Source of the DNA: Sphingomonas naasensis
Lineage (GTDB): Bacteria; Pseudomonadota; Alphaproteobacteria; Sphingomonadales; Sphingomonadaceae
Assembly: GCF_004792695.1 (NCBI RefSeq)
Contig: NZ_SRXU01000004.1
Location: 124,001 to 188,000, forward strand
Direction: 5' to 3'
DNA length: 64,000 bases
Translations under genes and position numbers: made by a program
The notes under the pieces: model-generated
Told to the model about the DNA's origin: nothing
What the model saw: only the letters and a program-made list of their open reading frames with translations
The model's database searches: none
Shown: piece by piece, positions 1-64,000 of the stretch
How the letters are laid out: each line of letters opens with the position of its first letter
Numbering within the stretch: the stretch's first letter is position 1

Positions 1-570
1 AAACTCCTCCGACGCGGTCCCCATTTCGCTTTCCAGCTCTTTACGGACGAGGGATTCCAGTTTCAGATTGGACGCCTCGCGTACGATAGCGTCGATATCG
101 AAGCCGGCTTTGGTAAAGCTTTCGAGAATGCGCACGTCGGACTTGCGAACCGCATCGAGGCTCAGTGTAAAGAATGGTTGCGCGTCCATCTTGTTCGGCT
201 GATCAAGGTCGGAGAAGAATTTGTAGATTACGCCGTTCGTCAGGATCGCAAGCCGAGCATCCGTTACGCTGAAATAGCGGAATAATTGCGATGCATGGTT
301 GATCGTGAGGTCGCCGGTGGAGGGTTTGCACTCAATCAAAATCGAGAGCTTACCACCGATGCAGATTGCGTAATCGACCTTCTCACCTTTTTTGGTGCCA
401 ACGTCCGCTACGTATTCCGGGACAACCTCGGACGGATTGAATACGTCATAACCCAAGAGGTTGATGAATGGCATCACAAGGGCGGTCTTGGCGGCCTGTT
501 CCGTCAGTAAGACTTCCCGATGCTGCTGGGTCTTCGCTGCCAGCTCAGTAAGACGCGTCGCCAAATCCAT
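1..570 (-). CDS. Type I restriction enzyme R-like nuclease, partial (3' end off the window)
   Basis: The first 190 residues of a protein are encoded here; the gene runs off the left edge, so total length is unknown. Residues about 60-85 show a PD-(D/E)XK core: VDYAI (Asp66), a beta hairpin, then LIECK (Glu80, Lys82). This is the pattern of the N-terminal nuclease domain of type I R subunits and of the stand-alone HsdR_N_2 family. The ATG at 570 is preceded by a strong GGAGGGG ribosome site. Base composition is visibly poorer in GC than the rest of the window, and it stands at the edge of a gene-free segment, which suggests horizontal acquisition. No methylase or specificity gene lies inside the window, so whether it belongs to a full restriction system or is a solitary HsdR_N-type protein cannot be decided. 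Confidence 0.72.
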   Translation of the reverse strand, partial: MDLATRLTELAAKTQQHREVLLTEQAAKTALVMPFINLLGYDVFNPSEVVPEYVADVGTKKGEKVDYAICIGGKLSILIECKPSTGDLTINHASQLFRYFSVTDARLAILTNGVIYKFFSDLDQPNKMDAQPFFTLSLDAVRKSDVRILESFTKAGFDIDAIVREASNLKLESLVRKELESEMGTASEEF

Positions 571-953
571 GCTTTACCCCTCCACCCCGAGGCAGGAAAC
601 TTGCATGCGAATCAAGGCGAACGCAATCGAGCAACTATTCAGAGCGGCTAGTTTTTTGGTACCCGCTCGTCGGTTGGATGGAAAGATCCCCGGGTCTTGC
701 CAACAGCTCTGTGTCCGATGCCTCTTGCAGCAACGGCAGCTTTCGGACCGTTCACGACCCAGCTGAATCGCCGAAATGGAGCGCAAAGCGGCCAAACCCC
801 TTCACAATGGTTGACAAGGCGCTACCCTCCACTCTCACACAATCGTGTTCCACGAAGCCGGACGCTCACAACAAAACCAATTACATATGGAGAATTTGGT
901 GACGCACGCACAATCCTGTCGGGTGCGCCACTTTCTCGAACCGCGCGCGACCT
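571..953. other. Gene-free stretch at a composition boundary
   Basis: No convincing coding region is seen on either strand; short open frames here lack ribosome sites and familiar protein features. The sequence moves from moderate GC (with T runs near 649-657) into the very GC-rich chromosome typical of the rest of the window at about position 900-950. It is upstream of the restriction-like gene on the minus strand, so it probably holds that gene's promoter, but no clear -35/-10 pair could be chosen. Confidence 0.5.
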
Positions 954-1712
954 TCAATCGAGCCGTTTGACCTCGATGTCGCGGAAGTCGATCTGGTGGC
1001 CCTCGCTTTGCAGCGCGATATAGCCCTCGCCGAGCGTCAGCTTGCTGCCGGCCGCGGCGATCAGCGGCTGCGCGTCCTTGTCGGCGGGATCGAGTTCGAT
1101 CCCCGAATATTGCAGCACCGGCTTGCCGTCGATGAAATGGGTGACCGCGCCATTGGGCAGCACCTCGAGCTCGACGCGGGTCCAGCGCCCCACCGGGACC
1201 AGCGGCGCGCTCGACAGGATGCAGTGGCGTGGGTCGCGCTTGCCCTCGAACACCACCGTCGTGCCCGGCGTGCAGAGATTGCCGGTCGGCTCCTGCGTCG
1301 GGCGTGGAACGGCGAGCAGCTGCAGCTCGAGGCTCACCGGGAAATCCTGATCGCGGCGCATCGTCGCGGGCGCCTGCGCGTGGAACATCAGCCCCGAATT
1401 GGCGGTCTGCCAGGTCTTGATCCCCGGCAGCGGCTCGCCGAACAGCCGGTAATCGAAGCGGATGCGATAGGCCTTGAGCGGCGTCTTCCAGAACAGATGC
1501 CCGAACGCGCCCTCGAATTTCGGATAATGCGCATAGGAGACGCGGATTACCCCGTCCTCGACGGTGAACATGTGCAGCGGATCCTCGCCCACTGCATAGC
1601 CGGTGATCTTGGGCGTCCAGCCCTCGAGGCTCTTGCCGTCGAAGATGCGCTGCCATGCAGGCGCGGGGGCGGCGCCGAGCAGCGCCAGCATCGGAAGAAG
1701 CAAGAGTCTCAT
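954..1712 (-). CDS. Secreted DUF1080 (3-keto-disaccharide hydrolase-like) protein
   Basis: A 252-residue protein with a clean Sec signal peptide (MRLLLLPMLALLGAAPAPA, cleavage near residue 19) followed by a DUF1080 jelly-roll domain, opened by the diagnostic FDGKSLEGW. The family is a lectin-like beta-sandwich found in secreted sugar-acting proteins, some of which cleave 3-keto-disaccharides. The frame is open further upstream, but that part has no ribosome site and reads as arginine-rich shadow; the start at 1712 is chosen because the signal peptide begins there. It lies 28 bases downstream of a DUF4861 gene on the same strand, so the two are probably one operon acting on a periplasmic carbohydrate. 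The substrate is unknown. Confidence 0.8.
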   Translation of the reverse strand: MRLLLLPMLALLGAAPAPAWQRIFDGKSLEGWTPKITGYAVGEDPLHMFTVEDGVIRVSYAHYPKFEGAFGHLFWKTPLKAYRIRFDYRLFGEPLPGIKTWQTANSGLMFHAQAPATMRRDQDFPVSLELQLLAVPRPTQEPTGNLCTPGTTVVFEGKRDPRHCILSSAPLVPVGRWTRVELEVLPNGAVTHFIDGKPVLQYSGIELDPADKDAQPLIAAAGSKLTLGEGYIALQSEGHQIDFRDIEVKRLD

Positions 1713-1740
1713 GCGATCGGCTCCAGTTACGGGCATCGGG

Positions 1741-2673
1741 CTATCGCGCCGGCGGGGCGAAGCGCGGCTGTTCGGCGGCGACGTAGCGATCCCAGTCGGC
1801 GCGCGTGCGGAACCCGCCATTGCCGAGGCTCCACGCCGAGCCCGAATAATAGACGAAGGGCTTGCCCGGGGTGACGCGCAGCAGCGCGAGATGGTTGTCG
1901 GCGTCCTTGACGACGTCGACCAGCATCGTCGGATCGACGCGCAGCGCGACCGCCATCCGGCCATGGCCCGGCTGTTCCGGGCCCCACCACGAGAGCAGCC
2001 CGCGCGCCTTGTCGACGGTGAGCTCGCCCTCGGCGCCGGTCGGCTTGCGCGCGATGCCGACGCCGACGATCAGCGGCCCCGCCTTGTCCGATCGGATCGT
2101 CGAGACCATCCGGGTGAAGTGCGTGCCCATCGGCAGGGTGAAGCGTCGCGTCTCCCAGACCTTGCGGTTCACGTCGACCGGCCACGGCTTGTAGTCGACT
2201 TCGAAGTCGGCGGCGTCGGGGCCGTTCCTGAGGATTCGGTGCGCGGCGTAGTTGCGCGAGGTCCACAGCTTGTTGTCGAACCAGATGCCGAGCCCGCCCG
2301 CGCCGCGCGAGGTGCCGACATTGTAATAGTCGAGCCCCTCGCCGTGAAAGCCATGCTGGTCGCCGCTCTTGAGCTGGCGATCGGCGAACGGCCAGGCGAC
2401 GGTCTTGCCCCAGCTGTCGACGCCCGAGCCCGAGGGCGGCTCATAGGCTTCGAGCGCATGGCCATAGATGCGATGCGCGGTGCGGTCATTCTCCCAGAGA
2501 ATGTCGTCGTAGCGATAATCGGCGAGAATCACGCTGGCGCGCGGGGTGCGGTCGGCGGCGGGGGGGAGCGGCTTGTCGATCGGCGGGAGTTGCGGGGCGG
2601 GCGTGTCCTGCGCGGCGAGCGCCAGCGGCGCGGCGGCCAGCACGGCGACGGCAAGCAAGCGGACCCACGACAT
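1741..2673 (-). CDS. Secreted DUF4861 family protein
   Basis: A 310-residue exported protein with a signal peptide ending near ALAAQ. The YDDILWENDRTAHRIYG segment and later tryptophan-rich stretches match DUF4861, a family often found in polysaccharide-degradation loci. Three in-frame ATGs compete; the one at 2673 is chosen because GGAGG (2681-2685) sits seven bases before it, whereas it almost touches the ATG at 2679. The DUF1080 gene follows after 28 bases, so the pair are probably co-transcribed. No catalytic residues could be assigned, and the family name rests on motif recognition only. Confidence 0.65.
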   Translation of the reverse strand: MSWVRLLAVAVLAAAPLALAAQDTPAPQLPPIDKPLPPAADRTPRASVILADYRYDDILWENDRTAHRIYGHALEAYEPPSGSGVDSWGKTVAWPFADRQLKSGDQHGFHGEGLDYYNVGTSRGAGGLGIWFDNKLWTSRNYAAHRILRNGPDAADFEVDYKPWPVDVNRKVWETRRFTLPMGTHFTRMVSTIRSDKAGPLIVGVGIARKPTGAEGELTVDKARGLLSWWGPEQPGHGRMAVALRVDPTMLVDVVKDADNHLALLRVTPGKPFVYYSGSAWSLGNGGFRTRADWDRYVAAEQPRFAPPAR

Positions 2674-2752
2674 GCGCATACCTCCCCGTAGCGCCGGCAT
2701 GTCCGGCCTCCTGGTCAGGCCACGCTAGCCACGCGCCAGGGGCGTGACAAGC

Positions 2753-3670
2753 TCAGGCCAGCGCCGCCACCGCCGCTTCCCATGCGCGCGCTTCTTCCTC
2801 GCGCCGGGCATGGACGACAGGGACTTCGGCGACGCCGCGTGCCGGATCGACCTCGACGCTCGCATCGTAGAGAAAGGTCGCGTTGCCGCTGATCGTCACC
2901 ACTCGGTCGGCGCTCGCGCGCCCGCGCACCAGCCCGCCCTTGTTGAACACGCGGACCTCGGCGCCCAGCGGCACGCGCCCGGTGAGGCCCGCGGCGAGGA
3001 CCGATGCGGCCATCGCGCTGCCGCAGCTGTCGGTCAGCCCCACGCCGCGCTCGAAGGTCCGCACGAACAGGTCGGCACCGCGCAGCTCTACGAACGAGAC
3101 ATTGGCGCGACCCGGGATCAGCGGCGGCGCGCTCTCGCAAAATTCGCCCAGCGCGACCAGCTCCGCCTCGTCGACCCGGTCGACGAACGTCACCAGATGC
3201 GGGTTGGGCATCGCCACCGCGGTGAAGCTCCGTTCGCTCGGCAGCTCGGTCAGCGCGCCGCGGAGCCCGACATCGGCGAGCGCGGTCGAGGCCGGCCCGA
3301 CCACGGTGCGCACCGTCGCGACGCCCGGCGCCAGCTCCGCCTCGCGCGCCACCTCGGCCGAGCTCGTCTTGAGCTTCACTCGCGCCGAATCGATTCCCAG
3401 CGCCTCGAATCCCGCGCGCGCCACGCAGCGCAGCCCGTTGAGGCAGGTCTCGGCCTCGGAGCCGTCCGCGTTGAACATCCGCATGCCGAATGCGTGCGCG
3501 TCGTCGCCCGCGACGAGCAGCAGCAGCCCGTCGCCGCCCACCGGGCCGTTGCGATCGGCGAGCGCGCGCGCGATCCCCGCCCAGGCATCGTCGTCCAGCG
3601 CCAGCGCGCGCGCGTCGATCAGGGGAAAGTCGTTCCCCGAGCCATGGCATTTGGTGAAGGCGAGCCGCAT
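2753..3670 (-). CDS. dapF: Diaminopimelate epimerase-like protein (divergent DapF)
   Basis: About 305 residues with the two-lobed DapF architecture: N-terminal FTKCHGSGNDF, VGGDGLL, then ADGSEAETCLNGLRC carrying the first catalytic cysteine (Cys76), and ERGVGLTDSCGSA carrying the second (Cys216). DapF interconverts LL- and meso-diaminopimelate for lysine and peptidoglycan synthesis in the cytoplasm. Both cysteines are kept, but the loops differ from the usual CGNGARC and ACGTG forms (here CLNGLRC and SCGSA), and the familiar MHGLGNDF is CHGSGNDF. It may be a second, specialised epimerase rather than the housekeeping enzyme. An ATG nine bases upstream (3679) is possible; 3670 matches the family start better. 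Confidence 0.75.
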   Translation of the reverse strand: MRLAFTKCHGSGNDFPLIDARALALDDDAWAGIARALADRNGPVGGDGLLLLVAGDDAHAFGMRMFNADGSEAETCLNGLRCVARAGFEALGIDSARVKLKTSSAEVAREAELAPGVATVRTVVGPASTALADVGLRGALTELPSERSFTAVAMPNPHLVTFVDRVDEAELVALGEFCESAPPLIPGRANVSFVELRGADLFVRTFERGVGLTDSCGSAMAASVLAAGLTGRVPLGAEVRVFNKGGLVRGRASADRVVTISGNATFLYDASVEVDPARGVAEVPVVHARREEEARAWEAAVAALA

Positions 3671-3710
3671 GCCGCCCATCTAGGGCGGCAGCGCCCGGCT
3701 GGCTACTCCC

Positions 3711-4382
3711 TCAGGCGGCCTGTTGCGCGCTCACCGGGCCGCCCATCGCCGCAACGGTCGCCTGATCGCGCGCGATGATCTCGGCGAAGCTCGGCCGCGC
3801 GTGGATCGCCTCGAGATAGGCGGCGGTGCGCGGATGGCGCGCCGGGTTCGCCCGCACCTCGATGCAGCCGAGCGTCGCGAACGGGCTCGCCACCGCGATG
3901 TCCGCAAGGGTCAGCCGGTCCTCGACGAGGAAGCCGCTCGCGGGGATCATATTCTCGAGATAGTCGAAGATCGGCGGCAGCTGGTCGCGCTCGGCCCGGT
4001 CGGCGGCCTCATGGTCGCAGTCTTGCTTGAGCACCCGCGGCAGCACGAAGCGATTGCCGAAGATCGCGCCGCCCGCGGCCATCATGATCGTGTCGGCCAG
4101 CTCGTCATACCAGATCGTCCGGGCCCGTGCGCGCGGCTCGGCCGGGATCAGGTTGGGGTCGGGATATTTGGCCTCGATATAGGCGACGATCGCGGACGAA
4201 TCCGAGATCAGGAAATCCTCGTCCTTGAAGCCCGGCATCTTGCCGAACGGGCTCGCAGCCTGGAAATCGGGGCCGCCCCGGCCCATGCCGGCGGGCTGCA
4301 GTTCCAGCGCGAGCCCTTTTTCGGCCCCGAACACCATGCATTTTCGGACATAAGGTGACAGCGTCGAACCAAATACGATCAT
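3711..4382 (-). CDS. Glutathione S-transferase family protein
   Basis: A 223-residue cytoplasmic protein with GST layout. The N-terminal thioredoxin-like domain has SPYVRK at the glutathione site, a cis-proline region near GKMPGFKD, and a Glu/Asp-Ser pair in ISDSSAIVAYIE. An all-helical C-terminal domain follows, with the folding motif LTLADIAVASPFATL around residues 160-175. Such enzymes conjugate or reduce electrophiles with glutathione. The substrate cannot be read from the sequence. It stands between dapF-like and DUF2339 genes with no evident functional link. Confidence 0.9.
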   Translation of the reverse strand: MIVFGSTLSPYVRKCMVFGAEKGLALELQPAGMGRGGPDFQAASPFGKMPGFKDEDFLISDSSAIVAYIEAKYPDPNLIPAEPRARARTIWYDELADTIMMAAGGAIFGNRFVLPRVLKQDCDHEAADRAERDQLPPIFDYLENMIPASGFLVEDRLTLADIAVASPFATLGCIEVRANPARHPRTAAYLEAIHARPSFAEIIARDQATVAAMGGPVSAQQAA

Positions 4383-4483
4383 CGGACATTCCCTCCATCA
4401 TGCCGCAAAACCTTGGCACTCCGGACCCGGGGAACACCTAGTTTGCCACGACAGCGCGAATCCGCTGTGCCAGGGAGAAGCAC

Positions 4484-7021
4484 TTGATCGCTTTCACGCT
4501 CCTGCTCGTCCTTGGCGTCGCCGCGGCCTTTTTTGTGGTCCTGCGTCGCCTCGCTGTTGTGGAACAGGAGTTGCGCCGCGTCGAGTCACTCGTCGCGCGT
4601 ATCGAGCAGCGCGAGTCCCGTTTCGTCGCACCTTCTGAGCCCCTCGTCGCGGCGTCTCGCGAAGAGGACGTGCCGCCTCCCGCGCCGGAGCAATTCGCGC
4701 AGCCCGCGGCGCGAATCGTCACCGCTCGCGCGCGGCCCGCGCAACCCGCAAAGGCTTCCCCTGCGCCGACACGTACCAGCCCGGCCCGGCCGGCGATCCA
4801 GCTCGAGGCGCTGATCGGCGGCAGCCTGCCGATCTGGATCGGCGGGGCGGCGCTCGTCCTCGCCGGTTTCTTCCTCGTGCGCTATTCGATCGAGAGCGGG
4901 CTGCTCGGCCCGACGGTGCGGACTTTGCTTGCGGCGCTGTTTGGGCTGGTGCTGATCGCGGCGAGCGAAGGTGCGCGCCGCCTGCCCGCGACTGCCGAGG
5001 ATCCGCGGGTGGCGCAGGTGCTTGCCGGGGCCGGCGTCGCCAGCCTCTACGGCACGCTCTACATGGCGGCGGCGCTCTATCATCTGATCGCGCCGCTCAC
5101 TGCCTTTGTCGCGGTGGTGCTGGTCACTGCGGCAGCGATGGGGCTCGCCCTCCGGCACGGTCCGCCGACCGCGGCGATGGCGCTGATCGGCGGTTTCGTC
5201 GCGCCGCTCGTCGCGGGGTTCGATACTGCCGGGGTCGGCCCGCTGCTCGTCTATCTCGGGCTGTTCACCGCGGCGCTGTTCGGGCTCGCCATCCATCGCG
5301 GCTGGGGCTGGCTCGCGTTGGCTGCGAGCATCGCCGGCTTCGCGTGGATCAACTATCTGATCGCGGCGCTCGATGGACGTGGCGGCGATCTGTCGGCGGT
5401 GGGCGGCTTCACCATGCTGCTCGCCGCCTGCGCCAGCGCCGCGCTCCCCGCGACCGGGATGCACAATCGCTGGCTGCGGCTGGCGCCGCTCGTCGCGGGC
5501 TTCGTCCAGCTGCTCGCGCTCGCGCCGGCGCTCGAATTCGGCGCGCTGGCGTGGAGCTTCTACCTCGTCCTCGCCGCGGCGGCGCTGTTCCTGTCGTGGC
5601 GCCAGTCGCTCTATTTGCCCGCGGCGCTCGCAGCGCTCGGTTTCCTGCTCGCCTTCGAGGCGCTCGCGTTGATTCAGGGCGAGCGCAGCGCGACGCCGCT
5701 CGCCGCGGCCGGCGCGACCCTGTTGTTCGCGGTCCCCGGCCACGGCCTTGCCGGCCGCGGCCGCGGCTGGGCAACGCTCGCGCTGGGCGGCTCGGCGGGG
5801 CCGCTGCTGATCGCGTGCGCGTTCGCGCCGTCGCTGCTCGCCCCCGCGGCATGGGGCGCGCTCGCGCTGGCGGCGGCGGCCGCATGCGCGTATCTCGCAT
5901 GGCGGCTCAGGCGCGACAGCGACGCACCGGTGCTGACCGCGGCGAGCCTCGCGACCGGGCTGCTCGTCACGGTCGGGCTCGCCCAGTTCCTGCCCGACGG
6001 CTGGCTCAGCCTGCCGCTGACCCTCGTGCTGCTCGGACTGGCGGACTGGGCGCGCGCCGTCCGCGCCCCTGCCTTGTTCGAATTGCCCGCGCTGCCCTGG
6101 ATCGCCGCGATGGTCGCGGGCGCCGAATCCCTTTTCGGGCTGGCGACGATGGTCGGCGCGGCGCTGGGCGGCGACCGTCTGCCGTTGCTCGGCATCCCGC
6201 CCTTGACCGGGCTGTTCCGCGACCTGGCGTTGCCCACCGCGGCGTTGCTCGCGATCCTGCTCGATCCGCGCCAGCTCGGCCGCGCGCGGCGCCTCGTCGG
6301 CAGCCTCGCCATCGCGGTCGGGATCCTGCTCCTCCACGCGCTCGCCAAGCAGCTGCTCGCGATCGCCACCTTGCCGCGCTTCGTCGAACTCGGCTTCGTC
6401 GAGCGCGCGCTGCTCACCCAGGTATGCCTCGCTTCGGGCTGGTATCTGCTGCGCACCCGCCGATTGCCGTCGCTCGCCGCATTCCTGTTCGGGCTCGGGC
6501 TGGTGCGGTTCGTCTGGTTCGATCTGCTGCTGCTCAATCCGGTGCTCGAGCCGCAGGCGGTGGGCCCGTTCCCGCTGCTCAACGCCGCGGTGCTCCACGC
6601 CGCGCTCACCGCTTTCTGGCTCTGGACGCTGCCGCGCGCGCCGGCATGGCGCACCGCCGGCGCGCTGGCCACCATCGTCGCCGCGCTCGCGCTCGTCCGG
6701 CAGGCGACGCATGGCAGCCTGCTCGCCGGGCCGGTCGGAACGCTCGAGAATACGGGCTATTCGGCGGCGCTGCTCGGTGTCGCCCTGTTCTGGCTGTGGC
6801 GCGGCATCACCGCGGGCGTCTATGATTTGCGCATCGCCGGGCTCGCGCTGCTCACGCTCGTCACCTTCAAGGTGTTCCTCCTCGACGCCGCGGCGCTCGA
6901 TGGCGTGCTGCGCATCCTGTCGTTCCTCGCGCTCGGCGTCGCGCTGATCGGCATCAGCTGGGCCTATGGCCGCTTTCTCGCGCGCCCGGCGGCGGCGATC
7001 GGCGAAGGCGACGCGCCTTAG
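4484..7021 (+). CDS. DUF2339 polytopic membrane protein
   Basis: An 845-residue inner-membrane protein. It begins with one hydrophobic segment (residues 1-20), then a short heptad-like stretch (VEQELRRVESLVARIEQRE), a Pro/Ala-rich linker to about residue 105, and from there more than twenty hydrophobic segments to the C terminus. This is the DUF2339 plan; the function of the family is not established. The start is a TTG at 4484 with AGGGAGAAG (4472-4480) as ribosome site; there is no ATG at that place. The gene is divergent from the GST gene and converges on the PilZ gene. Confidence 0.85.
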   Translation: MIAFTLLLVLGVAAAFFVVLRRLAVVEQELRRVESLVARIEQRESRFVAPSEPLVAASREEDVPPPAPEQFAQPAARIVTARARPAQPAKASPAPTRTSPARPAIQLEALIGGSLPIWIGGAALVLAGFFLVRYSIESGLLGPTVRTLLAALFGLVLIAASEGARRLPATAEDPRVAQVLAGAGVASLYGTLYMAAALYHLIAPLTAFVAVVLVTAAAMGLALRHGPPTAAMALIGGFVAPLVAGFDTAGVGPLLVYLGLFTAALFGLAIHRGWGWLALAASIAGFAWINYLIAALDGRGGDLSAVGGFTMLLAACASAALPATGMHNRWLRLAPLVAGFVQLLALAPALEFGALAWSFYLVLAAAALFLSWRQSLYLPAALAALGFLLAFEALALIQGERSATPLAAAGATLLFAVPGHGLAGRGRGWATLALGGSAGPLLIACAFAPSLLAPAAWGALALAAAAACAYLAWRLRRDSDAPVLTAASLATGLLVTVGLAQFLPDGWLSLPLTLVLLGLADWARAVRAPALFELPALPWIAAMVAGAESLFGLATMVGAALGGDRLPLLGIPPLTGLFRDLALPTAALLAILLDPRQLGRARRLVGSLAIAVGILLLHALAKQLLAIATLPRFVELGFVERALLTQVCLASGWYLLRTRRLPSLAAFLFGLGLVRFVWFDLLLLNPVLEPQAVGPFPLLNAAVLHAALTAFWLWTLPRAPAWRTAGALATIVAALALVRQATHGSLLAGPVGTLENTGYSAALLGVALFWLWRGITAGVYDLRIAGLALLTLVTFKVFLLDAAALDGVLRILSFLALGVALIGISWAYGRFLARPAAAIGEGDAP

Positions 7022-7031
7022 GCCTGATCCG

Positions 7032-7361
7032 TCAGCTTCGGGCCTCGCTTCCGGCCTGCAGCATCGCCGCCAGCTGCCCGGGGGTCAGCGGCGTGCGGAA
7101 GGCGACGCCGAAGCGGCGGCCGCTGCTCCACTGCACCCGCGCCGGCCCGAGCGCGATCCCGCTGGTCAGGCGGATCTCCGCGCCCACCGCGGGGGCGGTC
7201 TCGGCATAGAGCAGCGCGCCGCCGGTCGAGATGTTGAGCAGATGGACGCGCGTGGTTGCGCCGCCGCGCTCCATCTCGCCCGGCCGGAAGATCTTGAGCC
7301 GCGCCGCCGCGCGCGGATGCGTGCCACCCCTGTCGATTGTCGGCATCTCGCCCCCGAACAT
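7032..7361 (-). CDS. PilZ domain protein
   Basis: A 109-residue single-domain protein. The PilZ signature is present as RAAARLKIF followed by LLNISTGGALLYAE (the N-x-S-x-G-G form) and a beta-barrel ending RRFGVAFRTPLT. PilZ domains bind cyclic di-GMP through the arginines and the D/N-x-S-x-x-G loop and control motility, polysaccharide or envelope functions. An internal ATG at 7346 is an alternative start. No partner gene is adjacent, so its output is unknown. A GGDEF cyclase at 61.9 kb and a second PilZ protein at 35.6 kb share the window. Confidence 0.85.
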   Translation of the reverse strand: MFGGEMPTIDRGGTHPRAAARLKIFRPGEMERGGATTRVHLLNISTGGALLYAETAPAVGAEIRLTSGIALGPARVQWSSGRRFGVAFRTPLTPGQLAAMLQAGSEARS

Positions 7362-7439
7362 CGTGGCCGGATACGCGCCAGCGATTCACGCGTTCCGAAA
7401 AATCATGATTAGCAGCGGCTTAGGGGCGTTTTACCCGAT

Positions 7440-7916
7440 TCAGCGCAGCCCGTAATGATGGGCGAGCCGGTCGAGTGCCAGTCCGAGCACGAGCTTGCCC
7501 GCCCGGCTCGGCCAGCCCAATGCCCGTTCGGCGGCGACGAGGCCCTCGCCCGCGCAGACGACGCGCCACAATATGTCCGAGAGCCCCGGTCCGGCCGCCG
7601 CCACCGCCGCGTCGAAGCGCCGCCGCGCCGCGATCTGCGCCAGCGTGGGATCGAGCCCCTCGGCCGGGCCGCGCCGGCCGGGTGCGCGCGGGCCCGCGTC
7701 CCAGCGCATCGTCACCCGCGCGCCGAGCGATGCCGTCTCGTAATCGCCGCGCAGCCGCTCGCCCGCCTCGAACTGACGGGCGTCGACATGCCCGCGCGAT
7801 CGCAGCCAGCTCAGCGGTGATTCGGCGAGATTGACCGTCACGCTCCGCCGCACCCGCGGCGCCGGCGTGCGCGTGCCGCCCGGATCATGAATGTCGCGCT
7901 CGACCAGCTCCCGCAT
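7440..7916 (-). CDS. DUF6456 family protein
   Basis: A 158-residue protein of a family common in sphingomonads and related alphaproteobacteria. Recognisable parts are NLAESPLSWLRSRG, FEAGERLRGDYETA, ARVTMRWD and the C-terminal GLSDILWRVVCAGEGL with ALGWPSRAGKLVLGLALDRL. The C-terminal part is helical and could bind DNA, but no function is established. It is divergent from the XRE-type regulator at 8006, with an 89-base shared promoter region, so the two may be controlled together. Confidence 0.7.
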   Translation of the reverse strand: MRELVERDIHDPGGTRTPAPRVRRSVTVNLAESPLSWLRSRGHVDARQFEAGERLRGDYETASLGARVTMRWDAGPRAPGRRGPAEGLDPTLAQIAARRRFDAAVAAAGPGLSDILWRVVCAGEGLVAAERALGWPSRAGKLVLGLALDRLAHHYGLR

Positions 7917-8005
7917 CGATGATCTCCTTTTGTTCGCAGCGACACTCTTGCCACCGAGTCCTGTTTGTAGGAAAGTGAAAAAACCAAATCGGTTAGGATA
8001 CGTGC

Positions 8006-8569
8006 ATGATCACTGCGATCCGCGAAGTGCGACGCGCCAAGGGGCTCACGCTCGAGGAGGTGGCGCAGCGCTGTGTCCCGCCGACCACGGCGCAGACGGT
8101 CGGGCGTCTCGAGACGGGGACGCGCACCGTCTCGGTCGGCTGGCTCAATCGCATCGCCACGGCGCTCGGCGTCGATGCGGCTGATCTCGTCCGGCTTCCC
8201 GATCGTCCCGAGATCGCCGTGGCGGCGATCCTCGATTCGAGCGGGGTGCAGGCGCCGCGGCGCCCGGCTTCGGTGGTGCCGCCGCGCGGCGCGCCGGAGA
8301 TGATCGCGGTCACCGTCGGCGGCGGGATCGGCGATTATCGCGCGGGCGATGAGATCTGGTGCGATCGCCTCGCGCCGGATGCCTATGCGCGCGCGCTCAA
8401 CCGCGACGTGCTCGTTCCACGCCCGGCGGGACGCTTCCTGTTCGGGCGGCTGATCGGGCGCGAGGGCGACAAGCTTCTCCTCCTCCCGCTCGGCGCGGGC
8501 GCCCGCCAGCAAGTGGTGACCGACCCGCCGTGGATCGCCTGCGCGGTGCGGCTGGTGCGCGCGCTCTAG
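8006..8569 (+). CDS. XRE-family transcriptional regulator with LexA/C1-like C-terminal region
   Basis: A 187-residue protein. Residues 1-60 form a Cro/C1 helix-turn-helix (ITAIREVRRAKGLTLEEVAQ, then TVGRLETGTRTVSVGWLNRI). The C-terminal part, with GIGDYRAGDEIWCDRL and a LFGRLIG strand, resembles the peptidase-fold domain of phage-repressor-like regulators. The catalytic Ser/Lys pair of self-cleaving repressors is not evident. AGGATA upstream of the ATG is a weak ribosome site. It is divergent from the DUF6456 gene and 71 bases upstream of a small secreted protein. Confidence 0.8.
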   Translation: MITAIREVRRAKGLTLEEVAQRCVPPTTAQTVGRLETGTRTVSVGWLNRIATALGVDAADLVRLPDRPEIAVAAILDSSGVQAPRRPASVVPPRGAPEMIAVTVGGGIGDYRAGDEIWCDRLAPDAYARALNRDVLVPRPAGRFLFGRLIGREGDKLLLLPLGAGARQQVVTDPPWIACAVRLVRAL

Positions 8570-8640
8570 ACGCTTGCCCAGCGCCGCGCGGAAGCGCACT
8601 CTGCCGCGCAGAAAAGGGGCAAGAACAGGAGGGGATCGCC

Positions 8641-9003
8641 ATGATCCGAATCGCAACGACGCTCGCCGCCGTGCTGACGCTCGCCGCGCCGGCACTGGCC
8701 GAGGATTGGGACTTCATGCTCACCAACAGCACCGGCAAGACGATCAAGTCGATCGAGATCTCGGCCGCCGGCGCGGGCAGCTGGGCGCCCAATAAATTCG
8801 ATCCCGAGCTGCGCAAGGAGGCCTCGGTCAAGACCGGCGGCAAGACCACGGTCCATTTCGACAAGGGCTCGGGCTGCAAATATGATCTCAAGGCCACTTT
8901 CGACGACGATAGCTCGGCGGTGTGGTCCGCGATCGACATCTGCGTGAACAGCTATGTGACGATCACCTATGCCAATGGCAAGGCGAGCTTCAAGGTGAGC
9001 TGA
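8641..9003 (+). CDS. Small secreted hypothetical protein
   Basis: 120 residues. A signal peptide (MIRIATTLAAVLTLAAPALA, cleavage before EDWDF) precedes a mature domain of about 100 residues rich in beta strands and lysine. It has two cysteines (in GSGCKYDL and AIDICVNS) that could form a disulphide. NSTGKTIKSIEIS suggests a small beta-sandwich surface protein, and similar short proteins are known without function. The start is set by AGGAGGGG directly upstream; a longer open frame from 8359 lacks such a site. It is the left-most gene of the accessory block. Confidence 0.7.
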   Translation: MIRIATTLAAVLTLAAPALAEDWDFMLTNSTGKTIKSIEISAAGAGSWAPNKFDPELRKEASVKTGGKTTVHFDKGSGCKYDLKATFDDDSSAVWSAIDICVNSYVTITYANGKASFKVS

Positions 9004-9124
9004 GCGGCACGCGCTGTCGTATCCAGACGAGAGCGTCCCCGGGTAAATGGCGGAAAGCTGCGAGAGGCGGTTTTCCGCAGATCCGCCACATCGGCTCAAC
9101 CGGAGCGCAGCAGGAATGGGGGGC

Positions 9125-9154
9125 CGCCGGCGAACAACATCGCTGTCGCCGGCG
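9125..9154. terminator. Hairpin between convergent genes
   Basis: A perfect nine-base inverted repeat, CGCCGGCGA (9125-9133) and TCGCCGGCG (9146-9154), with a 12-base loop lies between the convergent small secreted protein and the membrane-protein gene. No T run follows on either strand, so it may be a bidirectional or factor-assisted terminator, or simply a structured spacer. Confidence 0.4.
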
Positions 9155-9193
9155 ACGATCCCCCAACACCTGATGGCCGATCAAGCAAAGCTG

Positions 9194-10036
9194 TCAACCG
9201 GCGGTGCCCTCGCTCGGCAGCGGCTTGGGCGTGTAGAAAGCTGTCGCCCCGAGCACGAAAGCCGCACCCAGGAATGCCGCCCATTGCCTGACGACCTCCG
9301 CGCGCTCCGGCAGCCCGAAGCCGGTGAGATCGTAAAACCCGAACAGCCATTCGGCATCGGTCGCGGTTGCCCATAGCAGGAACGCGGTGACCGCGACCCA
9401 AACCGCGGCGGCATCCAGATTGGTCGGTTCGTTGGCGACGGGCCGACTCGTGTTCGCGAGGCGGCGGACGAAGAACAGCAACACGACGCAGACGATCAGC
9501 ACGACGAGCTTCTTGACCGCGCCATTGGGGAAGATGGCGAGCCCGCTTCCATACAGAGTGAGCGCCTCGGCGGGGAACAGCGTGATGAGCTTGTTGTAGA
9601 CGGTCGGATCGCCGCCGCCCGCCTCGATATTGTCGTCGGCCCCGGTTGCGGAAAGCACTCCCGTCGGCGCGGGCCGGCGCGCGATGCGAAGGCTGCCCTG
9701 GATCGAGGGCAGGGCGGCGGTGTGCGCGCGTGCGGCCCCGGTTGCAGCGAGGAGCAGCCGCGTCGCGTCCGCTATCTCTCGCAACGCGGCGTCGAGATCG
9801 GCCGGTGTCGCGCTGGCCAGCATGCGCTCCGCGCGACCCGCGGCCGCCGCCGCGGCACGCTGCGCGGTTTCATCGCCGGGAGCCGCGGCAAAGTTCCGGA
9901 TCGCGGCATTGAGCGCGGTCTCCGCGTTGGCCAGCGCCGCGCTTTGATCCGCGCCGAAATTGCCGCTCTCGCCCGCTTGATGCACGGCCTGCGCAAGTTG
10001 CCGGAACGCGGCGACGGTTTCATCTGCGATTGCCAT
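9194..10036 (-). CDS. Hypothetical membrane protein, last gene of the haem-peroxidase operon
   Basis: 280 residues of no recognised family. Residues 1-110 are alanine-rich helices with heptad-like spacing. Residues 150-175 (YNKLITLFPAEALTLYGSGL) precede three hydrophobic segments near 183-200, 220-237 and 255-275, giving a cytoplasmic or periplasmic N-terminal helical head and a small membrane anchor. It begins nine bases after the stop of the lipoprotein gene and ends the minus-strand operon. The helical domain could contact the similarly helical lipoprotein upstream. Function unknown. Confidence 0.6.
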   Translation of the reverse strand: MAIADETVAAFRQLAQAVHQAGESGNFGADQSAALANAETALNAAIRNFAAAPGDETAQRAAAAAAGRAERMLASATPADLDAALREIADATRLLLAATGAARAHTAALPSIQGSLRIARRPAPTGVLSATGADDNIEAGGGDPTVYNKLITLFPAEALTLYGSGLAIFPNGAVKKLVVLIVCVVLLFFVRRLANTSRPVANEPTNLDAAAVWVAVTAFLLWATATDAEWLFGFYDLTGFGLPERAEVVRQWAAFLGAAFVLGATAFYTPKPLPSEGTAG

Positions 10037-10045
10037 AATTCCTCC

Positions 10046-11035
10046 TCAGATCACCGCAGTCGCGACCTGCGCCAAAAGACGCAGTGCTTCTGCTATGCGT
10101 TTTCCCTCGATGGCGGCGATGCGCCGACGCTCGGTTTCGGTGAAATCGCCCTTCAGGTGCCGTGCCAGCGTCGCCCGGCTATTGCCGAGCAGCACGACCG
10201 CCGCCTCCATCGCCTTTCCACGTGCCTCGACCTGGTTCTCGTCGACGCGCGCCGATTGCAGCAGTTCGACGAAAGCGAGACGCTGCTCGAACGGGCGGCT
10301 GTTGCGGATCTGGCCGTTGTAGACCGTGCGCAGGCGGCTGGTGGTGTCGTTCGCGTCGGTCCTGGCGAAGGCCACCCAATCCCTGACCTGCTTCTGCAAT
10401 TCGGCCGAGATCGCGCCGACCTCCGCATCGCGCGCGGCGACGATCGCGCGCACGCGCCGGACCTTGCCGGCTTCCTGCGCGAGATCGCTGGCGAATTGCG
10501 CGAGCTTGATCGCGCTTTTCGCCTGATCGCCCGCCAGATCCGTCGGGATTTTGGGCAATCCGGCGCCGAATAGCGCCTCGGCGAGCGCGCGCGCCTCGCC
10601 GGCCTTGGCGGCGAGGGCCGCCAGCTCGGCGGCGATGTCGCGGTTCGGCGCGCCGAGAGTCTTGTCCAGAGCTGCGGCATAGTCCGCCAGCGCGGCGATC
10701 ATCACCAGTGTGGGCTGTACGCTGGCATCGGCGATCGGACGCGTGTCGAGGGCTATCGTGGTGCCTTGGGGTCCAGGTTCGTCCGCGCAGAGCGCTCCTG
10801 TCGATCCTATCCGGATATGGACGACTATCGCGCCGGTGCACGAAGGATCGCTTGCGACGATCACCGCGTTCGCGCGGGCCCGGCGGAGCCTGTGCTCGAC
10901 GAGCGCGGCGCGCGACGCGTCGACGACCGCGGTCGAGGATGTCGAGACGGTGGCGGCGCTTTCCAGCCGCAGAGTATTGGCGCCGCAACCGGACAGCACG
11001 AGCGCCGTGGTGACAAGGAGAGAGCGGTGTTTCAT
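10046..11035 (-). CDS. Hypothetical lipoprotein
   Basis: 329 residues. A short lipoprotein signal with lipobox LVLSGC near residue 18 is followed by a mostly helical, Ala/Arg-rich domain. One conserved-looking stretch is SDPSCTGAIVVHIRIG. The start at 11035 overlaps the patatin stop by four bases (ATGA), which points to translational coupling and excludes the longer arginine-rich reading. No known family was recognised. Being a lipoprotein coupled to a patatin-type lipoprotein, it is probably an envelope partner of the phospholipase. Confidence 0.65.
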   Translation of the reverse strand: MKHRSLLVTTALVLSGCGANTLRLESAATVSTSSTAVVDASRAALVEHRLRRARANAVIVASDPSCTGAIVVHIRIGSTGALCADEPGPQGTTIALDTRPIADASVQPTLVMIAALADYAAALDKTLGAPNRDIAAELAALAAKAGEARALAEALFGAGLPKIPTDLAGDQAKSAIKLAQFASDLAQEAGKVRRVRAIVAARDAEVGAISAELQKQVRDWVAFARTDANDTTSRLRTVYNGQIRNSRPFEQRLAFVELLQSARVDENQVEARGKAMEAAVVLLGNSRATLARHLKGDFTETERRRIAAIEGKRIAEALRLLAQVATAVI

Positions 11036-12429
11036 CGGGATGCTCCTTTGCCGCGCGCGGCGGCGATCTCGGCGACGGTCGGCAATGCAATCCACGGTTG
11101 CGCGCGGTCGGCCTTGGCGGCGCCGAACCGCTGGAGGCATTGCATGAAGGTGGGATTGAACATCATCCCCTTGCGATCACGGCCACGGTGGAAGTCCTTG
11201 CGGCACCCGGGTCCGCCCTCCGTCGCCGGCCGGTTCCAGCCGTCGGCGGTGGCGAGGTGGATCGGGGTCGAGGGAAAGCCGAGACGCAGCGCCGCGATCG
11301 AGCCGACCTCCAGCGCGTTGACCATGATGCTCTGCGTGCGCAGCGCCGCGCTCAGCGCGTCGGCCCGCCCGTCGATCGCGGTGTCGCGACCGACGATCGT
11401 GGGGCCGTTGCGCACCACATAAAGTGGCGGCGTGACAATGCTTGCACCTGTGCGTGCGCGCACCGCCATGATCGCTGCGGCGCGCTCGGCGATGGCGGCC
11501 TCGAACACCGACTGGCGAACGCCGCCATCCATATAGGAGCGTTCGTCGATACGCACCTGCTGGTAGAATACCGGCACCGCCGCGGAGGCGAGGGCGGCGC
11601 CGACGATGCATTGCTGCGCGGTGCGTCCGCGCAGGCGCGCCAGCATCCGCACGTCGACGAAGCGGAAGCCGCCGTTGCGGGCATCGACGAAGCCGAGCAG
11701 CGTCGGCGGGGTTCCCGGCGCGGCGAGCAGCTTGAGCATCGGGCTTTGCGTGCAGTCGCCTTCGCCCGGACGGCCGTCGGCGCGCGGACATAGCGCTTCC
11801 TCGATGCGGCGGCGCAGCGGCGCGCTTCCCGCAACCGAGCCGGTGAGCGCGGCAAGGGCCTGCGCGTTACGGTTCACGATTTGCCGTTCGCTGGCCGGCG
11901 CGTAATTGCGCGTGAGCGTTGCGAACATCCGCTCGGCTTCCTCCGGGCGGCTGGCGCCGGCGAGGAACAGGGCCTGGAGTGCGCCGGTGCTCACGCCGCT
12001 GATGAAGGTGAACTGCGGCAATTCGCCGCATTTGTGGAGCCGGTTGAGGAAGCCCGTGCCGAACGCGCCCCATTGGCCGCCGCCCGAGAGCAACAACAGG
12101 CCGGGTTGCGTCGGCGCCTCGCGCCCCGCTCCGGCAGGACGGTCGCAATCGGGGCCGGGGGGGAAAACCTCCGCCGACAGGCCGACGAGCTCGGCAAGGT
12201 CGATGCCTTCGCGCAACAGCGCGTCGAAATCCTCGGTGGACGTCGCGGCGGTGTCGGCGGCCGCGATCGCGCCCGTCTGGTCCGCCTCGGTTGGCGGCGG
12301 CGCGTCGCGCTGGATCGCCTCGGTGAGCGCGTCGCGCGGCAGCGCGTGGCTCATCGCGTAGAAACCGGGGCAGTCGCGGATCGCCATCGGGCCGCGCATC
12401 GCGCAGGCCGACAGCGTCAACAGCGCCAT
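11032..12429 (-). CDS. Patatin-like phospholipase, probable lipoprotein
   Basis: About 465 residues with the full patatin catalytic kit: oxyanion loop LLSGGGQWGAF (about residues 114-123), nucleophile elbow GVSTG with Ser147, and catalytic aspartate in YMDGG (Asp301). Patatins hydrolyse acyl esters of phospholipids or neutral lipids. The N terminus has a lipobox, LTLSAC, so the enzyme is probably membrane-anchored. From the ATG at 12429 the signal is too short; a CTG at 12450 would add LRGALAV and make a normal signal peptide, so the real start may be there. It overlaps the downstream lipoprotein gene by four bases and follows the inhibitor gene by 40, in the middle of the haem-peroxidase operon. 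It is the candidate source of free fatty acids for the oxidases nearby. Confidence 0.85.
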   Translation of the reverse strand: MALLTLSACAMRGPMAIRDCPGFYAMSHALPRDALTEAIQRDAPPPTEADQTGAIAAADTAATSTEDFDALLREGIDLAELVGLSAEVFPPGPDCDRPAGAGREAPTQPGLLLLSGGGQWGAFGTGFLNRLHKCGELPQFTFISGVSTGALQALFLAGASRPEEAERMFATLTRNYAPASERQIVNRNAQALAALTGSVAGSAPLRRRIEEALCPRADGRPGEGDCTQSPMLKLLAAPGTPPTLLGFVDARNGGFRFVDVRMLARLRGRTAQQCIVGAALASAAVPVFYQQVRIDERSYMDGGVRQSVFEAAIAERAAAIMAVRARTGASIVTPPLYVVRNGPTIVGRDTAIDGRADALSAALRTQSIMVNALEVGSIAALRLGFPSTPIHLATADGWNRPATEGGPGCRKDFHRGRDRKGMMFNPTFMQCLQRFGAAKADRAQPWIALPTVAEIAAARGKGASR

Positions 12430-12469
12430 CACGGCGAGGGCGCCCCGCAGGGGCGCCGCCGCCGGCGGG

Positions 12470-12721
12470 TCAGCTATGCGGGTCTTCGTCCTCGGTGGTG
12501 TAGCTCTGGTCCACTTCGACGTTTGCGACGCCGGGCACCGCTGCCAGCGAACCGAGCTTTTCCTCCTCGATGTCCCCGGCGATGATGCCGCCGAGTTCGG
12601 AGGTGTCGACAACTTCGAGGCCGGCGTTGCGCAGCTGCTGCTCGATGGCGTCGAGGCGCTCGCGGTGCGGCTCCTCGACCGTGACAAGGACGCTGAGCTT
12701 GTAGGTCTTGCGTCCGGACAT
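12470..12721 (-). CDS. Stand-alone inhibitor-I9-like protein (subtilase propeptide-type)
   Basis: 83 residues, no signal peptide. The pattern strand (YKLSVLVTVEE), helix (RLDAIEQQLRNAG), strands (LEVVDTSELGGIIAGDI), helix (EEEKLGSLAAVPG), strand (VANVEVDQSY) is the ferredoxin-like beta-alpha-beta-beta-alpha-beta fold of inhibitor I9/subtilase propeptides, where the C-terminal tail occupies the protease active site. The gene lies 41 bases downstream of a subtilase gene in the same operon, which strongly favours an inhibitor or folding chaperone acting in trans. The ATG at 12721 has a GGAG ribosome site; an upstream extension is low-complexity. Assignment is by fold pattern and context, not by a search. 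Confidence 0.65.
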   Translation of the reverse strand: MSGRKTYKLSVLVTVEEPHRERLDAIEQQLRNAGLEVVDTSELGGIIAGDIEEEKLGSLAAVPGVANVEVDQSYTTEDEDPHS

Positions 12722-12762
12722 GAACCGATCTCCACTGCTTGGGTCCCCTTTTATCGCAAAGG

Positions 12763-14193
12763 CTATAGCCGCGCGAGCCCCGCGCCGACGTCGCTCGCCG
12801 GCTGCGACAGCGGCTGCGCGCGCGAGACGAGCATGCGCCACAGTTCGCTGGCGCTCAGCGAGGGATTCTGCTGCAGCAGAAGCGCGGCGATCCCGGCCAC
12901 GTGCGGCGTCGCCATGCTGGTTCCGTCGAGCAGGTCATATTGCGAGCGCCATGGCCGGAAGCGCGGCGGCTGCGGCGGCGCAGCGGGCTCGGGAGCGCTC
13001 GAATAGACCTGCACGCCGGGCGCAGCGATATCGATGTTGGCGCTGGGGTTCACCGCCGCGTTCGAGAAGTCCGCCACCCGCAAGGCGCGGTCGAGCGCCG
13101 CCACGGCCATGATCGACGGGCAGTTGGCCGGCGAGCTGACCGGTTCGGGGCGGGTCTGGCTGCGGCGGCTGTCATTGCCGGCCGCCGCGATAATCAGGGC
13201 ATTGCTGCGAAGTGCGTTGCGCGCGAGCGTCTCGAACGCGGGGCTCGGCCCGGCACCGGGCAAGATCCGTCCGCCGATCGACATCGAGATGATCCGGCAT
13301 CCCTGGCTGACCGCCCATTCGATTCCGAACACGGTCGAGCGGCCCAACGCCGCGCCGGTATTCGAAAGCACCTTGCCGATATAGAGTTCGGCCTCGGATG
13401 CGATGCCGTAGCGGGGACCTCGCTGCGGCTGACGCGAGCCTGCGGCGGTGCCGGCACAGTGAGTGCCGTGGCCGTTCAGATCGTCTACGTCCTGGCCGGG
13501 AATGAAGGACTTCATCCGCGCGGCGCTCAGGCGTCCGCGAAAATCCGGATGATCGATGTCGATCCCGGTATCGAGAATGGCCAGCTTGACGCCGCGCCCG
13601 GTCAGCGCCGTGCCCTCCACCCCCGTCGCGGTCAATCCCCAGGTCGAGGTGAGGCTGTCGGCAAATGCCTGCCCGGCAGCGCACGCGCCGGGCAGGCCCG
13701 CCAGTGGGCCCGGTGCCGCGCTTTCGCCGATCGCTTCGCCATTGAGCTGGGCCCAGAGCGCGTTCACCGCGTCCCGATAGCCGCGCAGATACGGGGCGAA
13801 GTCGGGCGACGCGCCACCGAAGGCGAAAAAAATGGGCTCGCACTCGCGCGAGGCGAGCGGATTGGCCTTGTCGGCGACCGCCGCCGCGATCGCGCCCTGC
13901 TGGTCGGGATCGGCGTCGAGCACCGCGACACCGAGCGAGGGAAAGATCGTCGCATCGGCGCCGTCCCCGGCGGCGGCGGCCATGCCCTCGCCATAGTCGG
14001 CCGCGTGCGCGACGGCCAATCCCGCCTTCGACCGCAGCGTCGCGACCGCGTCGCTGGTACCCTCGAGCGGGAAGGTGACCAGCATGCCCGGGACCAGTTC
14101 GGACGCATAAGGCGCGGCGAGCCGGATGAGTGGGTTGCCATTCTCGCCGGCCTCGCCGGTTCCGGAATGCCGTCTTTGGGTTCCCTTCGCCAT
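12763..14193 (-). CDS. Subtilisin-like serine protease (S8 family)
   Basis: 476 residues. Catalytic triad: Asp208 in LAILDTGID, His242 in NGHGTHCAG and Ser426 in DGTSMATPHVAG, with the oxyanion Asn340 in AAAGND. Residues 1-165 form an N-terminal region, part of which (about 36-125) could itself be a propeptide-like domain. There is no signal peptide: the protein opens with the hydrophilic MAKGTQRRHSGTGEAGENGN, so it is probably cytoplasmic or exported by a non-Sec route. The ATG at 14193 (after GAGGA) is chosen over the GTG just before it. It follows the haem peroxidase gene by 61 bases and precedes an I9-like inhibitor gene. Substrate unknown; the neighbouring peroxidase or P450-DyP are candidates. 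Confidence 0.92.
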   Translation of the reverse strand: MAKGTQRRHSGTGEAGENGNPLIRLAAPYASELVPGMLVTFPLEGTSDAVATLRSKAGLAVAHAADYGEGMAAAAGDGADATIFPSLGVAVLDADPDQQGAIAAAVADKANPLASRECEPIFFAFGGASPDFAPYLRGYRDAVNALWAQLNGEAIGESAAPGPLAGLPGACAAGQAFADSLTSTWGLTATGVEGTALTGRGVKLAILDTGIDIDHPDFRGRLSAARMKSFIPGQDVDDLNGHGTHCAGTAAGSRQPQRGPRYGIASEAELYIGKVLSNTGAALGRSTVFGIEWAVSQGCRIISMSIGGRILPGAGPSPAFETLARNALRSNALIIAAAGNDSRRSQTRPEPVSSPANCPSIMAVAALDRALRVADFSNAAVNPSANIDIAAPGVQVYSSAPEPAAPPQPPRFRPWRSQYDLLDGTSMATPHVAGIAALLLQQNPSLSASELWRMLVSRAQPLSQPASDVGAGLARL

Positions 14194-14254
14194 CACACCG
14201 TTTCCTCGAGCAAGGCGGTTGCCGCAGTGCCCGGCCGAAGCGTCGACCGGCGCA

Positions 14255-15949
14255 TCACAGCACTCCCGCGAATTTGAAGAAGGATTCGAAGCTGTCGACC
14301 GGTCCGCCGGGCAGACCGGCGTCAGCGGGATGCCAGCGTCCCTGGTCGCTGCCCGCGGCGTTCCAGTAGCTTTCGGGATCGGTCGCGATCAGGCCGACCA
14401 GCGTCTCGGCGACGATCGCGCTGCCGATCGGCCCGAGCCGTTTGCCGCCGCCCCGCGCCTGCGCCTCGGCGAGCACGTAGAACCACAAGGGCGTCTGGGT
14501 CTCGTAGCCATTGTCGTCGATCGCCGCGCCGCCGGGGCCCGCGGTGATCTCGGCGGTGGTCAATGCCTTGACCTCGATCCCGGCATCGTCGAGCTGTGCC
14601 CCGACGGTCTGCGCGGTGGGCAGGTTGAGGATATAGCTCCGGCGCAGGTTGCGCTGCGCCAGCGAGCGCAGATGCGGCTTGCTTTCATTGACGAGGTCGC
14701 CGAGCGCGTCGGCCAGCGCGGGATCGATCGGGCGCGCGACACGTGCGACGTCGTCGGGCACAATGAAATTGGCCCAGTTGATGATCCACACGCTGGGCAG
14801 CACGGATGCCCCGCCGAGCCCTCCCTTGCCGGTGAACTGGAACAGCTCGTGCAGCGTCGCCCGACCGAGACTGCCCGCGGGGCCGAAGAACGCGTTGAAG
14901 GTATAGGCGCCGCGGATCATCGAATGGCCGAAGCGGAAGGCGGCGACACTGAACTCGATCGGGAGCGGTGCGTGATCCCCGGACGTGCCGCCATGCGCTT
15001 TGGCGAAGGCCGCGTAGCGGGCGCCCCCGCTCACCTTCGTCACGGCGAGGATCGCGGGATCGCACAAGGCGGCGAGATACCGCTCCACGACGAGCCATTG
15101 ATAATGCCACTGCACCAGCCGTTTGGCGCGTGCGAAGCGCGCGTCGTCGTCACCGGCAAGCGTATCGGCGACGGCGTTGTGGAAGCGCAGGACCGACAAA
15201 TGGAGCTGCGCGACGACCAGATTCTCGTCATTGCGGCTGTCGGCGATGAAAGCGAGCTTGCGCGGATCGACGGGGCCGAAGTCGCTGACCATGCCCGTGG
15301 TCGGTGGCAAATCGGTCACTAGGCCTTCGTCCAGCATCTGGCCGAAGCGCGGCAGATCATTGGGCTCACCGCCATCGGCGTGGCCGACGCGCATATGTGC
15401 CCCGTCGCGCAGCTTCTCGTCGATATCGGTGCCGTCGCCATAGACGCTGTCGAGCCGCAGCGTGCCGCGTCGCAGATTGCCGAGCTGCTGCATCACCGTC
15501 GCGCGCGGGTTGATCACCAGCGGCGGCGCGGCGATGCTGAAATCGGCCAATGCCTCGGGATTCCGATCGGTGTTGGCGGTGATGTCGTGATCGATGAACT
15601 GGCCGAAATAGGTGAGCACGGCGGGCAGCTCGCTCGACGGTCCGGGAAATGGCCCGGCGTCGTTCATCGCCGCGCCGACCGCGCCCAGCTTTTCGAACGC
15701 GTCGGGATCGTGCACCAGCCCGCCGCCGGTGAACATATAGCCGAACCGGTCGGGTCCCGCCGGTGCCGCGCCTGCCGCCGCCGCGCCTGCCGCCTCGGCG
15801 ATCATGTCGGGCGCATTCGACGCGAACGCGGATGCGGGTGCGACTTCGCTGCTGGTCGCGCCGCCGGCGCCGTCCCCATCGCTGCCCGCGGTGGCGAGAG
15901 TCATGCCGAGCTGCACGAATTTTTGACCATGTCCCAGTGCGAAGAGCAT
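14255..15949 (-). CDS. Animal-type (cyclooxygenase-superfamily) haem peroxidase
   Basis: 564 residues. The distal site reads FGQFIDHDIT: Gln117, Asp120 (haem-ester position), His121 (distal) and Asp122 (calcium position). DSRNDEN supplies Arg239 and Glu242, and RFGHSMIR supplies the proximal His342. These are the invariant residues of the myeloperoxidase/cyclooxygenase/alpha-dioxygenase superfamily. Members oxidise halides or insert oxygen into fatty acids. No signal peptide is evident; residues 18-65 are Ala/Gly-rich linker. The start has GGGAG six bases upstream. It is first in a six-gene operon and divergent from a regulator gene, with a phospholipase and a P450-DyP fusion nearby, a setting that favours a lipid substrate. 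That choice is inference. Confidence 0.92.
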   Translation of the reverse strand: MLFALGHGQKFVQLGMTLATAGSDGDGAGGATSSEVAPASAFASNAPDMIAEAAGAAAAGAAPAGPDRFGYMFTGGGLVHDPDAFEKLGAVGAAMNDAGPFPGPSSELPAVLTYFGQFIDHDITANTDRNPEALADFSIAAPPLVINPRATVMQQLGNLRRGTLRLDSVYGDGTDIDEKLRDGAHMRVGHADGGEPNDLPRFGQMLDEGLVTDLPPTTGMVSDFGPVDPRKLAFIADSRNDENLVVAQLHLSVLRFHNAVADTLAGDDDARFARAKRLVQWHYQWLVVERYLAALCDPAILAVTKVSGGARYAAFAKAHGGTSGDHAPLPIEFSVAAFRFGHSMIRGAYTFNAFFGPAGSLGRATLHELFQFTGKGGLGGASVLPSVWIINWANFIVPDDVARVARPIDPALADALGDLVNESKPHLRSLAQRNLRRSYILNLPTAQTVGAQLDDAGIEVKALTTAEITAGPGGAAIDDNGYETQTPLWFYVLAEAQARGGGKRLGPIGSAIVAETLVGLIATDPESYWNAAGSDQGRWHPADAGLPGGPVDSFESFFKFAGVL

Positions 15950-15991
15950 TTCGGACTCCCTTTTGGCGATTGTCGCCGAAGGTCATCGCGG

Positions 15992-16014
15992 ATCACCCGC
16001 TCGCAGGACGTGAT
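15992..16014. promoter_or_regulatory. Candidate operator in divergent promoter region
   Basis: The 135-base region between the divergent haem peroxidase and regulator genes holds an inverted repeat ATCAC (15992-15996) / GTGAT (16010-16014) with a 13-base spacer. A second, weaker pair GCGAT (15966-15970) / ATCGC (15985-15989) is next to it. Such placement suits autoregulation by the regulator encoded at 16085, but no consensus is known for it. Confidence 0.3.
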
Positions 16015-16084
16015 TGCGGCGTCGGGAAAGCGTGAAAAATGAAGTGAGGAGGCCCCGTTTTTCGCTTATGTTGCGCGCGGGGGA

Positions 16085-17770
16085 ATGATGCAGCAGGCGA
16101 CCGGGCACTCGCACCAGCTGAATCTGTTGGGTCCGTTTGGCTTGTTCGAGCCAAACGGCGCACGCATCGAGATTCCCAGCAAGAAGGGCATGGCGCTGCT
16201 CGCGCTGCTGGCGATGGCGCGGGACGGCGTGCGCGCGCGGCCGTGGTTGCAGGACATGCTATGGGGCTCGCGCGCGCCCGAGCAGGCGAGCGCGAGCCTG
16301 CGCCGCGAGCTTTCTGCGTTGCGCCGGCTGCTCAACGCCGGCTCCGATCCGCTGTTGATCTGCGAACACGGCCGCGTCACGCTCGCGCTCGATCATATCG
16401 CGGTCGATGCCGGAAGCGCGCGGCCGGGCCGCTGCGGCGAGTTCCTCGAGGGGCTGGATCTCGTCGACGCCGAGGCGTTCGAGCAATGGCTGCGCGAACA
16501 ACGCAGCGACTTTGCCGGGCAATTGGCGCCGCCGGCCGCGCCGGTGTTGCCGCGCGACATCGTCGACATGACCGAGCCTGCCGCGGGTCTGCCCGATCGG
16601 CCCACGCTGGCGGTGCTGCCTTTCGCCAATCTGACCGGGAATGCCGAGCTCGACTATGTCGCCGAAGGCCTGGTCAGCGATCTGATCGATCAGATCGCCC
16701 ATCTGCGCTGGCTGCCGGTGATCTCGGGCATGGCGAGCGCCGCCTATCCTTCGGCGAAACTGCGCCTCGCCGATATCGGGCGGGCGCTCGGTGCGCGATA
16801 TCTGATCGACGGGCGACTGCGCGGAGAGGCCGGCGCGCTGACGCTCGCGATCGGGATTTCCGACACCGACACCAGCGAGGCGATCTGGTCGCACCATATC
16901 CAGCTCCCCGCCGACGCCTCCGCGACGATGCTGGGGCCGGTGCTCGACGAGATTGTCGGCGCGCTGTCCACCCGGATCGATCTGGCGGAGATGGTCCGCG
17001 CGACGCGGGCGCCCGCGACCGGCTCCGGCGTCACCGGCCTGATCTGGCGCGCGCGCTGGCATCACAACCGCTACACGCCGGCCAATGCACGCATCGCCGA
17101 GGATCTGCTCGAACAGGCGCTGGCGATCGATCCGGACTCGTCGGAGGCGATCCTGCAGCTCGCATATTTCCGCCAGCGTCAACTATGGATCAAGCGCGCC
17201 AGCGCGGCGGAAATCGCGGATCTTGGACAGCTCGCGCGGCGCGCGATCACTGCCGACCCGATCGACGGCCGAGGCTATATGCTCGCCGGGATGGCCGAAC
17301 TCTGGCGTCGCAATACGGTGCCCGCGGTCGCGCTGCTCGAGCAGGCGATCCGGCTAAACCCCAGCCTTGCGCTGGCTTACACCCAGCTGGCCGCGGCCTT
17401 CTATCTCGACGACGCACCCGAACACGCACTCGAACCGATCAGCCGGGCGTTCCGATTGGGGCTGGGCGAGCAATATACTTATTATGCGCTGGGCGAGCTG
17501 GCGATCATCCGCGCGATGCTGGGCAATGCCACCGGCGCGATCGAGGCGGCGGACCATGCGATCGTGCGCCGCGAGGCCTATTGGTATGCGCATCTCGTGA
17601 AGATCCACGCGCTGGTCCAATGTGGCTGCGCGGGGGAAGCCGCCGCGGCACTTGCGCGGCTGCGACGTGCCAAGCCGCGCTTCGATGCCAGCTATATCGA
17701 CTGGATTCCGTTCACCACCGCCAAATGGCCGTCACGCCTTCGCGCGTCGTTGAGCGTGGCAGAGGAATAA
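16085..17770 (+). CDS. SARP-type winged-helix regulator with TPR repeats
   Basis: 561 residues. Residues 10-105 look like the winged-helix DNA-binding domain of SARP/AfsR-type regulators (LNLLGPFGLFEPNGARIEI, then WLQDMLWGSRAPEQASASL and LRRELSALRRLL). Residues 174-300 form an alpha/beta domain, LAVLPFANLTGN...LVSDLIDQIAHL, seen in adenylate-cyclase-like and FlgO-related regulators. The rest (about 310-540) is tetratricopeptide-like, with repeats such as LLEQALAIDPDSSEAILQLA and LLEQAIRLNPSLALAYTQLA. No membrane segment is seen. It is divergent from the six-gene peroxidase operon and directly upstream of the P450-DyP gene on the same strand, so it is the likely pathway regulator. Start: one of two adjacent ATGs after GGGGG. 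Confidence 0.8.
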   Translation: MMQQATGHSHQLNLLGPFGLFEPNGARIEIPSKKGMALLALLAMARDGVRARPWLQDMLWGSRAPEQASASLRRELSALRRLLNAGSDPLLICEHGRVTLALDHIAVDAGSARPGRCGEFLEGLDLVDAEAFEQWLREQRSDFAGQLAPPAAPVLPRDIVDMTEPAAGLPDRPTLAVLPFANLTGNAELDYVAEGLVSDLIDQIAHLRWLPVISGMASAAYPSAKLRLADIGRALGARYLIDGRLRGEAGALTLAIGISDTDTSEAIWSHHIQLPADASATMLGPVLDEIVGALSTRIDLAEMVRATRAPATGSGVTGLIWRARWHHNRYTPANARIAEDLLEQALAIDPDSSEAILQLAYFRQRQLWIKRASAAEIADLGQLARRAITADPIDGRGYMLAGMAELWRRNTVPAVALLEQAIRLNPSLALAYTQLAAAFYLDDAPEHALEPISRAFRLGLGEQYTYYALGELAIIRAMLGNATGAIEAADHAIVRREAYWYAHLVKIHALVQCGCAGEAAAALARLRRAKPRFDASYIDWIPFTTAKWPSRLRASLSVAEE

Positions 17771-17808
17771 CGCCAAAATGGGCGGGTTCGGAATTGATGC
17801 CCGCTATT

Positions 17809-17827
17809 GTACTGATAAGATAAGTAC
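17809..17827. promoter_or_regulatory. Inverted repeat upstream of the P450-DyP gene
   Basis: GTACT (17809-17813) and AGTAC (17823-17827) form an inverted repeat around an AT-rich nine-base spacer, in the 84-base gap between the regulator stop and the GTG of the fusion gene. The surrounding bases are much richer in A/T than the flanking genes, as expected for a promoter or operator. Possible target of the upstream regulator; no known consensus. Confidence 0.35.
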
Positions 17828-17854
17828 TTGAGCGTTTTCACTGGGGGGTGGGGC

Positions 17855-20800
17855 GTGGCGAAAACGAAGTATTTTGATCGCATTCTCGAAGTGCGTGGTG
17901 CATGGCGGCAACCGCGTATTGGTGAACTTCTCGAATTCGATTTCAACCGACTTGGGCGGAATACGTGGCGGGAAAAGATCGTCGGCGCCGTCGTCGACGG
18001 CCTGCTGCCGGTCCTGCTCTGGCTGGGCAGATCCTTTTTCCCGGTGTTCCGATTGAACGGCGTCTACTGGGTCTGCCGTGCCGAGGATGTCGAGGCCGTG
18101 CTCGCCGACGGCGCGACCTTTCCCACACCCTTCGGGCCGGAAATGGCGGAGCTTTCGGGCGGACACGCCGCGCCGCCCACCACCGGACCGATCGATCGCG
18201 GCGACGAGGTCAATTTCTCGCTCGGCATGGATGGGCCGGACCAGGCGCGCCAGAACGCGATTATCCGAAGCGTCGTGCTGCCCGGGGACACCGAACGCGT
18301 CGGCCGATATGCCCGCGCCTTCGCGCTCTCGCTGATTGCGGGAGGGAAGGGGCGGCTCGACGTTGTCGGCGACCTGTCGATCCGGATCCCGACCGAGATT
18401 TGCAGACGCTATTTCGGGCTCGGCATCGCTGATCCGGACAGTTTCGCGGAATGGGCGATGTCGGTCTCGGCATTGGTGTTCGCCGACCCTTATGGCGATC
18501 CCACGACACGCGAGGTCGCGCTTGCCGGAGCGCAGCGGCTGCGCCGGATCATCGACATCGCCATCGCGCGCGCCAGGCGGCCGGTCGCGCGCGCGGTCGC
18601 GCTGGGGACGCCGGATCTCGCCCAGTTGACGTTGGTCGAACGGTTGGTTGCGCTGTCGCAGCACGATCGCGCACTTGAGCTGCAGGATGACGAAATCCGC
18701 GCGATCCTGCTCGGAATGGTCGTCGGCTTCGTCCCGACCAATGGCGTCGGCGGCGCGAAGATGATCGAGGAGATCCTGCGCCGGCCGGAAGTGTTCGACC
18801 TGGCATGCAAGGTGGCGCGCGCGGGAAAGGTCGAGCGCCTCGAAGCGATTCTGCTCGAAGCGGCGCGGCTCAACCCGGGGCTGGCGCCCGGCCAATGGCG
18901 CTATTGCCCGGGGGGCGCCACCGTCGCCGGGCGCGAGATCCCCGCCGGCGCGACGGTGATGGTGGCGACGATGTCGGCAATGCGCGACCGGCGCCGCTGG
19001 GCGCATCCCGGTCGCTTCGATCCGAACCGCGGGCAGGAGCCGGGGTTGATCTTCGGTGATGGGCTCCATGAATGCGTCGGCAAATATCTGGCGATGCGGA
19101 TCATCCGCGAAGCGCTGTTGCCGCTCTTTGCGCTGCCGGGATTGCGCGTGGCGGCCGGCCCCCGGGGGCGGATGCAGCGCGTGGGCTATTTCACCAAGCG
19201 GCTCGACATGGTCTATGATGGTCCAGCCAGCACCCAGAGCCAGATCATCATCGCCATCCCGGTCGTCGATACCGGCAAGGTGACGGATATTCGCGAGGCA
19301 CTTCGCGACATGGGCAATCCGGCCTCGTCGAAAGTCACCGCGGCGCTCGATGCTACCGGGATCGTCCATTTCTCCTCTTGCTCGCTGATCAATGCGGGGG
19401 TGCCCGGAGCGCCCGAATTCCGGCTGCTGATCGAACTCAATGTCGATGGCCAGCGCGATGCCGCGATCCATTGCTATGCGGTCGCGATGGGCCGGTGGAT
19501 CCGCCCCATCGTCGCGCTCGCCCTCGGCGACGCGCCCGATTCGCTGGAAGCGGCGCTGCGCCGCCACGCGCTCGACCTGCATTTCTGGCCATGGGGATCG
19601 ACCGGGCTGCATTTCCCGGGGACAGGCGAATTCTCCGTCGCCGACATACATCGCCAACAGGCTTTGCACGCGCATGTCTGTGACAAGATCGCCGCCAATC
19701 TGGCTGGCGATGCCGACAAACTGGGCGGCCGCGCATTGCAGGTGCTGGCGAACGTCCGCCACGAGATCCGGGATGCGGCATGGGCGAATCCGGAAGACGG
19801 TGGATTGCTCGAACTCGATGCGATGCTGGTCGCGCCCACGCGCGGCGGACTCTCATTTGCGCGACGGCGGCCCGATCATGGCTTCTGGGCGCCGTTCGCG
19901 GACGTCTGGAGCGGCGGGTTGAACCACAAGGTCGGCACGGTTGCCTTCGCCACCTGGGTCGTGACGCTGCTGCTTTGCCATCATGCGCTCCGCCAGGGCG
20001 CGTGGCTGTCGCTTCCCGCGCTGGGCCACAGCATTTGGGGACTCGGCGCCGCCTTGTATCACGGCGCGCTGGGGGACGCATTGGCTGCCGGGCTGCGCGG
20101 CGGGTTGCTGGCGTTGCTGGCGTTGGTCCTCACGATCCTGTTCTGGACGCTCGTTCTGGCCGCATTGGCTTGGTTCTACCGCCGTGCCGAGCGGCTCGAG
20201 GTGCCGGATGACGAGGCTCCCGATCGCGAGCATCTGCGGGAGATCGCGGCGCGCGAGGACAGCCCGGGCCATGCCCAGAACCACATCATCGCGGTGACTC
20301 CGCTCAAGCGCGGACTGATGCGCCGCCTGTCGCTCGCGCTCGCGCTCTGGGGCATCCGGCAGAGCCTGTTGTGGTTCCGCACCGGCTTCGTCGTGACCAT
20401 GGGCACGATCCATTACGCGCGCTGGTTCCGCGTGCCCGGCACCCACACATTGGTGTTCCAGTCCAACTATGACGGCAGCTGGGAAAGCTATCTCGAGGAT
20501 TTCATCACGCGCGCGCATCAGGGGCAAACCGCGGCGTGGAGCAACGGCGTGGGGTTTCCGAACTCGGAATGGCTGATCAACAAGGGCGCGCGCGACGGTG
20601 ACCGTTTCAAGCGCTGGGTGCGGCGCCAGCAGGTGCCGACCGATTTCTGGTACAGTCGCTACCCGCAACTGACGACGCAGGAAATCCGCCGCAACGCGCT
20701 GGTGCAGGATGGCCTGGCGCGGGCCTATTCCGATACCGCAGCGCGCGCGTGGCTCGATCTGATCGGCTCGGCGCCGCGGCAGGAATATGAACTCGAGTCA

Positions 20801-22444
20801 GAAGAGATCCAGTCGATTCTGTTCCGCGGGCTGAAGCGCGCCTATTTCAGCGCCTGCATTCCCGTGCGCCTGCCGTCTGACGGCCGCAAGAGCGACTGGC
20901 TCATGCATGTGCGCGAACATTTGTCGTTCGGCGCCTATCCCAAGCTCGATGGCGCGCTCTATCTCGCACTGTCGCCAACCGGGATCGCCCGGTTCGACAG
21001 TCCGCAAGGCGACGCGGCGCTCGGCGTCGACATGCTGCGCGATTTCCCGAGCGCGTTCGCGGGCGGGATGAGCGCGCGCAGCAAGATTCTGCGCGATCCG
21101 GACCCGGAGGCGCACGGCTGGCGATGGCGCGACGCCGCTCCCGAACCCGAAGCGAATGTCGCCGATGCCGTATTGCTGATCTACGCGCCCAATTGCGCGG
21201 CGCTCGACCAGGAGATCAGCAATCATTGCGCGGCGCTGGAGGAACATGGCGGCGCGGTGGTGCACGGCGTGATCCGCACCCTGCTGCTCGACGAAGAGGG
21301 GACCGTCATCGACGGCACACCGCGCGGACGGAATGCGCCAAAGGCTGTGAGCCATGAGCATTTCGGCTTCCGCGACGGCATCTCGCAGCCGGTGATCCGC
21401 GGCACCGAACAATTCACCCCCGGCTTCGACAGGCATGATCTGGTCGAGCCAGGCGAATTCGTTCTCGGCTATCGCAACAATCAGGGCTATTTCCCGCCGG
21501 CGATCACCGTTCCCGCGGCGACGGACCTGGGCGAGAGCCTTCCGATCCTGGCGCAGAGCACGGCCTTCGGTCATCCCGATTTCGCCGGCCGGGACGATCT
21601 GCTGGCGACCCGCGATTTCGGCCGCAACGGCAGTTTCCTCGTCATTCGCCAGCTCGGACAGGATGTCGCCGGCTTCCGCCGCTTTGCGGACGGGAAGGCC
21701 GGGGAGCTCGTTGCTCATTATGGCGAGAAGGAATTGCGCGCCACTGTCGGCGAGCATGTCGACGGGGACTGGGTCGCCGCCAAGATGATGGGAAGATGGC
21801 GCGATGGCCGCCCGTTGATCGGCAATCCCCGGCGGGCGAATGAATTCAACGACCAGAAACCCAATAACGACTTTTTGTATGGCCGCGACGATCCGCGCGG
21901 CCACCAATGCCCGCTCGGCGCGCATATCCGGCGGACCAATCCGCGCGACAGCCTCGAGCCCGATGATCCGCTTGAGCAGACGATTTCCAACCGGCATCGC
22001 ATGTTGCGACGCGGGCGCAGCTATGTGTTCGATCCGGCGATCTCCGACTATGTTTCGGAACACGCGCCGGAGGCGGATGTGCAGCGCGGCATGTTGTTCA
22101 TGTGCCTGTGCGGCGATCTCGAGCGGCAGTTCGAGTTCGTGCAGCAGAGCTGGGCGACGCTGCCGTCTTTCCACGGCCTGACCGGCGAGCCCGATCCGAT
22201 CACGACCGACGCGCGCCTGTGCGAGCCGCGCGGCTATTCGATCCCCACCGCCGCCGGCCCCCTGGCGCTCAAGGAGATGCAGACCTTCGTCGAGTTTCAC
22301 GGGGGCGGCTATTTCTTCGTGCCCAGCCGCTCGGCCATTGATTATTTGATCAATCTCGACGGGCCGCGCTTCAACGAAACAAGACGATGGAAGGATGTTC
22401 TCCAGGCGCTGGGCGCGAGTCAGGCCGACGCCGGGAGCACTTGA
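17855..22444 (+). CDS. Cytochrome P450 - DyP-type peroxidase fusion, membrane-anchored
   Basis: About 1529 residues, far longer than either family alone. Residues 1-460 are a P450: EAAR (Glu335-Arg338) is the K-helix ExxR, and FGDGLHECVG carries the haem thiolate Cys407. The I helix reads GMVVGFVPTNGVGG (287-300), so the usual acid/alcohol pair is Val-Pro. Residues 475-690 are an unassigned alpha/beta region. Two transmembrane segments lie near 693-713 and 750-776. A further domain at about 800-980 (with IHYARWFRVPG and FQSNYDGSWESYLEDF) leads into a DyP peroxidase to about 1500: GFRDG with Asp1174, LGAHIRRTNPRD with proximal His1357, and an NRHRMLRRG segment near 1380 with the distal arginine. 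GTG at 17855 follows a G-rich ribosome site; a TTG at 17828 has none. The gene follows the regulator and faces the haem-peroxidase operon. Probably two haems act on a shared hydrophobic or peroxide substrate. Confidence 0.9.
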   Translation: MAKTKYFDRILEVRGAWRQPRIGELLEFDFNRLGRNTWREKIVGAVVDGLLPVLLWLGRSFFPVFRLNGVYWVCRAEDVEAVLADGATFPTPFGPEMAELSGGHAAPPTTGPIDRGDEVNFSLGMDGPDQARQNAIIRSVVLPGDTERVGRYARAFALSLIAGGKGRLDVVGDLSIRIPTEICRRYFGLGIADPDSFAEWAMSVSALVFADPYGDPTTREVALAGAQRLRRIIDIAIARARRPVARAVALGTPDLAQLTLVERLVALSQHDRALELQDDEIRAILLGMVVGFVPTNGVGGAKMIEEILRRPEVFDLACKVARAGKVERLEAILLEAARLNPGLAPGQWRYCPGGATVAGREIPAGATVMVATMSAMRDRRRWAHPGRFDPNRGQEPGLIFGDGLHECVGKYLAMRIIREALLPLFALPGLRVAAGPRGRMQRVGYFTKRLDMVYDGPASTQSQIIIAIPVVDTGKVTDIREALRDMGNPASSKVTAALDATGIVHFSSCSLINAGVPGAPEFRLLIELNVDGQRDAAIHCYAVAMGRWIRPIVALALGDAPDSLEAALRRHALDLHFWPWGSTGLHFPGTGEFSVADIHRQQALHAHVCDKIAANLAGDADKLGGRALQVLANVRHEIRDAAWANPEDGGLLELDAMLVAPTRGGLSFARRRPDHGFWAPFADVWSGGLNHKVGTVAFATWVVTLLLCHHALRQGAWLSLPALGHSIWGLGAALYHGALGDALAAGLRGGLLALLALVLTILFWTLVLAALAWFYRRAERLEVPDDEAPDREHLREIAAREDSPGHAQNHIIAVTPLKRGLMRRLSLALALWGIRQSLLWFRTGFVVTMGTIHYARWFRVPGTHTLVFQSNYDGSWESYLEDFITRAHQGQTAAWSNGVGFPNSEWLINKGARDGDRFKRWVRRQQVPTDFWYSRYPQLTTQEIRRNALVQDGLARAYSDTAARAWLDLIGSAPRQEYELESEEIQSILFRGLKRAYFSACIPVRLPSDGRKSDWLMHVREHLSFGAYPKLDGALYLALSPTGIARFDSPQGDAALGVDMLRDFPSAFAGGMSARSKILRDPDPEAHGWRWRDAAPEPEANVADAVLLIYAPNCAALDQEISNHCAALEEHGGAVVHGVIRTLLLDEEGTVIDGTPRGRNAPKAVSHEHFGFRDGISQPVIRGTEQFTPGFDRHDLVEPGEFVLGYRNNQGYFPPAITVPAATDLGESLPILAQSTAFGHPDFAGRDDLLATRDFGRNGSFLVIRQLGQDVAGFRRFADGKAGELVAHYGEKELRATVGEHVDGDWVAAKMMGRWRDGRPLIGNPRRANEFNDQKPNNDFLYGRDDPRGHQCPLGAHIRRTNPRDSLEPDDPLEQTISNRHRMLRRGRSYVFDPAISDYVSEHAPEADVQRGMLFMCLCGDLERQFEFVQQSWATLPSFHGLTGEPDPITTDARLCEPRGYSIPTAAGPLALKEMQTFVEFHGGGYFFVPSRSAIDYLINLDGPRFNETRRWKDVLQALGASQADAGST

Positions 22445-22634
22445 TGCAACCGCTATTCACGGGGTGGGAGGTGCGTCAGCCTCTGCGTCCGCTTCGCACC
22501 ACGCGAACCTTTTTGGGAAAGGCCGGGCCGAAGGGCTTAAAACCCGGCGGTCGCGCCCAAAGGCGGCCATCCATTCCCGCGACGAGCGGAGCGAATGATC
22601 CGCCGGTTGCGCCCGCGCGCCCGGACCATCGGGA

Positions 22635-22710
22635 TGGTGGGCGCTGACGGGCTCGAACCGCCGACCCTCTCGGTGTAAACGAGATGCTCTACCAACTGAG
22701 CTAAGCGCCC
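22635..22710 (-). tRNA. tRNA-Val (anticodon TAC)
   Basis: A 76-base cloverleaf including an encoded CCA. Acceptor GGGCGCT pairs with AGCGCCC, D stem is GCTC/GAGC, anticodon stem TCTCG/CGAGA encloses loop TTTACAC (anticodon TAC, reads valine GUA), and the T arm carries TTCGAGC. The 3' end faces the accessory block at lower coordinates, the orientation in which islands usually integrate, but no duplicated 3' tRNA sequence or integrase gene was found in the window. Confidence 0.95.
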
Positions 22711-22758
22711 GATCCCGTGCGCGATGCCAAAAGCGGCGCGCCGGGGCAAGGCCCGGCG

Positions 22759-23712
22759 TCACACCAGATGCAGCCCGGCGCGCTTTACCGCGCCGGCATA
22801 GCTGCGCATGCCCTCGAAGCCTCGCGCGCTCAGCCCGATATAGGCGCGGCGGCGGTCGGCCGGATCGGCCTGGCGTTCGAACAGCCCGGCTTCGTGGAGC
22901 GTCCCGATCCAGCGCAGCGCCGTCGTCGGCGGCACTGCGGCGGCGATGCACAGGCTCGAAACCGAGACCTGCCGCCGCTCGAGCCCCGCCGCGAAAAGAT
23001 CGAGCAGCATGTCCCAGGCCGGATCGGCGAACAGCTCGTCGGCGAAGAATTGCGCGCGCATCCGCCGCGCCCGGATCACCGCGCGAATTTCGGCCGCGGC
23101 GATCTCCACGCCGGCGCCGGAATCGGGGCCGCGATAGCCGACCCCACGGTCGCGCACCCCGGCACGGGGCTCGGCATCGTCGCCGCGGGTCAGCCGCGCG
23201 AGCGTCTCGGCGATCCGCGCGACTTCCTCGCTCAGCCGCCGCAGCCGCGCCGATTCGGACTCGCGGTTGACGTCGTCCATCACCCCGCGCGCCTGCCATT
23301 TCGCCGCGGCGATCGCGCTGACTCGCTCGGCGGTGCCGGGATTGCACAGGATCTGGGCGCGCGGGCCGAGCAATTGCGCCGCGGCGATGTCGATCTGCTC
23401 GGGCAGCACCGTCGCGACGATCCCGAGCGCACGTTCGCGCGCGATCGTGTCGGCGCGCGCGAGCACGAGGTCTAGCAGATCGTCCGACGCCGCGACGGCC
23501 TCGACGAGGATCAGGTCGAGCCCGTCATAATTGCTGATGTCGGCGGCGGCCTCGGCGAAGTCGATGGCGCGTCGCGCGGGGCAGCCGGCCAGTTCGAGCG
23601 CGGCGATCGCCTCGGCGGCGGCCGTTTCGCTGTCGGCGATGACCAGCGCCGTCGGCCCGCTGGCGGCATAGCCAGGAACGGCCTCGTCATGGACCATGGT
23701 CAATCTCGCCAT
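22759..23712 (-). CDS. MarR-like winged-helix regulator with N-terminal receiver-like domain
   Basis: 317 residues. Residues 15-140 have the alternating strand/helix pattern of a receiver-like domain (TALVIADSETAAAEAIAALE, later LDLILVEAVAA, LGIVATVLPEQ), but the phospho-acceptor aspartate is not clear. A helical linker follows, and residues 215-317 are a winged helix: WDMLLDLFAAGLERRQVSVS, PPTTALRWIGTL and the wing ADRRRAYIGLS typical of MarR/PadR-type proteins. The start at 23712 has GAGGCAGG upstream; the longer open frame reads as non-coding. It neighbours tRNA-Val and the pnt operon without an evident link. Confidence 0.75.
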   Translation of the reverse strand: MARLTMVHDEAVPGYAASGPTALVIADSETAAAEAIAALELAGCPARRAIDFAEAAADISNYDGLDLILVEAVAASDDLLDLVLARADTIARERALGIVATVLPEQIDIAAAQLLGPRAQILCNPGTAERVSAIAAAKWQARGVMDDVNRESESARLRRLSEEVARIAETLARLTRGDDAEPRAGVRDRGVGYRGPDSGAGVEIAAAEIRAVIRARRMRAQFFADELFADPAWDMLLDLFAAGLERRQVSVSSLCIAAAVPPTTALRWIGTLHEAGLFERQADPADRRRAYIGLSARGFEGMRSYAGAVKRAGLHLV

Positions 23713-23901
23713 CGCCTGCCTCAAGTTCGTCTTCTGTTCCGGAGATGCCGCAAGGCCCCGGAACGGGTGAGTCCGATTTCCTCCGTTTCGGAGGTTATGA
23801 GGCGACCTGCGCGGCGCTGGGCTGGAGCGAGGCTCCATATCGGAGCGGATGGCGGCGCGCCCGCGCGGGGAGCGCCGTCTGCCAATCCGACTTTACGCGA
23901 A

Positions 23902-25389
23902 CTAATCCAGTGACTTCACGATCTCTTCGACCATCTTCTTGGCATCGGCCAGAAGCATCATCGTATTGTCGCGGTAAAACAGCTCGTTGTCCACGCCCGC
24001 ATAACCGACGCCGCCCATCGAGCGTTTGATGAACAATACCGTCTTGGCCTTTTCGACGTCGAGCACCGGCATGCCGTAGATCGGCGAGCTCTTGTCGGTC
24101 TTGGCGGCGGGGTTGGTCACGTCGTTGGCGCCGATCACGAAGGCGACGTCGGTCTGCGCGAACTCGCTGTTGATGTCCTCGAGCTCGAACACTTCGTCAT
24201 ACGGCACGTTGGCCTCGGCGAGCAGCACGTTCATGTGCCCCGGCATGCGTCCCGCGACCGGATGGATCGCGTATTTCACCCGGACGCCGTGCTCCTTGAG
24301 CTTGTCGGCCATCTCCCTGAGCGTGTGCTGCGCCTGCGCCACCGCCATGCCGTAGCCGGGGACGATGATCACCTGCTCGGCCTGCTGCATCAGGAACGCG
24401 GCGTCTTCGGCCGAGCCGCGCTTCCACGGCCGGTCGGTCGCCGCCGCGGCCGCACCGCTGCCGCTGTCGCCGCCGAACCCGCCCGCGATCACGCTGATGA
24501 AGCTGCGGTTCATCGCGCGGCACATGATGTAGCTCAGGATCGCGCCCGAGCTGCCGACCAATGCGCCGGTGATGATCATCGCGCTGTTGTGGAGCGTGAA
24601 CCCCATCGCCGCCGCTGCCCAGCCCGAATAGCTGTTGAGCATCGACACCACGACCGGCATGTCCGCGCCGCCGATCGGGATGATCAGCAGGAAGCCGATC
24701 ACGAAGCTGAGCGCGGTGATCGTCCAGAACACCCACGGGCTCTGGTCGGTGAGGAAATAGCCGATCAGGCCGAGGATGCCGGCAAGAAGCGCGAGATTGA
24801 TGACATGGCGGCCGGGCAGCATGATCGGCTTGCCGCTCATATTGCCGTTGAGCTTGAGGAACGCGATCACCGAGCCCGAAAAGGTGATCGCGCCAATCGC
24901 GACGCCGAGGCCCATCTCGACCCGGCTGACCTGAAGGATGGTCACGACATCGGGGCCGTAGATCGGCCGGATCACCTGCGCGATCCCAAAGGCCAGCGGA
25001 TTGAGGAACGCCGCTGCCGCGACGAGCACCGCGGCGAGACCGACAAGGCTGTGGAACGCGGCGACGAGCTGCGGCATCGCGGTCATCGCGATCTTCCGCG
25101 CGGTCACCAGGCCGATTGCGGCGCCAATGGCAATCGCGGCCAATATCTGCCCCGCCAGCCCGAGGTCGGGCTCGAAGATGGGTTGCCCATCCAAAGCGCC
25201 CAGCGCCGTCATCGGGAAATGCGTGACGATCGTCGTCACCACCGCGATGGTCATGCCGATCATCCCGAAGCGGTTGCCCCGCTGGCTCGAGACCGGGCTC
25301 GACAGGCCGCGCAGCGCGAGGATGAAGCACACGCCCGCAACGAGATACGCGAGTGCGGCCCAAGGGTTTACCGGTGCGCCATGTTCCAT
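23902..25389 (-). CDS. pntB: NAD(P) transhydrogenase subunit beta
   Basis: 495 residues, the normal length. The N-terminal half is a bundle of about nine transmembrane helices (domain II). The C-terminal domain III binds NADP(H): VPGYGMAVAQAQHTL is the nucleotide-binding loop, followed by VKYAIHPVAGRMPGHMNVLL and GANDVTNPAAK. With PntAA and PntAB it couples proton influx to hydride transfer from NADH to NADP+ in the cytoplasmic membrane. The gene starts one base after the stop of pntAB, the last gene of the operon. Confidence 0.97.
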   Translation of the reverse strand: MEHGAPVNPWAALAYLVAGVCFILALRGLSSPVSSQRGNRFGMIGMTIAVVTTIVTHFPMTALGALDGQPIFEPDLGLAGQILAAIAIGAAIGLVTARKIAMTAMPQLVAAFHSLVGLAAVLVAAAAFLNPLAFGIAQVIRPIYGPDVVTILQVSRVEMGLGVAIGAITFSGSVIAFLKLNGNMSGKPIMLPGRHVINLALLAGILGLIGYFLTDQSPWVFWTITALSFVIGFLLIIPIGGADMPVVVSMLNSYSGWAAAAMGFTLHNSAMIITGALVGSSGAILSYIMCRAMNRSFISVIAGGFGGDSGSGAAAAATDRPWKRGSAEDAAFLMQQAEQVIIVPGYGMAVAQAQHTLREMADKLKEHGVRVKYAIHPVAGRMPGHMNVLLAEANVPYDEVFELEDINSEFAQTDVAFVIGANDVTNPAAKTDKSSPIYGMPVLDVEKAKTVLFIKRSMGGVGYAGVDNELFYRDNTMMLLADAKKMVEEIVKSLD

Positions 25390-25390
25390 C

Positions 25391-25684
25391 TCAGCGCACC
25401 TTCTTCTTGTACATCGCGAGCATGCGCGCGGTCACCGCGAAGCCGCCGAAGATGTTGATGCTGGCGAACACCACCGCGACCAGCCCCAGCCATTTCGAGA
25501 CCGCGCCCCCGCTGCCCAGCCCGACCGCCGCCGACGCGATCAGCGCGCCGACGATGATCACCGACGAGATCGCGTTGGTCACCGCCATCAGCGGCGTGTG
25601 CAGCGCCGGGGTTACCGACCAGACCACGTAATAGCCGACGAAGCACGCCAGCACGAAGATCGACAGGATCGAGATGAAGTCCAT
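25391..25684 (-). CDS. pntAB: NAD(P) transhydrogenase subunit alpha part 2 (membrane part)
   Basis: 97 residues with three hydrophobic segments ([53 protein letters not shown]). This is the small membrane part that is fused to the NAD-binding part in enterobacteria but separate in alphaproteobacteria. [18 protein letters not shown] is a strongly conserved family segment. It sits directly before pntB. Unusually, a DUF559 nuclease gene inside a palindromic repeat separates it from pntAA. Confidence 0.95.
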
Positions 25685-25685
25685 C

Positions 25686-26084
25686 TTACTTTCCTTGATC
25701 CTCCCCGGAACGGGGAGGGGGACCAGCCGCAGGCTGGTGGAGGGGGCTCGCCACAAGCGAGATGATCGCGGCGGCTACTGCATCCGCATCCTGCAATACG
25801 TCTGCGGCATTGATCCGAACTAGTCGGTACCGGTTCTCACGGATGGACCGGTCACGCTCGCGATCCTGTGCGATCGCGGTCGCTGTCGAATGAATCTGAC
25901 CATCGACTTCGATCGCCCGCCGTTTCGGCGCGAAATAGAAATCGACGACATAGGGCCCGATCGCGTGGTGATTGCGAAAGTGCAGCCCTGAATTCCGGCG
26001 CCGCAAACGCTGCCACAGCAGGACCTCCGGATAGCTCATTTCACGCCGCTGCTTGCGCGCCCGCGCCGTCTCGGGCCGGAGCAT
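25686..26084 (-). CDS. DUF559 (Vsr-like) endonuclease, repeat-borne
   Basis: 132 residues from the ATG at 26084; the frame stays open upstream to 26165 through repeat sequence. The DUF559 core is plain: [32 protein letters not shown], then AIEVDGQIH, the D...ExD-type active-site strands of very-short-patch-repair-like nucleases, followed by [15 protein letters not shown]. The C-terminal tail ([17 protein letters not shown]) is translated repeat sequence. The gene is enclosed by two near-identical inverted repeats of about 56 bases and interrupts the pnt operon between pntAA and pntAB. It may be cargo of, or the mobilising enzyme for, that repeat family. Biochemical role unknown. Confidence 0.85.
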
Positions 26085-26144
26085 GCGCGGAAAGCCCCCT
26101 CCACCACGCTTCGCGCGGTCCCCCTCCCCGTTCCGGGGAGGATC
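25697..26144. mobile_element. Palindromic element carrying the DUF559 gene
   Basis: The left end (25697 onward) and the reverse complement of the right end (ending 26144) both begin GATCCTCCCCGGAACGGGGA and stay nearly identical for about 56 bases. They differ mainly in a small internal hairpin (ACCAGCCGCAGGCTGGT against ACCGCGCGAAGCGTGGT). Between the ends lies the DUF559 gene. Copies of the same ends without the gene occur at 32152-32281, 34761-34894 and, more diverged, 54643-54772. The layout is that of an autonomous element and its short non-coding derivatives; mobility is inferred. Confidence 0.7.
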
Positions 26145-26161
26145 GGGGAGCCGCTGCGTCG

Positions 26162-27283
26162 TCAACCCAGCAGCCTCTCGTGCACGACCTTGCCGCCTTG
26201 CGTCAGGCGGATCGCATTGCCGATCTCGTCGTCGAGCACCGGCCGCTGCGCTTCCTTGTCCCAGAACGCGCTCAGGAAGTTGAACAGGTTGCGCGCGAAC
26301 AGCGCCGAGCTGTCCGCGGCAAGGCGGCTCGCGACGTTCTTGTGCCCGACGATCTTGACGCCGTGCCGCTCGACCACTTCGCCCGCGACCGCGCCCTCGA
26401 CATTGCCGCCCGCCTCGACCGCGAGATCGACGATCACGCTGCCCGGCTTCATGCTCGCCACCTGCGCGTCGCTGATCAGCCGCGGCGCCGGACGTCCCGG
26501 GATCAGCGCGGTGGTGATGACGATGTCCTGCCTGGCGATGTGCGACGAGACCAGCTCGGCCTGCGCCGCCTTGTATTCGTCGGACATCTCGGTGGCATAG
26601 CCGCCGCTACCTTCGCCCTCGATGCCTTTCACGCTCTCGACGAAGATCGGTTTGGCGCCGAGCGAGAGGATCTGCTCCTTCGTCGCCGCGCGCACATCGG
26701 TAGCGGAGACCTGCGCGCCGAGCCGCCGCGCGGTGGCGATCGCCTGAAGCCCGGCGACGCCGACGCCCATCACGAAGACCTTGGCGGCGCTGACGGTGCC
26801 CGCCGCGGTCATCATCATCGGGAAGGCCCGGCCATATTCGGCGGCGGCGTCGAGCACGGCCTTGTAGCCCGCGAGGTTGGACTGCGAGGAGAGGATGTCC
26901 ATCGACTGCGCGCGGGTGATGCGCGGCATGAACTCCATCGCCAGCGCCTCGGCGCCGAGCGCGGCATAGCGATCGACGCGCGCGCGCTCGCCGAAGGGAT
27001 TGAGCCCCGCGACGATCCACGCGCCCTGCTTCAATCCGGGAAGCTGATCGGGATCGGGACCCTGCACGCCGAGCACGATATCGGCATCGGCCAGCACTTC
27101 CGCGCGGCTGGCGACAGCCGCACCCGCATCGGCATAGCCCTGATCGGCGATCGATGCCGTCGCGCCCGCCCCGGATTCGACCGCCACGGTGGCGCCCAGC
27201 CCGATGAACTTCTTGACGGTCTCGGGAGTCGCGGAGACGCGCCGCTCGCCGGCGGCGGCCTCCTTGAGCACCGCGATCTTCAC
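26162..27283 (-). CDS. pntAA: NAD(P) transhydrogenase subunit alpha part 1 (NAD-binding)
   Basis: 373 residues, the soluble NAD(H)-binding domain I, related to alanine dehydrogenase. It opens with KIAVLKEAAAGERRVSATPE. The Rossmann loop is VFVMGVGVAGLQAIATARRLGA near residues 170-190, and VITTALIPGRPAPRL is also a family landmark. The start codon is GTG at 27283, two bases after the stop of the small oxidase-subunit-IV-like gene, so the two are co-transcribed. Its membrane partner pntAB lies beyond the inserted repeat and DUF559 gene, in the same direction. Confidence 0.96.
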   Translation of the reverse strand: MKIAVLKEAAAGERRVSATPETVKKFIGLGATVAVESGAGATASIADQGYADAGAAVASRAEVLADADIVLGVQGPDPDQLPGLKQGAWIVAGLNPFGERARVDRYAALGAEALAMEFMPRITRAQSMDILSSQSNLAGYKAVLDAAAEYGRAFPMMMTAAGTVSAAKVFVMGVGVAGLQAIATARRLGAQVSATDVRAATKEQILSLGAKPIFVESVKGIEGEGSGGYATEMSDEYKAAQAELVSSHIARQDIVITTALIPGRPAPRLISDAQVASMKPGSVIVDLAVEAGGNVEGAVAGEVVERHGVKIVGHKNVASRLAADSSALFARNLFNFLSAFWDKEAQRPVLDDEIGNAIRLTQGGKVVHERLLG

Positions 27284-27284
27284 C

Positions 27285-27422
27285 TCAGCTGGCGATCATG
27301 AGGACGACGAACGCGCCGATCGCGAACGCAGTGATGGTTCCCCACAGCATGAGCCTGGTGAAGCCGCCATAGGCCGCGATATGGGCCTGGACTTCGGTGC
27401 TGTTGTCGCCCGTTTCGGCCAT
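27285..27422 (-). CDS. aa3-type cytochrome c oxidase subunit IV-like microprotein
   Basis: 45 residues: a short polar head (MAETGDNSTEVQAHIAAYGG) and one transmembrane helix (residues about 22-43, LMLWGTITAFAIGAFVVLMI). Head and helix match the small alphaproteobacterial aa3-oxidase subunit IV family (HAATYSGF-like motif before the helix). The gene opens the pnt operon and ends two bases before pntAA. It is distant from any oxidase gene in the window, so it may serve the transhydrogenase or simply be co-regulated with it. Confidence 0.75.
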   Translation of the reverse strand: MAETGDNSTEVQAHIAAYGGFTRLMLWGTITAFAIGAFVVLMIAS

Positions 27423-27583
27423 GCTTCGTGATCCCCTCTGCGCGATTTTTGGGGGACCTTAACGGCGGTGCCGCAGCGCCTCAACCCCGGCACGGAAAAC
27501 ATCGACTGCGCGCAGGCTTAAGCCCGCCTTTACCGATGCCGATTATGGGATACGACCTGAAACGGGACAACAGGGACAGTGGG

Positions 27584-29011
<1,428 letters not shown>

Positions 29012-29014
29012 GGT

Positions 29015-30529
29015 TCAGCGCACCCGCCACGAGGCGAGGTGCGGCTGCCGGTTCCGCGCGCTTTCGGGCAGGGGCTGCGCTACGCCGATCCCGGCGAACA
29101 GCCACGCCGGATCATAATCGCCGCGCGCGAGTGTGAAGAGCCGGCCTTCGCGCGCGAGCAGGGCGCGTGCGCTGCCCGCGTCGAGATGCGGCGCCGCGAC
29201 GAGTCCCTCCGCCCAGCGATCCACCGCACCGGCGGGGCGCTGGACGATGAAGATGCGCAAGCCCGGCGCCTGCGCCTGCCGATAATGCTCGGCCGCCACG
29301 CCCATCGCGTCGCCCTCGACGATCACCGCCGCGTGCGGATCGATTCGCGCGATCGTCGCCAGCGTCTGCGGCCACGCCTCGGTCTCGCGTTCGGGTAGCC
29401 AGCGCAGCAGCGCGCCGATCTGCAGCGCGACGAGCAAGGCGACGAGCGCTCCGCGCATCGGCCGCGACGGCACCGCCGCCAGCGCGACCGCCAGCAGCAC
29501 CGTCGCCGGCCCGGCCGCCCAGAACAGGGTCCGCGGCAGGAAGATCGGCAGGCGCTGGCTCACCGCCCACAGCAGCAACGGCGCCGCCAGCGTGAGCGCC
29601 GCGAGCAGCACCACTGCCGGACGGCGGTCCCGCGCGGCGAACCAGCCGAGCCCGCCAAGCCACGCCAGCGCGAGCAGCGGCGCGAAGACGATGCGCTCGC
29701 TGGCGACATAGAAAGGCAGATAGACCGTCGCGGTCATGGTCAGCGCTGCGGGCAGGTCGGGCCGCGTGATCCAGCCGAACGCGGTGTCGCCGCCCGCCGC
29801 CTGGCCGAGGCTGATCCATGCCCACCAGCTCCACAGCATTGCGACGAGCGCATTGGCGAGGATCCAGCGCAGCAGCGCCGGCCGGTCGCGGCGGAGCAGC
29901 CAGAACAGGGCGAAATTGGACAGCCCGACGAACAGCGCCATCGTGGTATGCGCATAGAGCGCTACCCCCGCCGCCAGCGCATAGCCGGCGAGCGGCGCCA
30001 GCCGGGGCCGCTCGAGATACAGAATGATCGCCGCGCACGCGAACAGCGCCGCGGTCTGCGCGAGGATATAGCTGCGCACCTCCTGCGAGAAATCGAGATG
30101 CGCGGGCGAGATCGCCAGCAGCAGCGCCGCGATCAGCCCCGCTCCCGTCCCGCCGAGGCGCCGCGCCGCCCACCACGCGGCGCCGATTCCCGCGGTGCCG
30201 ATCGCCACCGACAGCAGCTGCACCGCCAGGTCTCCGGAGCCGAACAGCGCCATCCAGCCCTTGAGCAGCGTGTAATAGAGCGGCGGATTGGCCTCGCGTG
30301 CCATCCAGCCGCTCCACAAATGATCGAGCGGCTGATGCGCCAGCGTGACCGCGGCGATCTCGTCGAACCACAGCGAATAGCCCGCGCTGACGATGCGGAG
30401 CGCGATCGCGCCCAGCAGCACGGGCACGACGAGCAAGTCGCCGCGGCTCCATTCCGCTCCTGCCGCGCCGCGCGTCAAAGTCGCACTCCTCCCCAGGCTC
30501 CCGGCCTTGCTGTCGCGGGGCCGGGGCAT
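29015..30529 (-). CDS. Glycosyltransferase family 39-like membrane protein
   Basis: 504 residues with about a dozen hydrophobic helices. The first periplasmic loop holds YSLWFDEIAAVTLAHQPLDH with the DE pair of GT-C enzymes, followed by NPPLYYTLLKGWMALFG, the signature of the ArnT/PMT-like (GT39/PMT_2) family. These enzymes transfer sugars from polyprenyl phosphate donors on the outer face of the inner membrane. The C-terminal 130 residues form a soluble periplasmic domain. The start at 30529 is the first plausible ATG before the first helix. It converges on the sigma-54 regulator with three bases between stops. Confidence 0.82.
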   Translation of the reverse strand: MPRPRDSKAGSLGRSATLTRGAAGAEWSRGDLLVVPVLLGAIALRIVSAGYSLWFDEIAAVTLAHQPLDHLWSGWMAREANPPLYYTLLKGWMALFGSGDLAVQLLSVAIGTAGIGAAWWAARRLGGTGAGLIAALLLAISPAHLDFSQEVRSYILAQTAALFACAAIILYLERPRLAPLAGYALAAGVALYAHTTMALFVGLSNFALFWLLRRDRPALLRWILANALVAMLWSWWAWISLGQAAGGDTAFGWITRPDLPAALTMTATVYLPFYVASERIVFAPLLALAWLGGLGWFAARDRRPAVVLLAALTLAAPLLLWAVSQRLPIFLPRTLFWAAGPATVLLAVALAAVPSRPMRGALVALLVALQIGALLRWLPERETEAWPQTLATIARIDPHAAVIVEGDAMGVAAEHYRQAQAPGLRIFIVQRPAGAVDRWAEGLVAAPHLDAGSARALLAREGRLFTLARGDYDPAWLFAGIGVAQPLPESARNRQPHLASWRVR

Positions 30530-30618
30530 GGCGTCAAGGCGCCGCGGCGCGATCGATCCGCGGCGCTGGTCAGCAAGGGCGGCGATACGGTATAGCCCCG
30601 GCCCGGGAGGAGCATCCG

Positions 30619-31050
30619 ATGCTCGCACTTGCCGCACTGATGTGCGCCGCCCTGTTCGCCGGCGCCGCTTTCTACGTCTCCTTCGCCGAGCATCCGGCCC
30701 GGATGAAGCTCGACGACCGCGCCGCGCTGGCGCAGTGGAAGCCGTCCTATGATCGCGCCGCCCTGTTGCAGGCCAGCCTCGCGCTGCTCGGCGGCGTGCT
30801 CGGTGCCGCCGCCTGGTTTCGCTGGCAGAGCAACTGGTTCTGGCTTGCCGGCGGCATCGTCCTGTTGCTCAACATCCCCTACACGCTGCTCGTCATCTGG
30901 CGCACCAACGGCGCGCTCAAGGCGACGCCGCCCGACGCCGCCGGGCCGGCGAGCCGCGCGCTGCTGATCCGCTGGGGCCAGCTCCACTGGGTCCGCACCT
31001 TGCTCGGTCTCGCCGCCACCGCGCTGATCGCGCGCGGCTTGCTGCCCTAG
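30619..31050 (+). CDS. DUF1772 family membrane protein
   Basis: 143 residues with four hydrophobic segments (1-20, 55-68, 74-92, 122-140). FYVSFAEHPARMKLDDRAALAQW followed by KPSYDRAALLQASLAL is characteristic of DUF1772, which includes anthrone-oxygenase-like proteins; most members have no known function. GGAGGAGC lies just before the ATG. The stop overlaps the stop of folP by four bases on the other strand. Confidence 0.82.
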   Translation: MLALAALMCAALFAGAAFYVSFAEHPARMKLDDRAALAQWKPSYDRAALLQASLALLGGVLGAAAWFRWQSNWFWLAGGIVLLLNIPYTLLVIWRTNGALKATPPDAAGPASRALLIRWGQLHWVRTLLGLAATALIARGLLP

Positions 31051-32135
31051 TTCCGCGCGACCAGCGCCGCGTCGCGCATCCCGCGCCAGATGCGCAGCGC
31101 CTGCGCGGTCTCGAACACGTCGTGGACGCGGATCAGCTGCGCGCCCAGCTCGGCGCCCTTGAGCGCCACCGCCAGCGAGCCGCCCAGCCGCGCCTCGGCC
31201 GGCGCCTCGTTCGAGAGCGCGCCGATCATCCGCTTGCGGCTCGCCCCGAGCACGATTCCGCAGCCGATGCCGTGGAACAGCGCCAGCCCGTTGAGCAGCG
31301 CGAGATTGTCGGCGAGCGACTTGCCGAAGCCGATGCCCGGATCGATCAGCACATGCTCGCGCGCGATCCCGCCGGCGACGACTTGCTCGACGCGGCGCGC
31401 GAGCCAGTCATAGACCTCGACCAGCACGTCGCCGTAATTGCCACCCTCGTGCCCGGTCTTGCGCGGATCGGGCGAGTGCATCAGCACCACCGGGCAGCCG
31501 GCCTGCGCCGCCACACCGAGCGCGCGATCGTCGTAGAGCAGCGCCGACACGTCGTTGATCAGATGCGCGCCCGCGCCGATCCCGGCTTCCATCACCGCTG
31601 CCTTGCGCGTGTCGATCGACACCGCCGTGCCGCTCCGCGCCAGTCGCTCGACGACCGGCACAATGCGCTGGATCTCGTCGCCTTCCCACACCGTTGCCGC
31701 GCCCGGCCGGGTCGATTCGCCGCCGACATCGACGATCGCCGCCCCGGCGACGGTCATGTCGACGCCCGCCTGCGCCGCCGCGGCGGGATCGCCGACATGC
31801 TTGCCGCCGTCGGAGAAGCTGTCGGGGGTGAGGTTGAGGATCGCCATCACCTGCGGCTGATCGAGCCGCACCACGCGCTCGCCGAGCCTGAGTGGCGCGC
31901 GCGGCGCGGTGACGCGCGCGGCGATCGCTTGCAGCCGTTCGTCGGCGGGAAGATCGGCGACCGGGATCGTGCGCTGGAGCACGCGACGCTGGCCCTCGAC
32001 GGCGATCAGCTCCCATGCCGCGAACCAGCACAGCCCGCCGGCCAGCCGCGCGACGCTGCCGTCGTCATGCCCGATCGGCGTGTCGACGAATTGGGTGGGC
32101 CGAAGATAGAGGCGTGCGGAGGCGGGGAGGTCCAT
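31047..32135 (-). CDS. folP: Dihydropteroate synthase
   Basis: 362 residues. The TIM-barrel core begins at about residue 90 with VMAILNLTPDSFSDGG, followed by VDVGGESTRPGA, SIDTRKAAVMEAG, LINDVSAL, VVLMHSPDPR, LIDPGIGFGK and LGASRKRMIG, covering the pterin and pABA sites. It joins pABA to dihydropterin pyrophosphate in folate synthesis. A roughly 90-residue N-terminal extension (MDLPASARLYLRPTQFV onward) is longer than in E. coli FolP but usual in relatives of this organism. It lies downstream of a copy of the palindromic repeat and of ccrM on the same strand. Confidence 0.95.
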   Translation of the reverse strand: MDLPASARLYLRPTQFVDTPIGHDDGSVARLAGGLCWFAAWELIAVEGQRRVLQRTIPVADLPADERLQAIAARVTAPRAPLRLGERVVRLDQPQVMAILNLTPDSFSDGGKHVGDPAAAAQAGVDMTVAGAAIVDVGGESTRPGAATVWEGDEIQRIVPVVERLARSGTAVSIDTRKAAVMEAGIGAGAHLINDVSALLYDDRALGVAAQAGCPVVLMHSPDPRKTGHEGGNYGDVLVEVYDWLARRVEQVVAGGIAREHVLIDPGIGFGKSLADNLALLNGLALFHGIGCGIVLGASRKRMIGALSNEAPAEARLGGSLAVALKGAELGAQLIRVHDVFETAQALRIWRGMRDAALVARN

Positions 32136-32151
32136 GAACGAGGTCCTACAA

Positions 32152-32281
32152 GATCCTCCCCGGAACGGGGAGGGGGACCAGTCGCAGGCTGGTGGAGGGG
32201 GCGTGCCGCAAAGGATGTCGCTTGTGGAGAGCCCCCTCCGTCAGCGCTGGGCGCTGCCACCTCCCCGTGCCGGGGAGGATC
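32152..32281. repeat. Palindromic repeat copy without cargo
   Basis: A 130-base element bounded by GATCCTCCCC at 32152 and GGGGAGGATC at 32281. It is built of two inverted halves like the ends of the DUF559-carrying element, each with an internal small hairpin. It fills the gap between the ccrM stop and the folP start on the minus strand, leaving only 16 bases before folP, so any transcript from ccrM into folP would contain a large hairpin. Confidence 0.85.
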
Positions 32282-32284
32282 GAA

Positions 32285-33412
<1,128 letters not shown>

Positions 33413-33452
33413 TCACTCAACTCCCTTGCCCGGAACGCGCGTATTCGCGGCT

Positions 33453-33563
33453 GGCGGAGTCCGCCGTCAAGCAAACATTGGTTAACGAGAAAGGCTGCTA
33501 AGCCGTTAACGGCCCAGAACATTCCGGCACCCGACCAGATGTTGAGTCAAGAAGTTATCCACA
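33453..33563 (-). promoter_or_regulatory. ccrM upstream control region
   Basis: Within the 242-base leader of ccrM lie: a GAGTC site inside the perfect palindrome GGCGGAGTCCGCC (33453-33465); GTTAAC at 33481-33486 and again at 33505-33510; a second GAGTC at 33544-33548; and TTATCCACA, a perfect DnaA box, at 33555-33563. GANTC sites are the enzyme's own target, so methylation-state feedback and DnaA timing are plausible. A full CtrA box (TTAA-N7-TTAA) was not found. Confidence 0.45.
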
Positions 33564-33614
33564 GGCGCAAGCGCTGGTGGGTGTGGCACGAAAGACTCAC
33601 TTCGCCGGCCGACG

Positions 33615-33631
33615 AAAAAATCCCGGCGGGA
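33615..33631 (-). terminator. Probable terminator after the HNH gene
   Basis: On the minus strand TCCCGCCGGGA is followed at once by TTTTTT, about 24 bases after the HNH endonuclease stop. The stem is short (four pairs with loop GCC), but the T run is typical of intrinsic termination. It would separate HNH transcription from ccrM. Confidence 0.5.
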
Positions 33632-33654
33632 CAACGGGCAGGGAAGGAGGGGGT

Positions 33655-34221
33655 TCAGGCCTCGAGCTCGACGTCCCAGTAGAGCCAGTCGCGCCAGGTC
33701 TGGTGGAGATAATGCGGCGGGAAGCGGCGGCCATGTTCCTGCAGCTGCCAGCTCGTCGGCCGGATCGGTTCGATGTGGAGCGGCATGTGCGCCTGCTTCG
33801 GGGTGCGCCCGCCCTTGCGCAGGTTGCAGGGGGCGCAGGCCGTGGCGACATTTTCCCAGGTGGTGCGCCCGCCCTGGGCGCGGGGAATGACATGGTCGAA
33901 GGTGAGGTCGCGCAGGCTGCCGCAATATTGACAGGAGAATTTGTCGCGGAGGAACAGGTTGAAGCGCGTGAAGGCAGGGAATTGGGACGGTCTGACATAT
34001 TGTTTGAGCGCGATGACCGAAGGAAGCTTCAGCCTCGCGCTGGGACTTCGGATCTCGCGTTCGTAATAGGAGACGACGTCGACGCGTTCGAGGAACAGCG
34101 CCTTGATCGCGGTCTGCCATGGCCACACACTGAGTGGATAATAGCTGAGCGGCGTGTAATCGGCGTTCAGGACAAGCGCGGGGCAACTGTCCGGATGGCG
34201 GATCAGATCGGGATGGTACAT
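33655..34221 (-). CDS. HNH endonuclease
   Basis: 188 residues. The HNH core is in residues 90-145: FSCQYCG (first zinc cysteines), LTFDHVIPRAQGG (catalytic His with D/H), and ENVATACAPCNLRKGGRTP (second cysteine pair and Asn). The N-terminal region, PALVLNADYTPLSYYPLSVW, is the hallmark of a conserved bacterial HNH family usually kept on the chromosome; its role is not established. GAGGG six bases before the ATG at 34221 fixes the start; the frame upstream is not supported. It is divergent from gluQ. Confidence 0.9.
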   Translation of the reverse strand: MYHPDLIRHPDSCPALVLNADYTPLSYYPLSVWPWQTAIKALFLERVDVVSYYEREIRSPSARLKLPSVIALKQYVRPSQFPAFTRFNLFLRDKFSCQYCGSLRDLTFDHVIPRAQGGRTTWENVATACAPCNLRKGGRTPKQAHMPLHIEPIRPTSWQLQEHGRRFPPHYLHQTWRDWLYWDVELEA

Positions 34222-34320
34222 ACGTTCCCTCGCCCCGTTTTGGTTGCCGCACTCCCTGACCGGGAATGGTGACGTGCACATGACAGCATATGCCGCGACT
34301 CGCGGTCAAGGGCGGGTTTG

Positions 34321-35283
34321 ATGGTTGTCCACAGCCGATTCGCGCCGAGCCCGACGGGGCGCCTGCACCTCGGCCATGCCTGGTCCGCGCTTCAGGCGCA
34401 CGATTTCGCCCGCGGGCACGGTGGACGCTTCAGCCTGCGCATCGAGGATATCGACGGCACCCGCAGCCGCACCGGGCATGTCGAGGCGATCTTGCGCGAT
34501 CTCGAATGGCTCGGGCTGGGCTGGGACGGCGAGGCGACCTTCCAGTCGCAGCGCCTGCACCTCTACGAAGCCGCGCTCGATCGTCTCCGCGCGATGGGCC
34601 TGCTCTACCCCTGTTTCTGCACCCGCGCCGACATCGCCGCGAGCCTGTCGGCCCCGCACGGGCCCGAGGGGACTATATATCCGGGGACCTGCCGCGGGCT
34701 GGCCGATCCCGATCTCTCCCGCCCCCATAGCTGGCGGCTCGATGTGGAGAAGGCGCTTGAGATCCTCCCCGACACGGGGAGGGGGACCGCCGCCGAAGGC
34801 GGTGGTGGAGGGGGCTCGCCCCAAACGGCGTCGCCGGTGGAGAACCCCCTCCACCAGCCTGCGGCTGGTCCCCCTCCCCGTGCCGGGGAGGATCTTTGGT
34901 GGCACGACACCCCCGCTGGCTGGATCCGCGCCAACCCGCGCTCGCACGGCGACGTCATCCTCGCCCGCAAGGACGCCCCCGCCAGCTATCACCTCGCGGT
35001 CACCGTCGACGACGCCGCGCAGGGCGTCACGCATGTCGTTCGCGGCAAGGACCTGTTCGAGGCGACGCATGTCCATCGCCTGCTCCAGGCGCTGCTCGGC
35101 TTGCCGACGCCCGAATATCGCCACCATCCGCTGCTGCTCGGTCCCGACGGCACGCGGCTCGCCAAGCGCCACGGCGCGCCCAGCCTCGAGGCGATGCGCC
35201 TCGCCGGCGAGGACGGCCGCGGGTTGGCCGACCGGCTGCGTCAGGGTTTGCTCCCGGTTGGCTTCGCGCCGGCAAAGGCGTAG
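34321..35283 (+). CDS. gluQ: Glutamyl-Q tRNA(Asp) synthetase, with in-frame repeat insertion
   Basis: 320 residues. Class I synthetase motifs: SRFAPSPTGRLHLGHAWSAL (HIGH-type HLGHA), LRIEDIDGTRSR, a zinc-type loop PCFCTRADI...GTCRG, and RLAKRHG (KMSKS-type). There is no anticodon-binding domain, as expected for GluQ-RS, which glutamylates queuosine on tRNA-Asp. Residues about 147-192 are not part of the family: they are the translation of a palindromic element (34761-34894), giving TGRGTAAEGGGGGGSP and [17 protein letters not shown]. The catalytic motifs on both sides stay in frame, so the protein is probably still functional with a flexible loop. A HIG1 gene follows after nine bases. Confidence 0.93.
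   Translation: MVVHSRFAPSPTGRLHLGHAWSALQAHDFARGHGGRFSLRIEDIDGTRSRTGHVEAILRDLEWLGLGWDGEATFQSQRLHLYEAALDRLRAMGLLYPCFCTRADIAASLSAPHGPEGTIYPGTCRGLADPDLSRPHSWRLDVEKALEILPDTGRGTAAEGGGGGGSPQTASPVENPLHQPAAGPPPRAGEDLWWHDTPAGWIRANPRSHGDVILARKDAPASYHLAVTVDDAAQGVTHVVRGKDLFEATHVHRLLQALLGLPTPEYRHHPLLLGPDGTRLAKRHGAPSLEAMRLAGEDGRGLADRLRQGLLPVGFAPAKA
34761..34894. repeat. Palindromic repeat inserted in frame within gluQ
   Basis: Bounded by GATCCTCCCC (34761) and GGGGAGGATC (34894), with the two inverted halves and hairpins shared with the copies at 25.7, 32.2 and 54.6 kb. Here it lies inside coding sequence and is translated as a Gly/Pro-rich segment. It resembles the protein-inserted palindromic elements known from Rickettsia, though the sequence family is different. 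Confidence 0.88.
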
Positions 35284-35292
35284 GACGGCGGA

Positions 35293-35523
35293 ATGACCTT
35301 CTTCCTCGCCGCCTTGCTCCTCGCCGCGATGCTCGCGGTGGTCGTCGTGCTCATCAAGGGTCTGATCAACATGGCGCAGACCACCACCCAGGATCTGGAG
35401 GGCGAGGGCCCGAGCGATCGGTCGCTGCGCTCGCAGAAGCTCATGCAGCAGCGCATCCTGTTTCAGGGCGTCGCGATCGCGATCATCGCGCTGCTGCTGC
35501 TGATCCTCTCCGCCAAGGGCTGA
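35293..35523 (+). CDS. HIG1 domain-like small membrane protein
   Basis: 76 residues with two transmembrane helices: residues 3-25 (FFLAALLLAAMLAVVVVLIK) and 55-73 (ILFQGVAIAIIALLLLIL). They are joined by a polar loop ending SLRSQKLMQQRILFQG, the HIG1 consensus (SNKMMRxRVxxQ-like). Bacterial HIG1 proteins are associated with respiratory oxidase complexes. It is nine bases downstream of gluQ, so probably co-transcribed. Confidence 0.75.
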   Translation: MTFFLAALLLAAMLAVVVVLIKGLINMAQTTTQDLEGEGPSDRSLRSQKLMQQRILFQGVAIAIIALLLLILSAKG

Positions 35524-35529
35524 CCGCGC

Positions 35530-35625
35530 TCAACGATAGAGCGCGACGAGGCACCAGACGAAGGCGACGAGCAGCAGGCCGATCAGGACCGCGAGTTCGA
35601 GATCGAGCAGGGACGGACGGCGCAT
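35530..35625 (-). CDS. Possible 31-residue single-helix membrane peptide
   Basis: An open frame of 31 codons, MRRPSLLDLELAVLIGLLLV and on to ALYR, encodes one clear transmembrane helix. It lies between convergent HIG1 and a PilZ gene and is not preceded by a good ribosome site. It could be a real small membrane protein or a chance frame. Confidence 0.3.
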   Translation of the reverse strand: MRRPSLLDLELAVLIGLLLVAFVWCLVALYR

Positions 35626-35641
35626 CGCATCGCCGCCATGG

Positions 35642-35974
35642 TCACAGAAATCCGAGATGCGTCACCAGCGACTGGTGGAGCGTGCCCTTGAACTTGAGCC
35701 CGACCACGCCCTCGCGCGACCACATCACTGTCGCCGGCATCGGCGCGAGATGGGCGATCGCCACCCAGACCTCGTCGCCCTCGCGCAGACCCCAGGTGAA
35801 GATCTTGCAGCCCTCCACCGACACGTCGGCGACCTCGCCCTTGATCCGCCGCACGTCGCCGCTGGCGCGGATCGTCGCGGTGAGCGCCGTCGAGGTACGC
35901 GGGTTGGCGCGGCGTTCGGCCAGATCGGACTGGCCCAGCAGCGTCCCATTCGCATTCTGGTCATTCGAGCGCAT
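35642..35974 (-). CDS. PilZ domain protein
   Basis: 110 residues. ERRANPRTSTALTATIRASG supplies the arginine region and VADVSVEGCKIFTWGLREGD the D-x-S-x-x-G loop of PilZ, followed by barrel strands to GVVGLKFKGTL. It probably binds cyclic di-GMP. The consensus glycine spacing (DVSVEGCK) is intact. It is distinct in sequence from the PilZ protein at 7.0 kb. Transcribed away from the adenosyltransferase gene. Confidence 0.85.
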   Translation of the reverse strand: MRSNDQNANGTLLGQSDLAERRANPRTSTALTATIRASGDVRRIKGEVADVSVEGCKIFTWGLREGDEVWVAIAHLAPMPATVMWSREGVVGLKFKGTLHQSLVTHLGFL

Positions 35975-36097
35975 ACGGATTTCCTCCGCTTATATGCTGC
36001 GCCCCGCCGGGTTACCGCGCGGTGTGGTTTTAGGCTTACCCGCGCGTAAATCCGCCGGCGCTTTCGCGAAGCGCCGGGCAGGGCTAGGGATCGCTTC

Positions 36098-36655
36098 ATG
36101 GTCAAGCTGAACAAGATCTACACGCGCACCGGCGACGACGGCACCACGGGGCTGGTCGACGGCTCGCGCCTGTCCAAGGCCGATCCGCGCATGGCGGCGA
36201 TCGGCGACGTCGACGAGGCGAACAGCGCGATCGGAGTCGCGCGTGCCGCGCTCGGGCCCGGCACGTTCAGCGAGATGCTCGCCCGCATCCAGAACGATCT
36301 GTTCGATCTCGGCGCCGATCTCGCCACCCCGATCGAGATCGAGGGCGCGCTGCGCATCGTGCCCGGTCAGATCGAATGGCTCGAGGCGCGGATCGATCAC
36401 CTCAACGCCGCGCTCGATCCGCTGACCAGCTTCATCCTCCCCGCCGGCGAGCCTGCCGCGGCGGCGCTGCATCTCGCCCGTGCGATCGTGCGCCGCGCCG
36501 AGCGCACCGCGGTGGCCGCCGCCGCGACGGTCGCGCTGCGTGCCGAGGCGATCGCCTACCTAAACCGCCTCTCCGATCTGCTCTTCGTCGCCGCGCGGGC
36601 AATGAACCGCAACGGGGCGGGAGACGTTCTATGGGTGCCGGGCGCATCGCGCTGA
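36098..36655 (+). CDS. Cob(I)yrinic acid a,c-diamide adenosyltransferase (PduO type)
   Basis: 185 residues. The N terminus KLNKIYTRTGDDGTTGLVDG is the ATP-binding signature of PduO-type ATP:cobalamin adenosyltransferases, and LFDLGADLATP, FILPAGEPAAAALHLARAIVRRAER and YLNRLSDLLFVAAR are further conserved blocks. It makes adenosylcobalamin from reduced corrinoid in the cytoplasm. No cobalamin-dependent enzyme is adjacent. A 51-base gap separates it from egtB. Confidence 0.95.
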   Translation: MVKLNKIYTRTGDDGTTGLVDGSRLSKADPRMAAIGDVDEANSAIGVARAALGPGTFSEMLARIQNDLFDLGADLATPIEIEGALRIVPGQIEWLEARIDHLNAALDPLTSFILPAGEPAAAALHLARAIVRRAERTAVAAAATVALRAEAIAYLNRLSDLLFVAARAMNRNGAGDVLWVPGASR

Positions 36656-36706
36656 CCGGCTCGTTTCGGGTTGACGCTATAGCGGCGACGGCGTAGGGGG
36701 AACATT

Positions 36707-37972
36707 ATGAGAACGGAGCGCGACGTACTTTCGGCTTCCTCCGCACTCGCGTCGCGCTTTGCCGCGGTCCGGGCGCTCAGCGCCGATCTTGTCGCCCCGC
36801 TGTCGGACGCCGATGCGACGATCCAGTCGATGGACGATGCGTCGCCGGCAAAATGGCACCTCGCGCACACGACCTGGTTCTTCGAGACCTTCCTCCTGCG
36901 CGATCATGTGGCCGGCTATCGCCTGTTCGACTCGCGCTGGCCGTTCCTGTTCAACAGCTATTACGAGGCCGAGGGGCAGCGCCACGCCCGCCCGCGCCGC
37001 GGCATGTTGTCGCGCCCGTCGCTCGCGGAGATCCTGCGCTATCGCGAGGCGGTCGACGCCGCGCTGCTCGCGGCGCTGCCCGATCTGTCCCCGGCGGCGC
37101 AGGCGCTGGTCGAGCTGGGATGTCATCACGAGCAGCAGCATCAGGAGCTGCTGCTCACCGACATCCTCCATCACTTCTCCATAAATCCTTTGGAATCAGC
37201 TATTTGGTCCGGATCCCCCAAAGTGCCGGTCGCGGTGCCCGGCCCGATCCAATGGCTCGACGGCGTGACCGGTCCCGCCGACATCGGCTCCGCGACAACT
37301 TCGCAACCTTTCGCCTTCGACTGCGAAGGCCCCCGCCACACCCAGTTGCTCCATCCCCATGCCCTCGCCGACCGCACGGTGACCAATGGCGAATGGGCGG
37401 CCTTCATCGCCGATGGCGGCTATCGCGACTCCCGCCACTGGCTTTCCGATGGCTGGGCATGGGTGCAGGCGAACGCCGTCGCGGCGCCGCTCTATTGGGA
37501 GCAGCGCGACGGGGTCTGGACGCGCTTCGGGCTCGATGGCCGCCGCCCGGTCGATCCCGCTGCGCCGGTCACCCATGTCAGCTTCTTCGAGGCCGACGCC
37601 TATGCGAGCTGGGCCGGTGCGCGGTTGCCCACCGAGTTCGAGTGGGAAGCCGCGGCCGCGCGGCATGACCCGAACGGCGGCAACCAGCTCGACCGCGCCG
37701 GCGCGGTCGAGCCGCGCCCCTCGCCGGGCGGCCCGGCCTTTTTCGGCGACGTCTGGGAATGGACCGGCAGCGCCTATCGCCCCTATCCGGGCTTCCGCGC
37801 CGCCGAGGGCGCGGTCGGCGAATATAATGGCAAGTTCATGAGCGGGCAGTTCGTGCTGCGCGGCGGCAGCTGCGCGACGCCGCGCGGTCACGTCCGGGCG
37901 AGCTACCGCAATTTCTTCTATCCGCACCAGCGCTGGCAGTTCACCGGCGTGCGTCTGGCCAGGGATCTGTAA
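36707..37972 (+). CDS. egtB: Ergothioneine biosynthesis sulfoxide synthase EgtB
   Basis: 421 residues. The N-terminal DinB-like domain provides the iron ligands: His51 in KWHLAHTTWFFE and His141/His145 with Glu147 in CHHEQQHQELL. The C-terminal formylglycine-generating-enzyme-like domain holds GARLPTEFEWEAAA, GDVWEWTGSAYRPY and VLRGGSCATP. EgtB joins a thiol (gamma-glutamylcysteine or cysteine) to hercynine with oxygen. egtD follows after two bases, so the two steps are co-expressed. No egtA, egtC or egtE is present here, suggesting a short pathway or genes elsewhere. Confidence 0.95.
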   Translation: MRTERDVLSASSALASRFAAVRALSADLVAPLSDADATIQSMDDASPAKWHLAHTTWFFETFLLRDHVAGYRLFDSRWPFLFNSYYEAEGQRHARPRRGMLSRPSLAEILRYREAVDAALLAALPDLSPAAQALVELGCHHEQQHQELLLTDILHHFSINPLESAIWSGSPKVPVAVPGPIQWLDGVTGPADIGSATTSQPFAFDCEGPRHTQLLHPHALADRTVTNGEWAAFIADGGYRDSRHWLSDGWAWVQANAVAAPLYWEQRDGVWTRFGLDGRRPVDPAAPVTHVSFFEADAYASWAGARLPTEFEWEAAAARHDPNGGNQLDRAGAVEPRPSPGGPAFFGDVWEWTGSAYRPYPGFRAAEGAVGEYNGKFMSGQFVLRGGSCATPRGHVRASYRNFFYPHQRWQFTGVRLARDL

Positions 37973-37974
37973 CG

Positions 37975-38952
37975 ATGCTCAAGCAAGAGATGGTGGACGG
38001 CGAGCGCGGGCTCGCCGATCCCAATTTTCGCGCGGACGTGCTCAACGGCCTCGCCGCCACGCCGCGCGCGATCCCGGCGCGCTGGTTCTATGATCGCCGC
38101 GGCTCCGAACTGTTCGAGGCGATCACCGATCTGCCCGAATATTACCCGACGCGCACCGAGACCGCGCTGTTGATGCAGGTCGGGCCACAGCTCGGCGCGC
38201 TCGCCGCGCCCAACGCGGCGATCGTCGAGTTCGGCTCGGGCTCGTCGACCAAGACGCCGATTCTGCTGCGCGCGATCGATCCCGCCGCCTATGTGCCGAT
38301 CGACATCTCGGGCGAGTTCCTGCGCCACTCGGCGGCGGCGCTGTCACAGGCCTTTCCCGGGCTGCCGGTTCATCCGGTCGAGGCCGATTTCCTCCGCCCG
38401 GTGCCGCTGCCGACGCAGGTCGCCGGGCTGCCCAAGCTCGGCTTCTTCCCCGGCTCGACGATCGGCAACATGAACGCCTTCCACGCCGTCAATCTGCTCC
38501 GCGCGATGCGCGAATGGCTGGGCGAAGGCGCGCGGCTGCTGATCGGGATGGACCGGGTCAAATCGCCCGACATCCTGATCCCCGCCTATGACGACGCGCA
38601 GGGCGTCACCGCCGCGTTCAACCGCAATCTGCTCGAGCGGATCAACCGCGAGCTCGCCGGGACGATCCCGGTCGACGCCTTCCGGCATCGTGCGATCTGG
38701 AACGCCGGCGCCGCCCGGATCGAGATGCATCTCGAAGCGCAGCGCGACGTCGCGTTCACCGTCGAGGACCGCCCCTTCGCCATCGCCGCGGGCGAGACGA
38801 TCCACACCGAGAACAGCCACAAATACGGTCCCAATGGCGGCCGGATGCTGCTCCGTGCGGGTGGCTGGACCCCGATCCGCGAATGGACCGATCCGCAGGA
38901 CTGGTTCGCGCTGGCGCTGTGCGAGGCGCAGCCGCTGCGGATGGCGCCCTAG
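37975..38952 (+). CDS. egtD: L-histidine N-alpha-methyltransferase EgtD
   Basis: 325 residues. SAM-binding IVEFGSGSSTKTPILLRAI, substrate and cofactor regions PARWFYDRRGSELFEAIT and LPEYYPTRTE, GFFPGSTIGN, and the C-terminal IHTENSHKYG are all hallmarks of EgtD. It trimethylates histidine to hercynine, the substrate of EgtB encoded just upstream. The stop overlaps the stop of the DUF1176 gene on the opposite strand by four bases. Confidence 0.96.
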   Translation: MLKQEMVDGERGLADPNFRADVLNGLAATPRAIPARWFYDRRGSELFEAITDLPEYYPTRTETALLMQVGPQLGALAAPNAAIVEFGSGSSTKTPILLRAIDPAAYVPIDISGEFLRHSAAALSQAFPGLPVHPVEADFLRPVPLPTQVAGLPKLGFFPGSTIGNMNAFHAVNLLRAMREWLGEGARLLIGMDRVKSPDILIPAYDDAQGVTAAFNRNLLERINRELAGTIPVDAFRHRAIWNAGAARIEMHLEAQRDVAFTVEDRPFAIAAGETIHTENSHKYGPNGGRMLLRAGGWTPIREWTDPQDWFALALCEAQPLRMAP

Positions 38953-39959
38953 CGCGCGACCGGCTCGGCCTTCCAGATGCGCAGCCAATTGGCCGAGCCG
39001 CGGCATTCGCCCATCGCCCGCGCCTCGACGAGGCGGAACATCGCGCCGTCCCACACATAGCCTTCCGAGCTGCCGCAATCGCCGATCCCGCGGCCCTTGG
39101 TATAGCTCGAAAGCTCGGCCTTGGCCGCGTCCCAGTCGGCATTGACCAGCGTCGCGATGCCTTCGCTCTGGGTCCAGCCCGGCACATGGTCGAAGCGTGC
39201 GACCACCGCCTTGCCGCGCTCGACGATGAAGGGCACGGTCGAGAAATTATACGCGCCGCTGCCGCACGGGATCAGCGCCAGCGTCTTGCCGCCGCCGAGC
39301 GCATGGGTCTCGACCTTGGGCTTCTCGCCCTCGCCCCCCTCGTAGACCGAATCGCAATCGGATTGCTTGCCCATCGCCGTGCGCAGCGCCGCTGGAATGG
39401 CATCGGGCTTGCCCGAAGGGCGGACGAACTGGACGCGCGGCACAGGCGGAGCGCCGGGCACCGCGGCGGCCGATCCCGGGCCCTTGGCGACGAAGGCGCT
39501 CCGCGCGCCGGCGCGTCCCTGGCTGGCATCGAAATAGCGCAGGCTTGCTGAAATCCCCTTGAGCGAGGCTTGGCTCAGCACCTTGCCGTCGCCCGCGCGG
39601 GTCGTCATCGCCTGTCCCTTCAGCATCGCGTCGATCAGTTCCGCCGCCGCGGCACCCTGCAGGACGATGCTCGGCCCGGTCACCGAACCGTTCGCCACCG
39701 GCTTGCCGTCGACTTCGATCCGCCAGGCGCCGCGATATTCGGCGTTGGGCGTGATCTCGAGCGACACGTCGCCCGCCGGGCCGCCCTCGCGCGTGATCGA
39801 CACCTGCGGCGGATCGCCGGACAGATCCTCGCCGGGCATCAGCGAGGTCGCCTCGCAAAAGCGGATATTGTCGCAGGCGACGGCCCAATCGCCATATGCC
39901 TTGACGTCGGAGGGCGCCGGTGCGGCCTGTGCCGCGGCGAGAAGCGCGAGGATCAGCAT
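38949..39959 (-). CDS. DUF1176 secreted protein
   Basis: 336 residues with a short signal peptide (MLILALLAAAQAAPAP). VKAYGDWAVACDNIRFCEATS is the conserved opening of DUF1176, whose members resemble invasion-associated-locus-B-type periplasmic proteins. The C-terminal part contains GRGIGDCGSSEGYVWDGAMF and ARAMGECRGSANWLRIW with paired cysteines, probably disulphides. Function is unknown. It is divergent from the hydroxyacyl-CoA dehydrogenase gene with a 60-base gap. Confidence 0.85.
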   Translation of the reverse strand: MLILALLAAAQAAPAPSDVKAYGDWAVACDNIRFCEATSLMPGEDLSGDPPQVSITREGGPAGDVSLEITPNAEYRGAWRIEVDGKPVANGSVTGPSIVLQGAAAAELIDAMLKGQAMTTRAGDGKVLSQASLKGISASLRYFDASQGRAGARSAFVAKGPGSAAAVPGAPPVPRVQFVRPSGKPDAIPAALRTAMGKQSDCDSVYEGGEGEKPKVETHALGGGKTLALIPCGSGAYNFSTVPFIVERGKAVVARFDHVPGWTQSEGIATLVNADWDAAKAELSSYTKGRGIGDCGSSEGYVWDGAMFRLVEARAMGECRGSANWLRIWKAEPVAR

Positions 39960-40019
39960 GGCGACGGTCTAGCCGAAGCGTTTCCGTGGCGGTAGGTGGC
40001 GCGCAAGAGGAGACGGACG

Positions 40020-40889
40020 ATGCAGACAGTGGGCGTGATCGGTGCGGGACAGATGGGCGCGGGCATCGCGCAGGTCGCGGCGCAGGCGGGGTATCGTGTT
40101 CTGCTCTCCGATATGGATCGCGCGCGTGCCGAAGCGGGCAAGGCCGGCATCGGCAAGCAGCTCGCGCGCGCCGTCGAAAAGGAGAAGATCGCCCCCGCCG
40201 ACGCCGAGGCGGCGCTCGCCCGGATCGAGCCGGTGGGCGATGTCTCGGCGATGGCACCGTGCGCGCTCGTGATCGAGGCCGCGACCGAGCGCGAGGAGAT
40301 CAAGCGCGCGATCTTCCAGAATGTCGGCAAGGTGCTCGCGCCGGACGCGATCCTTGCCAGCAACACCTCGTCGATCCCCATCACCCGGCTAGCGCAGGCG
40401 GCGCCGGACCCCGCCCGCTTCATGGGCGTTCATTTCTTCAACCCGGTGCCGGTGATGGGGCTGATCGAGCTGATCCGCGGCCTCGCCACCTCGGACGCCA
40501 CCGTCGCCGCGGTCGAGAAGTTCGGCCAGTCGCTGAACAAGCGCATTGTTCACGCCAACGACGCGCCCGGCTTCATCGTCAATCGCGTGCTGATGCCGAT
40601 GCTCAACGAGGCATGCTTCGCGCTCGGCGAGGGCGTCGCGACGATTCCCGATATCGACGCCGCCTGCCAGCTCGGGCTCAATCATCCGATGGGGCCGTTC
40701 ACGCTTGCCGACTTCATCGGGCTCGATACCTGCCTCGAGATCACCCGCGTCCTGTTCGAAGGCACCGGCGACCCCAAGTTCCGTCCCGCGCCGCTGCTGG
40801 TCAAATATGTCGAAGCCGGCTGGTACGGCCGCAAGACGAAGCGCGGCTTCTACGATTATTCGGGCGCGGAGCCGGTGCCGACCCGCTGA
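40020..40889 (+). CDS. 3-hydroxybutyryl-CoA dehydrogenase
   Basis: 289 residues. NAD-binding [19 protein letters not shown] at the N terminus; [16 protein letters not shown]; catalytic His in [18 protein letters not shown]; the substrate-contact ASNTSSI; and C-terminal [18 protein letters not shown]. Length and motifs match the short PaaH/Hbd enzymes that oxidise 3-hydroxyacyl-CoA in the cytoplasm. AGAGGAGA seven or so bases before the ATG at 40020 sets the start; an upstream frame adds only MARKRRRT. It ends 34 bases inside the convergent secreted-protein gene. Confidence 0.95.
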
Positions 40890-41323
40890 AGCCGGGCGCG
40901 GTCGCCGGGGCTCGCCACGATCCATTTGTCGGCGATCATCCGATCGACCCATTTCCGCTCTATGAAGTCGAGCTTCGGGGCGCCGCTGAAGCCGATCACG
41001 CCGGACATGCCCTTGTTGATCTGCGGCACGGTGACGCCGGCGCAGGGCATCGGCGCGGTCCATGCGATCGCGAGGATCGCGCCCGGCTTCAGCTTGCCCT
41101 TGTAGACGTGGAGTACCTTGAATCGCGCGCCGCCACGCGTGCCGGCACCGCGGATCACCCTGCCGTAGACGATCTCGCTGGACTGGCGGAACAGGCTCTC
41201 CGCGATCACCGCGTCGCCTGGCGGCGCAATCCGTGGCACGCCGGTCACCGGCGGCGAGCAGGCATCCGCCGGGGTGGCCGCGAACGTCGCCGAGGCGATC
41301 AGTATCGCGGCCATCCGGCTCAC
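40856..41323 (-). CDS. Small secreted hypothetical protein coupled to the nucleoside transporter
   Basis: 155 residues. A signal peptide ([21 protein letters not shown]) ends just before [10 protein letters not shown]. The mature part has [22 protein letters not shown], a pattern seen in small secreted proteins with an OB-like (TIMP/NTR-like) fold, and ends [14 protein letters not shown]. The GTG at 41323 overlaps the transporter stop as GTGA, so translation is probably coupled; ATG 41314 is the alternative. Its tail overlaps the convergent dehydrogenase gene by 34 bases. Function unknown. Confidence 0.65.
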
Positions 41324-42618
41324 TGCAGCAGCAGCCCCGCCAGCGCCGCCGACATCAAATTGGCGAGGCTGCCCGCGATCAGCGCCTTGATGCCCAGCCT
41401 CGCGATCATCGGGCGCTGATTCGGAGCGAGGCTCCCGGTCGCCGCCATCTGGATCGCGATCGAGCTGAAATTGGCGAAACCGCACAGCGCGAAGGTGATG
41501 ATCGCCACGGTGCGCGGAGCGAGATCCTTCATCTGGCCGAGATCGATGAACGCGACAAACTCGTTGAGCACGACCTTGGTGCCGAACAGCCCGCCCGCCG
41601 CCACCGCCTCGTGCCACGAGATGCCGAGCAGGAACATCACCGGCGCGAAGATCGTGCCGATGATCTTCTGGAAGCTCAGCCCGGCGAACCACTGCGCCCA
41701 GGCGGCGTGTCCGGAAAGTTCGTAGATCCAGTTGCCGAGCCCGCCGAGCAGTCCGTTGGCGAGCGCAACCAGCGCGACGAAGGCGAGCACCATCGCGCCC
41801 ACCGCCACGGCGATCTTGACGCCGGTCGAGGCGCCGGTCGCCGCGGCCATGATCAGGTTCGCGGCGCGTTCCTCCTCGATGTCGTGCTCGGCGATCTTGA
41901 TCGCTTCGTCCTCGGGATCGTCGCCGAGCGGCAGCTCGCCCTTCGCCGGTGCGAGATCGTCGGGCATGATGATCTTGGCCATCAGCAGCCCGCCCGGCGC
42001 CGCCATGAACGAGGCGGCGAGCAGATAGGGCAGCGATGCGGGGCCGAGCAGGCTGGCATAGGCGGCGAGGATCGTGCCCGCGACACCGGCCATGCCGACA
42101 GTCATCACCGCGAACAGCTGCGAGGGCGTGAGCCGGGCGAGATAGGGGCGGATCACCAGCGGCGATTCGCTCTGGCCGACGAAGATGTTCGCCGCCGCGC
42201 ACAGCGATTCGACCTTGCTGGTGCCCACCACCTTCTCGATCGCGCCGCCGATCCAGCGGATGACGAACTGCATCACGCCGAGATGGTAGAGGATCGACAC
42301 GAGGGCGGCGAAGAAGATGATCACCGGCAGCGCGGCGATCGCGAAGCTCTGGCCGCCCAGCTCAGGTTTGGCGAGGGGCCCGAATAGAAAGGCGGTGCCT
42401 TCGCCGGCATAGCCGAGCAGCGCCGAGACGCCGTTCGAAAGCGCGTGCAGCGCCGTCTGTCCCCAGTCGGTACGCAGCACGAGAAACGCGACGCCGGCCT
42501 GCAACGCGAACGCCGCGCCGACGACGCGCAGACGGATCGCGCGGCGGTTGCTCGAAAGCAGCCACGCGATCGCGAGGATCGCGATGATGCCGAAAATGCC
42601 GATCGGAAACTGATTCAT
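41320..42618 (-). CDS. NupC-type concentrative nucleoside transporter
   Basis: 432 residues with roughly ten hydrophobic segments. Family landmarks: AIAALPVIIFFAALVSILYH, VESLCAAANIFVGQSESPL (nucleoside-site QSE-type motif), MTVGMAGVAGTILAAYAS, GTKVVLNEFVAFIDL and CGFANFSSIAIQM. It carries nucleosides in with protons or sodium across the inner membrane. It is divergent from yhhQ and translationally coupled to a small secreted protein. Confidence 0.95.
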   Translation of the reverse strand: MNQFPIGIFGIIAILAIAWLLSSNRRAIRLRVVGAAFALQAGVAFLVLRTDWGQTALHALSNGVSALLGYAGEGTAFLFGPLAKPELGGQSFAIAALPVIIFFAALVSILYHLGVMQFVIRWIGGAIEKVVGTSKVESLCAAANIFVGQSESPLVIRPYLARLTPSQLFAVMTVGMAGVAGTILAAYASLLGPASLPYLLAASFMAAPGGLLMAKIIMPDDLAPAKGELPLGDDPEDEAIKIAEHDIEEERAANLIMAAATGASTGVKIAVAVGAMVLAFVALVALANGLLGGLGNWIYELSGHAAWAQWFAGLSFQKIIGTIFAPVMFLLGISWHEAVAAGGLFGTKVVLNEFVAFIDLGQMKDLAPRTVAIITFALCGFANFSSIAIQMAATGSLAPNQRPMIARLGIKALIAGSLANLMSAALAGLLLQ

Positions 42619-42748
42619 GCCGCTTGCGCGCCCCCAGGCCGGCTCGATATTTGGCCAGCAAAACCGGGACCATACACGCTGCGCGCGCGCAGGCCAGAGG
42701 GCAGCGCAGCATCTTTCGCAGCCGCTTCTTTCCCGCTAGCGTCCGCCG

Positions 42749-43426
42749 ATGGAAATCCGGCCCAGCATCACGCGCTCGCTCTTCTTTCTCTCGATCTTCT
42801 ACGGCGGCATGGTCTGTATCGCCGGTGTGCTCGGCAACAAGCAGGTGTCGCTCGGGCCGATCTCGCAGATCGGCACCTGGGTCGGCGTCGGGCCGCTCGC
42901 GGTCGAGGCCGGGATCTTCGCCTTCCTGCTGCTCGTCGCGGTGTCGAGCGCGGTCGCCGAGCTGCACGGACCGGACACCGCGCGGCGGATGGTGCTGATC
43001 GGCTTCGTGCCGCTGATCCTGTCGGTCGCGCTCACCGAGCTCGTTCTGAGCCTGCCCGCATCGCCGAGCATGGATCCGGCGCGGCGCGATGCCTTCACGC
43101 TGATGATGGGCTCGACCTGGCGCATCTGGCTGGGCGGGATCGTCGCCTATGGCATCTCGCAGATACTCAACGTCACGATCTTCAGCGCGCTGAAGAGCGG
43201 CGGCGGCAGGCTGCTCTGGTTGCGCGCCGCGATCGCCAGCGTGCTGAGCCAGATCGTCGATACGCTGATCTTCGCCACCATCGCCTTTTACGGCGTCTTC
43301 CCGATCGGCGAGCTGCTCGTCGGCCAGATGCTCGCCAAGGTGGTGCTCAGCGTCGTGCTGGTGCCCTTGCTGATCTATTTCTTCGTCGGGCTCGGCCGCT
43401 TCCTCGATGGGCGCCGCAGCCTCTAA
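42749..43426 (+). CDS. yhhQ: Queuosine precursor transporter (YhhQ/VUT family)
   Basis: 225 residues with six or seven helices. ITRSLFFLSIFYGGMVCIAG, AELHGPDTARRMVLIGFVP, and LWLRAAIASVLSQIVDTLIF match the VUT family (conserved RxxxS-x(2)-Q-x-D-T). It imports preQ0 or preQ1 for queuosine. The presence of gluQ in this window, which modifies queuosine in tRNA-Asp, is consistent. It is 42 bases upstream of argB. Confidence 0.88.
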   Translation: MEIRPSITRSLFFLSIFYGGMVCIAGVLGNKQVSLGPISQIGTWVGVGPLAVEAGIFAFLLLVAVSSAVAELHGPDTARRMVLIGFVPLILSVALTELVLSLPASPSMDPARRDAFTLMMGSTWRIWLGGIVAYGISQILNVTIFSALKSGGGRLLWLRAAIASVLSQIVDTLIFATIAFYGVFPIGELLVGQMLAKVVLSVVLVPLLIYFFVGLGRFLDGRRSL

Positions 43427-43468
43427 GACGGGCTTGGGCTCGCGCGCGCTTTGCCCTAAGGGCGCGCG

Positions 43469-44368
43469 ATGACCGATCACGCACCCGATCCCGCGCTGCT
43501 CGCCAAGGCCGAGACCCTCACCGAAGCGCTGCCCTATCTGAAGCGCTACGCCGGCGCGACCTTCGTCGTGAAATATGGCGGCCACGCGATGGGCGATCCC
43601 GAGCTGGCGCGCGATTTCGCCGAGGACGTGGTGCTGCTCCAGGCGGTCGGCATCAATCCGATCGTCGTGCACGGCGGCGGCCCGCAGATCGGCGCGATGC
43701 TCAAGCGGCTGGGAGTCGAATCGCAGTTCGTCGGCGGGCTGCGCGTCACCGATGCGGAGACTGCGCGGATCGCCGAGATGGTCCTCGCCGGATCGATCAA
43801 CAAGGAAATCGTCGGCTGGATCGGCCAGGCCGGCGGCAAGGCCGTCGGCATCTCGGGCAAGGATGCCGCGCTGGTCACCGCCGAGAAGGTCGCCGGCCGC
43901 GATGCCGATCCGCTGCAGGGGATCGAGCGCCACGTCGATCTGGGCTTTGTCGGCGAGCCGGTGGCAGTCGATCCCTCGATCCTGCGCTCGCTCGCGGCGC
44001 AGGGCTTCATCCCCGTGGTCGCACCGATCGCGCTCGGCACCGACGGCCATACCTACAACATCAACGCCGACACGATGGCCGGGGCGATCGCCGGGGCCTG
44101 CGGGGCCAAGCGCTTCTTCCTGCTCACCGATGTCGCCGGCGTGCTCGACAAGTCGGGCGATCTGATGACCGATCTCGATCCCGCCGGGATCGCCGCGCTC
44201 AAGGCCGACGGCACGATTTCGGGCGGCATGATCCCGAAAGTGGACACCTGCGTCGCCGCGGTCGAGGCCGGGGTCGATGCCGCGGTCATCCTCGACGGGC
44301 GCGTGCCGCACGCGATGCTGCTCGAGATCTTCACGCGGCGCGGCGCGGGCACGCTGGTCCACGCCTGA
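43469..44368 (+). CDS. argB: Acetylglutamate kinase
   Basis: 299 residues. Amino-acid kinase fold: KYGGHAMGD near residue 33, [18 protein letters not shown], and [39 protein letters not shown] and [20 protein letters not shown] complete the nucleotide site. It phosphorylates N-acetylglutamate in arginine synthesis. It heads a run of tightly packed plus-strand genes (yggT, yggU, folD, a hypothetical, marC). Confidence 0.97.
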
Positions 44369-44413
44369 AGCGCGCGCTATCACCATCCAAACCAATCGCT
44401 CCGGAGAACGGGT

Positions 44414-44716
44414 TTGATCCTGATCCTCGACATCCTGCAGATCGTCCTCACCGTCATCTGGTGGATCATCATCGTCCAGGCCATTTTGTCGTGGCTGCTC
44501 GCGTTCAACGTGATCAACACGCACAACGAATATGTCGGCGCAGTCTGGCGCGCGCTGCAGCGGATGACCGATCCGATCTACCGCCCCATCCGGCGCGTGC
44601 TGCCCGATTTCGGCGGGCTCGATCTCTCGCCGATGGTGGTGCTCGTGATCCTGTGGATCATCCAGCGCGCGGTGATCCCGGCGCTCTACCGCGCCGCCTT
44701 CGGTCTGCCGATCTGA
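44414..44716 (+). CDS. YggT family membrane protein
   Basis: 100 residues with two membrane regions. [40 protein letters not shown] and [15 protein letters not shown] are the YggT signature. Family members are linked to cell division and osmotic tolerance. It begins with TTG at 44414 after GGAG; no ATG is available. Its stop overlaps the start of the DUF167 gene. Confidence 0.92.
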
Positions 44717-45027
44717 GCCGGGCCGGCGCAGCCTGGACGCTGCGCCCCGACGGGATCGAGATCGCCGTGCGGGTTACGCCGCGCGCATCGCGCGATCGCC
44801 TCGCCGCCGGCTCCGACGCGCATTTCGCCGCGTGGCTGGCGGCGGCGCCCGTCGATGGCGCAGCCAATGCCGCGCTCGTCGCGCTGATCGCCACGGTCTT
44901 CGATGTCCCGAAGCGCGCGGTGACGTTGCGCGCCGGCGAGGCCGCGCGGCTGAAGCGGCTCGCCATCGCCGGCGACCCGGATGCGCTGGCGAAGATCGCC
45001 GCCAGCCTTTATGGACGCGAGCCATGA
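44713..45027 (+). CDS. DUF167 (YggU) family protein
   Basis: About 104 residues. [34 protein letters not shown] and [18 protein letters not shown] are the DUF167 pattern. No ATG, GTG or TTG is available in frame before the conserved region; a CTG at 44713 overlapping the yggT stop (CTGA) is the best start, an unusual codon. The stop overlaps the folD ATG (ATGA). Function unknown; yggT-yggU linkage is common. Confidence 0.85.
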
Positions 45028-45899
45028 GCGCAGCATTGATCGACGGCAAGGCATTCGCGGCGGGGCTTCGTGCCCGGGTGGCGGAACGGGTTCCGGCATT
45101 CCGCGAGGCGGCGGGCAGGGCGCCCGGGCTGGCGGTGGTGCTGGTCGGCGAGGATCCGGCCTCGGCGGTCTATGTCCGCTCCAAGGGCAAGGCGACGCGC
45201 GAGGCCGGTATGGAGAGCTTCGAGCATCGCCCCGGCGCCGATGTCAGCCAGGCCGATCTGCTCGCGCTGGTCGATCGGCTCAACGGCGATCCGGCGGTGG
45301 ACGGGATCCTCGTCCAGCTGCCGCTTCCGGCGCATCTCGACGCCGACGAAGTGCTGCTGCGCATCGATCCCGACAAGGATGTCGACGGCTTCCATCCGGT
45401 CAATGCCGGCCGGCTGGCCACCGGGCTGCCCGGCTTCGTGCCGTGCACCCCGCTCGGCTGCCTGATGCTGCTCGAGGACCGGCTCGGCGATCTCTCCGGG
45501 CTCGACGCGGTGGTGATCGGCCGCTCGAACATCGTCGGCAAGCCGATGGCGGCGTTGCTCACCGCGAAGAGCTGCACGGTGACGGTCGCGCATTCGCGCA
45601 CGAAGAATCTGCCGCACTATCTCCAGCATGCCGATATCGTCGTCGCGGCGGTCGGCCGCGCGCATTTCGTCAAGGGCGAGTGGCTCAAGCCCGGCGCATG
45701 CGTGATCGATGTCGGGATCAACCGCACCGAGACGGGCCTCACCGGCGATGTCGATTTCGACAGCGCCGCGAGCGTGGCGGGCGCGATCACCCCGGTGCCC
45801 GGCGGGGTCGGTCCGATGACGATCGCCGTGCTGTTGCGTAACACATTGGTGGCGGCGCACCGCCGCGAGGGAGTCCCGCTCGACGAAGGGGAGATCTGA
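45024..45899 (+). CDS. folD: Bifunctional methylenetetrahydrofolate dehydrogenase/cyclohydrolase
   Basis: 291 residues. Catalytic lysine region [46 protein letters not shown], the Rossmann part [17 protein letters not shown], and [15 protein letters not shown]. It interconverts methylene-, methenyl- and formyl-tetrahydrofolate with NADP. The ATG overlaps the DUF167 stop and the stop overlaps the next ATG, so translation is coupled on both sides. Confidence 0.97.
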
Positions 45900-46510
45900 T
45901 GCTGGCCCTGCTGCTGTTCGCCATCGTTCCCGAGACGACCGCGATCGACGCCGAGCGCGCCTTTGATCGCATGGCGCAGCAGAAAGGGCAGTGGACCGCC
46001 TTCCGGGCGTTCGCGACGCACGACGCGGTGATGTTCGTGCCGCATCAGGTCAATGCGCAAGCATGGCTCAAGGACCGGCCAGATCCGCCGCGGCCAGTGC
46101 GCTGGTGGCCGCTCGAAAGCTATGTCTCGTGCGACGGCAGCGTCGCAGTGAACACCGGCGGATGGACGCGGCCGAACGGATCGGTCGGCTATTTCACTAC
46201 TTTATGGGTCCGCCAGGCCGATGGTGCGTGGAAATGGACGATGGATCATGGCGACAGGCTCGCCCGTCCGCGCCCCGCCGCCCCGCCGAAGCTGCGCCGC
46301 GCCGCCTGTGGAACGAAAGCGCCGGAGATCGCATTCGACACCTGTCGCGGGCGTGAGTCGCAATGCCGCGCCGAGCAGTCCCGCGATCGATCGCTCACCT
46401 GGCATTGGCGCGCCGCGGCCGATGGCGCGCGTCATTTCGACGCCCGGCTCTGGAACGGCCGGTCCTTCGAGACCGTCATCGACGACAATGTAGCCGCGGA
46501 GCCGCAATGA
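45899..46510 (+). CDS. Hypothetical exported protein (NTF2-like)
   Basis: 203 residues. A short hydrophobic N terminus ([15 protein letters not shown]) may be a weak signal peptide. Residues 16-130 (ERAFDRMAQQKGQWTAFRAF, VMFVPHQVNAQAWLKDR, YFTTLWVRQADGAWKWTMDHGD) have the look of an NTF2-like/DUF4440 cone. The C-terminal part carries two cysteine pairs. It overlaps folD by one base and marC by four. No function assigned. Confidence 0.7.
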   Translation: MLALLLFAIVPETTAIDAERAFDRMAQQKGQWTAFRAFATHDAVMFVPHQVNAQAWLKDRPDPPRPVRWWPLESYVSCDGSVAVNTGGWTRPNGSVGYFTTLWVRQADGAWKWTMDHGDRLARPRPAAPPKLRRAACGTKAPEIAFDTCRGRESQCRAEQSRDRSLTWHWRAAADGARHFDARLWNGRSFETVIDDNVAAEPQ

Positions 46511-47148
46511 TCGAACTCTTCCTCTCGTCCTTCGTCACCTTCTTCGTGGTGATCGATCCGCCCGGCTGCGCGCCGATCTTCGCCGGCCTCACCGCCGGCG
46601 CGAGCGCGGTGCATCGCCGCGCGATGGCGATCCGCGCGGTGCTGGTCGCCTCGGCGATCCTGTTCGGCTTCGCGCTGTTCGGCGAGGCGCTGCTGCGCGC
46701 GCTGGGCATCAGCCTCAACGCCTTTCGCATCGCCGGCGGGATCATGCTGTTCCTGATCGCGCTCGAGATGGTGTTCGAGAAGCGCACCGAGCGCCGCGAG
46801 GACCGGGCGGAAAAGGTCCGCGCCGACGAAGTCGCCGACATCTCGACCTTCCCGATGGCGATGCCGATGATCGCGGGTCCCGGATCGATCGCCTCGGTGA
46901 TGCTGCTGATGTCGCAGAACAACGGCATCGAGCGCTCGGCGGTGGTGCTCGCCGCGATGGCGTCGATCCTCGTGCTGACACTGGTCGCGCTGCTGATCGC
47001 CGGTCCGATCATGCGCGTCGTCGGCGCCAAGATCGAGGCGGTGGTCTCGCGGCTGCTCGGGGTGCTGCTCGCCGCGCTGGCGGCGCAGTTCGTGATCGAC
47101 GGGATCCGCGCGAGCTTCAGCGCCGGGGCGGCGCTTTCGGGGCATTGA
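46507..47148 (+). CDS. MarC family integral membrane protein
   Basis: 213 residues with six hydrophobic helices. SFVTFFVVIDPPGCAPIFAGL at the N terminus and FPMAMPMIAGPGSIASVMLL in the middle are the two inverted-repeat signatures of MarC (NAAT) proteins; AFRIAGGIMLFLIALEMVF is also conserved. The role is unsettled. The ATG overlaps the upstream stop (ATGA). The 3' end overlaps the convergent GT-C gene by 32 bases. Confidence 0.93.
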   Translation: MIELFLSSFVTFFVVIDPPGCAPIFAGLTAGASAVHRRAMAIRAVLVASAILFGFALFGEALLRALGISLNAFRIAGGIMLFLIALEMVFEKRTERREDRAEKVRADEVADISTFPMAMPMIAGPGSIASVMLLMSQNNGIERSAVVLAAMASILVLTLVALLIAGPIMRVVGAKIEAVVSRLLGVLLAALAAQFVIDGIRASFSAGAALSGH

Positions 47149-48997
47149 TCCTTGCGGAGCTGACCGGCTCGGGCACGTCGGGCAGGTCGTAGCGGATCCG
47201 CCACAGCCGGAACGGCGATTTCTCGGGCAGCGCCACCGGCTCGAGCCAGTTGGGCACCTGGCCGCGATGGAGCTGGCCGTAAAAGCCGTTGGGGTTGCGC
47301 GCGCGATAGACCGTGGTCTCGGCCATGTCGGGGCAAATCAGCAGATATTGCGCCTTGTGCCGCGCCGCGATCGGACGGAAGCCGCGCGCCGGACCGCTGA
47401 ACGCGTGGTGCACCGCGAGGATCGCGTCGCCGTTGCGGTGATAGGGGCCCGCCACGCCATAGTGATGGGTGATCGTGATCAGCCGCGGCCCCATGTCGAC
47501 ATGCGTGAACATTATCGCCCTGGGAAGCATGTCGAGCGGGCGCAGCGAGGTGATGCGCGCGCACGCGGCATTTGCCTGCGCCACCTTGTCGGGGATGCTC
47601 TTGCCGGCCTTGCCGGTCTTGCCCGCATCCGAGGGCAGATAAGGCAGGAGCAGGCCGGCGAAGAGCCCCGAGACGATCAGGAAGGCGAGCGCCGATCCGA
47701 ACACGCGGACCAGCATCGATTTCTGGCGCAGGAACCACGGGATGATCAGCCAGGCGAGTGCGGTCGCGCCCGGCACGCTCAGCATCTGCGCCGCCGGGCC
47801 GGCGCGGATCTGCCAGAGCAGCATCGCCGCGGCGAAGGCGGTGAACAATGCGATCGCCGCCCATGCCACCGCCGCCTCGCTGCGCCGCGCGCGCCATGTC
47901 CCGACCAGCGCGCCGAGGATGCCGATCACCGGCAGCACGGCGATCGGGAAGCCGGTCTTGAACGGGTGTTCGTAGATCGGCTTGGCCTCGCGGACGCGGT
48001 TGAGCCAAGTCTGGGCGAGCTCGTCCGAAACCTGTTCGGGCCGGCCGAGGCACTGCGGGAAGAGCAGCGCGAAGCCCGTGACGATCACCGCGCCGGCAAG
48101 CGCGGCGAGCGCCAGCCGTACCCAGCGATTGGCGGGGTTGAGCAACGACAGCCCGAACAGCAAGGTGCCGGCGGCGACCATCACGCTCAGCCACACCGGC
48201 GTCAGCGCGTCGCAGCGCAGCACCTGGTTGGCATTCGAGGCGAACAGCGCGAAGCCGAGCGCGGTGCCGCCCGCGAGGCTCAGCCCATAGACCTGCATGC
48301 GCCGGACATCGCCCGCGTCCCACACCCAGCGCAATGCGATGATCGCGCCGGCCATCGCGCAATAGGGCAGCATCTCGAGCCCGATCGTCAGCGACAGCGC
48401 GCTCGACAGCCCGACGGTGGCGCCGCCGCGCGCGCGCCGGGTGTCGGCGAGCCCCGCCACGGTCAGCGCGAGGCAGGCGAGCTGCCAGCCATGATGATCG
48501 ATGCGCAGCGGCGCATACATCAGCATCGTCGAGGTGCAGCCCATCAGGATGATCAGCGCGAGCAGCCAGGCCTGCGGCGCCACCAGCCGGCGGACGGTCA
48601 GGCAGAGCCCGGTCATGGTCAGCGTCAGCGGGAGCAGCGGCGCGAGCCCGCATGCCCATCTCTCCGCCGCGGCGACGCCGATAAAGGGTTTGAGCAACAG
48701 GATCAGCGCGGCGATCGGCAAGTCGACGATCCGCGACCAATGGATGTCGAACCCGCCCATCGCCGGATCGAGCCGGTACTGGCGCAGATCGTACCAGCCT
48801 TGTCCCGCCAGCCAGGCGCGGACCTGCATCAGCCGCATATTGTCGTCGGTATCGGTGAGCATCAGCCATTGGATGTTGCCCTGCCGCTGCCACAGATACC
48901 AGGCGACCACGCCCAGCCAGAAGAGCAGCATGCCCGCCCGCCAGCGCCGGTCCAGTTCCTCTTCCAGGCGCAGACCGCCAATACCGCTCAGCTTCAA
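47117..48997 (-). CDS. Large GT-C-like polytopic membrane protein
   Basis: About 626 residues with a dozen hydrophobic segments and a C-terminal soluble domain (about 450-626). The first large loop after helix 1 contains LTDTDDNMRLMQVRAWLAGQ and FDIHWSRIVDLPIAALIL, an acidic D-x-D-D motif and HWSR as in oligosaccharyltransferase/GT-C proteins. RIDHHGWQLA marks another loop. It probably uses a lipid-linked sugar on the periplasmic side. The start is TTG at 48997, seven bases after GAGGGA. It is divergent from gtrA and near a methyltransferase and a GT2 gene, forming a glycosylation locus. Confidence 0.6.
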   Translation of the reverse strand: MKLSGIGGLRLEEELDRRWRAGMLLFWLGVVAWYLWQRQGNIQWLMLTDTDDNMRLMQVRAWLAGQGWYDLRQYRLDPAMGGFDIHWSRIVDLPIAALILLLKPFIGVAAAERWACGLAPLLPLTLTMTGLCLTVRRLVAPQAWLLALIILMGCTSTMLMYAPLRIDHHGWQLACLALTVAGLADTRRARGGATVGLSSALSLTIGLEMLPYCAMAGAIIALRWVWDAGDVRRMQVYGLSLAGGTALGFALFASNANQVLRCDALTPVWLSVMVAAGTLLFGLSLLNPANRWVRLALAALAGAVIVTGFALLFPQCLGRPEQVSDELAQTWLNRVREAKPIYEHPFKTGFPIAVLPVIGILGALVGTWRARRSEAAVAWAAIALFTAFAAAMLLWQIRAGPAAQMLSVPGATALAWLIIPWFLRQKSMLVRVFGSALAFLIVSGLFAGLLLPYLPSDAGKTGKAGKSIPDKVAQANAACARITSLRPLDMLPRAIMFTHVDMGPRLITITHHYGVAGPYHRNGDAILAVHHAFSGPARGFRPIAARHKAQYLLICPDMAETTVYRARNPNGFYGQLHRGQVPNWLEPVALPEKSPFRLWRIRYDLPDVPEPVSSARINAPKAPPRR

Positions 48998-49061
48998 AAT
49001 CGCTTCCCTCGTTCCGCGCTCCGCATTAGGGCGGCGCCCTGCGCGAGGGCAAGCTAGACTA

Positions 49062-49493
49062 GTGACCGCAATCTTCCAGCGACTGGAATCCGTGATGGCG
49101 AGCGGCGTGCTCGGCCAGCTGATCCGCTTCGGCATCGCCGGGGGGATCTCGACCGTGATCTATTCGGCGGTCTATCTGCCGCTCGCCTATTTCGTGCTGC
49201 CCAAGAACATGGCGGTGCTCGCGGTGCCGCCGGCGTTCCTTGTCGCAGTGGTCTGCGGCTTCTTCCTGCACAGCTATTGGAGCTTCAAGGGGCACGGCAC
49301 GCGCGATTCGAGCGGCCGCCAGCACCTCAAATTCTTCGTAGTCCAGGGCTTCGGGCTGCTGCTCAACGCGCTGTTCACCTGGGTGATCACCGGTCCGCTC
49401 TTGCACGGCCCGCAATGGCTGCCGCTGCTCCCGATCGTGCTGATAACACCGCTCGCGACTTTCGCGCTCAACCGCCAATGGGTATTCGGCTGA
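49062..49493 (+). CDS. GtrA-like flippase family protein
   Basis: 143 residues from a GTG at 49062 (GAGGG upstream); an ATG at 49095 is the alternative. Four helices, with LIRFGIAGGISTVIYSAVYL, VVCGFFLHSYWSFKGHGTR and the C-terminal FALNRQWVFG typical of GtrA/DPMS-type membrane proteins that help move undecaprenyl-phosphate sugars. The SAM methyltransferase follows after one base, and a GtrB-like GT2 enzyme is encoded nearby on the other strand. Confidence 0.9.
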   Translation: MTAIFQRLESVMASGVLGQLIRFGIAGGISTVIYSAVYLPLAYFVLPKNMAVLAVPPAFLVAVVCGFFLHSYWSFKGHGTRDSSGRQHLKFFVVQGFGLLLNALFTWVITGPLLHGPQWLPLLPIVLITPLATFALNRQWVFG

Positions 49494-49494
49494 A

Positions 49495-50223
49495 ATGGAC
49501 CGCATTGTTTACGAGCGCATGGCCGCACACGACACCACCCATTGGTGGTACCGCGCGCGCCGCGACATCCTCGCCGATTATCTCAGGCGCTGGGGCGATC
49601 TTCCCAAGGATGCGCGCATCCTCGAGATCGGCTGCGGCACCGGGCACAACCTGCCGATGCTCGCGCAGTTCGGCGAGATCGACGCGATCGAGATCGACGA
49701 GACCGCGCGCGCCAAGGCGAGCGAGCGGCTCGGCAAGCCGGTCGGCACCGCGCCGCTGCCCGAGCTGGTCGGCGTCGCGCCCGGCAGCTACGATCTTGTC
49801 GCGGTGCTCGACGTGATCGAGCATGTCGAGGACGATGTCGCCGCGCTCGAGGCGATCGCCACGGCGCTCAAGCCCGGCGGCAAGATCCTGATCACCGTGC
49901 CGGCGCACCAATGGATGTGGAGCGCGCACGACGTGGTCAACCATCACAAGCGCCGCTATTCGAAAGCAGGTTTCGAGGCGCTGCTCGCGAACGCCGGGCT
50001 GCAGGGCAAGAAGCTCGGCTATTTCAATTCGCTGCTCTTCCCGGTCGCGGTCGCGGCGCGCTTCGCCGGCAAGCTGATGGGCAAGGACGATAGCGACGAT
50101 TCGCCCCCGCCCAAGCCGCTCAACACCCTGTTCGAGGGCGTCTTCCGGCTCGAGCGCCACATGGTCGGCCGGATGCCGCTGCCGCCCGGTCTCTCGCTGA
50201 TCACGCTGGCTTCGAAGAAGTAA
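49495..50223 (+). CDS. Class I SAM-dependent methyltransferase
   Basis: 242 residues. Motif I is ILEIGCGTGHNLPMLAQFG, followed by the acidic IDAIEID, and post motifs YDLVAVLDVIEHVEDDVAAL and LKPGGKILITVPAH. HHKRRYSKAGFEALLANAG is common in methyltransferases encoded with polyprenyl-sugar genes. Substrate unknown; position between GtrA and GT2 genes suggests a sugar or lipid-linked intermediate. The ATG is one base after the gtrA stop. Confidence 0.9.
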   Translation: MDRIVYERMAAHDTTHWWYRARRDILADYLRRWGDLPKDARILEIGCGTGHNLPMLAQFGEIDAIEIDETARAKASERLGKPVGTAPLPELVGVAPGSYDLVAVLDVIEHVEDDVAALEAIATALKPGGKILITVPAHQWMWSAHDVVNHHKRRYSKAGFEALLANAGLQGKKLGYFNSLLFPVAVAARFAGKLMGKDDSDDSPPPKPLNTLFEGVFRLERHMVGRMPLPPGLSLITLASKK

Positions 50224-50256
50224 AATCCTCCCCTGCGCAGGCGAGGGTGGATCGGG

Positions 50257-51282
50257 CTATTGCCCCGTTTCGCTGCGCACGGTCTGGGGGGAGACGCTGA
50301 CCTCGCCTGAATCCTCGAAGCGATAGCCGAGCGAGGCGTGGCCGCGTACCGGCCCGGCGACATCGGCGACGAGATAGAGCGGGCGCCGCTTCGACTCGAC
50401 ATAGAGTCGCCCGAGATATTCGCCGATCATCCCCAGCACGAACATCTGCACCGCGCCGAGCACGACGACGACGAGCATCAGCGAGGTCCAGCCGGGGATC
50501 GCCGCGCCGAACAGCCAGCCGATCAGGATGTAGAGCACGAGCAGCGCCGAGGCGCCGGTGAGCAGCAGCCCGACATGGCTGGCGAAGCGCAGCGGCGCGG
50601 TCGAGAAGCCGGTGATCGCATCGAGCGCGAAGCGGATCATCTTGCCGAGCGGATATTTGCTCTCGCCAGCATGGCGCTCGTGCCGATCATAAGGGAAGGG
50701 CACTTGCTTGAAGCCCACCCAGGCGACCATCCCGCGGATGAAGCGCGCTTGCTCGGGAAGCGACAGGAACGCGTCGAGCGCGCGCCGCGTCATCAGCCGG
50801 AAGTCGCCGGTGTCGAGCGGGATCGGCGTGTCGGTGATCCGATCGAGCATGCGGTAGAAGAACGCCGCGGTGAGCTTCTTGAAGATCGTCTCGCCGTCGC
50901 GCTTGCGCCGCACCGCATAGACCACGTCGGCGCCCTGGCTCTTCATCGCCGCGCGCATGTCGGTCAGCAGCTCGGGCGGATCCTGCAGATCGGCGTCGAT
51001 GATCAATATCTCCTCGCCGCTGCACAGGTCGAGCCCCGCGGTGAGCGCGAGCTGATGGCCGTGGTTGCGCGAGAGGTTGATCGCGACGAGGCGCGGATCG
51101 GCTTCGGACAGGCGCTGCATCACCTTCCAGCTCGCGTCGCGCGAGCCGTCGTTGATCAGCACGATCTCGTAATCCTCGCCCACCGCCGCATGGGCGGCCG
51201 CGGAGATGCGTCCGTGCAAGAGCTCGAGGCACGCCTCTTCATTGTAGCAGGGGACGACGACGGAAAGCTTGGGCCTCTTCAT
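50257..51282 (-). CDS. Family 2 glycosyltransferase (GtrB/DPM1-like)
   Basis: 341 residues. GT2 domain (1-230): LSVVVPCYNEEACLELL, VLINDGSRDASW, and the metal-binding LIIDADLQDPPELL, RFIRGMVAWVGFKQ. Two C-terminal helices (about 235-258 and 270-295) anchor it in the membrane, and YVESKRRPLY follows. Such enzymes charge polyprenyl phosphate with glucose or similar. It converges on the methyltransferase gene and is adjacent to the haem-receptor promoter region. Confidence 0.94.
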   Translation of the reverse strand: MKRPKLSVVVPCYNEEACLELLHGRISAAAHAAVGEDYEIVLINDGSRDASWKVMQRLSEADPRLVAINLSRNHGHQLALTAGLDLCSGEEILIIDADLQDPPELLTDMRAAMKSQGADVVYAVRRKRDGETIFKKLTAAFFYRMLDRITDTPIPLDTGDFRLMTRRALDAFLSLPEQARFIRGMVAWVGFKQVPFPYDRHERHAGESKYPLGKMIRFALDAITGFSTAPLRFASHVGLLLTGASALLVLYILIGWLFGAAIPGWTSLMLVVVVLGAVQMFVLGMIGEYLGRLYVESKRRPLYLVADVAGPVRGHASLGYRFEDSGEVSVSPQTVRSETGQ

Positions 51283-51403
51283 GACCGGCCGCTGTAGCGG
51301 CGTGCGGCGGCGGCGTCACATGAAAATCCGCGGGCCCCTCCGCGCTGCCGCCTATTCGTTACGGGATTGACCCACGCGGTCAACGCTCCTACCGGGAAGC
51401 TAA

Positions 51404-51418
51404 TGCGAGTCAGTCGCA
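51404..51418 (+). promoter_or_regulatory. Fur-box-like site upstream of the haem receptor
   Basis: TGCGAGTCAGTCGCA is a 7-1-7 inverted repeat inside TAATGCGAGTCAGTCGCAGT, matching the form TGCGAATCATTCGCA expected for iron-responsive Fur sites in sphingomonads, with two changed central bases. It ends 14 bases before the ATG of the TonB-dependent receptor, a repressing position. Confidence 0.65.
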
Positions 51419-51432
51419 GTAGCGAAAGGGGC

Positions 51433-53655
51433 ATGATGAAGCGGTGGGTGGCAACGGGGATCAGCCTTTGGGCATGCGCGCTGGCGGCGCCGGCGCTCGC
51501 ACAGGGCACACGGGGTGCAGCGGCTGAGGTCGAGGAGGCGACGGAGCAGGACCAGGGCCAGGTCACGGTCACCGCGACGCGCCAGCCGATCGCCACGGTC
51601 GACGCGCCGGCTACGGTCACGGTGATCGACGAACGGCGCATCGCCGACGAGCTGGTGACCGACATCAAGGATCTCGTCCGCTATGAACCCGGCATCACCG
51701 TGCCGCGCGGGCCCGCGCGCTTCGGTGCGGCGCTCGGCGCCACCGGCCGCGCCGGCAATGAAGGCTTCAACATCCGCGGCATCGGCGGCAATCGCGTGCT
51801 GATCCAGGTCGACGGCATCCGCGCGCCCGACGGCTTCGCCTTCGGCGCGCAGGCGGCAGGGCGGGGCGATTATGTCGATGTCGGGCTGGTCAAGTCGGTC
51901 GAGATCCTGCGCGGCCCGGCCTCTGCGCTCTACGGCAGCGACGGGCTGGCGGGCGCGGTGAGCTTCATCACCAGCGATCCTGCCGATTTCCTCGACGGCG
52001 GCAAATCGATCGGCGGCCTCGCGCGGGCCGGCTGGAGCTCGGCCGACAACGAGTTCGCCGAGACCGCGATCCTCGCAGGGCGCAGCGGTGATTGGTCGGC
52101 GATGGCCGCTTATACCCGCCGCGACTGGTCCGAGCTCGACAATATGGGGACCGTCGGCGGCACCGGCGCGCTGCGCACCGAGCCCAATCCGCAGGACGGC
52201 CAATCGAACGCGGTGCTCGGCCGCATCGTCTATGCGCCGGGCAATCACAAGATCCGCCTGACCGGCGAATATCTCGACACCTTGGTCACCACCGATGTGC
52301 TGAGCGGGCTCAGCTCCACGGTCGAGCTGCTCCACGGCCGCGACACCGGCCAGCGCAAACGCCTGTCGGCCGACTGGACGTGGCAGGGCACCGGCGCGAT
52401 CAACTATGCGCGTGTCGCCGCCTGGTGGCAGGATGCCGAGGATCGCCAGTTCACCGACGAGGATCGCACCCCCGCCGCCGATCGCGAGCGGCTCAACACG
52501 TTCGAGAACCGCGTCTATGGCGCGGCGGCCGAGCTTCGCGGCGGCGTCGGCGCGGTACGGATCGTCGCGGGGGGCGATATCAGCTTCACCCACCAGCAGG
52601 GGCTGCGCGACGGTGTCGTCCCGCCGGCGGGCGAGGTCTTCCCGACCCGCGCCTTCCCCGAGACCGATTTCATGCTCGCCGGCCTGTTCGTCGCGGGCGA
52701 GCTCAAGCTCGGGCCGCTGACGCTCTACCCGGCGCTGCGCTACGATGCCTATGATCTCGATCCCGAGGACGATCCGCTGCTGCCGACCTTCACGGGCGCG
52801 GCGCAGCACGGATCGCGGGTGTCGCCCAAGCTCGGCGCGGTCCTGCGGCTGCCCGCAGATTTCCGGCTGTTCGCCAATTATGCCGAGGGCTTCAAGGCGC
52901 CGTCGCCGAGCCAGGTGAACAATTTCTTCGAGAACCCGCCGGTCGGCTATGTCAGCATCCCCAATCCCGATCTGCGCCCCGAGACGAGCCGCAGCTTCGA
53001 GGGCGGGCTGCGCTATGCCGGCACCTTCGCGTCGCTCGAACTCACCGGCTTCCATTCGGAATATGACAATTTCATCGAGCAGGTGGAGACCACCGGGCGA
53101 CCGTTCCCGATGCCGGGCAATCCGTGGATCTATCAATGGGTCAACCTGACCGGCGCGGAGGTGAGCGGCTTCGAGGCGCGCGGCTCGGTCCGGCCGGCGC
53201 CCGGCGTCAGCGCGACGCTGGCGCTCGCCTATGCCGATGGCGCGGCGATTTCGGGCGCGGGCGTGAAGACCCCGCTCCAGTCGATCGATCCATTCCGCGC
53301 GGCGCTCGGGCTCGGTTATGACGGCCAGCGTTTTGGCGGGCGGATCGTCGCCACCTATGGCGGGCAAAAGGAAAACAGTGAGACGCGCGGCGCGTCGTGC
53401 TTCCCGCTGCCGACCACGGCCGCGCCCGATCCGGTGCCGGCCTGCTTCACGGGGAACGAATATCTGGCGCTCGACATCACCGCATGGTGGCGGGTGCTGC
53501 CGGGGGTGACCTTGCGCGCCGGCGTGTTCAACCTCACCGATCAGAAATACTGGCAATGGGCCGATATTCGCGGCCTTGCCACCAGCTCGCCGATCAAGGA
53601 CGCCTATAGCCAGCCGGGCCGCAACGGCAGCATCTCGCTCAGCGTCCGCTTCTGA
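51433..53655 (+). CDS. TonB-dependent haem/haemoglobin-type outer membrane receptor
   Basis: 740 residues. A signal peptide (cleavage after PALAQ near residue 24) is followed by a TonB box-like QVTVTATR, a plug (about 40-170) with GFNIRGIGGNRVLIQVDGIR and PASALYGSDGLAGAVSF, and a 22-strand barrel ending in the aromatic-terminal SLSVRF. NYAEGFKAPSPSQVNNFF and IPNPDLRPETSRSFEGG correspond to the FRAP/NPDL region of haem and haemoglobin receptors. A Fur-like box sits just upstream, so expression probably rises when iron is scarce. A DUF6607 gene follows after 11 bases. Confidence 0.92.
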   Translation: MMKRWVATGISLWACALAAPALAQGTRGAAAEVEEATEQDQGQVTVTATRQPIATVDAPATVTVIDERRIADELVTDIKDLVRYEPGITVPRGPARFGAALGATGRAGNEGFNIRGIGGNRVLIQVDGIRAPDGFAFGAQAAGRGDYVDVGLVKSVEILRGPASALYGSDGLAGAVSFITSDPADFLDGGKSIGGLARAGWSSADNEFAETAILAGRSGDWSAMAAYTRRDWSELDNMGTVGGTGALRTEPNPQDGQSNAVLGRIVYAPGNHKIRLTGEYLDTLVTTDVLSGLSSTVELLHGRDTGQRKRLSADWTWQGTGAINYARVAAWWQDAEDRQFTDEDRTPAADRERLNTFENRVYGAAAELRGGVGAVRIVAGGDISFTHQQGLRDGVVPPAGEVFPTRAFPETDFMLAGLFVAGELKLGPLTLYPALRYDAYDLDPEDDPLLPTFTGAAQHGSRVSPKLGAVLRLPADFRLFANYAEGFKAPSPSQVNNFFENPPVGYVSIPNPDLRPETSRSFEGGLRYAGTFASLELTGFHSEYDNFIEQVETTGRPFPMPGNPWIYQWVNLTGAEVSGFEARGSVRPAPGVSATLALAYADGAAISGAGVKTPLQSIDPFRAALGLGYDGQRFGGRIVATYGGQKENSETRGASCFPLPTTAAPDPVPACFTGNEYLALDITAWWRVLPGVTLRAGVFNLTDQKYWQWADIRGLATSSPIKDAYSQPGRNGSISLSVRF

Positions 53656-53666
53656 GGAGGGACAGG

Positions 53667-54635
53667 ATGAACCATCTTCGCTTCGTTGCCGCGCTCGCGC
53701 TCGTCGCCGCGCCGCTTCCCGCCTTCGCGCAAGCCGCGCCCATCGCGGCGCCGGCTTCCGCATTCGATGCCGATCGCGCCGACATTCTCGGCATGGCCGG
53801 CAACTACAAGGTCAGGTTCGACATGCAGGAGGCGACGTCGTGGCGCGCCGACTATACGCCGATCCCGGTCAAGGTCTCGGGCGGGTTCGAGGCGGTGCGC
53901 GTGATCGAGGACAGCGGTCGCGTCATCCGGCTCCAGCACCTGCTCGTCGTCGATGCCGGCGGCAAGCCGATGGTGATCAAGCATTGGCGGCAGGACTGGG
54001 AGTACGAACCTGCCCGCGTGCTCACCTATGCCGGCCCCGATGCCTGGACATGGGCCGCGCTCTCGCCCGAGCAACGCAAGGGCGTCTGGTCGCAGACCGT
54101 CTATCAGGTCGACGACAGCCCACGCTATGGCGGCTGGGGCAAATGGCAGACGGTCGGCGGCGTGCGCCGCTGGCAGTCGGGCGAGAGCTGGCGCCCGCTC
54201 GCGCGCCGCGATGCGATCCGCGGACCGGTCTATGATCGCTATCTCGGGATCAACCGCCACGCGCTGGCACCCGCCGGCTGGATCCATTGGCAGGACAATC
54301 TGAAGATCGGCGAGGTGAGCGGCAAGCTCAGCCCGATCGTCCAGGAATATGTCCTCAACAGCTACACGAAGAACGACGGTTTCGAGATCAAGGCCGCCGA
54401 GGGCTATTGGGCGGCGACCAAGGGCTATTGGGCGGCGATCCGCGCCGAATGGGATCGCATCGCGGCAGCCAAGGGCGGGATCCGCATCACCGAGGAAGCC
54501 GATCACGGCACCGTGATCAGCGGCCGCGTGCTCGAGATCGCCGACGAACTCCAGGCGGGCAAGATCAAGGAAGCCGACGCGATCCGCACCGCAAAGGCAC
54601 TGATGGATCAGGCGACCAGGGCCGCGGGCGGCTGA
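53667..54635 (+). CDS. DUF6607 family periplasmic protein
   Basis: 322 residues with a signal peptide ending PAFAQA. ADILGMAGNYKVRFDMQEAT, HWRQDWEYEPARVLTYAG, YQVDDSPRYGGWGKW and the late IHWQDNLKIGEVSGK are conserved in DUF6607, a family regularly encoded beside haem-type TonB receptors. It is 11 bases downstream of that receptor and so shares its iron control. It may handle haem in the periplasm; this is context only. GAGGAGGGACAGG precedes the ATG. Confidence 0.82.
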   Translation: MNHLRFVAALALVAAPLPAFAQAAPIAAPASAFDADRADILGMAGNYKVRFDMQEATSWRADYTPIPVKVSGGFEAVRVIEDSGRVIRLQHLLVVDAGGKPMVIKHWRQDWEYEPARVLTYAGPDAWTWAALSPEQRKGVWSQTVYQVDDSPRYGGWGKWQTVGGVRRWQSGESWRPLARRDAIRGPVYDRYLGINRHALAPAGWIHWQDNLKIGEVSGKLSPIVQEYVLNSYTKNDGFEIKAAEGYWAATKGYWAAIRAEWDRIAAAKGGIRITEEADHGTVISGRVLEIADELQAGKIKEADAIRTAKALMDQATRAAGG

Positions 54636-54642
54636 CGCCAGT

Positions 54643-54772
54643 TCCTCCCCCGCGCAGCGGGGAGGGGGACCAGCGAAGCTGGTGGAGGGGGCATTTCCGC
54701 GGGCGATGCGTTCGCGGCGAGGCCCCCTCCGTCATGCTGCGCATGCCACCTCCCCCGCTGACGCGAGGGAGG
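54643..54772. repeat. Diverged palindromic repeat copy
   Basis: Two inverted halves of about 60 bases: the left starts CCTCCCCCGCGCAGCGGGGA and contains GGGGGACCAGCGAAGCTGGT; the right, read in reverse, starts CCTCCCTCGCGTCAGCGGGG. The hairpin layout and the GGAGGGGGC core are the same as in the GATCCTCCCC copies, but the ends differ, so it is a second subfamily. It lies between the convergent DUF6607 and rsh genes and could end transcription from both. Confidence 0.75.
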
Positions 54773-54785
54773 AAAAGAATCGCCG

Positions 54786-56873
54786 CTAAACCCGTTCGGC
54801 CGAATTCACCACATCCGCCGCGCGCAGCGCCGCGAGCAGCTTCATCAGATGCCCCGCATTGCGGACCTCGAGGTCGATCGTGTTGGTGTGGAAGGTCGTG
54901 TCGCGATTATCCATGCGCAGGCCGAGGATATTGGCCTTTTGCGCGCCGATCAGCGTCGCCACCGCGCCGAGCGCGCCGGGCTCGTTCTTGAGCGTCACCG
55001 CGATCCGGGCGATCCCGGTCTCGGCCTTGTCGCCCCACGTCAGATCGACCCAATCCTCTTCGTCGGTGTCGATCAGGCCGGCGCAATCGATGCGATGCAC
55101 CTCGATCGGCTCGCCGGGGCGGCGCACCCCGACGATGCGATCGCCGGGCACCGGGCGGCAATCCTCGGCGAAATGGACCGCGACGCCGGGCGTCAGCCCC
55201 TTGATGTCGATCGCCCGCGCCTGGCTCGGCAGCTCGTGCTCGGTGCCGTCGCTCGACCCCGGCATCACCGCTTCCATCACCTGCGCATCGTTGAGCTTGC
55301 GCCGCGCGATCGCCTCCATCAGCGCGGCCTCGTCGGCGAGCTTCAGTCGCTTGAGCGCGTCCTTGAGCGCGCTCTCGCCGGTCGGCGCGGGCAGTCGCGC
55401 GATGATCTCGTCATAGAGCTTGCGCCCGAGCTTGACCGTCTCGTCGCGCTCCTTGTGGCGGATGTGCCGCCGGATCGCCGCGCGGGCCTTGCCGGTGATC
55501 GCGAAGTTGAGCCAATTGGCCTGCGGCTCCTGCGCCTTGGAGCGCAGGATCGCGACCTGATCGCCCTGCTCGATCTCGGTCCGGAGCGGCACGACCTTGC
55601 CGTTGATCTTCGCGCCGACCGACTGGTCGCCGAGATCGGTGTGCACCGCATAGGCGAAGTCGATCGGCGTCGCGCCCTTGGGGAGCTGGATCAGCTCGCC
55701 CTTGGGCGTGAAGGCGAAGATCCGGTCCTGGTACATCGCCATCCGGGTATGCTCGAGCAGCTCCTCGGGGCTTTCGGCATGCTCGAGGATCTCGATCAGG
55801 TCACGGATCCAGCTGACCTGCGTGTCGGGGCGCACCGAATCCTGCTTGTACGCCCAGTGCGCGGCGAGCCCGAACTCGGCCTGGGCGTGCATGTCGCGGG
55901 TGCGGATCTGGATCTCCACGCGGGTATCGCCGGCGTGCATGATCGTGGTGTGGAGCGAGCGATAGCCGTTGCGCTTGGGCGTCGAGATATAGTCCTTGAA
56001 CCGCCCCGGCACCATCGGCCAGCGGCGGTGGATCACGCCGAGCGCGCGATAGCATTCCTCCTCGGTCTCGACGATCGCGCGAAAGGCCATGATGTCGCTG
56101 AGCTGCTCGAGCGACACGTGCCGCTCGGACATCTTCTTCCAGATCGAATAAGGATGCTTCTCGCGCCCCGACAGCTCGGCATCGACGCCGCCGCGCGCGA
56201 GCAGCAGCTTGAGCCCCGAGGCGATCTTGGCGATCCGGTCCTCGCCCTCGACCGAGAGGCTGTCGAGCCGCTTGCTGATGCTCTCATAGGCCTCGGGCTC
56301 GAGCTCCTTGAAGGCGAGCGTCTGCATCTCCTTCATGAACTCGTACATGCCGATCCGCTCGGCGAGCGGGGCATAGATGTCCATCGTCTCGCGCGCGATG
56401 CGCTTGCGCTTGTCCGGATTCTTGATGTGGTGGAGCGTGCGCATGTTGTGCAGCCGGTCGGCGAGCTTGACCAGCAGCACCCGGATGTCGTCGCTCATCG
56501 CGAGCAGGAATTTCCGGAGATTCTCGGCTGCGCGCTCGCTCTCGGTCTGCGCCTCGATCTTGGAGAGCTTGGTCACCCCGTCGACCATCCGCGCGACATT
56601 GTCGCCGAACAGCCGCTGAATCTCCTCGGGGGTGGCGACGGTGTCCTCGATCGTGTCGTGGAGGATCGCGGTGGCGATCGTCTCGTCGTCGAGATGCAGA
56701 TCAGTGAGGATGCCCGCCACTTCGATCGGGTGGCTGAAATAGGGGTCGCCCGAAGCGCGCTTCTGGGTGCCGTGCGCGTTGACCGAGAACACATAGGCGC
56801 GGTTGAGCAGCGCCTCGTCGGCTTCGGGGTCGTAGGACAGGACCCGGTCTACAAGTTCATATTGACGCAGCAC
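54786..56873 (-). CDS. rsh: Bifunctional (p)ppGpp synthetase/hydrolase (RelA/SpoT)
   Basis: 695 residues. HD hydrolase: GDPYFSHPIEVAGIL, ATAILHDTIEDT and LVKLADRLHNMRTL. Synthetase: RFKDYISTPKRNGYRSLHTT and VEIQIRTRDMHAQAEFGLAA. TGS: IFAFTPKGELIQLPKGATPI and AYAVHTDLG. A C-terminal ACT domain (ARIAVTLKNEPGALGAVATL) follows. Both catalytic halves look intact, so it makes and degrades the stringent alarmone. The best start is GTG at 56873 (VLRQYELVDRVLSYDPEADE); a longer open frame upstream has no family similarity. Confidence 0.96.
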   Translation of the reverse strand: MLRQYELVDRVLSYDPEADEALLNRAYVFSVNAHGTQKRASGDPYFSHPIEVAGILTDLHLDDETIATAILHDTIEDTVATPEEIQRLFGDNVARMVDGVTKLSKIEAQTESERAAENLRKFLLAMSDDIRVLLVKLADRLHNMRTLHHIKNPDKRKRIARETMDIYAPLAERIGMYEFMKEMQTLAFKELEPEAYESISKRLDSLSVEGEDRIAKIASGLKLLLARGGVDAELSGREKHPYSIWKKMSERHVSLEQLSDIMAFRAIVETEEECYRALGVIHRRWPMVPGRFKDYISTPKRNGYRSLHTTIMHAGDTRVEIQIRTRDMHAQAEFGLAAHWAYKQDSVRPDTQVSWIRDLIEILEHAESPEELLEHTRMAMYQDRIFAFTPKGELIQLPKGATPIDFAYAVHTDLGDQSVGAKINGKVVPLRTEIEQGDQVAILRSKAQEPQANWLNFAITGKARAAIRRHIRHKERDETVKLGRKLYDEIIARLPAPTGESALKDALKRLKLADEAALMEAIARRKLNDAQVMEAVMPGSSDGTEHELPSQARAIDIKGLTPGVAVHFAEDCRPVPGDRIVGVRRPGEPIEVHRIDCAGLIDTDEEDWVDLTWGDKAETGIARIAVTLKNEPGALGAVATLIGAQKANILGLRMDNRDTTFHTNTIDLEVRNAGHLMKLLAALRAADVVNSAERV

Positions 56874-56922
56874 GGGACCTAGATGGCGTCCCGTGCTGCG
56901 GCAATGCAACGTATTTGTTGTT

Positions 56923-57237
56923 TTAGTGCGCCTTGGCGTTGCACTTGGCGAGCGCGTCGGCGTCGAATTCGGCGCCGTTGGCGCGGAAGGCCGAAAGCTG
57001 GCCGACTTCACGGGCAACCAGCTCGCACACGATGTTGTCGCGGGCATTGGCCTTCGAGGCGACGCACACGCCTTCGCCGCACTTCCAGATCGTCGAGCGC
57101 GTCACGAGGCTGGCCTTCTCGGGCGAAGTCACCGGAGTTGCGGCATAATAACCGCGCGCAGTCTGCGCGAAGCCGGCCGTGGGCGTGAGCGCCAGCGTTG
57201 CCGCGGCAGCTGCCGCGACGGCAAGATAACGGGTCAT
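56923..57237 (-). CDS. CC_3452-family small secreted protein
   Basis: 104 residues. Signal peptide (MTRYLAVAAAAAATLALTPT, cleavage after GFAQ), then ARGYYAATPV, TRSTIWKCGEGVCVASKANA and NIVCELVAREVGQLSAF. The three to four cysteines and this order match the CC_3452 family described by name from Caulobacter, without known function. GGAGGACGAA precedes the ATG at 57237. It is divergent from an HxlR regulator, which may control it. Confidence 0.85.
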   Translation of the reverse strand: MTRYLAVAAAAAATLALTPTAGFAQTARGYYAATPVTSPEKASLVTRSTIWKCGEGVCVASKANARDNIVCELVAREVGQLSAFRANGAEFDADALAKCNAKAH

Positions 57238-57307
57238 TTCGTCCTCCTGGGGAACCTTTGGACGCAACATCAGTTGCGAATCGATACCTAATTGACATGC
57301 AGGTAAG

Positions 57308-57337
57308 TTGCAAGCAGAAACTATTGCTGCGTTGCAA
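57308..57337. promoter_or_regulatory. Candidate HxlR operator in a divergent promoter
   Basis: Two copies of the palindromic hexamer TTGCAA, at 57308-57313 and 57332-57337, lie 24 bases apart in the gap between the CC_3452 gene and the HxlR gene. A TTGACA at 57291 could be a -35 element. Spacing of about two helical turns suits binding of a dimeric winged-helix regulator; this is inference. Confidence 0.35.
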
Positions 57338-57387
57338 TGCGTTATGCCGTTTCCCTGCATGCGCGAATTGGAGTAGGGTGTTCAGTC

Positions 57388-57882
57388 ATGGGTGGTGCGA
57401 TCCGAGAGTCGCTGCGCGAGCTGGCGAAAGACTGCAGCCTTCCGGCCGCGCTGGAGGCAATGGGCGAGCGATGGTCGTTCCTGATCCTGCGCGGGTCGTT
57501 CAACGGCTTGAACCATTTCGAGGAGTTCCAGTCCGAGCTCGGCATCGCCCGCAACATCCTCGCCAACCGGCTTGCGCGCCTTGTCGACAAGGGAATTCTC
57601 GAACGGCGGCCCTGTCCCGAGGATCGGCGCAAGATCGAGTACCGCCTCACCGACAAGGGCTATGCGCTGCTCCCCACGATGATCGCGCTGCGGCAATGGG
57701 GCGAGCGCTGGGAGACCTGCGTCCCCGCCTTCCCGGTGCTGGTCGATGCGCGTGACCGCCGCCCGATCGCGCAAGTGACGGTGCAGGCGCACGATGGCCG
57801 CGTGCTCCACAAGGGCGATCTGCTCTGGGCGCTGCCCGAAGACGTGGCGGACGACGTGCCCGAGATGCGCGCCGCCGAATAG
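57388..57882 (+). CDS. HxlR-family transcriptional regulator
   Basis: 164 residues. The winged helix is in 15-105: CSLPAALEAMGERWSFLILR is the HxlR opening with the sensing-type cysteine (Cys16), followed by GIARNILANRLARLVDKGIL and RRKIEYRLTDKGYALLP (wing). The C-terminal 50 residues are a small extra domain. It probably senses thiol-reactive compounds and controls itself and the divergent CC_3452 gene. A T-run terminator follows. Confidence 0.93.
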   Translation: MGGAIRESLRELAKDCSLPAALEAMGERWSFLILRGSFNGLNHFEEFQSELGIARNILANRLARLVDKGILERRPCPEDRRKIEYRLTDKGYALLPTMIALRQWGERWETCVPAFPVLVDARDRRPIAQVTVQAHDGRVLHKGDLLWALPEDVADDVPEMRAAE

Positions 57883-57890
57883 CGGCCGCA

Positions 57891-57920
57891 GGGCGCGAAA
57901 CGCGCCGCGCCCAGTTTTTT
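57891..57920 (+). terminator. Rho-independent terminator after the HxlR gene
   Basis: GGGCGC (57891-57896) pairs with GCGCCC (57907-57912), and a run of six T (57915-57920) follows. It starts eight bases after the HxlR stop. Confidence 0.65.
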
Positions 57921-58165
57921 CGTTTGCAGTGCAACAAAATCGCGGCTCGGCGATTCTGCCATCACCGATGCCGCGCATGCCAGCGTATCCGGCTGCGGCA
58001 TCGGTCCGTACCCCGTCACGGATGCGCGCAAGCGGGGCCATTTTCCGGACCGAAACATGCTGCGACGCAACGGTGTAACGCGTCGTTTACCATTCGTTAA
58101 CTTTCTCCGTTCATCTTTCGGTAACGGTTTTCGACAATCTGGATGTGGTTCGGGAGGGTCCGCCA

Positions 58166-58810
58166 ATGTATCGGCGCATCGCCACGCTTGCCCTGTGCTC
58201 GACCTTGGCCGCGTGCGCGACCAAGGCGCCGCCGCGTATCGTGGTGGTGAGCCCCGTCACGATCGAGGAGCCGCCGGCATGGCGGACGTCGATCAAGCGC
58301 GAGGACGAGGCGCGGCTGCAGGCGCTGCGCGCGCATTGGGACGGCCTCCACGCCCGCCTCTCGGCGCGCGTCCGCACCGCGCAGGGCAGCCTCGTCGATC
58401 CGGCCGCGGGGCTGGATCTGCCCGCGCTGAGCCCGGGTTCGTATCGCTGCCGCGTCGTCCGGTTGCGCACCCCGCCGCGCGGTCCCGCCACGGTTCGCAG
58501 TTCCTCGAACGATTTCTGCTTCATCTCGGGCGCGCCCGACGGCGTGGCCTTCGTCAAGCAGACCGGAAATGATCCGGCGGCGGGCTATTTCTACCCCGAC
58601 GGCAAACGCTATGTCTTTCTCGGCGCGCGCCAGCGCCGCGCGGGCGAGAATTCGGTGGGTTATGGCAACGAGCCGACGCGCGACATGGTCGGCGTGGTCG
58701 AGCGCGTCGGCAGCTTCCGCTGGCGCCTCGCGGTCGCCGGGGTGGATGCGCGGCAGGTCGACATCTACGAACTGACTCCGGTGCCCGCCGACCAGCAGCC
58801 GAAGAGCTGA
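58166..58810 (+). CDS. DUF4893 family lipoprotein
   Basis: 214 residues. MYRRIATLALCSTLAACAT is a lipoprotein signal with lipobox LAAC. IKREDEARLQALRAHWDG, LSPGSYRCRVVRLRT, FCFISG, YFYPDGKRYVFLGARQ and GNEPTRDMVGVVERVG match DUF4893, a family of unknown function in alphaproteobacteria. GGGAGGG sits just before the ATG at 58166, which decides the start. The gap of 245 bases upstream, beyond the HxlR terminator, holds AT-richer sequence (TTAACTTTCTCC, GGTAACGG) that probably includes its promoter. Confidence 0.82.
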   Translation: MYRRIATLALCSTLAACATKAPPRIVVVSPVTIEEPPAWRTSIKREDEARLQALRAHWDGLHARLSARVRTAQGSLVDPAAGLDLPALSPGSYRCRVVRLRTPPRGPATVRSSSNDFCFISGAPDGVAFVKQTGNDPAAGYFYPDGKRYVFLGARQRRAGENSVGYGNEPTRDMVGVVERVGSFRWRLAVAGVDARQVDIYELTPVPADQQPKS

Positions 58811-58817
58811 GCCGCGG

Positions 58818-59366
58818 TCAGCACCACGGCCGGCGATGCCCGGTCCAGGTACGCGCCAGCCCTTCGTCCACCATTTGCGCGCCCAGCGACCGCCCGTCGC
58901 GCAGCACGACGCGCAACTTGCGGCCGTAGCGGTCGGTATCGCGATCGGTCATCGCGAGCTGCACCGGCCCCGCGTTGAGCAATGCCCGCAACCGCTCGGT
59001 CGCGGCGTCGCCCAGCCGTGCTTCCTCTGCGCAGCGCGGCGGATGGGTTTCGGGCGCATCGATATCGGCGATGCGGATGCGTTCGCCGTCCAGCCAGAAG
59101 GTGTCTCCGTCGACGACGCAATTGGTCCCGCCGCCGCTGTGGCACGCGCCGAAGCGCCGGCTGATCGTCGCGCCGGCGCCATCGATCTCGATTTCGGTCG
59201 CGGTTGCGCCCGGGCGCCCTCCGGGGACGGCGGCCGGCCATTGGAAGGTCGCGCCGAACGCGCCGCCCGCGGCGACGACAAGGGCGAGCGCGATCCGAAA
59301 ATCGAGCTTGGTGCGGCGGCGCCGAGGCCGACGCAATTGACGGTGGAATTCGAACGCGTGCCGCAT
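58818..59366 (-). CDS. Membrane-anchored thermonuclease (SNase) family protein
   Basis: 182 residues. An arginine-rich N terminus and one helix (about 23-41, FRIALALVVAAGGAFGATF) anchor the protein. The SNase core follows: CVVDGDTFWLDGERIRIADI, DAPETHPPRCAEEARLG (catalytic arginine/aspartate region), DRDTDRYGRKLRVVLRDG and AQMVDEGLA. It hydrolyses DNA or RNA with calcium in well-studied members. Convergent with the DUF4893 gene. Confidence 0.9.
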   Translation of the reverse strand: MRHAFEFHRQLRRPRRRRTKLDFRIALALVVAAGGAFGATFQWPAAVPGGRPGATATEIEIDGAGATISRRFGACHSGGGTNCVVDGDTFWLDGERIRIADIDAPETHPPRCAEEARLGDAATERLRALLNAGPVQLAMTDRDTDRYGRKLRVVLRDGRSLGAQMVDEGLARTWTGHRRPWC

Positions 59367-59556
59367 CGGGCGAGCCTAGAGCCGGCGGCGTAACCAAAAG
59401 GTAGCGTGCTGCGCTGGAGCGAATCCCTTACGCGGTGGCCGCCTCGCGGCGTGCCTCGACAGGGCCGACGGGGGGCAGACGCGGTTCACGGGCAAACGTC
59501 TCCGTTTCGGAGCCACTTCCCTCCGAAGCGGACGCTGGCCGTGCCACCATGCGCGC

Positions 59557-59745
59557 GTGGCGGAAGGTGACACTCCTCGGGTAGAATATGCGTGCGAACG
59601 CTGCGGCAGCGTGGCGGTGACGCGCGACGCATGGGCCGAATGGAATCTGGAAAGCCAGGCCTGGGCGCTCAGCGAGATATTCGACTTTGCCTTCTGCCAC
59701 ACCTGCCATCGCGAGACCCGGCTGGCCGAGCGCGCGCGGCGATAG
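59557..59745 (+). CDS. Small zinc-ribbon protein
   Basis: 62 residues from a GTG start. Two C-x2-C pairs, YACERCGSVAV and FCHTCHRE, about 35 residues apart would hold one zinc. WAEWNLESQAWAL between them is conserved-looking. The gene follows a 190-base gap after the thermonuclease start, without a strong ribosome site. Function unknown; similar small proteins occur in sphingomonads. Confidence 0.6.
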   Translation: MAEGDTPRVEYACERCGSVAVTRDAWAEWNLESQAWALSEIFDFAFCHTCHRETRLAERARR

Positions 59746-59802
59746 CCAGGCGCGCGTCGGGCTTCCCCGGCCGGCGAAGCGCGCACATCCCCAAACCAGG
59801 CG

Positions 59803-61866
59803 CTATTGCGCCACGCCCAGCTGCCACAGCACGAACGCCATCTCGTCCGCGGCCTCTTTCAGGCTCTCCCAGCGGCCCGATTTGCCGCCATGCCCCGCGC
59901 CCATATTGGTCTTGAGCACCAGCACATTGTCGTCGGTCTTGGTGGCGCGCAGCTTCGCCGCCCATTTGGCCGGTTCCCAATAGGTCACCCGCGGATCGTT
60001 GAGTCCGCCCGAGATGAACATCGGCGGATAGGGCTGGGCAGTGACGTTGTCGTAGGGCGAATAGGAGCGGATCAGCGCGAAGGCCGCGGCGTCGTCGACC
60101 GGGTTGCCCCATTCGGGCCATTCGCCCGGGGTGAGCGGCAGCTCGGCGTCGAGCATCGTGTTGAGCACATCGACGAACGGCACGTCGGCGATCACCGCGC
60201 CCCACAGATCGGGGTCGGAATTGACCACCGCGCCCATCAGCTCGCCGCCGGCCGAGCGTCCGGCGATCGCGATCCCCCCCTTGTGCGTGAAACCGCGGTC
60301 GATCAGCCCCCTCGCCACGTCGACGAAGTCGTTGAACGTGTTGACGCGCTTCTCGAGCTTGCCGTCGAGATACCATTGCTGGCCGAGATCGTCGCCGCCG
60401 CGGATATGCGCGATCGCGAAGGCCATGCCGCGATCGAGGAACGACATCCGGCTGGTCGAGAAGCCCGGCGGGATCGCATAGCCATAGGCGCCATAGGCAT
60501 AGAGATAGAGCGTGCCGCTGCCGTCGCGCGGGAAGTCGCTGGGATAGACGATCGACACGGGCACCTCGGTGCCGTCGCGCGCGGTGATCTTCAGCCGCTC
60601 GGTGCCATATTTCGACGCGTCATAGCCGCTCGGGATCTCCTGCACCTTCAATGTGGTGACCGCCCCGGTGGCGACGTCATAGTCCTGCACCGTGCCGGGG
60701 GTGACCATCGATTCATAGCTCAGCCGCAGCTTGTCGACGGCATATTCGGGATTGTCGCCCAGCCCGGCGACATAGCTCGCCTCGGGGAAGGTCAGCCGCA
60801 CCGGCGCGATCGCCGGATCGTAGCGGTGCAGCTCGACCTGATCGAGCCCGTCCTCGCGGCCCTCGACGATGAAGAAGTCGGCAAAGCAGGTCACGCCGGT
60901 CATGTAGAAATGCGGCGACGGGGCGATGCGCTCGTGCCATTCGCCGGGAGCGTCGACCGATGCCGTCACCAGCCGGAATTGCGGATCCACGTCGTTGGTG
61001 TGGATGAACAGCGTGCCGTCATGCTCGTCGACATCATATTCGCGCCCCGGCTGGCGCGGACTCACGCAGCGCAGCGGCGCGGCAGGATCGTCGGCGGGCA
61101 GCAGATACACCTCGCTGGTGACGTGATCGCCGGTCGCGACGACCAGATAGTTGCGCGAGCTCGTCTCGCCCACCGCGACGCGATAGCCCTCATCGGCTTC
61201 CTTGAAGAGCTCGACATCGTTCTCGACCGGCTCGCCGAGCTTGTGCCAGCGGGCATTGTCGGTACGCCAGTTCTCGTTGGCGACGCCGTAGAGGAAGCCC
61301 ATGGAGTCGCTCGTCCAGACGATTTCGGAGAGCATGCCGGGGATCGTCTCGGGGAGCAGTTCGCCGGTCACGAGATCCTTGACCCGAACTTCGAAGCGCT
61401 CCGAGCCATTGTCGTCGACGGCATAGGCTAGATAGCGCCCGTCATGGCTGACGCTGAACGCGCCCAACCGGAAATATTCCTTGCCCTCGGCGAGCGCCGG
61501 CTCGTCGAGGATCAGCTGGTCGTCACCGCCGGCAACCGGCTTGCGCCACCAGCGCGGATATTCGCCACCGGTCTCGAAATCGGTCCAGTAGAGCCAGTCG
61601 CCGTCCTTCTGCGGCACGGTCGATTCGTCTTCCTTGATCCGCCCGCGCATCTCCTCGAACAGTTTCGCGCTCAAAGGCTTGAGGGGCGCCATCACCTTTT
61701 CGAAATAGCCGTTCTCCGCCTCGAGATAGGCGAGAACGTCCTTGTCGGTGACCTCGGGATAGCCGGGATCGCGCAGCCATGCCCAGGGATCGTCGATCGT
61801 GGCGCCGTGCGCGGTGAAGCTGTGGGGGCGCGTCGCGGCGACGGGGGGCGGGGGGAGATCGGTCAT
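59803..61866 (-). CDS. ptrB: Oligopeptidase B-type S9 serine peptidase
   Basis: 687 residues. An N-terminal propeller region opens with DDPWAWLRDPGYPEVTDKDV and the typical YLEAEN. The C-terminal alpha/beta hydrolase domain has the nucleophile serine in IAIAGRSAGGELMGAVV, an aspartate region at SGGLNDPRVTYWEPAKW, and histidine in MGAGHGGKSGRWE. Oligopeptidase B cleaves short peptides after basic residues in the cytoplasm or periplasm. The start at 61866 (MTDLPPPPV) is chosen over a longer frame rich in Arg/Ala. It follows the GGDEF gene by 41 bases. Confidence 0.95.
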   Translation of the reverse strand: MTDLPPPPVAATRPHSFTAHGATIDDPWAWLRDPGYPEVTDKDVLAYLEAENGYFEKVMAPLKPLSAKLFEEMRGRIKEDESTVPQKDGDWLYWTDFETGGEYPRWWRKPVAGGDDQLILDEPALAEGKEYFRLGAFSVSHDGRYLAYAVDDNGSERFEVRVKDLVTGELLPETIPGMLSEIVWTSDSMGFLYGVANENWRTDNARWHKLGEPVENDVELFKEADEGYRVAVGETSSRNYLVVATGDHVTSEVYLLPADDPAAPLRCVSPRQPGREYDVDEHDGTLFIHTNDVDPQFRLVTASVDAPGEWHERIAPSPHFYMTGVTCFADFFIVEGREDGLDQVELHRYDPAIAPVRLTFPEASYVAGLGDNPEYAVDKLRLSYESMVTPGTVQDYDVATGAVTTLKVQEIPSGYDASKYGTERLKITARDGTEVPVSIVYPSDFPRDGSGTLYLYAYGAYGYAIPPGFSTSRMSFLDRGMAFAIAHIRGGDDLGQQWYLDGKLEKRVNTFNDFVDVARGLIDRGFTHKGGIAIAGRSAGGELMGAVVNSDPDLWGAVIADVPFVDVLNTMLDAELPLTPGEWPEWGNPVDDAAAFALIRSYSPYDNVTAQPYPPMFISGGLNDPRVTYWEPAKWAAKLRATKTDDNVLVLKTNMGAGHGGKSGRWESLKEAADEMAFVLWQLGVAQ

Positions 61867-61907
61867 CGCCTGCCCATATCGCAGCTTGGCGCCGTGTCGA
61901 ACCCCCG

Positions 61908-62774
61908 TCAGGCGAGCGGGAGCAACACCTGCCCGGGCCGGCCCGCGCACGCCACCCGGCTCCGTCCCGCCTGCCGCGCGACCGCGAGCGCGTCGTCGGC
62001 GCTGGCGAGAGTCGCGTCGATGCCGTCGCCGCCGAAGCGGCAGACGCCGGCGGAGAAGGTCAGCGCCTCGCCGTCGAGCAGAATCAGCGGGTTGACGATC
62101 AGGCGGCGGGTGACGCGGCTCAGCACGCCGGCCGCCTCGTCCTCGGTGGCGCCCCGGAACAGCACCGCGAACTCCTCGCCGTCCCAGCGCGCGATCAGGT
62201 CGCCGCGGCGCAGCTCGGACGAAAGCCGGCCGGCAAAGTCGCGCAGCACCCGGTCGCCCACTTCATGGCCGAACTGATCGTTGATCCGCCGGAAGCCGTT
62301 GAGGTCGAGCAGCGCGATCGCGCCGCGGCGCTCCGCGGGCAGCAGATCGGCGATGTCGGAGAGAAAGCCGTGGCGGTTGCGGATGCCGGTGAGCAGATCC
62401 TCTTTGGCGGCGAGGTCGCGCTCGCGCGAACGCGCCTCGGCGGTGTTCAGCGGGCCGAGCAGGCTGCCGACCACATCCTCGCGCCGGCGCGACGGCCGGG
62501 CGATCGGGACGCTGCGCAGCCCGGGCGCCTCCGGCGCGTCCTGTGCGAAGGGCAACCGCGCCAGCACCGAGCCGACTCCGCCCAGCGCGATCACCGCGCC
62601 CGCCAGCGTCGCGAGCGCCAGCAGCGCGAATTCGCCGAGCGCGAGCTTGCCCGTGGCCGCGCTCCAGCCGATCCAGGCGAGCAGCGGCAGATGCGTCGCG
62701 GCGCAGCACGATGCGAACAGCCGCAGCCGCAGGCGATAGGGAAAGGCGGAGGAGGTGGCGAAATAGAAGCGCAT
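61908..62774 (-). CDS. Membrane-associated GGDEF diguanylate cyclase
   Basis: 288 residues. Two hydrophobic helices (about 8-42 and 45-70) are followed by a GGDEF domain (110-275): LLTGIRNRHGFLSDI, LLDLNGFRRINDQFGHEVGD, then RRGDLIARWDGEEFAVLF. The signature is DGEEF rather than GGEEF, so the first glycine is replaced by aspartate; the inhibitory RxxD site five residues before it is intact. It probably makes cyclic di-GMP, with the changed residue leaving some doubt about activity. It could feed the two PilZ proteins in this window. Confidence 0.88.
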   Translation of the reverse strand: MRFYFATSSAFPYRLRLRLFASCCAATHLPLLAWIGWSAATGKLALGEFALLALATLAGAVIALGGVGSVLARLPFAQDAPEAPGLRSVPIARPSRRREDVVGSLLGPLNTAEARSRERDLAAKEDLLTGIRNRHGFLSDIADLLPAERRGAIALLDLNGFRRINDQFGHEVGDRVLRDFAGRLSSELRRGDLIARWDGEEFAVLFRGATEDEAAGVLSRVTRRLIVNPLILLDGEALTFSAGVCRFGGDGIDATLASADDALAVARQAGRSRVACAGRPGQVLLPLA

Positions 62775-62844
62775 CGATCGGCATTCTGATCGCCGCCGCT
62801 CAAAATATTCGGAACACGCAAGCTTAACGCGGCGGAAGCCAGTC

Positions 62845-63924
62845 TCAGCTCGAGCAGCCGCGCGCGGTGACCGGCCAGCTATCGACGATCATGCCGCCGT
62901 CGAGCACGAAATAGCGATCGTAGAGATTGACCGTCGGATCGCAGTGCGGCGGCATCAACGACACACGCGCACCGAGTTGCGGCAATCCGTCGCCGCGCAG
63001 CGCGCCATGCTCGTCGCCGGTGAAGGCATAGCCGCTGCCGTCCGGCGCGCCGGCCAGCACCACCGGCACGCCGGCATCGGTCGCGAACGCCTTGAGGCCG
63101 GCGTCGATCGTCACCATGCCCGGCGTGTTCGCGCTGACCACGGTCGCGTCGACGAACAGCGCCGGCTCGAAGCGCGGTCCGGCCAGCTCGCAATCGACAT
63201 ATTCGCGGTCGAGAAAGATGTACGATCCCACCTGCAGCTCGGTGAACAGCCCCAGCGATGCGTCGATCGCGAAGGTGCCGGTGCCGCCGCCGGTGACGAT
63301 CGGCACGGCGAACCCCGCATCGCCCAGCGCATCGAGCACCCCGCGCAGATAGTCGGTTCGCTCGACGATCGCCGCGCGCCGTTCGGCGAGGCTCTGGATA
63401 TGCTGGTGCGATCCGCAATAAAATTGCACCCCGCCGAGCACGAGCGTCCCCGTCGCGGCGATCGCCCGTGCGAGCGCGACCGCCGCCGCCGCCGAGGTCA
63501 CGCCGGTGCGATGGCTGCCGGGATCGACGTCGATGAACACGGTCAGGCCGCCGGCGGCGGCGCCGATCGCGCGGGCGTTGTCGGGATGGTCGATCACCAC
63601 CGAAAGCGCGATCCGCCGGCTGAGCGCGGCGAGCCGTTCGATCGCCGCGGGGGTGACCACCGGCGAGGTGAGGTGGATGTTCGCGACGCCGTCCGCGGCC
63701 AGCGCCTCGGCTTCGGCGAGCTTGGCGCAGCAGATCCCGGCCGCGCCCGCCGCGATCTGTCGCCGTGCGATCTCGCCGCTCTTGTGCGTCTTGGCGTGCG
63801 GCCGCAGCGCCACGCCTTGCGCTTCGGCAAAGGCGGCCATCGCCGCGATGTTGCGGGTCAGCGCGGCGCGATCGACGATCAGCGCGGGAGTGGCAAGGTC
63901 GCGGCGGGGCAGGGGAACGGTCAT
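62845..63924 (-). CDS. DSD1-family PLP enzyme (D-threonine aldolase/D-serine dehydratase-like)
   Basis: 359 residues, fold type III PLP enzyme. ATPALIVDRAALTRNIAAMA and LRPHAKTHKSGEIA (PLP lysine) form the alanine-racemase-like barrel; VDPGSHRTGV and TGGGTGTF bind phosphate. The C-terminal domain carries the metal pair in MPPHCDPTVNLYDRYF (His-x-Cys-type zinc ligands of DSD1/D-threonine aldolase). It acts on a D-hydroxyamino acid; which one cannot be told. MTVPLPRRDL at 63924 is the start; the frame upstream is not supported. Confidence 0.9.
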   Translation of the reverse strand: MTVPLPRRDLATPALIVDRAALTRNIAAMAAFAEAQGVALRPHAKTHKSGEIARRQIAAGAAGICCAKLAEAEALAADGVANIHLTSPVVTPAAIERLAALSRRIALSVVIDHPDNARAIGAAAGGLTVFIDVDPGSHRTGVTSAAAAVALARAIAATGTLVLGGVQFYCGSHQHIQSLAERRAAIVERTDYLRGVLDALGDAGFAVPIVTGGGTGTFAIDASLGLFTELQVGSYIFLDREYVDCELAGPRFEPALFVDATVVSANTPGMVTIDAGLKAFATDAGVPVVLAGAPDGSGYAFTGDEHGALRGDGLPQLGARVSLMPPHCDPTVNLYDRYFVLDGGMIVDSWPVTARGCSS

Positions 63925-64000
63925 GCCCGAGGCATAGCGCTTCCCATTCGCGATTCCATCGGCCAAACGATCGGCAACGAAGCCGCCGACTCACGCGCGT

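Follow-up and report, generated by a model that had tools for sequence, protein, structure and literature searches.

Fatty-acid hydroperoxide isomerases occur both among cytochromes P450 (CYP74 and the fungal AOS and LDS), according to a review by Oliw (PMC13049297), and among catalase-related proteins (PMC5617202). In the fungal dioxygenase-CYP fusions (linoleate diol synthases, DOX-AOS and DOX-EAS, the PpoA type), two haem enzymes share one chain and the P450 acts on a peroxide and needs no redox partner (PMC13049297). In the coral allene oxide synthase-lipoxygenase fusions a catalase-related haem domain is the hydroperoxide isomerase (PMC5617202), and in the oomycete CYP5619 proteins a P450 is fused to a haem peroxidase/dioxygenase (PMC5919972).

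The 64,000-nucleotide stretch of Sphingomonas naasensis DNA analysed here (the window; contig NZ_SRXU01000004.1, positions 124,001 to 188,000) encodes a protein that joins a P450 to a DyP-type peroxidase. The first domain of the fungal fusions belongs to the peroxidase-cyclooxygenase family, whereas here a DyP stands at the other end of the chain and two domains, D1 and D2, and a membrane stretch lie between the haem enzymes; a search of the window fusion with PF03098, the peroxidase-cyclooxygenase domain, gave no match. The partner in corals is a lipoxygenase, here a DyP. CYP5619 carries another peroxidase/dioxygenase, and its haem motif is degenerate (PMC5919972), whereas that of the window fusion is intact. 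In sequence the DyP part is best matched by PDB entries 8re3 and 7anv (named D-type), chains of 445 and 488 residues without a P450. The preliminary description knew of no enzyme of this plan; likewise no P450-DyP fusion appears among the papers listed by our literature searches, which covered papers outside subscription, and to our knowledge the fusion has not been described before.

Architecture of the fusion and its relatives

The fusion gene is a single uninterrupted frame on the + strand, from a GTG at 17855 to 22444 (1529 aa); an alternative TTG start at 17828 would give 1538 aa with the same stop at 22444. Its domains follow the order P450, D1, probable membrane hairpin, D2, DyP. The frame of about 1529 codons proposed to unite both enzymes is thus intact, with no frameshift or stop between the two haem domains, and the ExxR motif, haem cysteine, distal aspartate and proximal histidine all lie at the residues first given for them. 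A long open frame on the opposite strand (17804-19762, 652 aa) overlaps the fusion and is taken as an artefact of GC-rich DNA.

The P450 domain spans residues 45-455 approximately (17987..19219, +). Pfam PF00067 matches it at 5.7e-10, above its cut-off, and PDB entries of EryK at 1.4e-15 and 1.6e-15. An AF2 model of this part (pLDDT 75.5, pTM 0.77) resembles bacterial P450s in Foldseek (best E 1.1e-14; 1582 PDB matches at E<=0.001). The model therefore predicts a P450 fold rather than a structure lacking the haem pocket, with a poorly modelled haem loop (pLDDT below 50 at 396-406, directly N-terminal to the cysteine). The glutamate and arginine of the ExxR motif (335-338; 18857..18868, +) and the thiolate Cys407 within FGDGLHECVG (19073..19075, +) are present in 14/14 fusions; the haem loops of the aligned P450s follow FGxGxHxCxG, in part with deviations.

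The DyP-type domain, residues 975-1502 (20777..22360, +), is matched by TIGR01413 at E 3.1e-22 with 79.3 bits, below the curated cut-off of 100.5, and by PF20628 at E 0.047 with 13.9 bits, below the cut-off of 20. PDB DyPs match it down to 5.3e-33, and the relative from locus L073 exceeds the TIGR01413 cut-off with 106.1. The window protein holds the complete trio of haem-pocket residues: the distal Asp1174 of GFRDG (21374..21376, +; Asp in 13 of 14 fusions, Glu in L028), the proximal His1357 (21923..21925, +) and Arg1385 (22007..22009, +), which we take to be the distal arginine of the pocket; the latter two are found in all 14.

Between the two enzymes lie D1 (residues 458-690; 19226..19924, +), with an invariant His505 and Asp531-Gly532, and D2 (about 800-972; 20252..20770, +), with an invariant His853. 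The two unassigned domains of the preliminary description are both there, but as one domain present twice: when the profiles of D1 and D2 are compared, hhalign gives 98.7% for the versions from single genes, 97.9% for those from the D1-TM-D2 proteins and 95.9 and 97.1% crosswise. A blastp comparison of D1 with D2 gave nothing useful. Kinship of D1/D2 with the DyP or P450 domains was considered and dropped, hhalign giving just 0.1-0.5%. No Pfam or NCBIfam model scored above cut-off for D1/D2 in the window, L061, L066, L073, L074 or the L077 protein with D2. A model of D1-TM-D2 (pLDDT 53) has a ferredoxin-like D1 at low confidence, and with it Foldseek found nothing at E<=0.001; VIA-align placed dimeric barrels of the ABM/IsdG type among the first, the best, 3mcs_A (Z 6.3, rmsd 4.3 over 151 residues), being too weak a match to a model of such pLDDT for a claim.

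A probable transmembrane hairpin occupies residues 693-781 (19931..20197, +). In the model one helix spans 693-735, for the most part below pLDDT 50, and a second 739-781; hydropathy peaks of 1.53 and 2.79 lie between D1 and D2. The membrane anchor expected between the haem domains is thereby supported, and in 14/14 fusions this place has two or more peaks that reach 1.5 (six or more in L030).

A search for homologues with the same domain order, as had been suggested, returned 13 other full fusions with 34.7-45.9% identity to the window protein. Six are full-length relatives from Mesorhizobium, a Rhodopseudomonas MAG, Bradyrhizobium, Reyranella, an alphaproteobacterial MAG and Vineibacter; six more came from a wider genome search and one from a plasmid collection. 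The last, SARO_RS19865 (1443 aa, same order), lies on plasmid pNL2 of Novosphingobium aromaticivorans DSM 12444 and is annotated as a Dyp-type peroxidase domain protein; we found no paper naming this gene. Further plasmid records match over 80% of the query and lie outside the alignment of 14. All 14 keep ExxR, Cys407, Pro294-Thr295, His505, His853, His1357 and Arg1385. Because the 13 others retain order and key residues, the fusion is a real, conserved object and not an artefact. The P450s of the 14 form one clade with support 99/99 in a tree built without L159, so that fusions of the window type probably arose once among them. L159 belongs to another class (that of G440), and its plan is identical to that of the window fusion.

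The I helix of the linked P450s

The I-helix motif of the window P450 reads GFVPTN (residues 291-296; 18725..18742, +) and aligns with canonical P450s in gapless register, with Pro294 at the place of the acid and Thr295 at that of the conserved threonine. The classical acid-alcohol pair is therefore incomplete in all 14 fusions, proline standing for the acid and threonine being retained. The pair had been described as lost; this holds for the acid, but the alcohol is kept. A register of the CYP152 kind, with proline at the threonine place, arises only with compensating gaps in HMM alignments, and the gapless register was preferred.

The same pattern extends to 39 DyP-linked P450s. The acid place holds Pro in 34, Asp in two, and Ala, Gly and Met in one each; the following place holds Thr in 29, Gln in eight, and Asn and Val in one each. 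The acid is thus missing in 37 of the 39, against Glu in 6/7 other P450s of the same alignments, two of these seven sitting about 4 and 9 kb from the L152 D1-D2-DyP frame without adjoining it. Asp-Thr is retained in the linked P450s of L152, which is partial, and L155. The L152 frame (15718-16659, - strand) is 314 aa long and lies near a contig end.

CYP152 enzymes carry Arg-Pro in the I helix and CYP74 enzymes a conserved Asn, and both lack the I-helix acid, as does the window fusion. Both groups had been offered as analogues of the window P450. The CYP152 comparison fails in detail because the threonine is mostly kept among the linked P450s, and in gapless register the fusions read Pro-Thr, not Arg-Pro, the threonine being present in every one. 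The comparison with CYP74 does not hold either: the corresponding position is N in ten fusions, T in three and L in one. A CYP74-like I helix (TN..GG.K) was for this reason rejected as a mark of the family. According to the review by Oliw (PMC13049297), in which the Asn of plant AOS is Asn321, hydroperoxide-using CYPs differ at the I-helix site and the Asn there can be dispensable. A proline likewise occurs in the SRS4 of fungal 9-AOS ((V/A)PxT, TPxG; PMC13049297), a likeness at the level of the motif.

Loss of the acid speaks against the classical O2 route, without proving its absence. That the P450 nonetheless works as a conventional O2-dependent monooxygenase drawing on a distant redox system, with the DyP clearing H2O2 from uncoupling or catalysing a later step, seems unlikely to us. 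The retained threonine, which is that of O2-using enzymes and so counts against peroxide use, would fit such an enzyme, as would the two Asp-Thr pairs, the classical bacterial P450s that are the nearest PDB relatives, and a ferredoxin-reductase-like gene near the L068 fusion; redox partners near the fusions are possible, given this gene and the display of 25 of 69 neighbour families. The near-universal loss of the acid argues against it, and so does the replacement of the P450, in 14 of 59 loci, by a catalase-related protein, a kind of protein that is not known to have a monooxygenase cycle.

Two further frames are of note. One, P450-like (L120:11403-13253, - strand), has an odd haem loop (CPAKD) and adjoins a nucleotide-cyclase/AAA/TPR protein. 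The other, a P450 (L110:2353-3729, + strand), has an intact Glu-Thr pair and is a tree neighbour of the DyP-linked P450s on a long branch; by eye, the genes around it resemble a squalene/hopanoid cluster.

Partners of the DyP: P450 or catalase-related protein

The profile of D1/D2 matched in 27/398 genomes of a phylum sample, at 28 loci in total. A DyP adjoins D1/D2 in 28/28 of these and in 20/21 fresh loci, a linkage that is partly selected, the profile having been built from DyP-linked proteins. The first 28 loci comprise 17 with a P450, seven with a catalase-related protein, none with both and four with neither (p 2.8e-4). Mutual exclusivity of the two was then written down as a prediction and tested on the 21 fresh loci, the 20 with a DyP giving 12, five, none and three in the same order (p 0.0036). 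Pooling the 48 loci gives p 7e-7, and all these values are too small, the loci being related and some of them cut by contig ends.

Of all 59 loci with DyP and D1/D2, 37 have a P450 by profile and 14 a catalase-related protein; none has both and eight have neither. Loci that were found by searching with the fusion itself bias this count to P450, and contig ends (in L115, L116, L121, L155, L160 and L168, for example) limit the zero. Outside the 59 stand L078, L110 and L125, which have no D1/D2 match; L126, where a D2 fragment occurs without a DyP; L171, which lies at a contig end and also lacks a DyP; and three plasmid loci, L127-L129. The partner lies at most 2.1 kb from the DyP in every case, and on the DyP strand for 36/37 P450s and 12/14 catalase-related proteins. 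P450 and catalase-related partner are mutually exclusive in the loci seen.

Loci with separate genes contain the same parts as the fusion. The source genome itself has a second copy (L061, at C16, 246000-264000), in which D1-TM-D2, DyP and P450 are adjacent genes whose order is a circular permutation of that of the fusion; the I helix of its P450 reads Pro-Gln. DyP-P450 fusions in reverse order occur in L157 and L169, and a DyP-catalase-related fusion in L074, its catalase part not called by Pfam. Fusions of D1-D2-DyP with no P450 in the chain were found in L128, L152, L164, L165 and L168; a P450 gene directly precedes the fusion gene in L152, L164 and L165, and none is annotated near that of L128. 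Because the proteins are repeatedly fused in different orders, they are likely, by the usual inference, to work together.

A protein of 1209 aa in L158 (9205-12831, + strand) combines D2 and DyP with a C-terminal part that by eye resembles a degenerate P450. Pfam does not call this part a P450, and L158 is counted among the three fresh loci with neither partner.

The proteins of L112 and L114 score above the cut-off of the Pfam catalase model and that of L124 below it, while the model has no match in L065, L122, L123, L073 or L074. The other catalase-related proteins are tied to that of L112 by phmmer (1.6e-133 to 7e-18), and those of the fresh loci were recognised by a profile made from the phmmer set. 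In their alignment the motif of the proximal Tyr is present in 10/10 rows and a distal His in six (L065, L112, L113, L114, L122, L124); we take these residues to be the proximal and distal haem residues. The proteins of L073, L074 and L123 keep the Tyr and lack the His of RDxHAK.

Neighbouring genes and possible functions

Directly upstream of the window fusion lies a gene for a TPR-repeat regulator with a weak winged-helix match (Trans_reg_C, under cut-off; 16085..17770, +). In 13/13 fusion loci a relative of this regulator is encoded upstream, on the strand of the fusion, and a SARP-family regulator is annotated upstream on pNL2, so that a regulator is present in 14/14 fusions checked, a count taken apart from L157, L159 and L169. 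The regulators of L026 and L071 carry a nucleotide-cyclase domain, and five Crp-like neighbour proteins presumably belong to L026 and L069-L072. Such regulators would suit a sensor or signalling unit in which a haem protein reports the state of peroxide, NO or lipid to the adjacent regulator. We regard this as quite improbable: both haem domains have complete sets of catalytic residues, and the regulator cluster of the fusion loci holds no ORF from the separate-gene loci L061, L062 and L066.

The upstream regulator would also be at home in a peroxide defence, in which DyP and partner clear H2O2 and lipid hydroperoxides at the membrane without making a specific product. The catalase-related and peroxidase parts and the membrane stretch of the fusion agree with such a role, but the rare and patchy occurrence of D1/D2 in the phylum sample is unlike a housekeeping defence, and none of the peroxide defences known to us requires a P450. 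A purely defensive function thus appears rather doubtful, though less so than a monooxygenase with a distant redox system.

An animal-type haem peroxidase is encoded in divergent orientation (14255..15949, -; Pfam PF03098, 5.4e-15). It matched no PDB entry at E<=0.001 and reads FRFGH at the site where COX has its Tyr. As a fixed partner of the fusion it was rejected, none being present in 24 other loci examined, a set that closes before the later loci; perhaps it stands outside the module. The same row of genes (11032-15949, - strand) runs divergent from regulator and fusion and holds, with a subtilase, a patatin-like phospholipase (11032..12735, -; Pfam PF01734, 2.3e-21) that is a possible functional neighbour. 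Peptidase S8 was found in 3/72 neighbour proteins scanned, the subtilase of the window included.

Lipid-related genes and other hints at a substrate accompany some other loci as well, most of these proteins having been picked by eye and those of the separate-gene loci standing without a background count: a patatin (9.4e-23) and FadL (7e-82) in L115, a patatin in L116, a Tle1-like phospholipase (8.3e-74) in L119, a phosphoesterase in L117, a member of the MCRA (oleate hydratase) family (4e-196) in L112, and a RoxA-like cytochrome c in L121. A more systematic scan of 13 fusion loci took in 72 of their 76 called neighbours, with lengths of up to 1200 aa; four spurious-looking ones were dropped, and 64 neighbours from separate-gene loci lay outside it. 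No lipoxygenase or fatty-acid dioxygenase is among the 25 commonest of its 69 families that were displayed, a list read without a dedicated search.

The reading we prefer, which we put slightly below an even chance, is that of a di-haem system bound to the membrane and acting on lipid-derived (hydro)peroxides, where the DyP would have an exchangeable partner, either a P450 or a catalase-related protein. The window protein would be the one-gene form of a module made of D1-TM-D2, DyP and one further haem enzyme. The hairpin, if right, would hold both haem domains on the same, probably cytoplasmic, face beside the lipid, where substrate may be channelled between them. DyP and partner would most likely belong to the same pathway, with a lipid-derived substrate: the DyP would consume H2O2, either oxidising a substrate or adjusting the level of peroxide, and the P450, without its proton-delivery acid, would take oxygen from a peroxide or hydroperoxide and not from O2 with a redox partner, and would then isomerise or hydroxylate the lipid. 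Peroxide use by the P450 gains support, as we infer, from its exchange with catalase-related proteins and from the nearby lipid genes; the acid kept in L152 and L155, the eight of 59 loci with neither partner by profile and the FRFGH of the window's animal-type peroxidase stand against this scheme.

If the system does handle lipid peroxides, DyP would join a short list of haem enzymes in two-step P450 fusions. The natural substrates of the DyP family are largely unknown, and the way in which P450 and catalase-related protein replace each other offers a clue, open to experiment, to what all three families do chemically; D1-TM-D2 adds a conserved partner protein for which no family model reaches its cut-off. 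More speculatively, and in our estimate well short of probable, the module could be a third, independently evolved synthase of the oxylipin type, a membrane DyP with an exchangeable hydroperoxide isomerase (P450 or catalase-related) for which D1-TM-D2 would be a new lipid-presenting scaffold. The DyP would then stand where a lipoxygenase or a cyclooxygenase-type dioxygenase would be expected, and the convergence between plants (CYP74) and corals (catalase-related) would be repeated within one bacterial module. With a copy present in Novosphingobium aromaticivorans DSM 12444, the system can be put to the test, and the loci assembled here hint at a bacterial family of lipid-peroxide-handling machines so far unrecognised.
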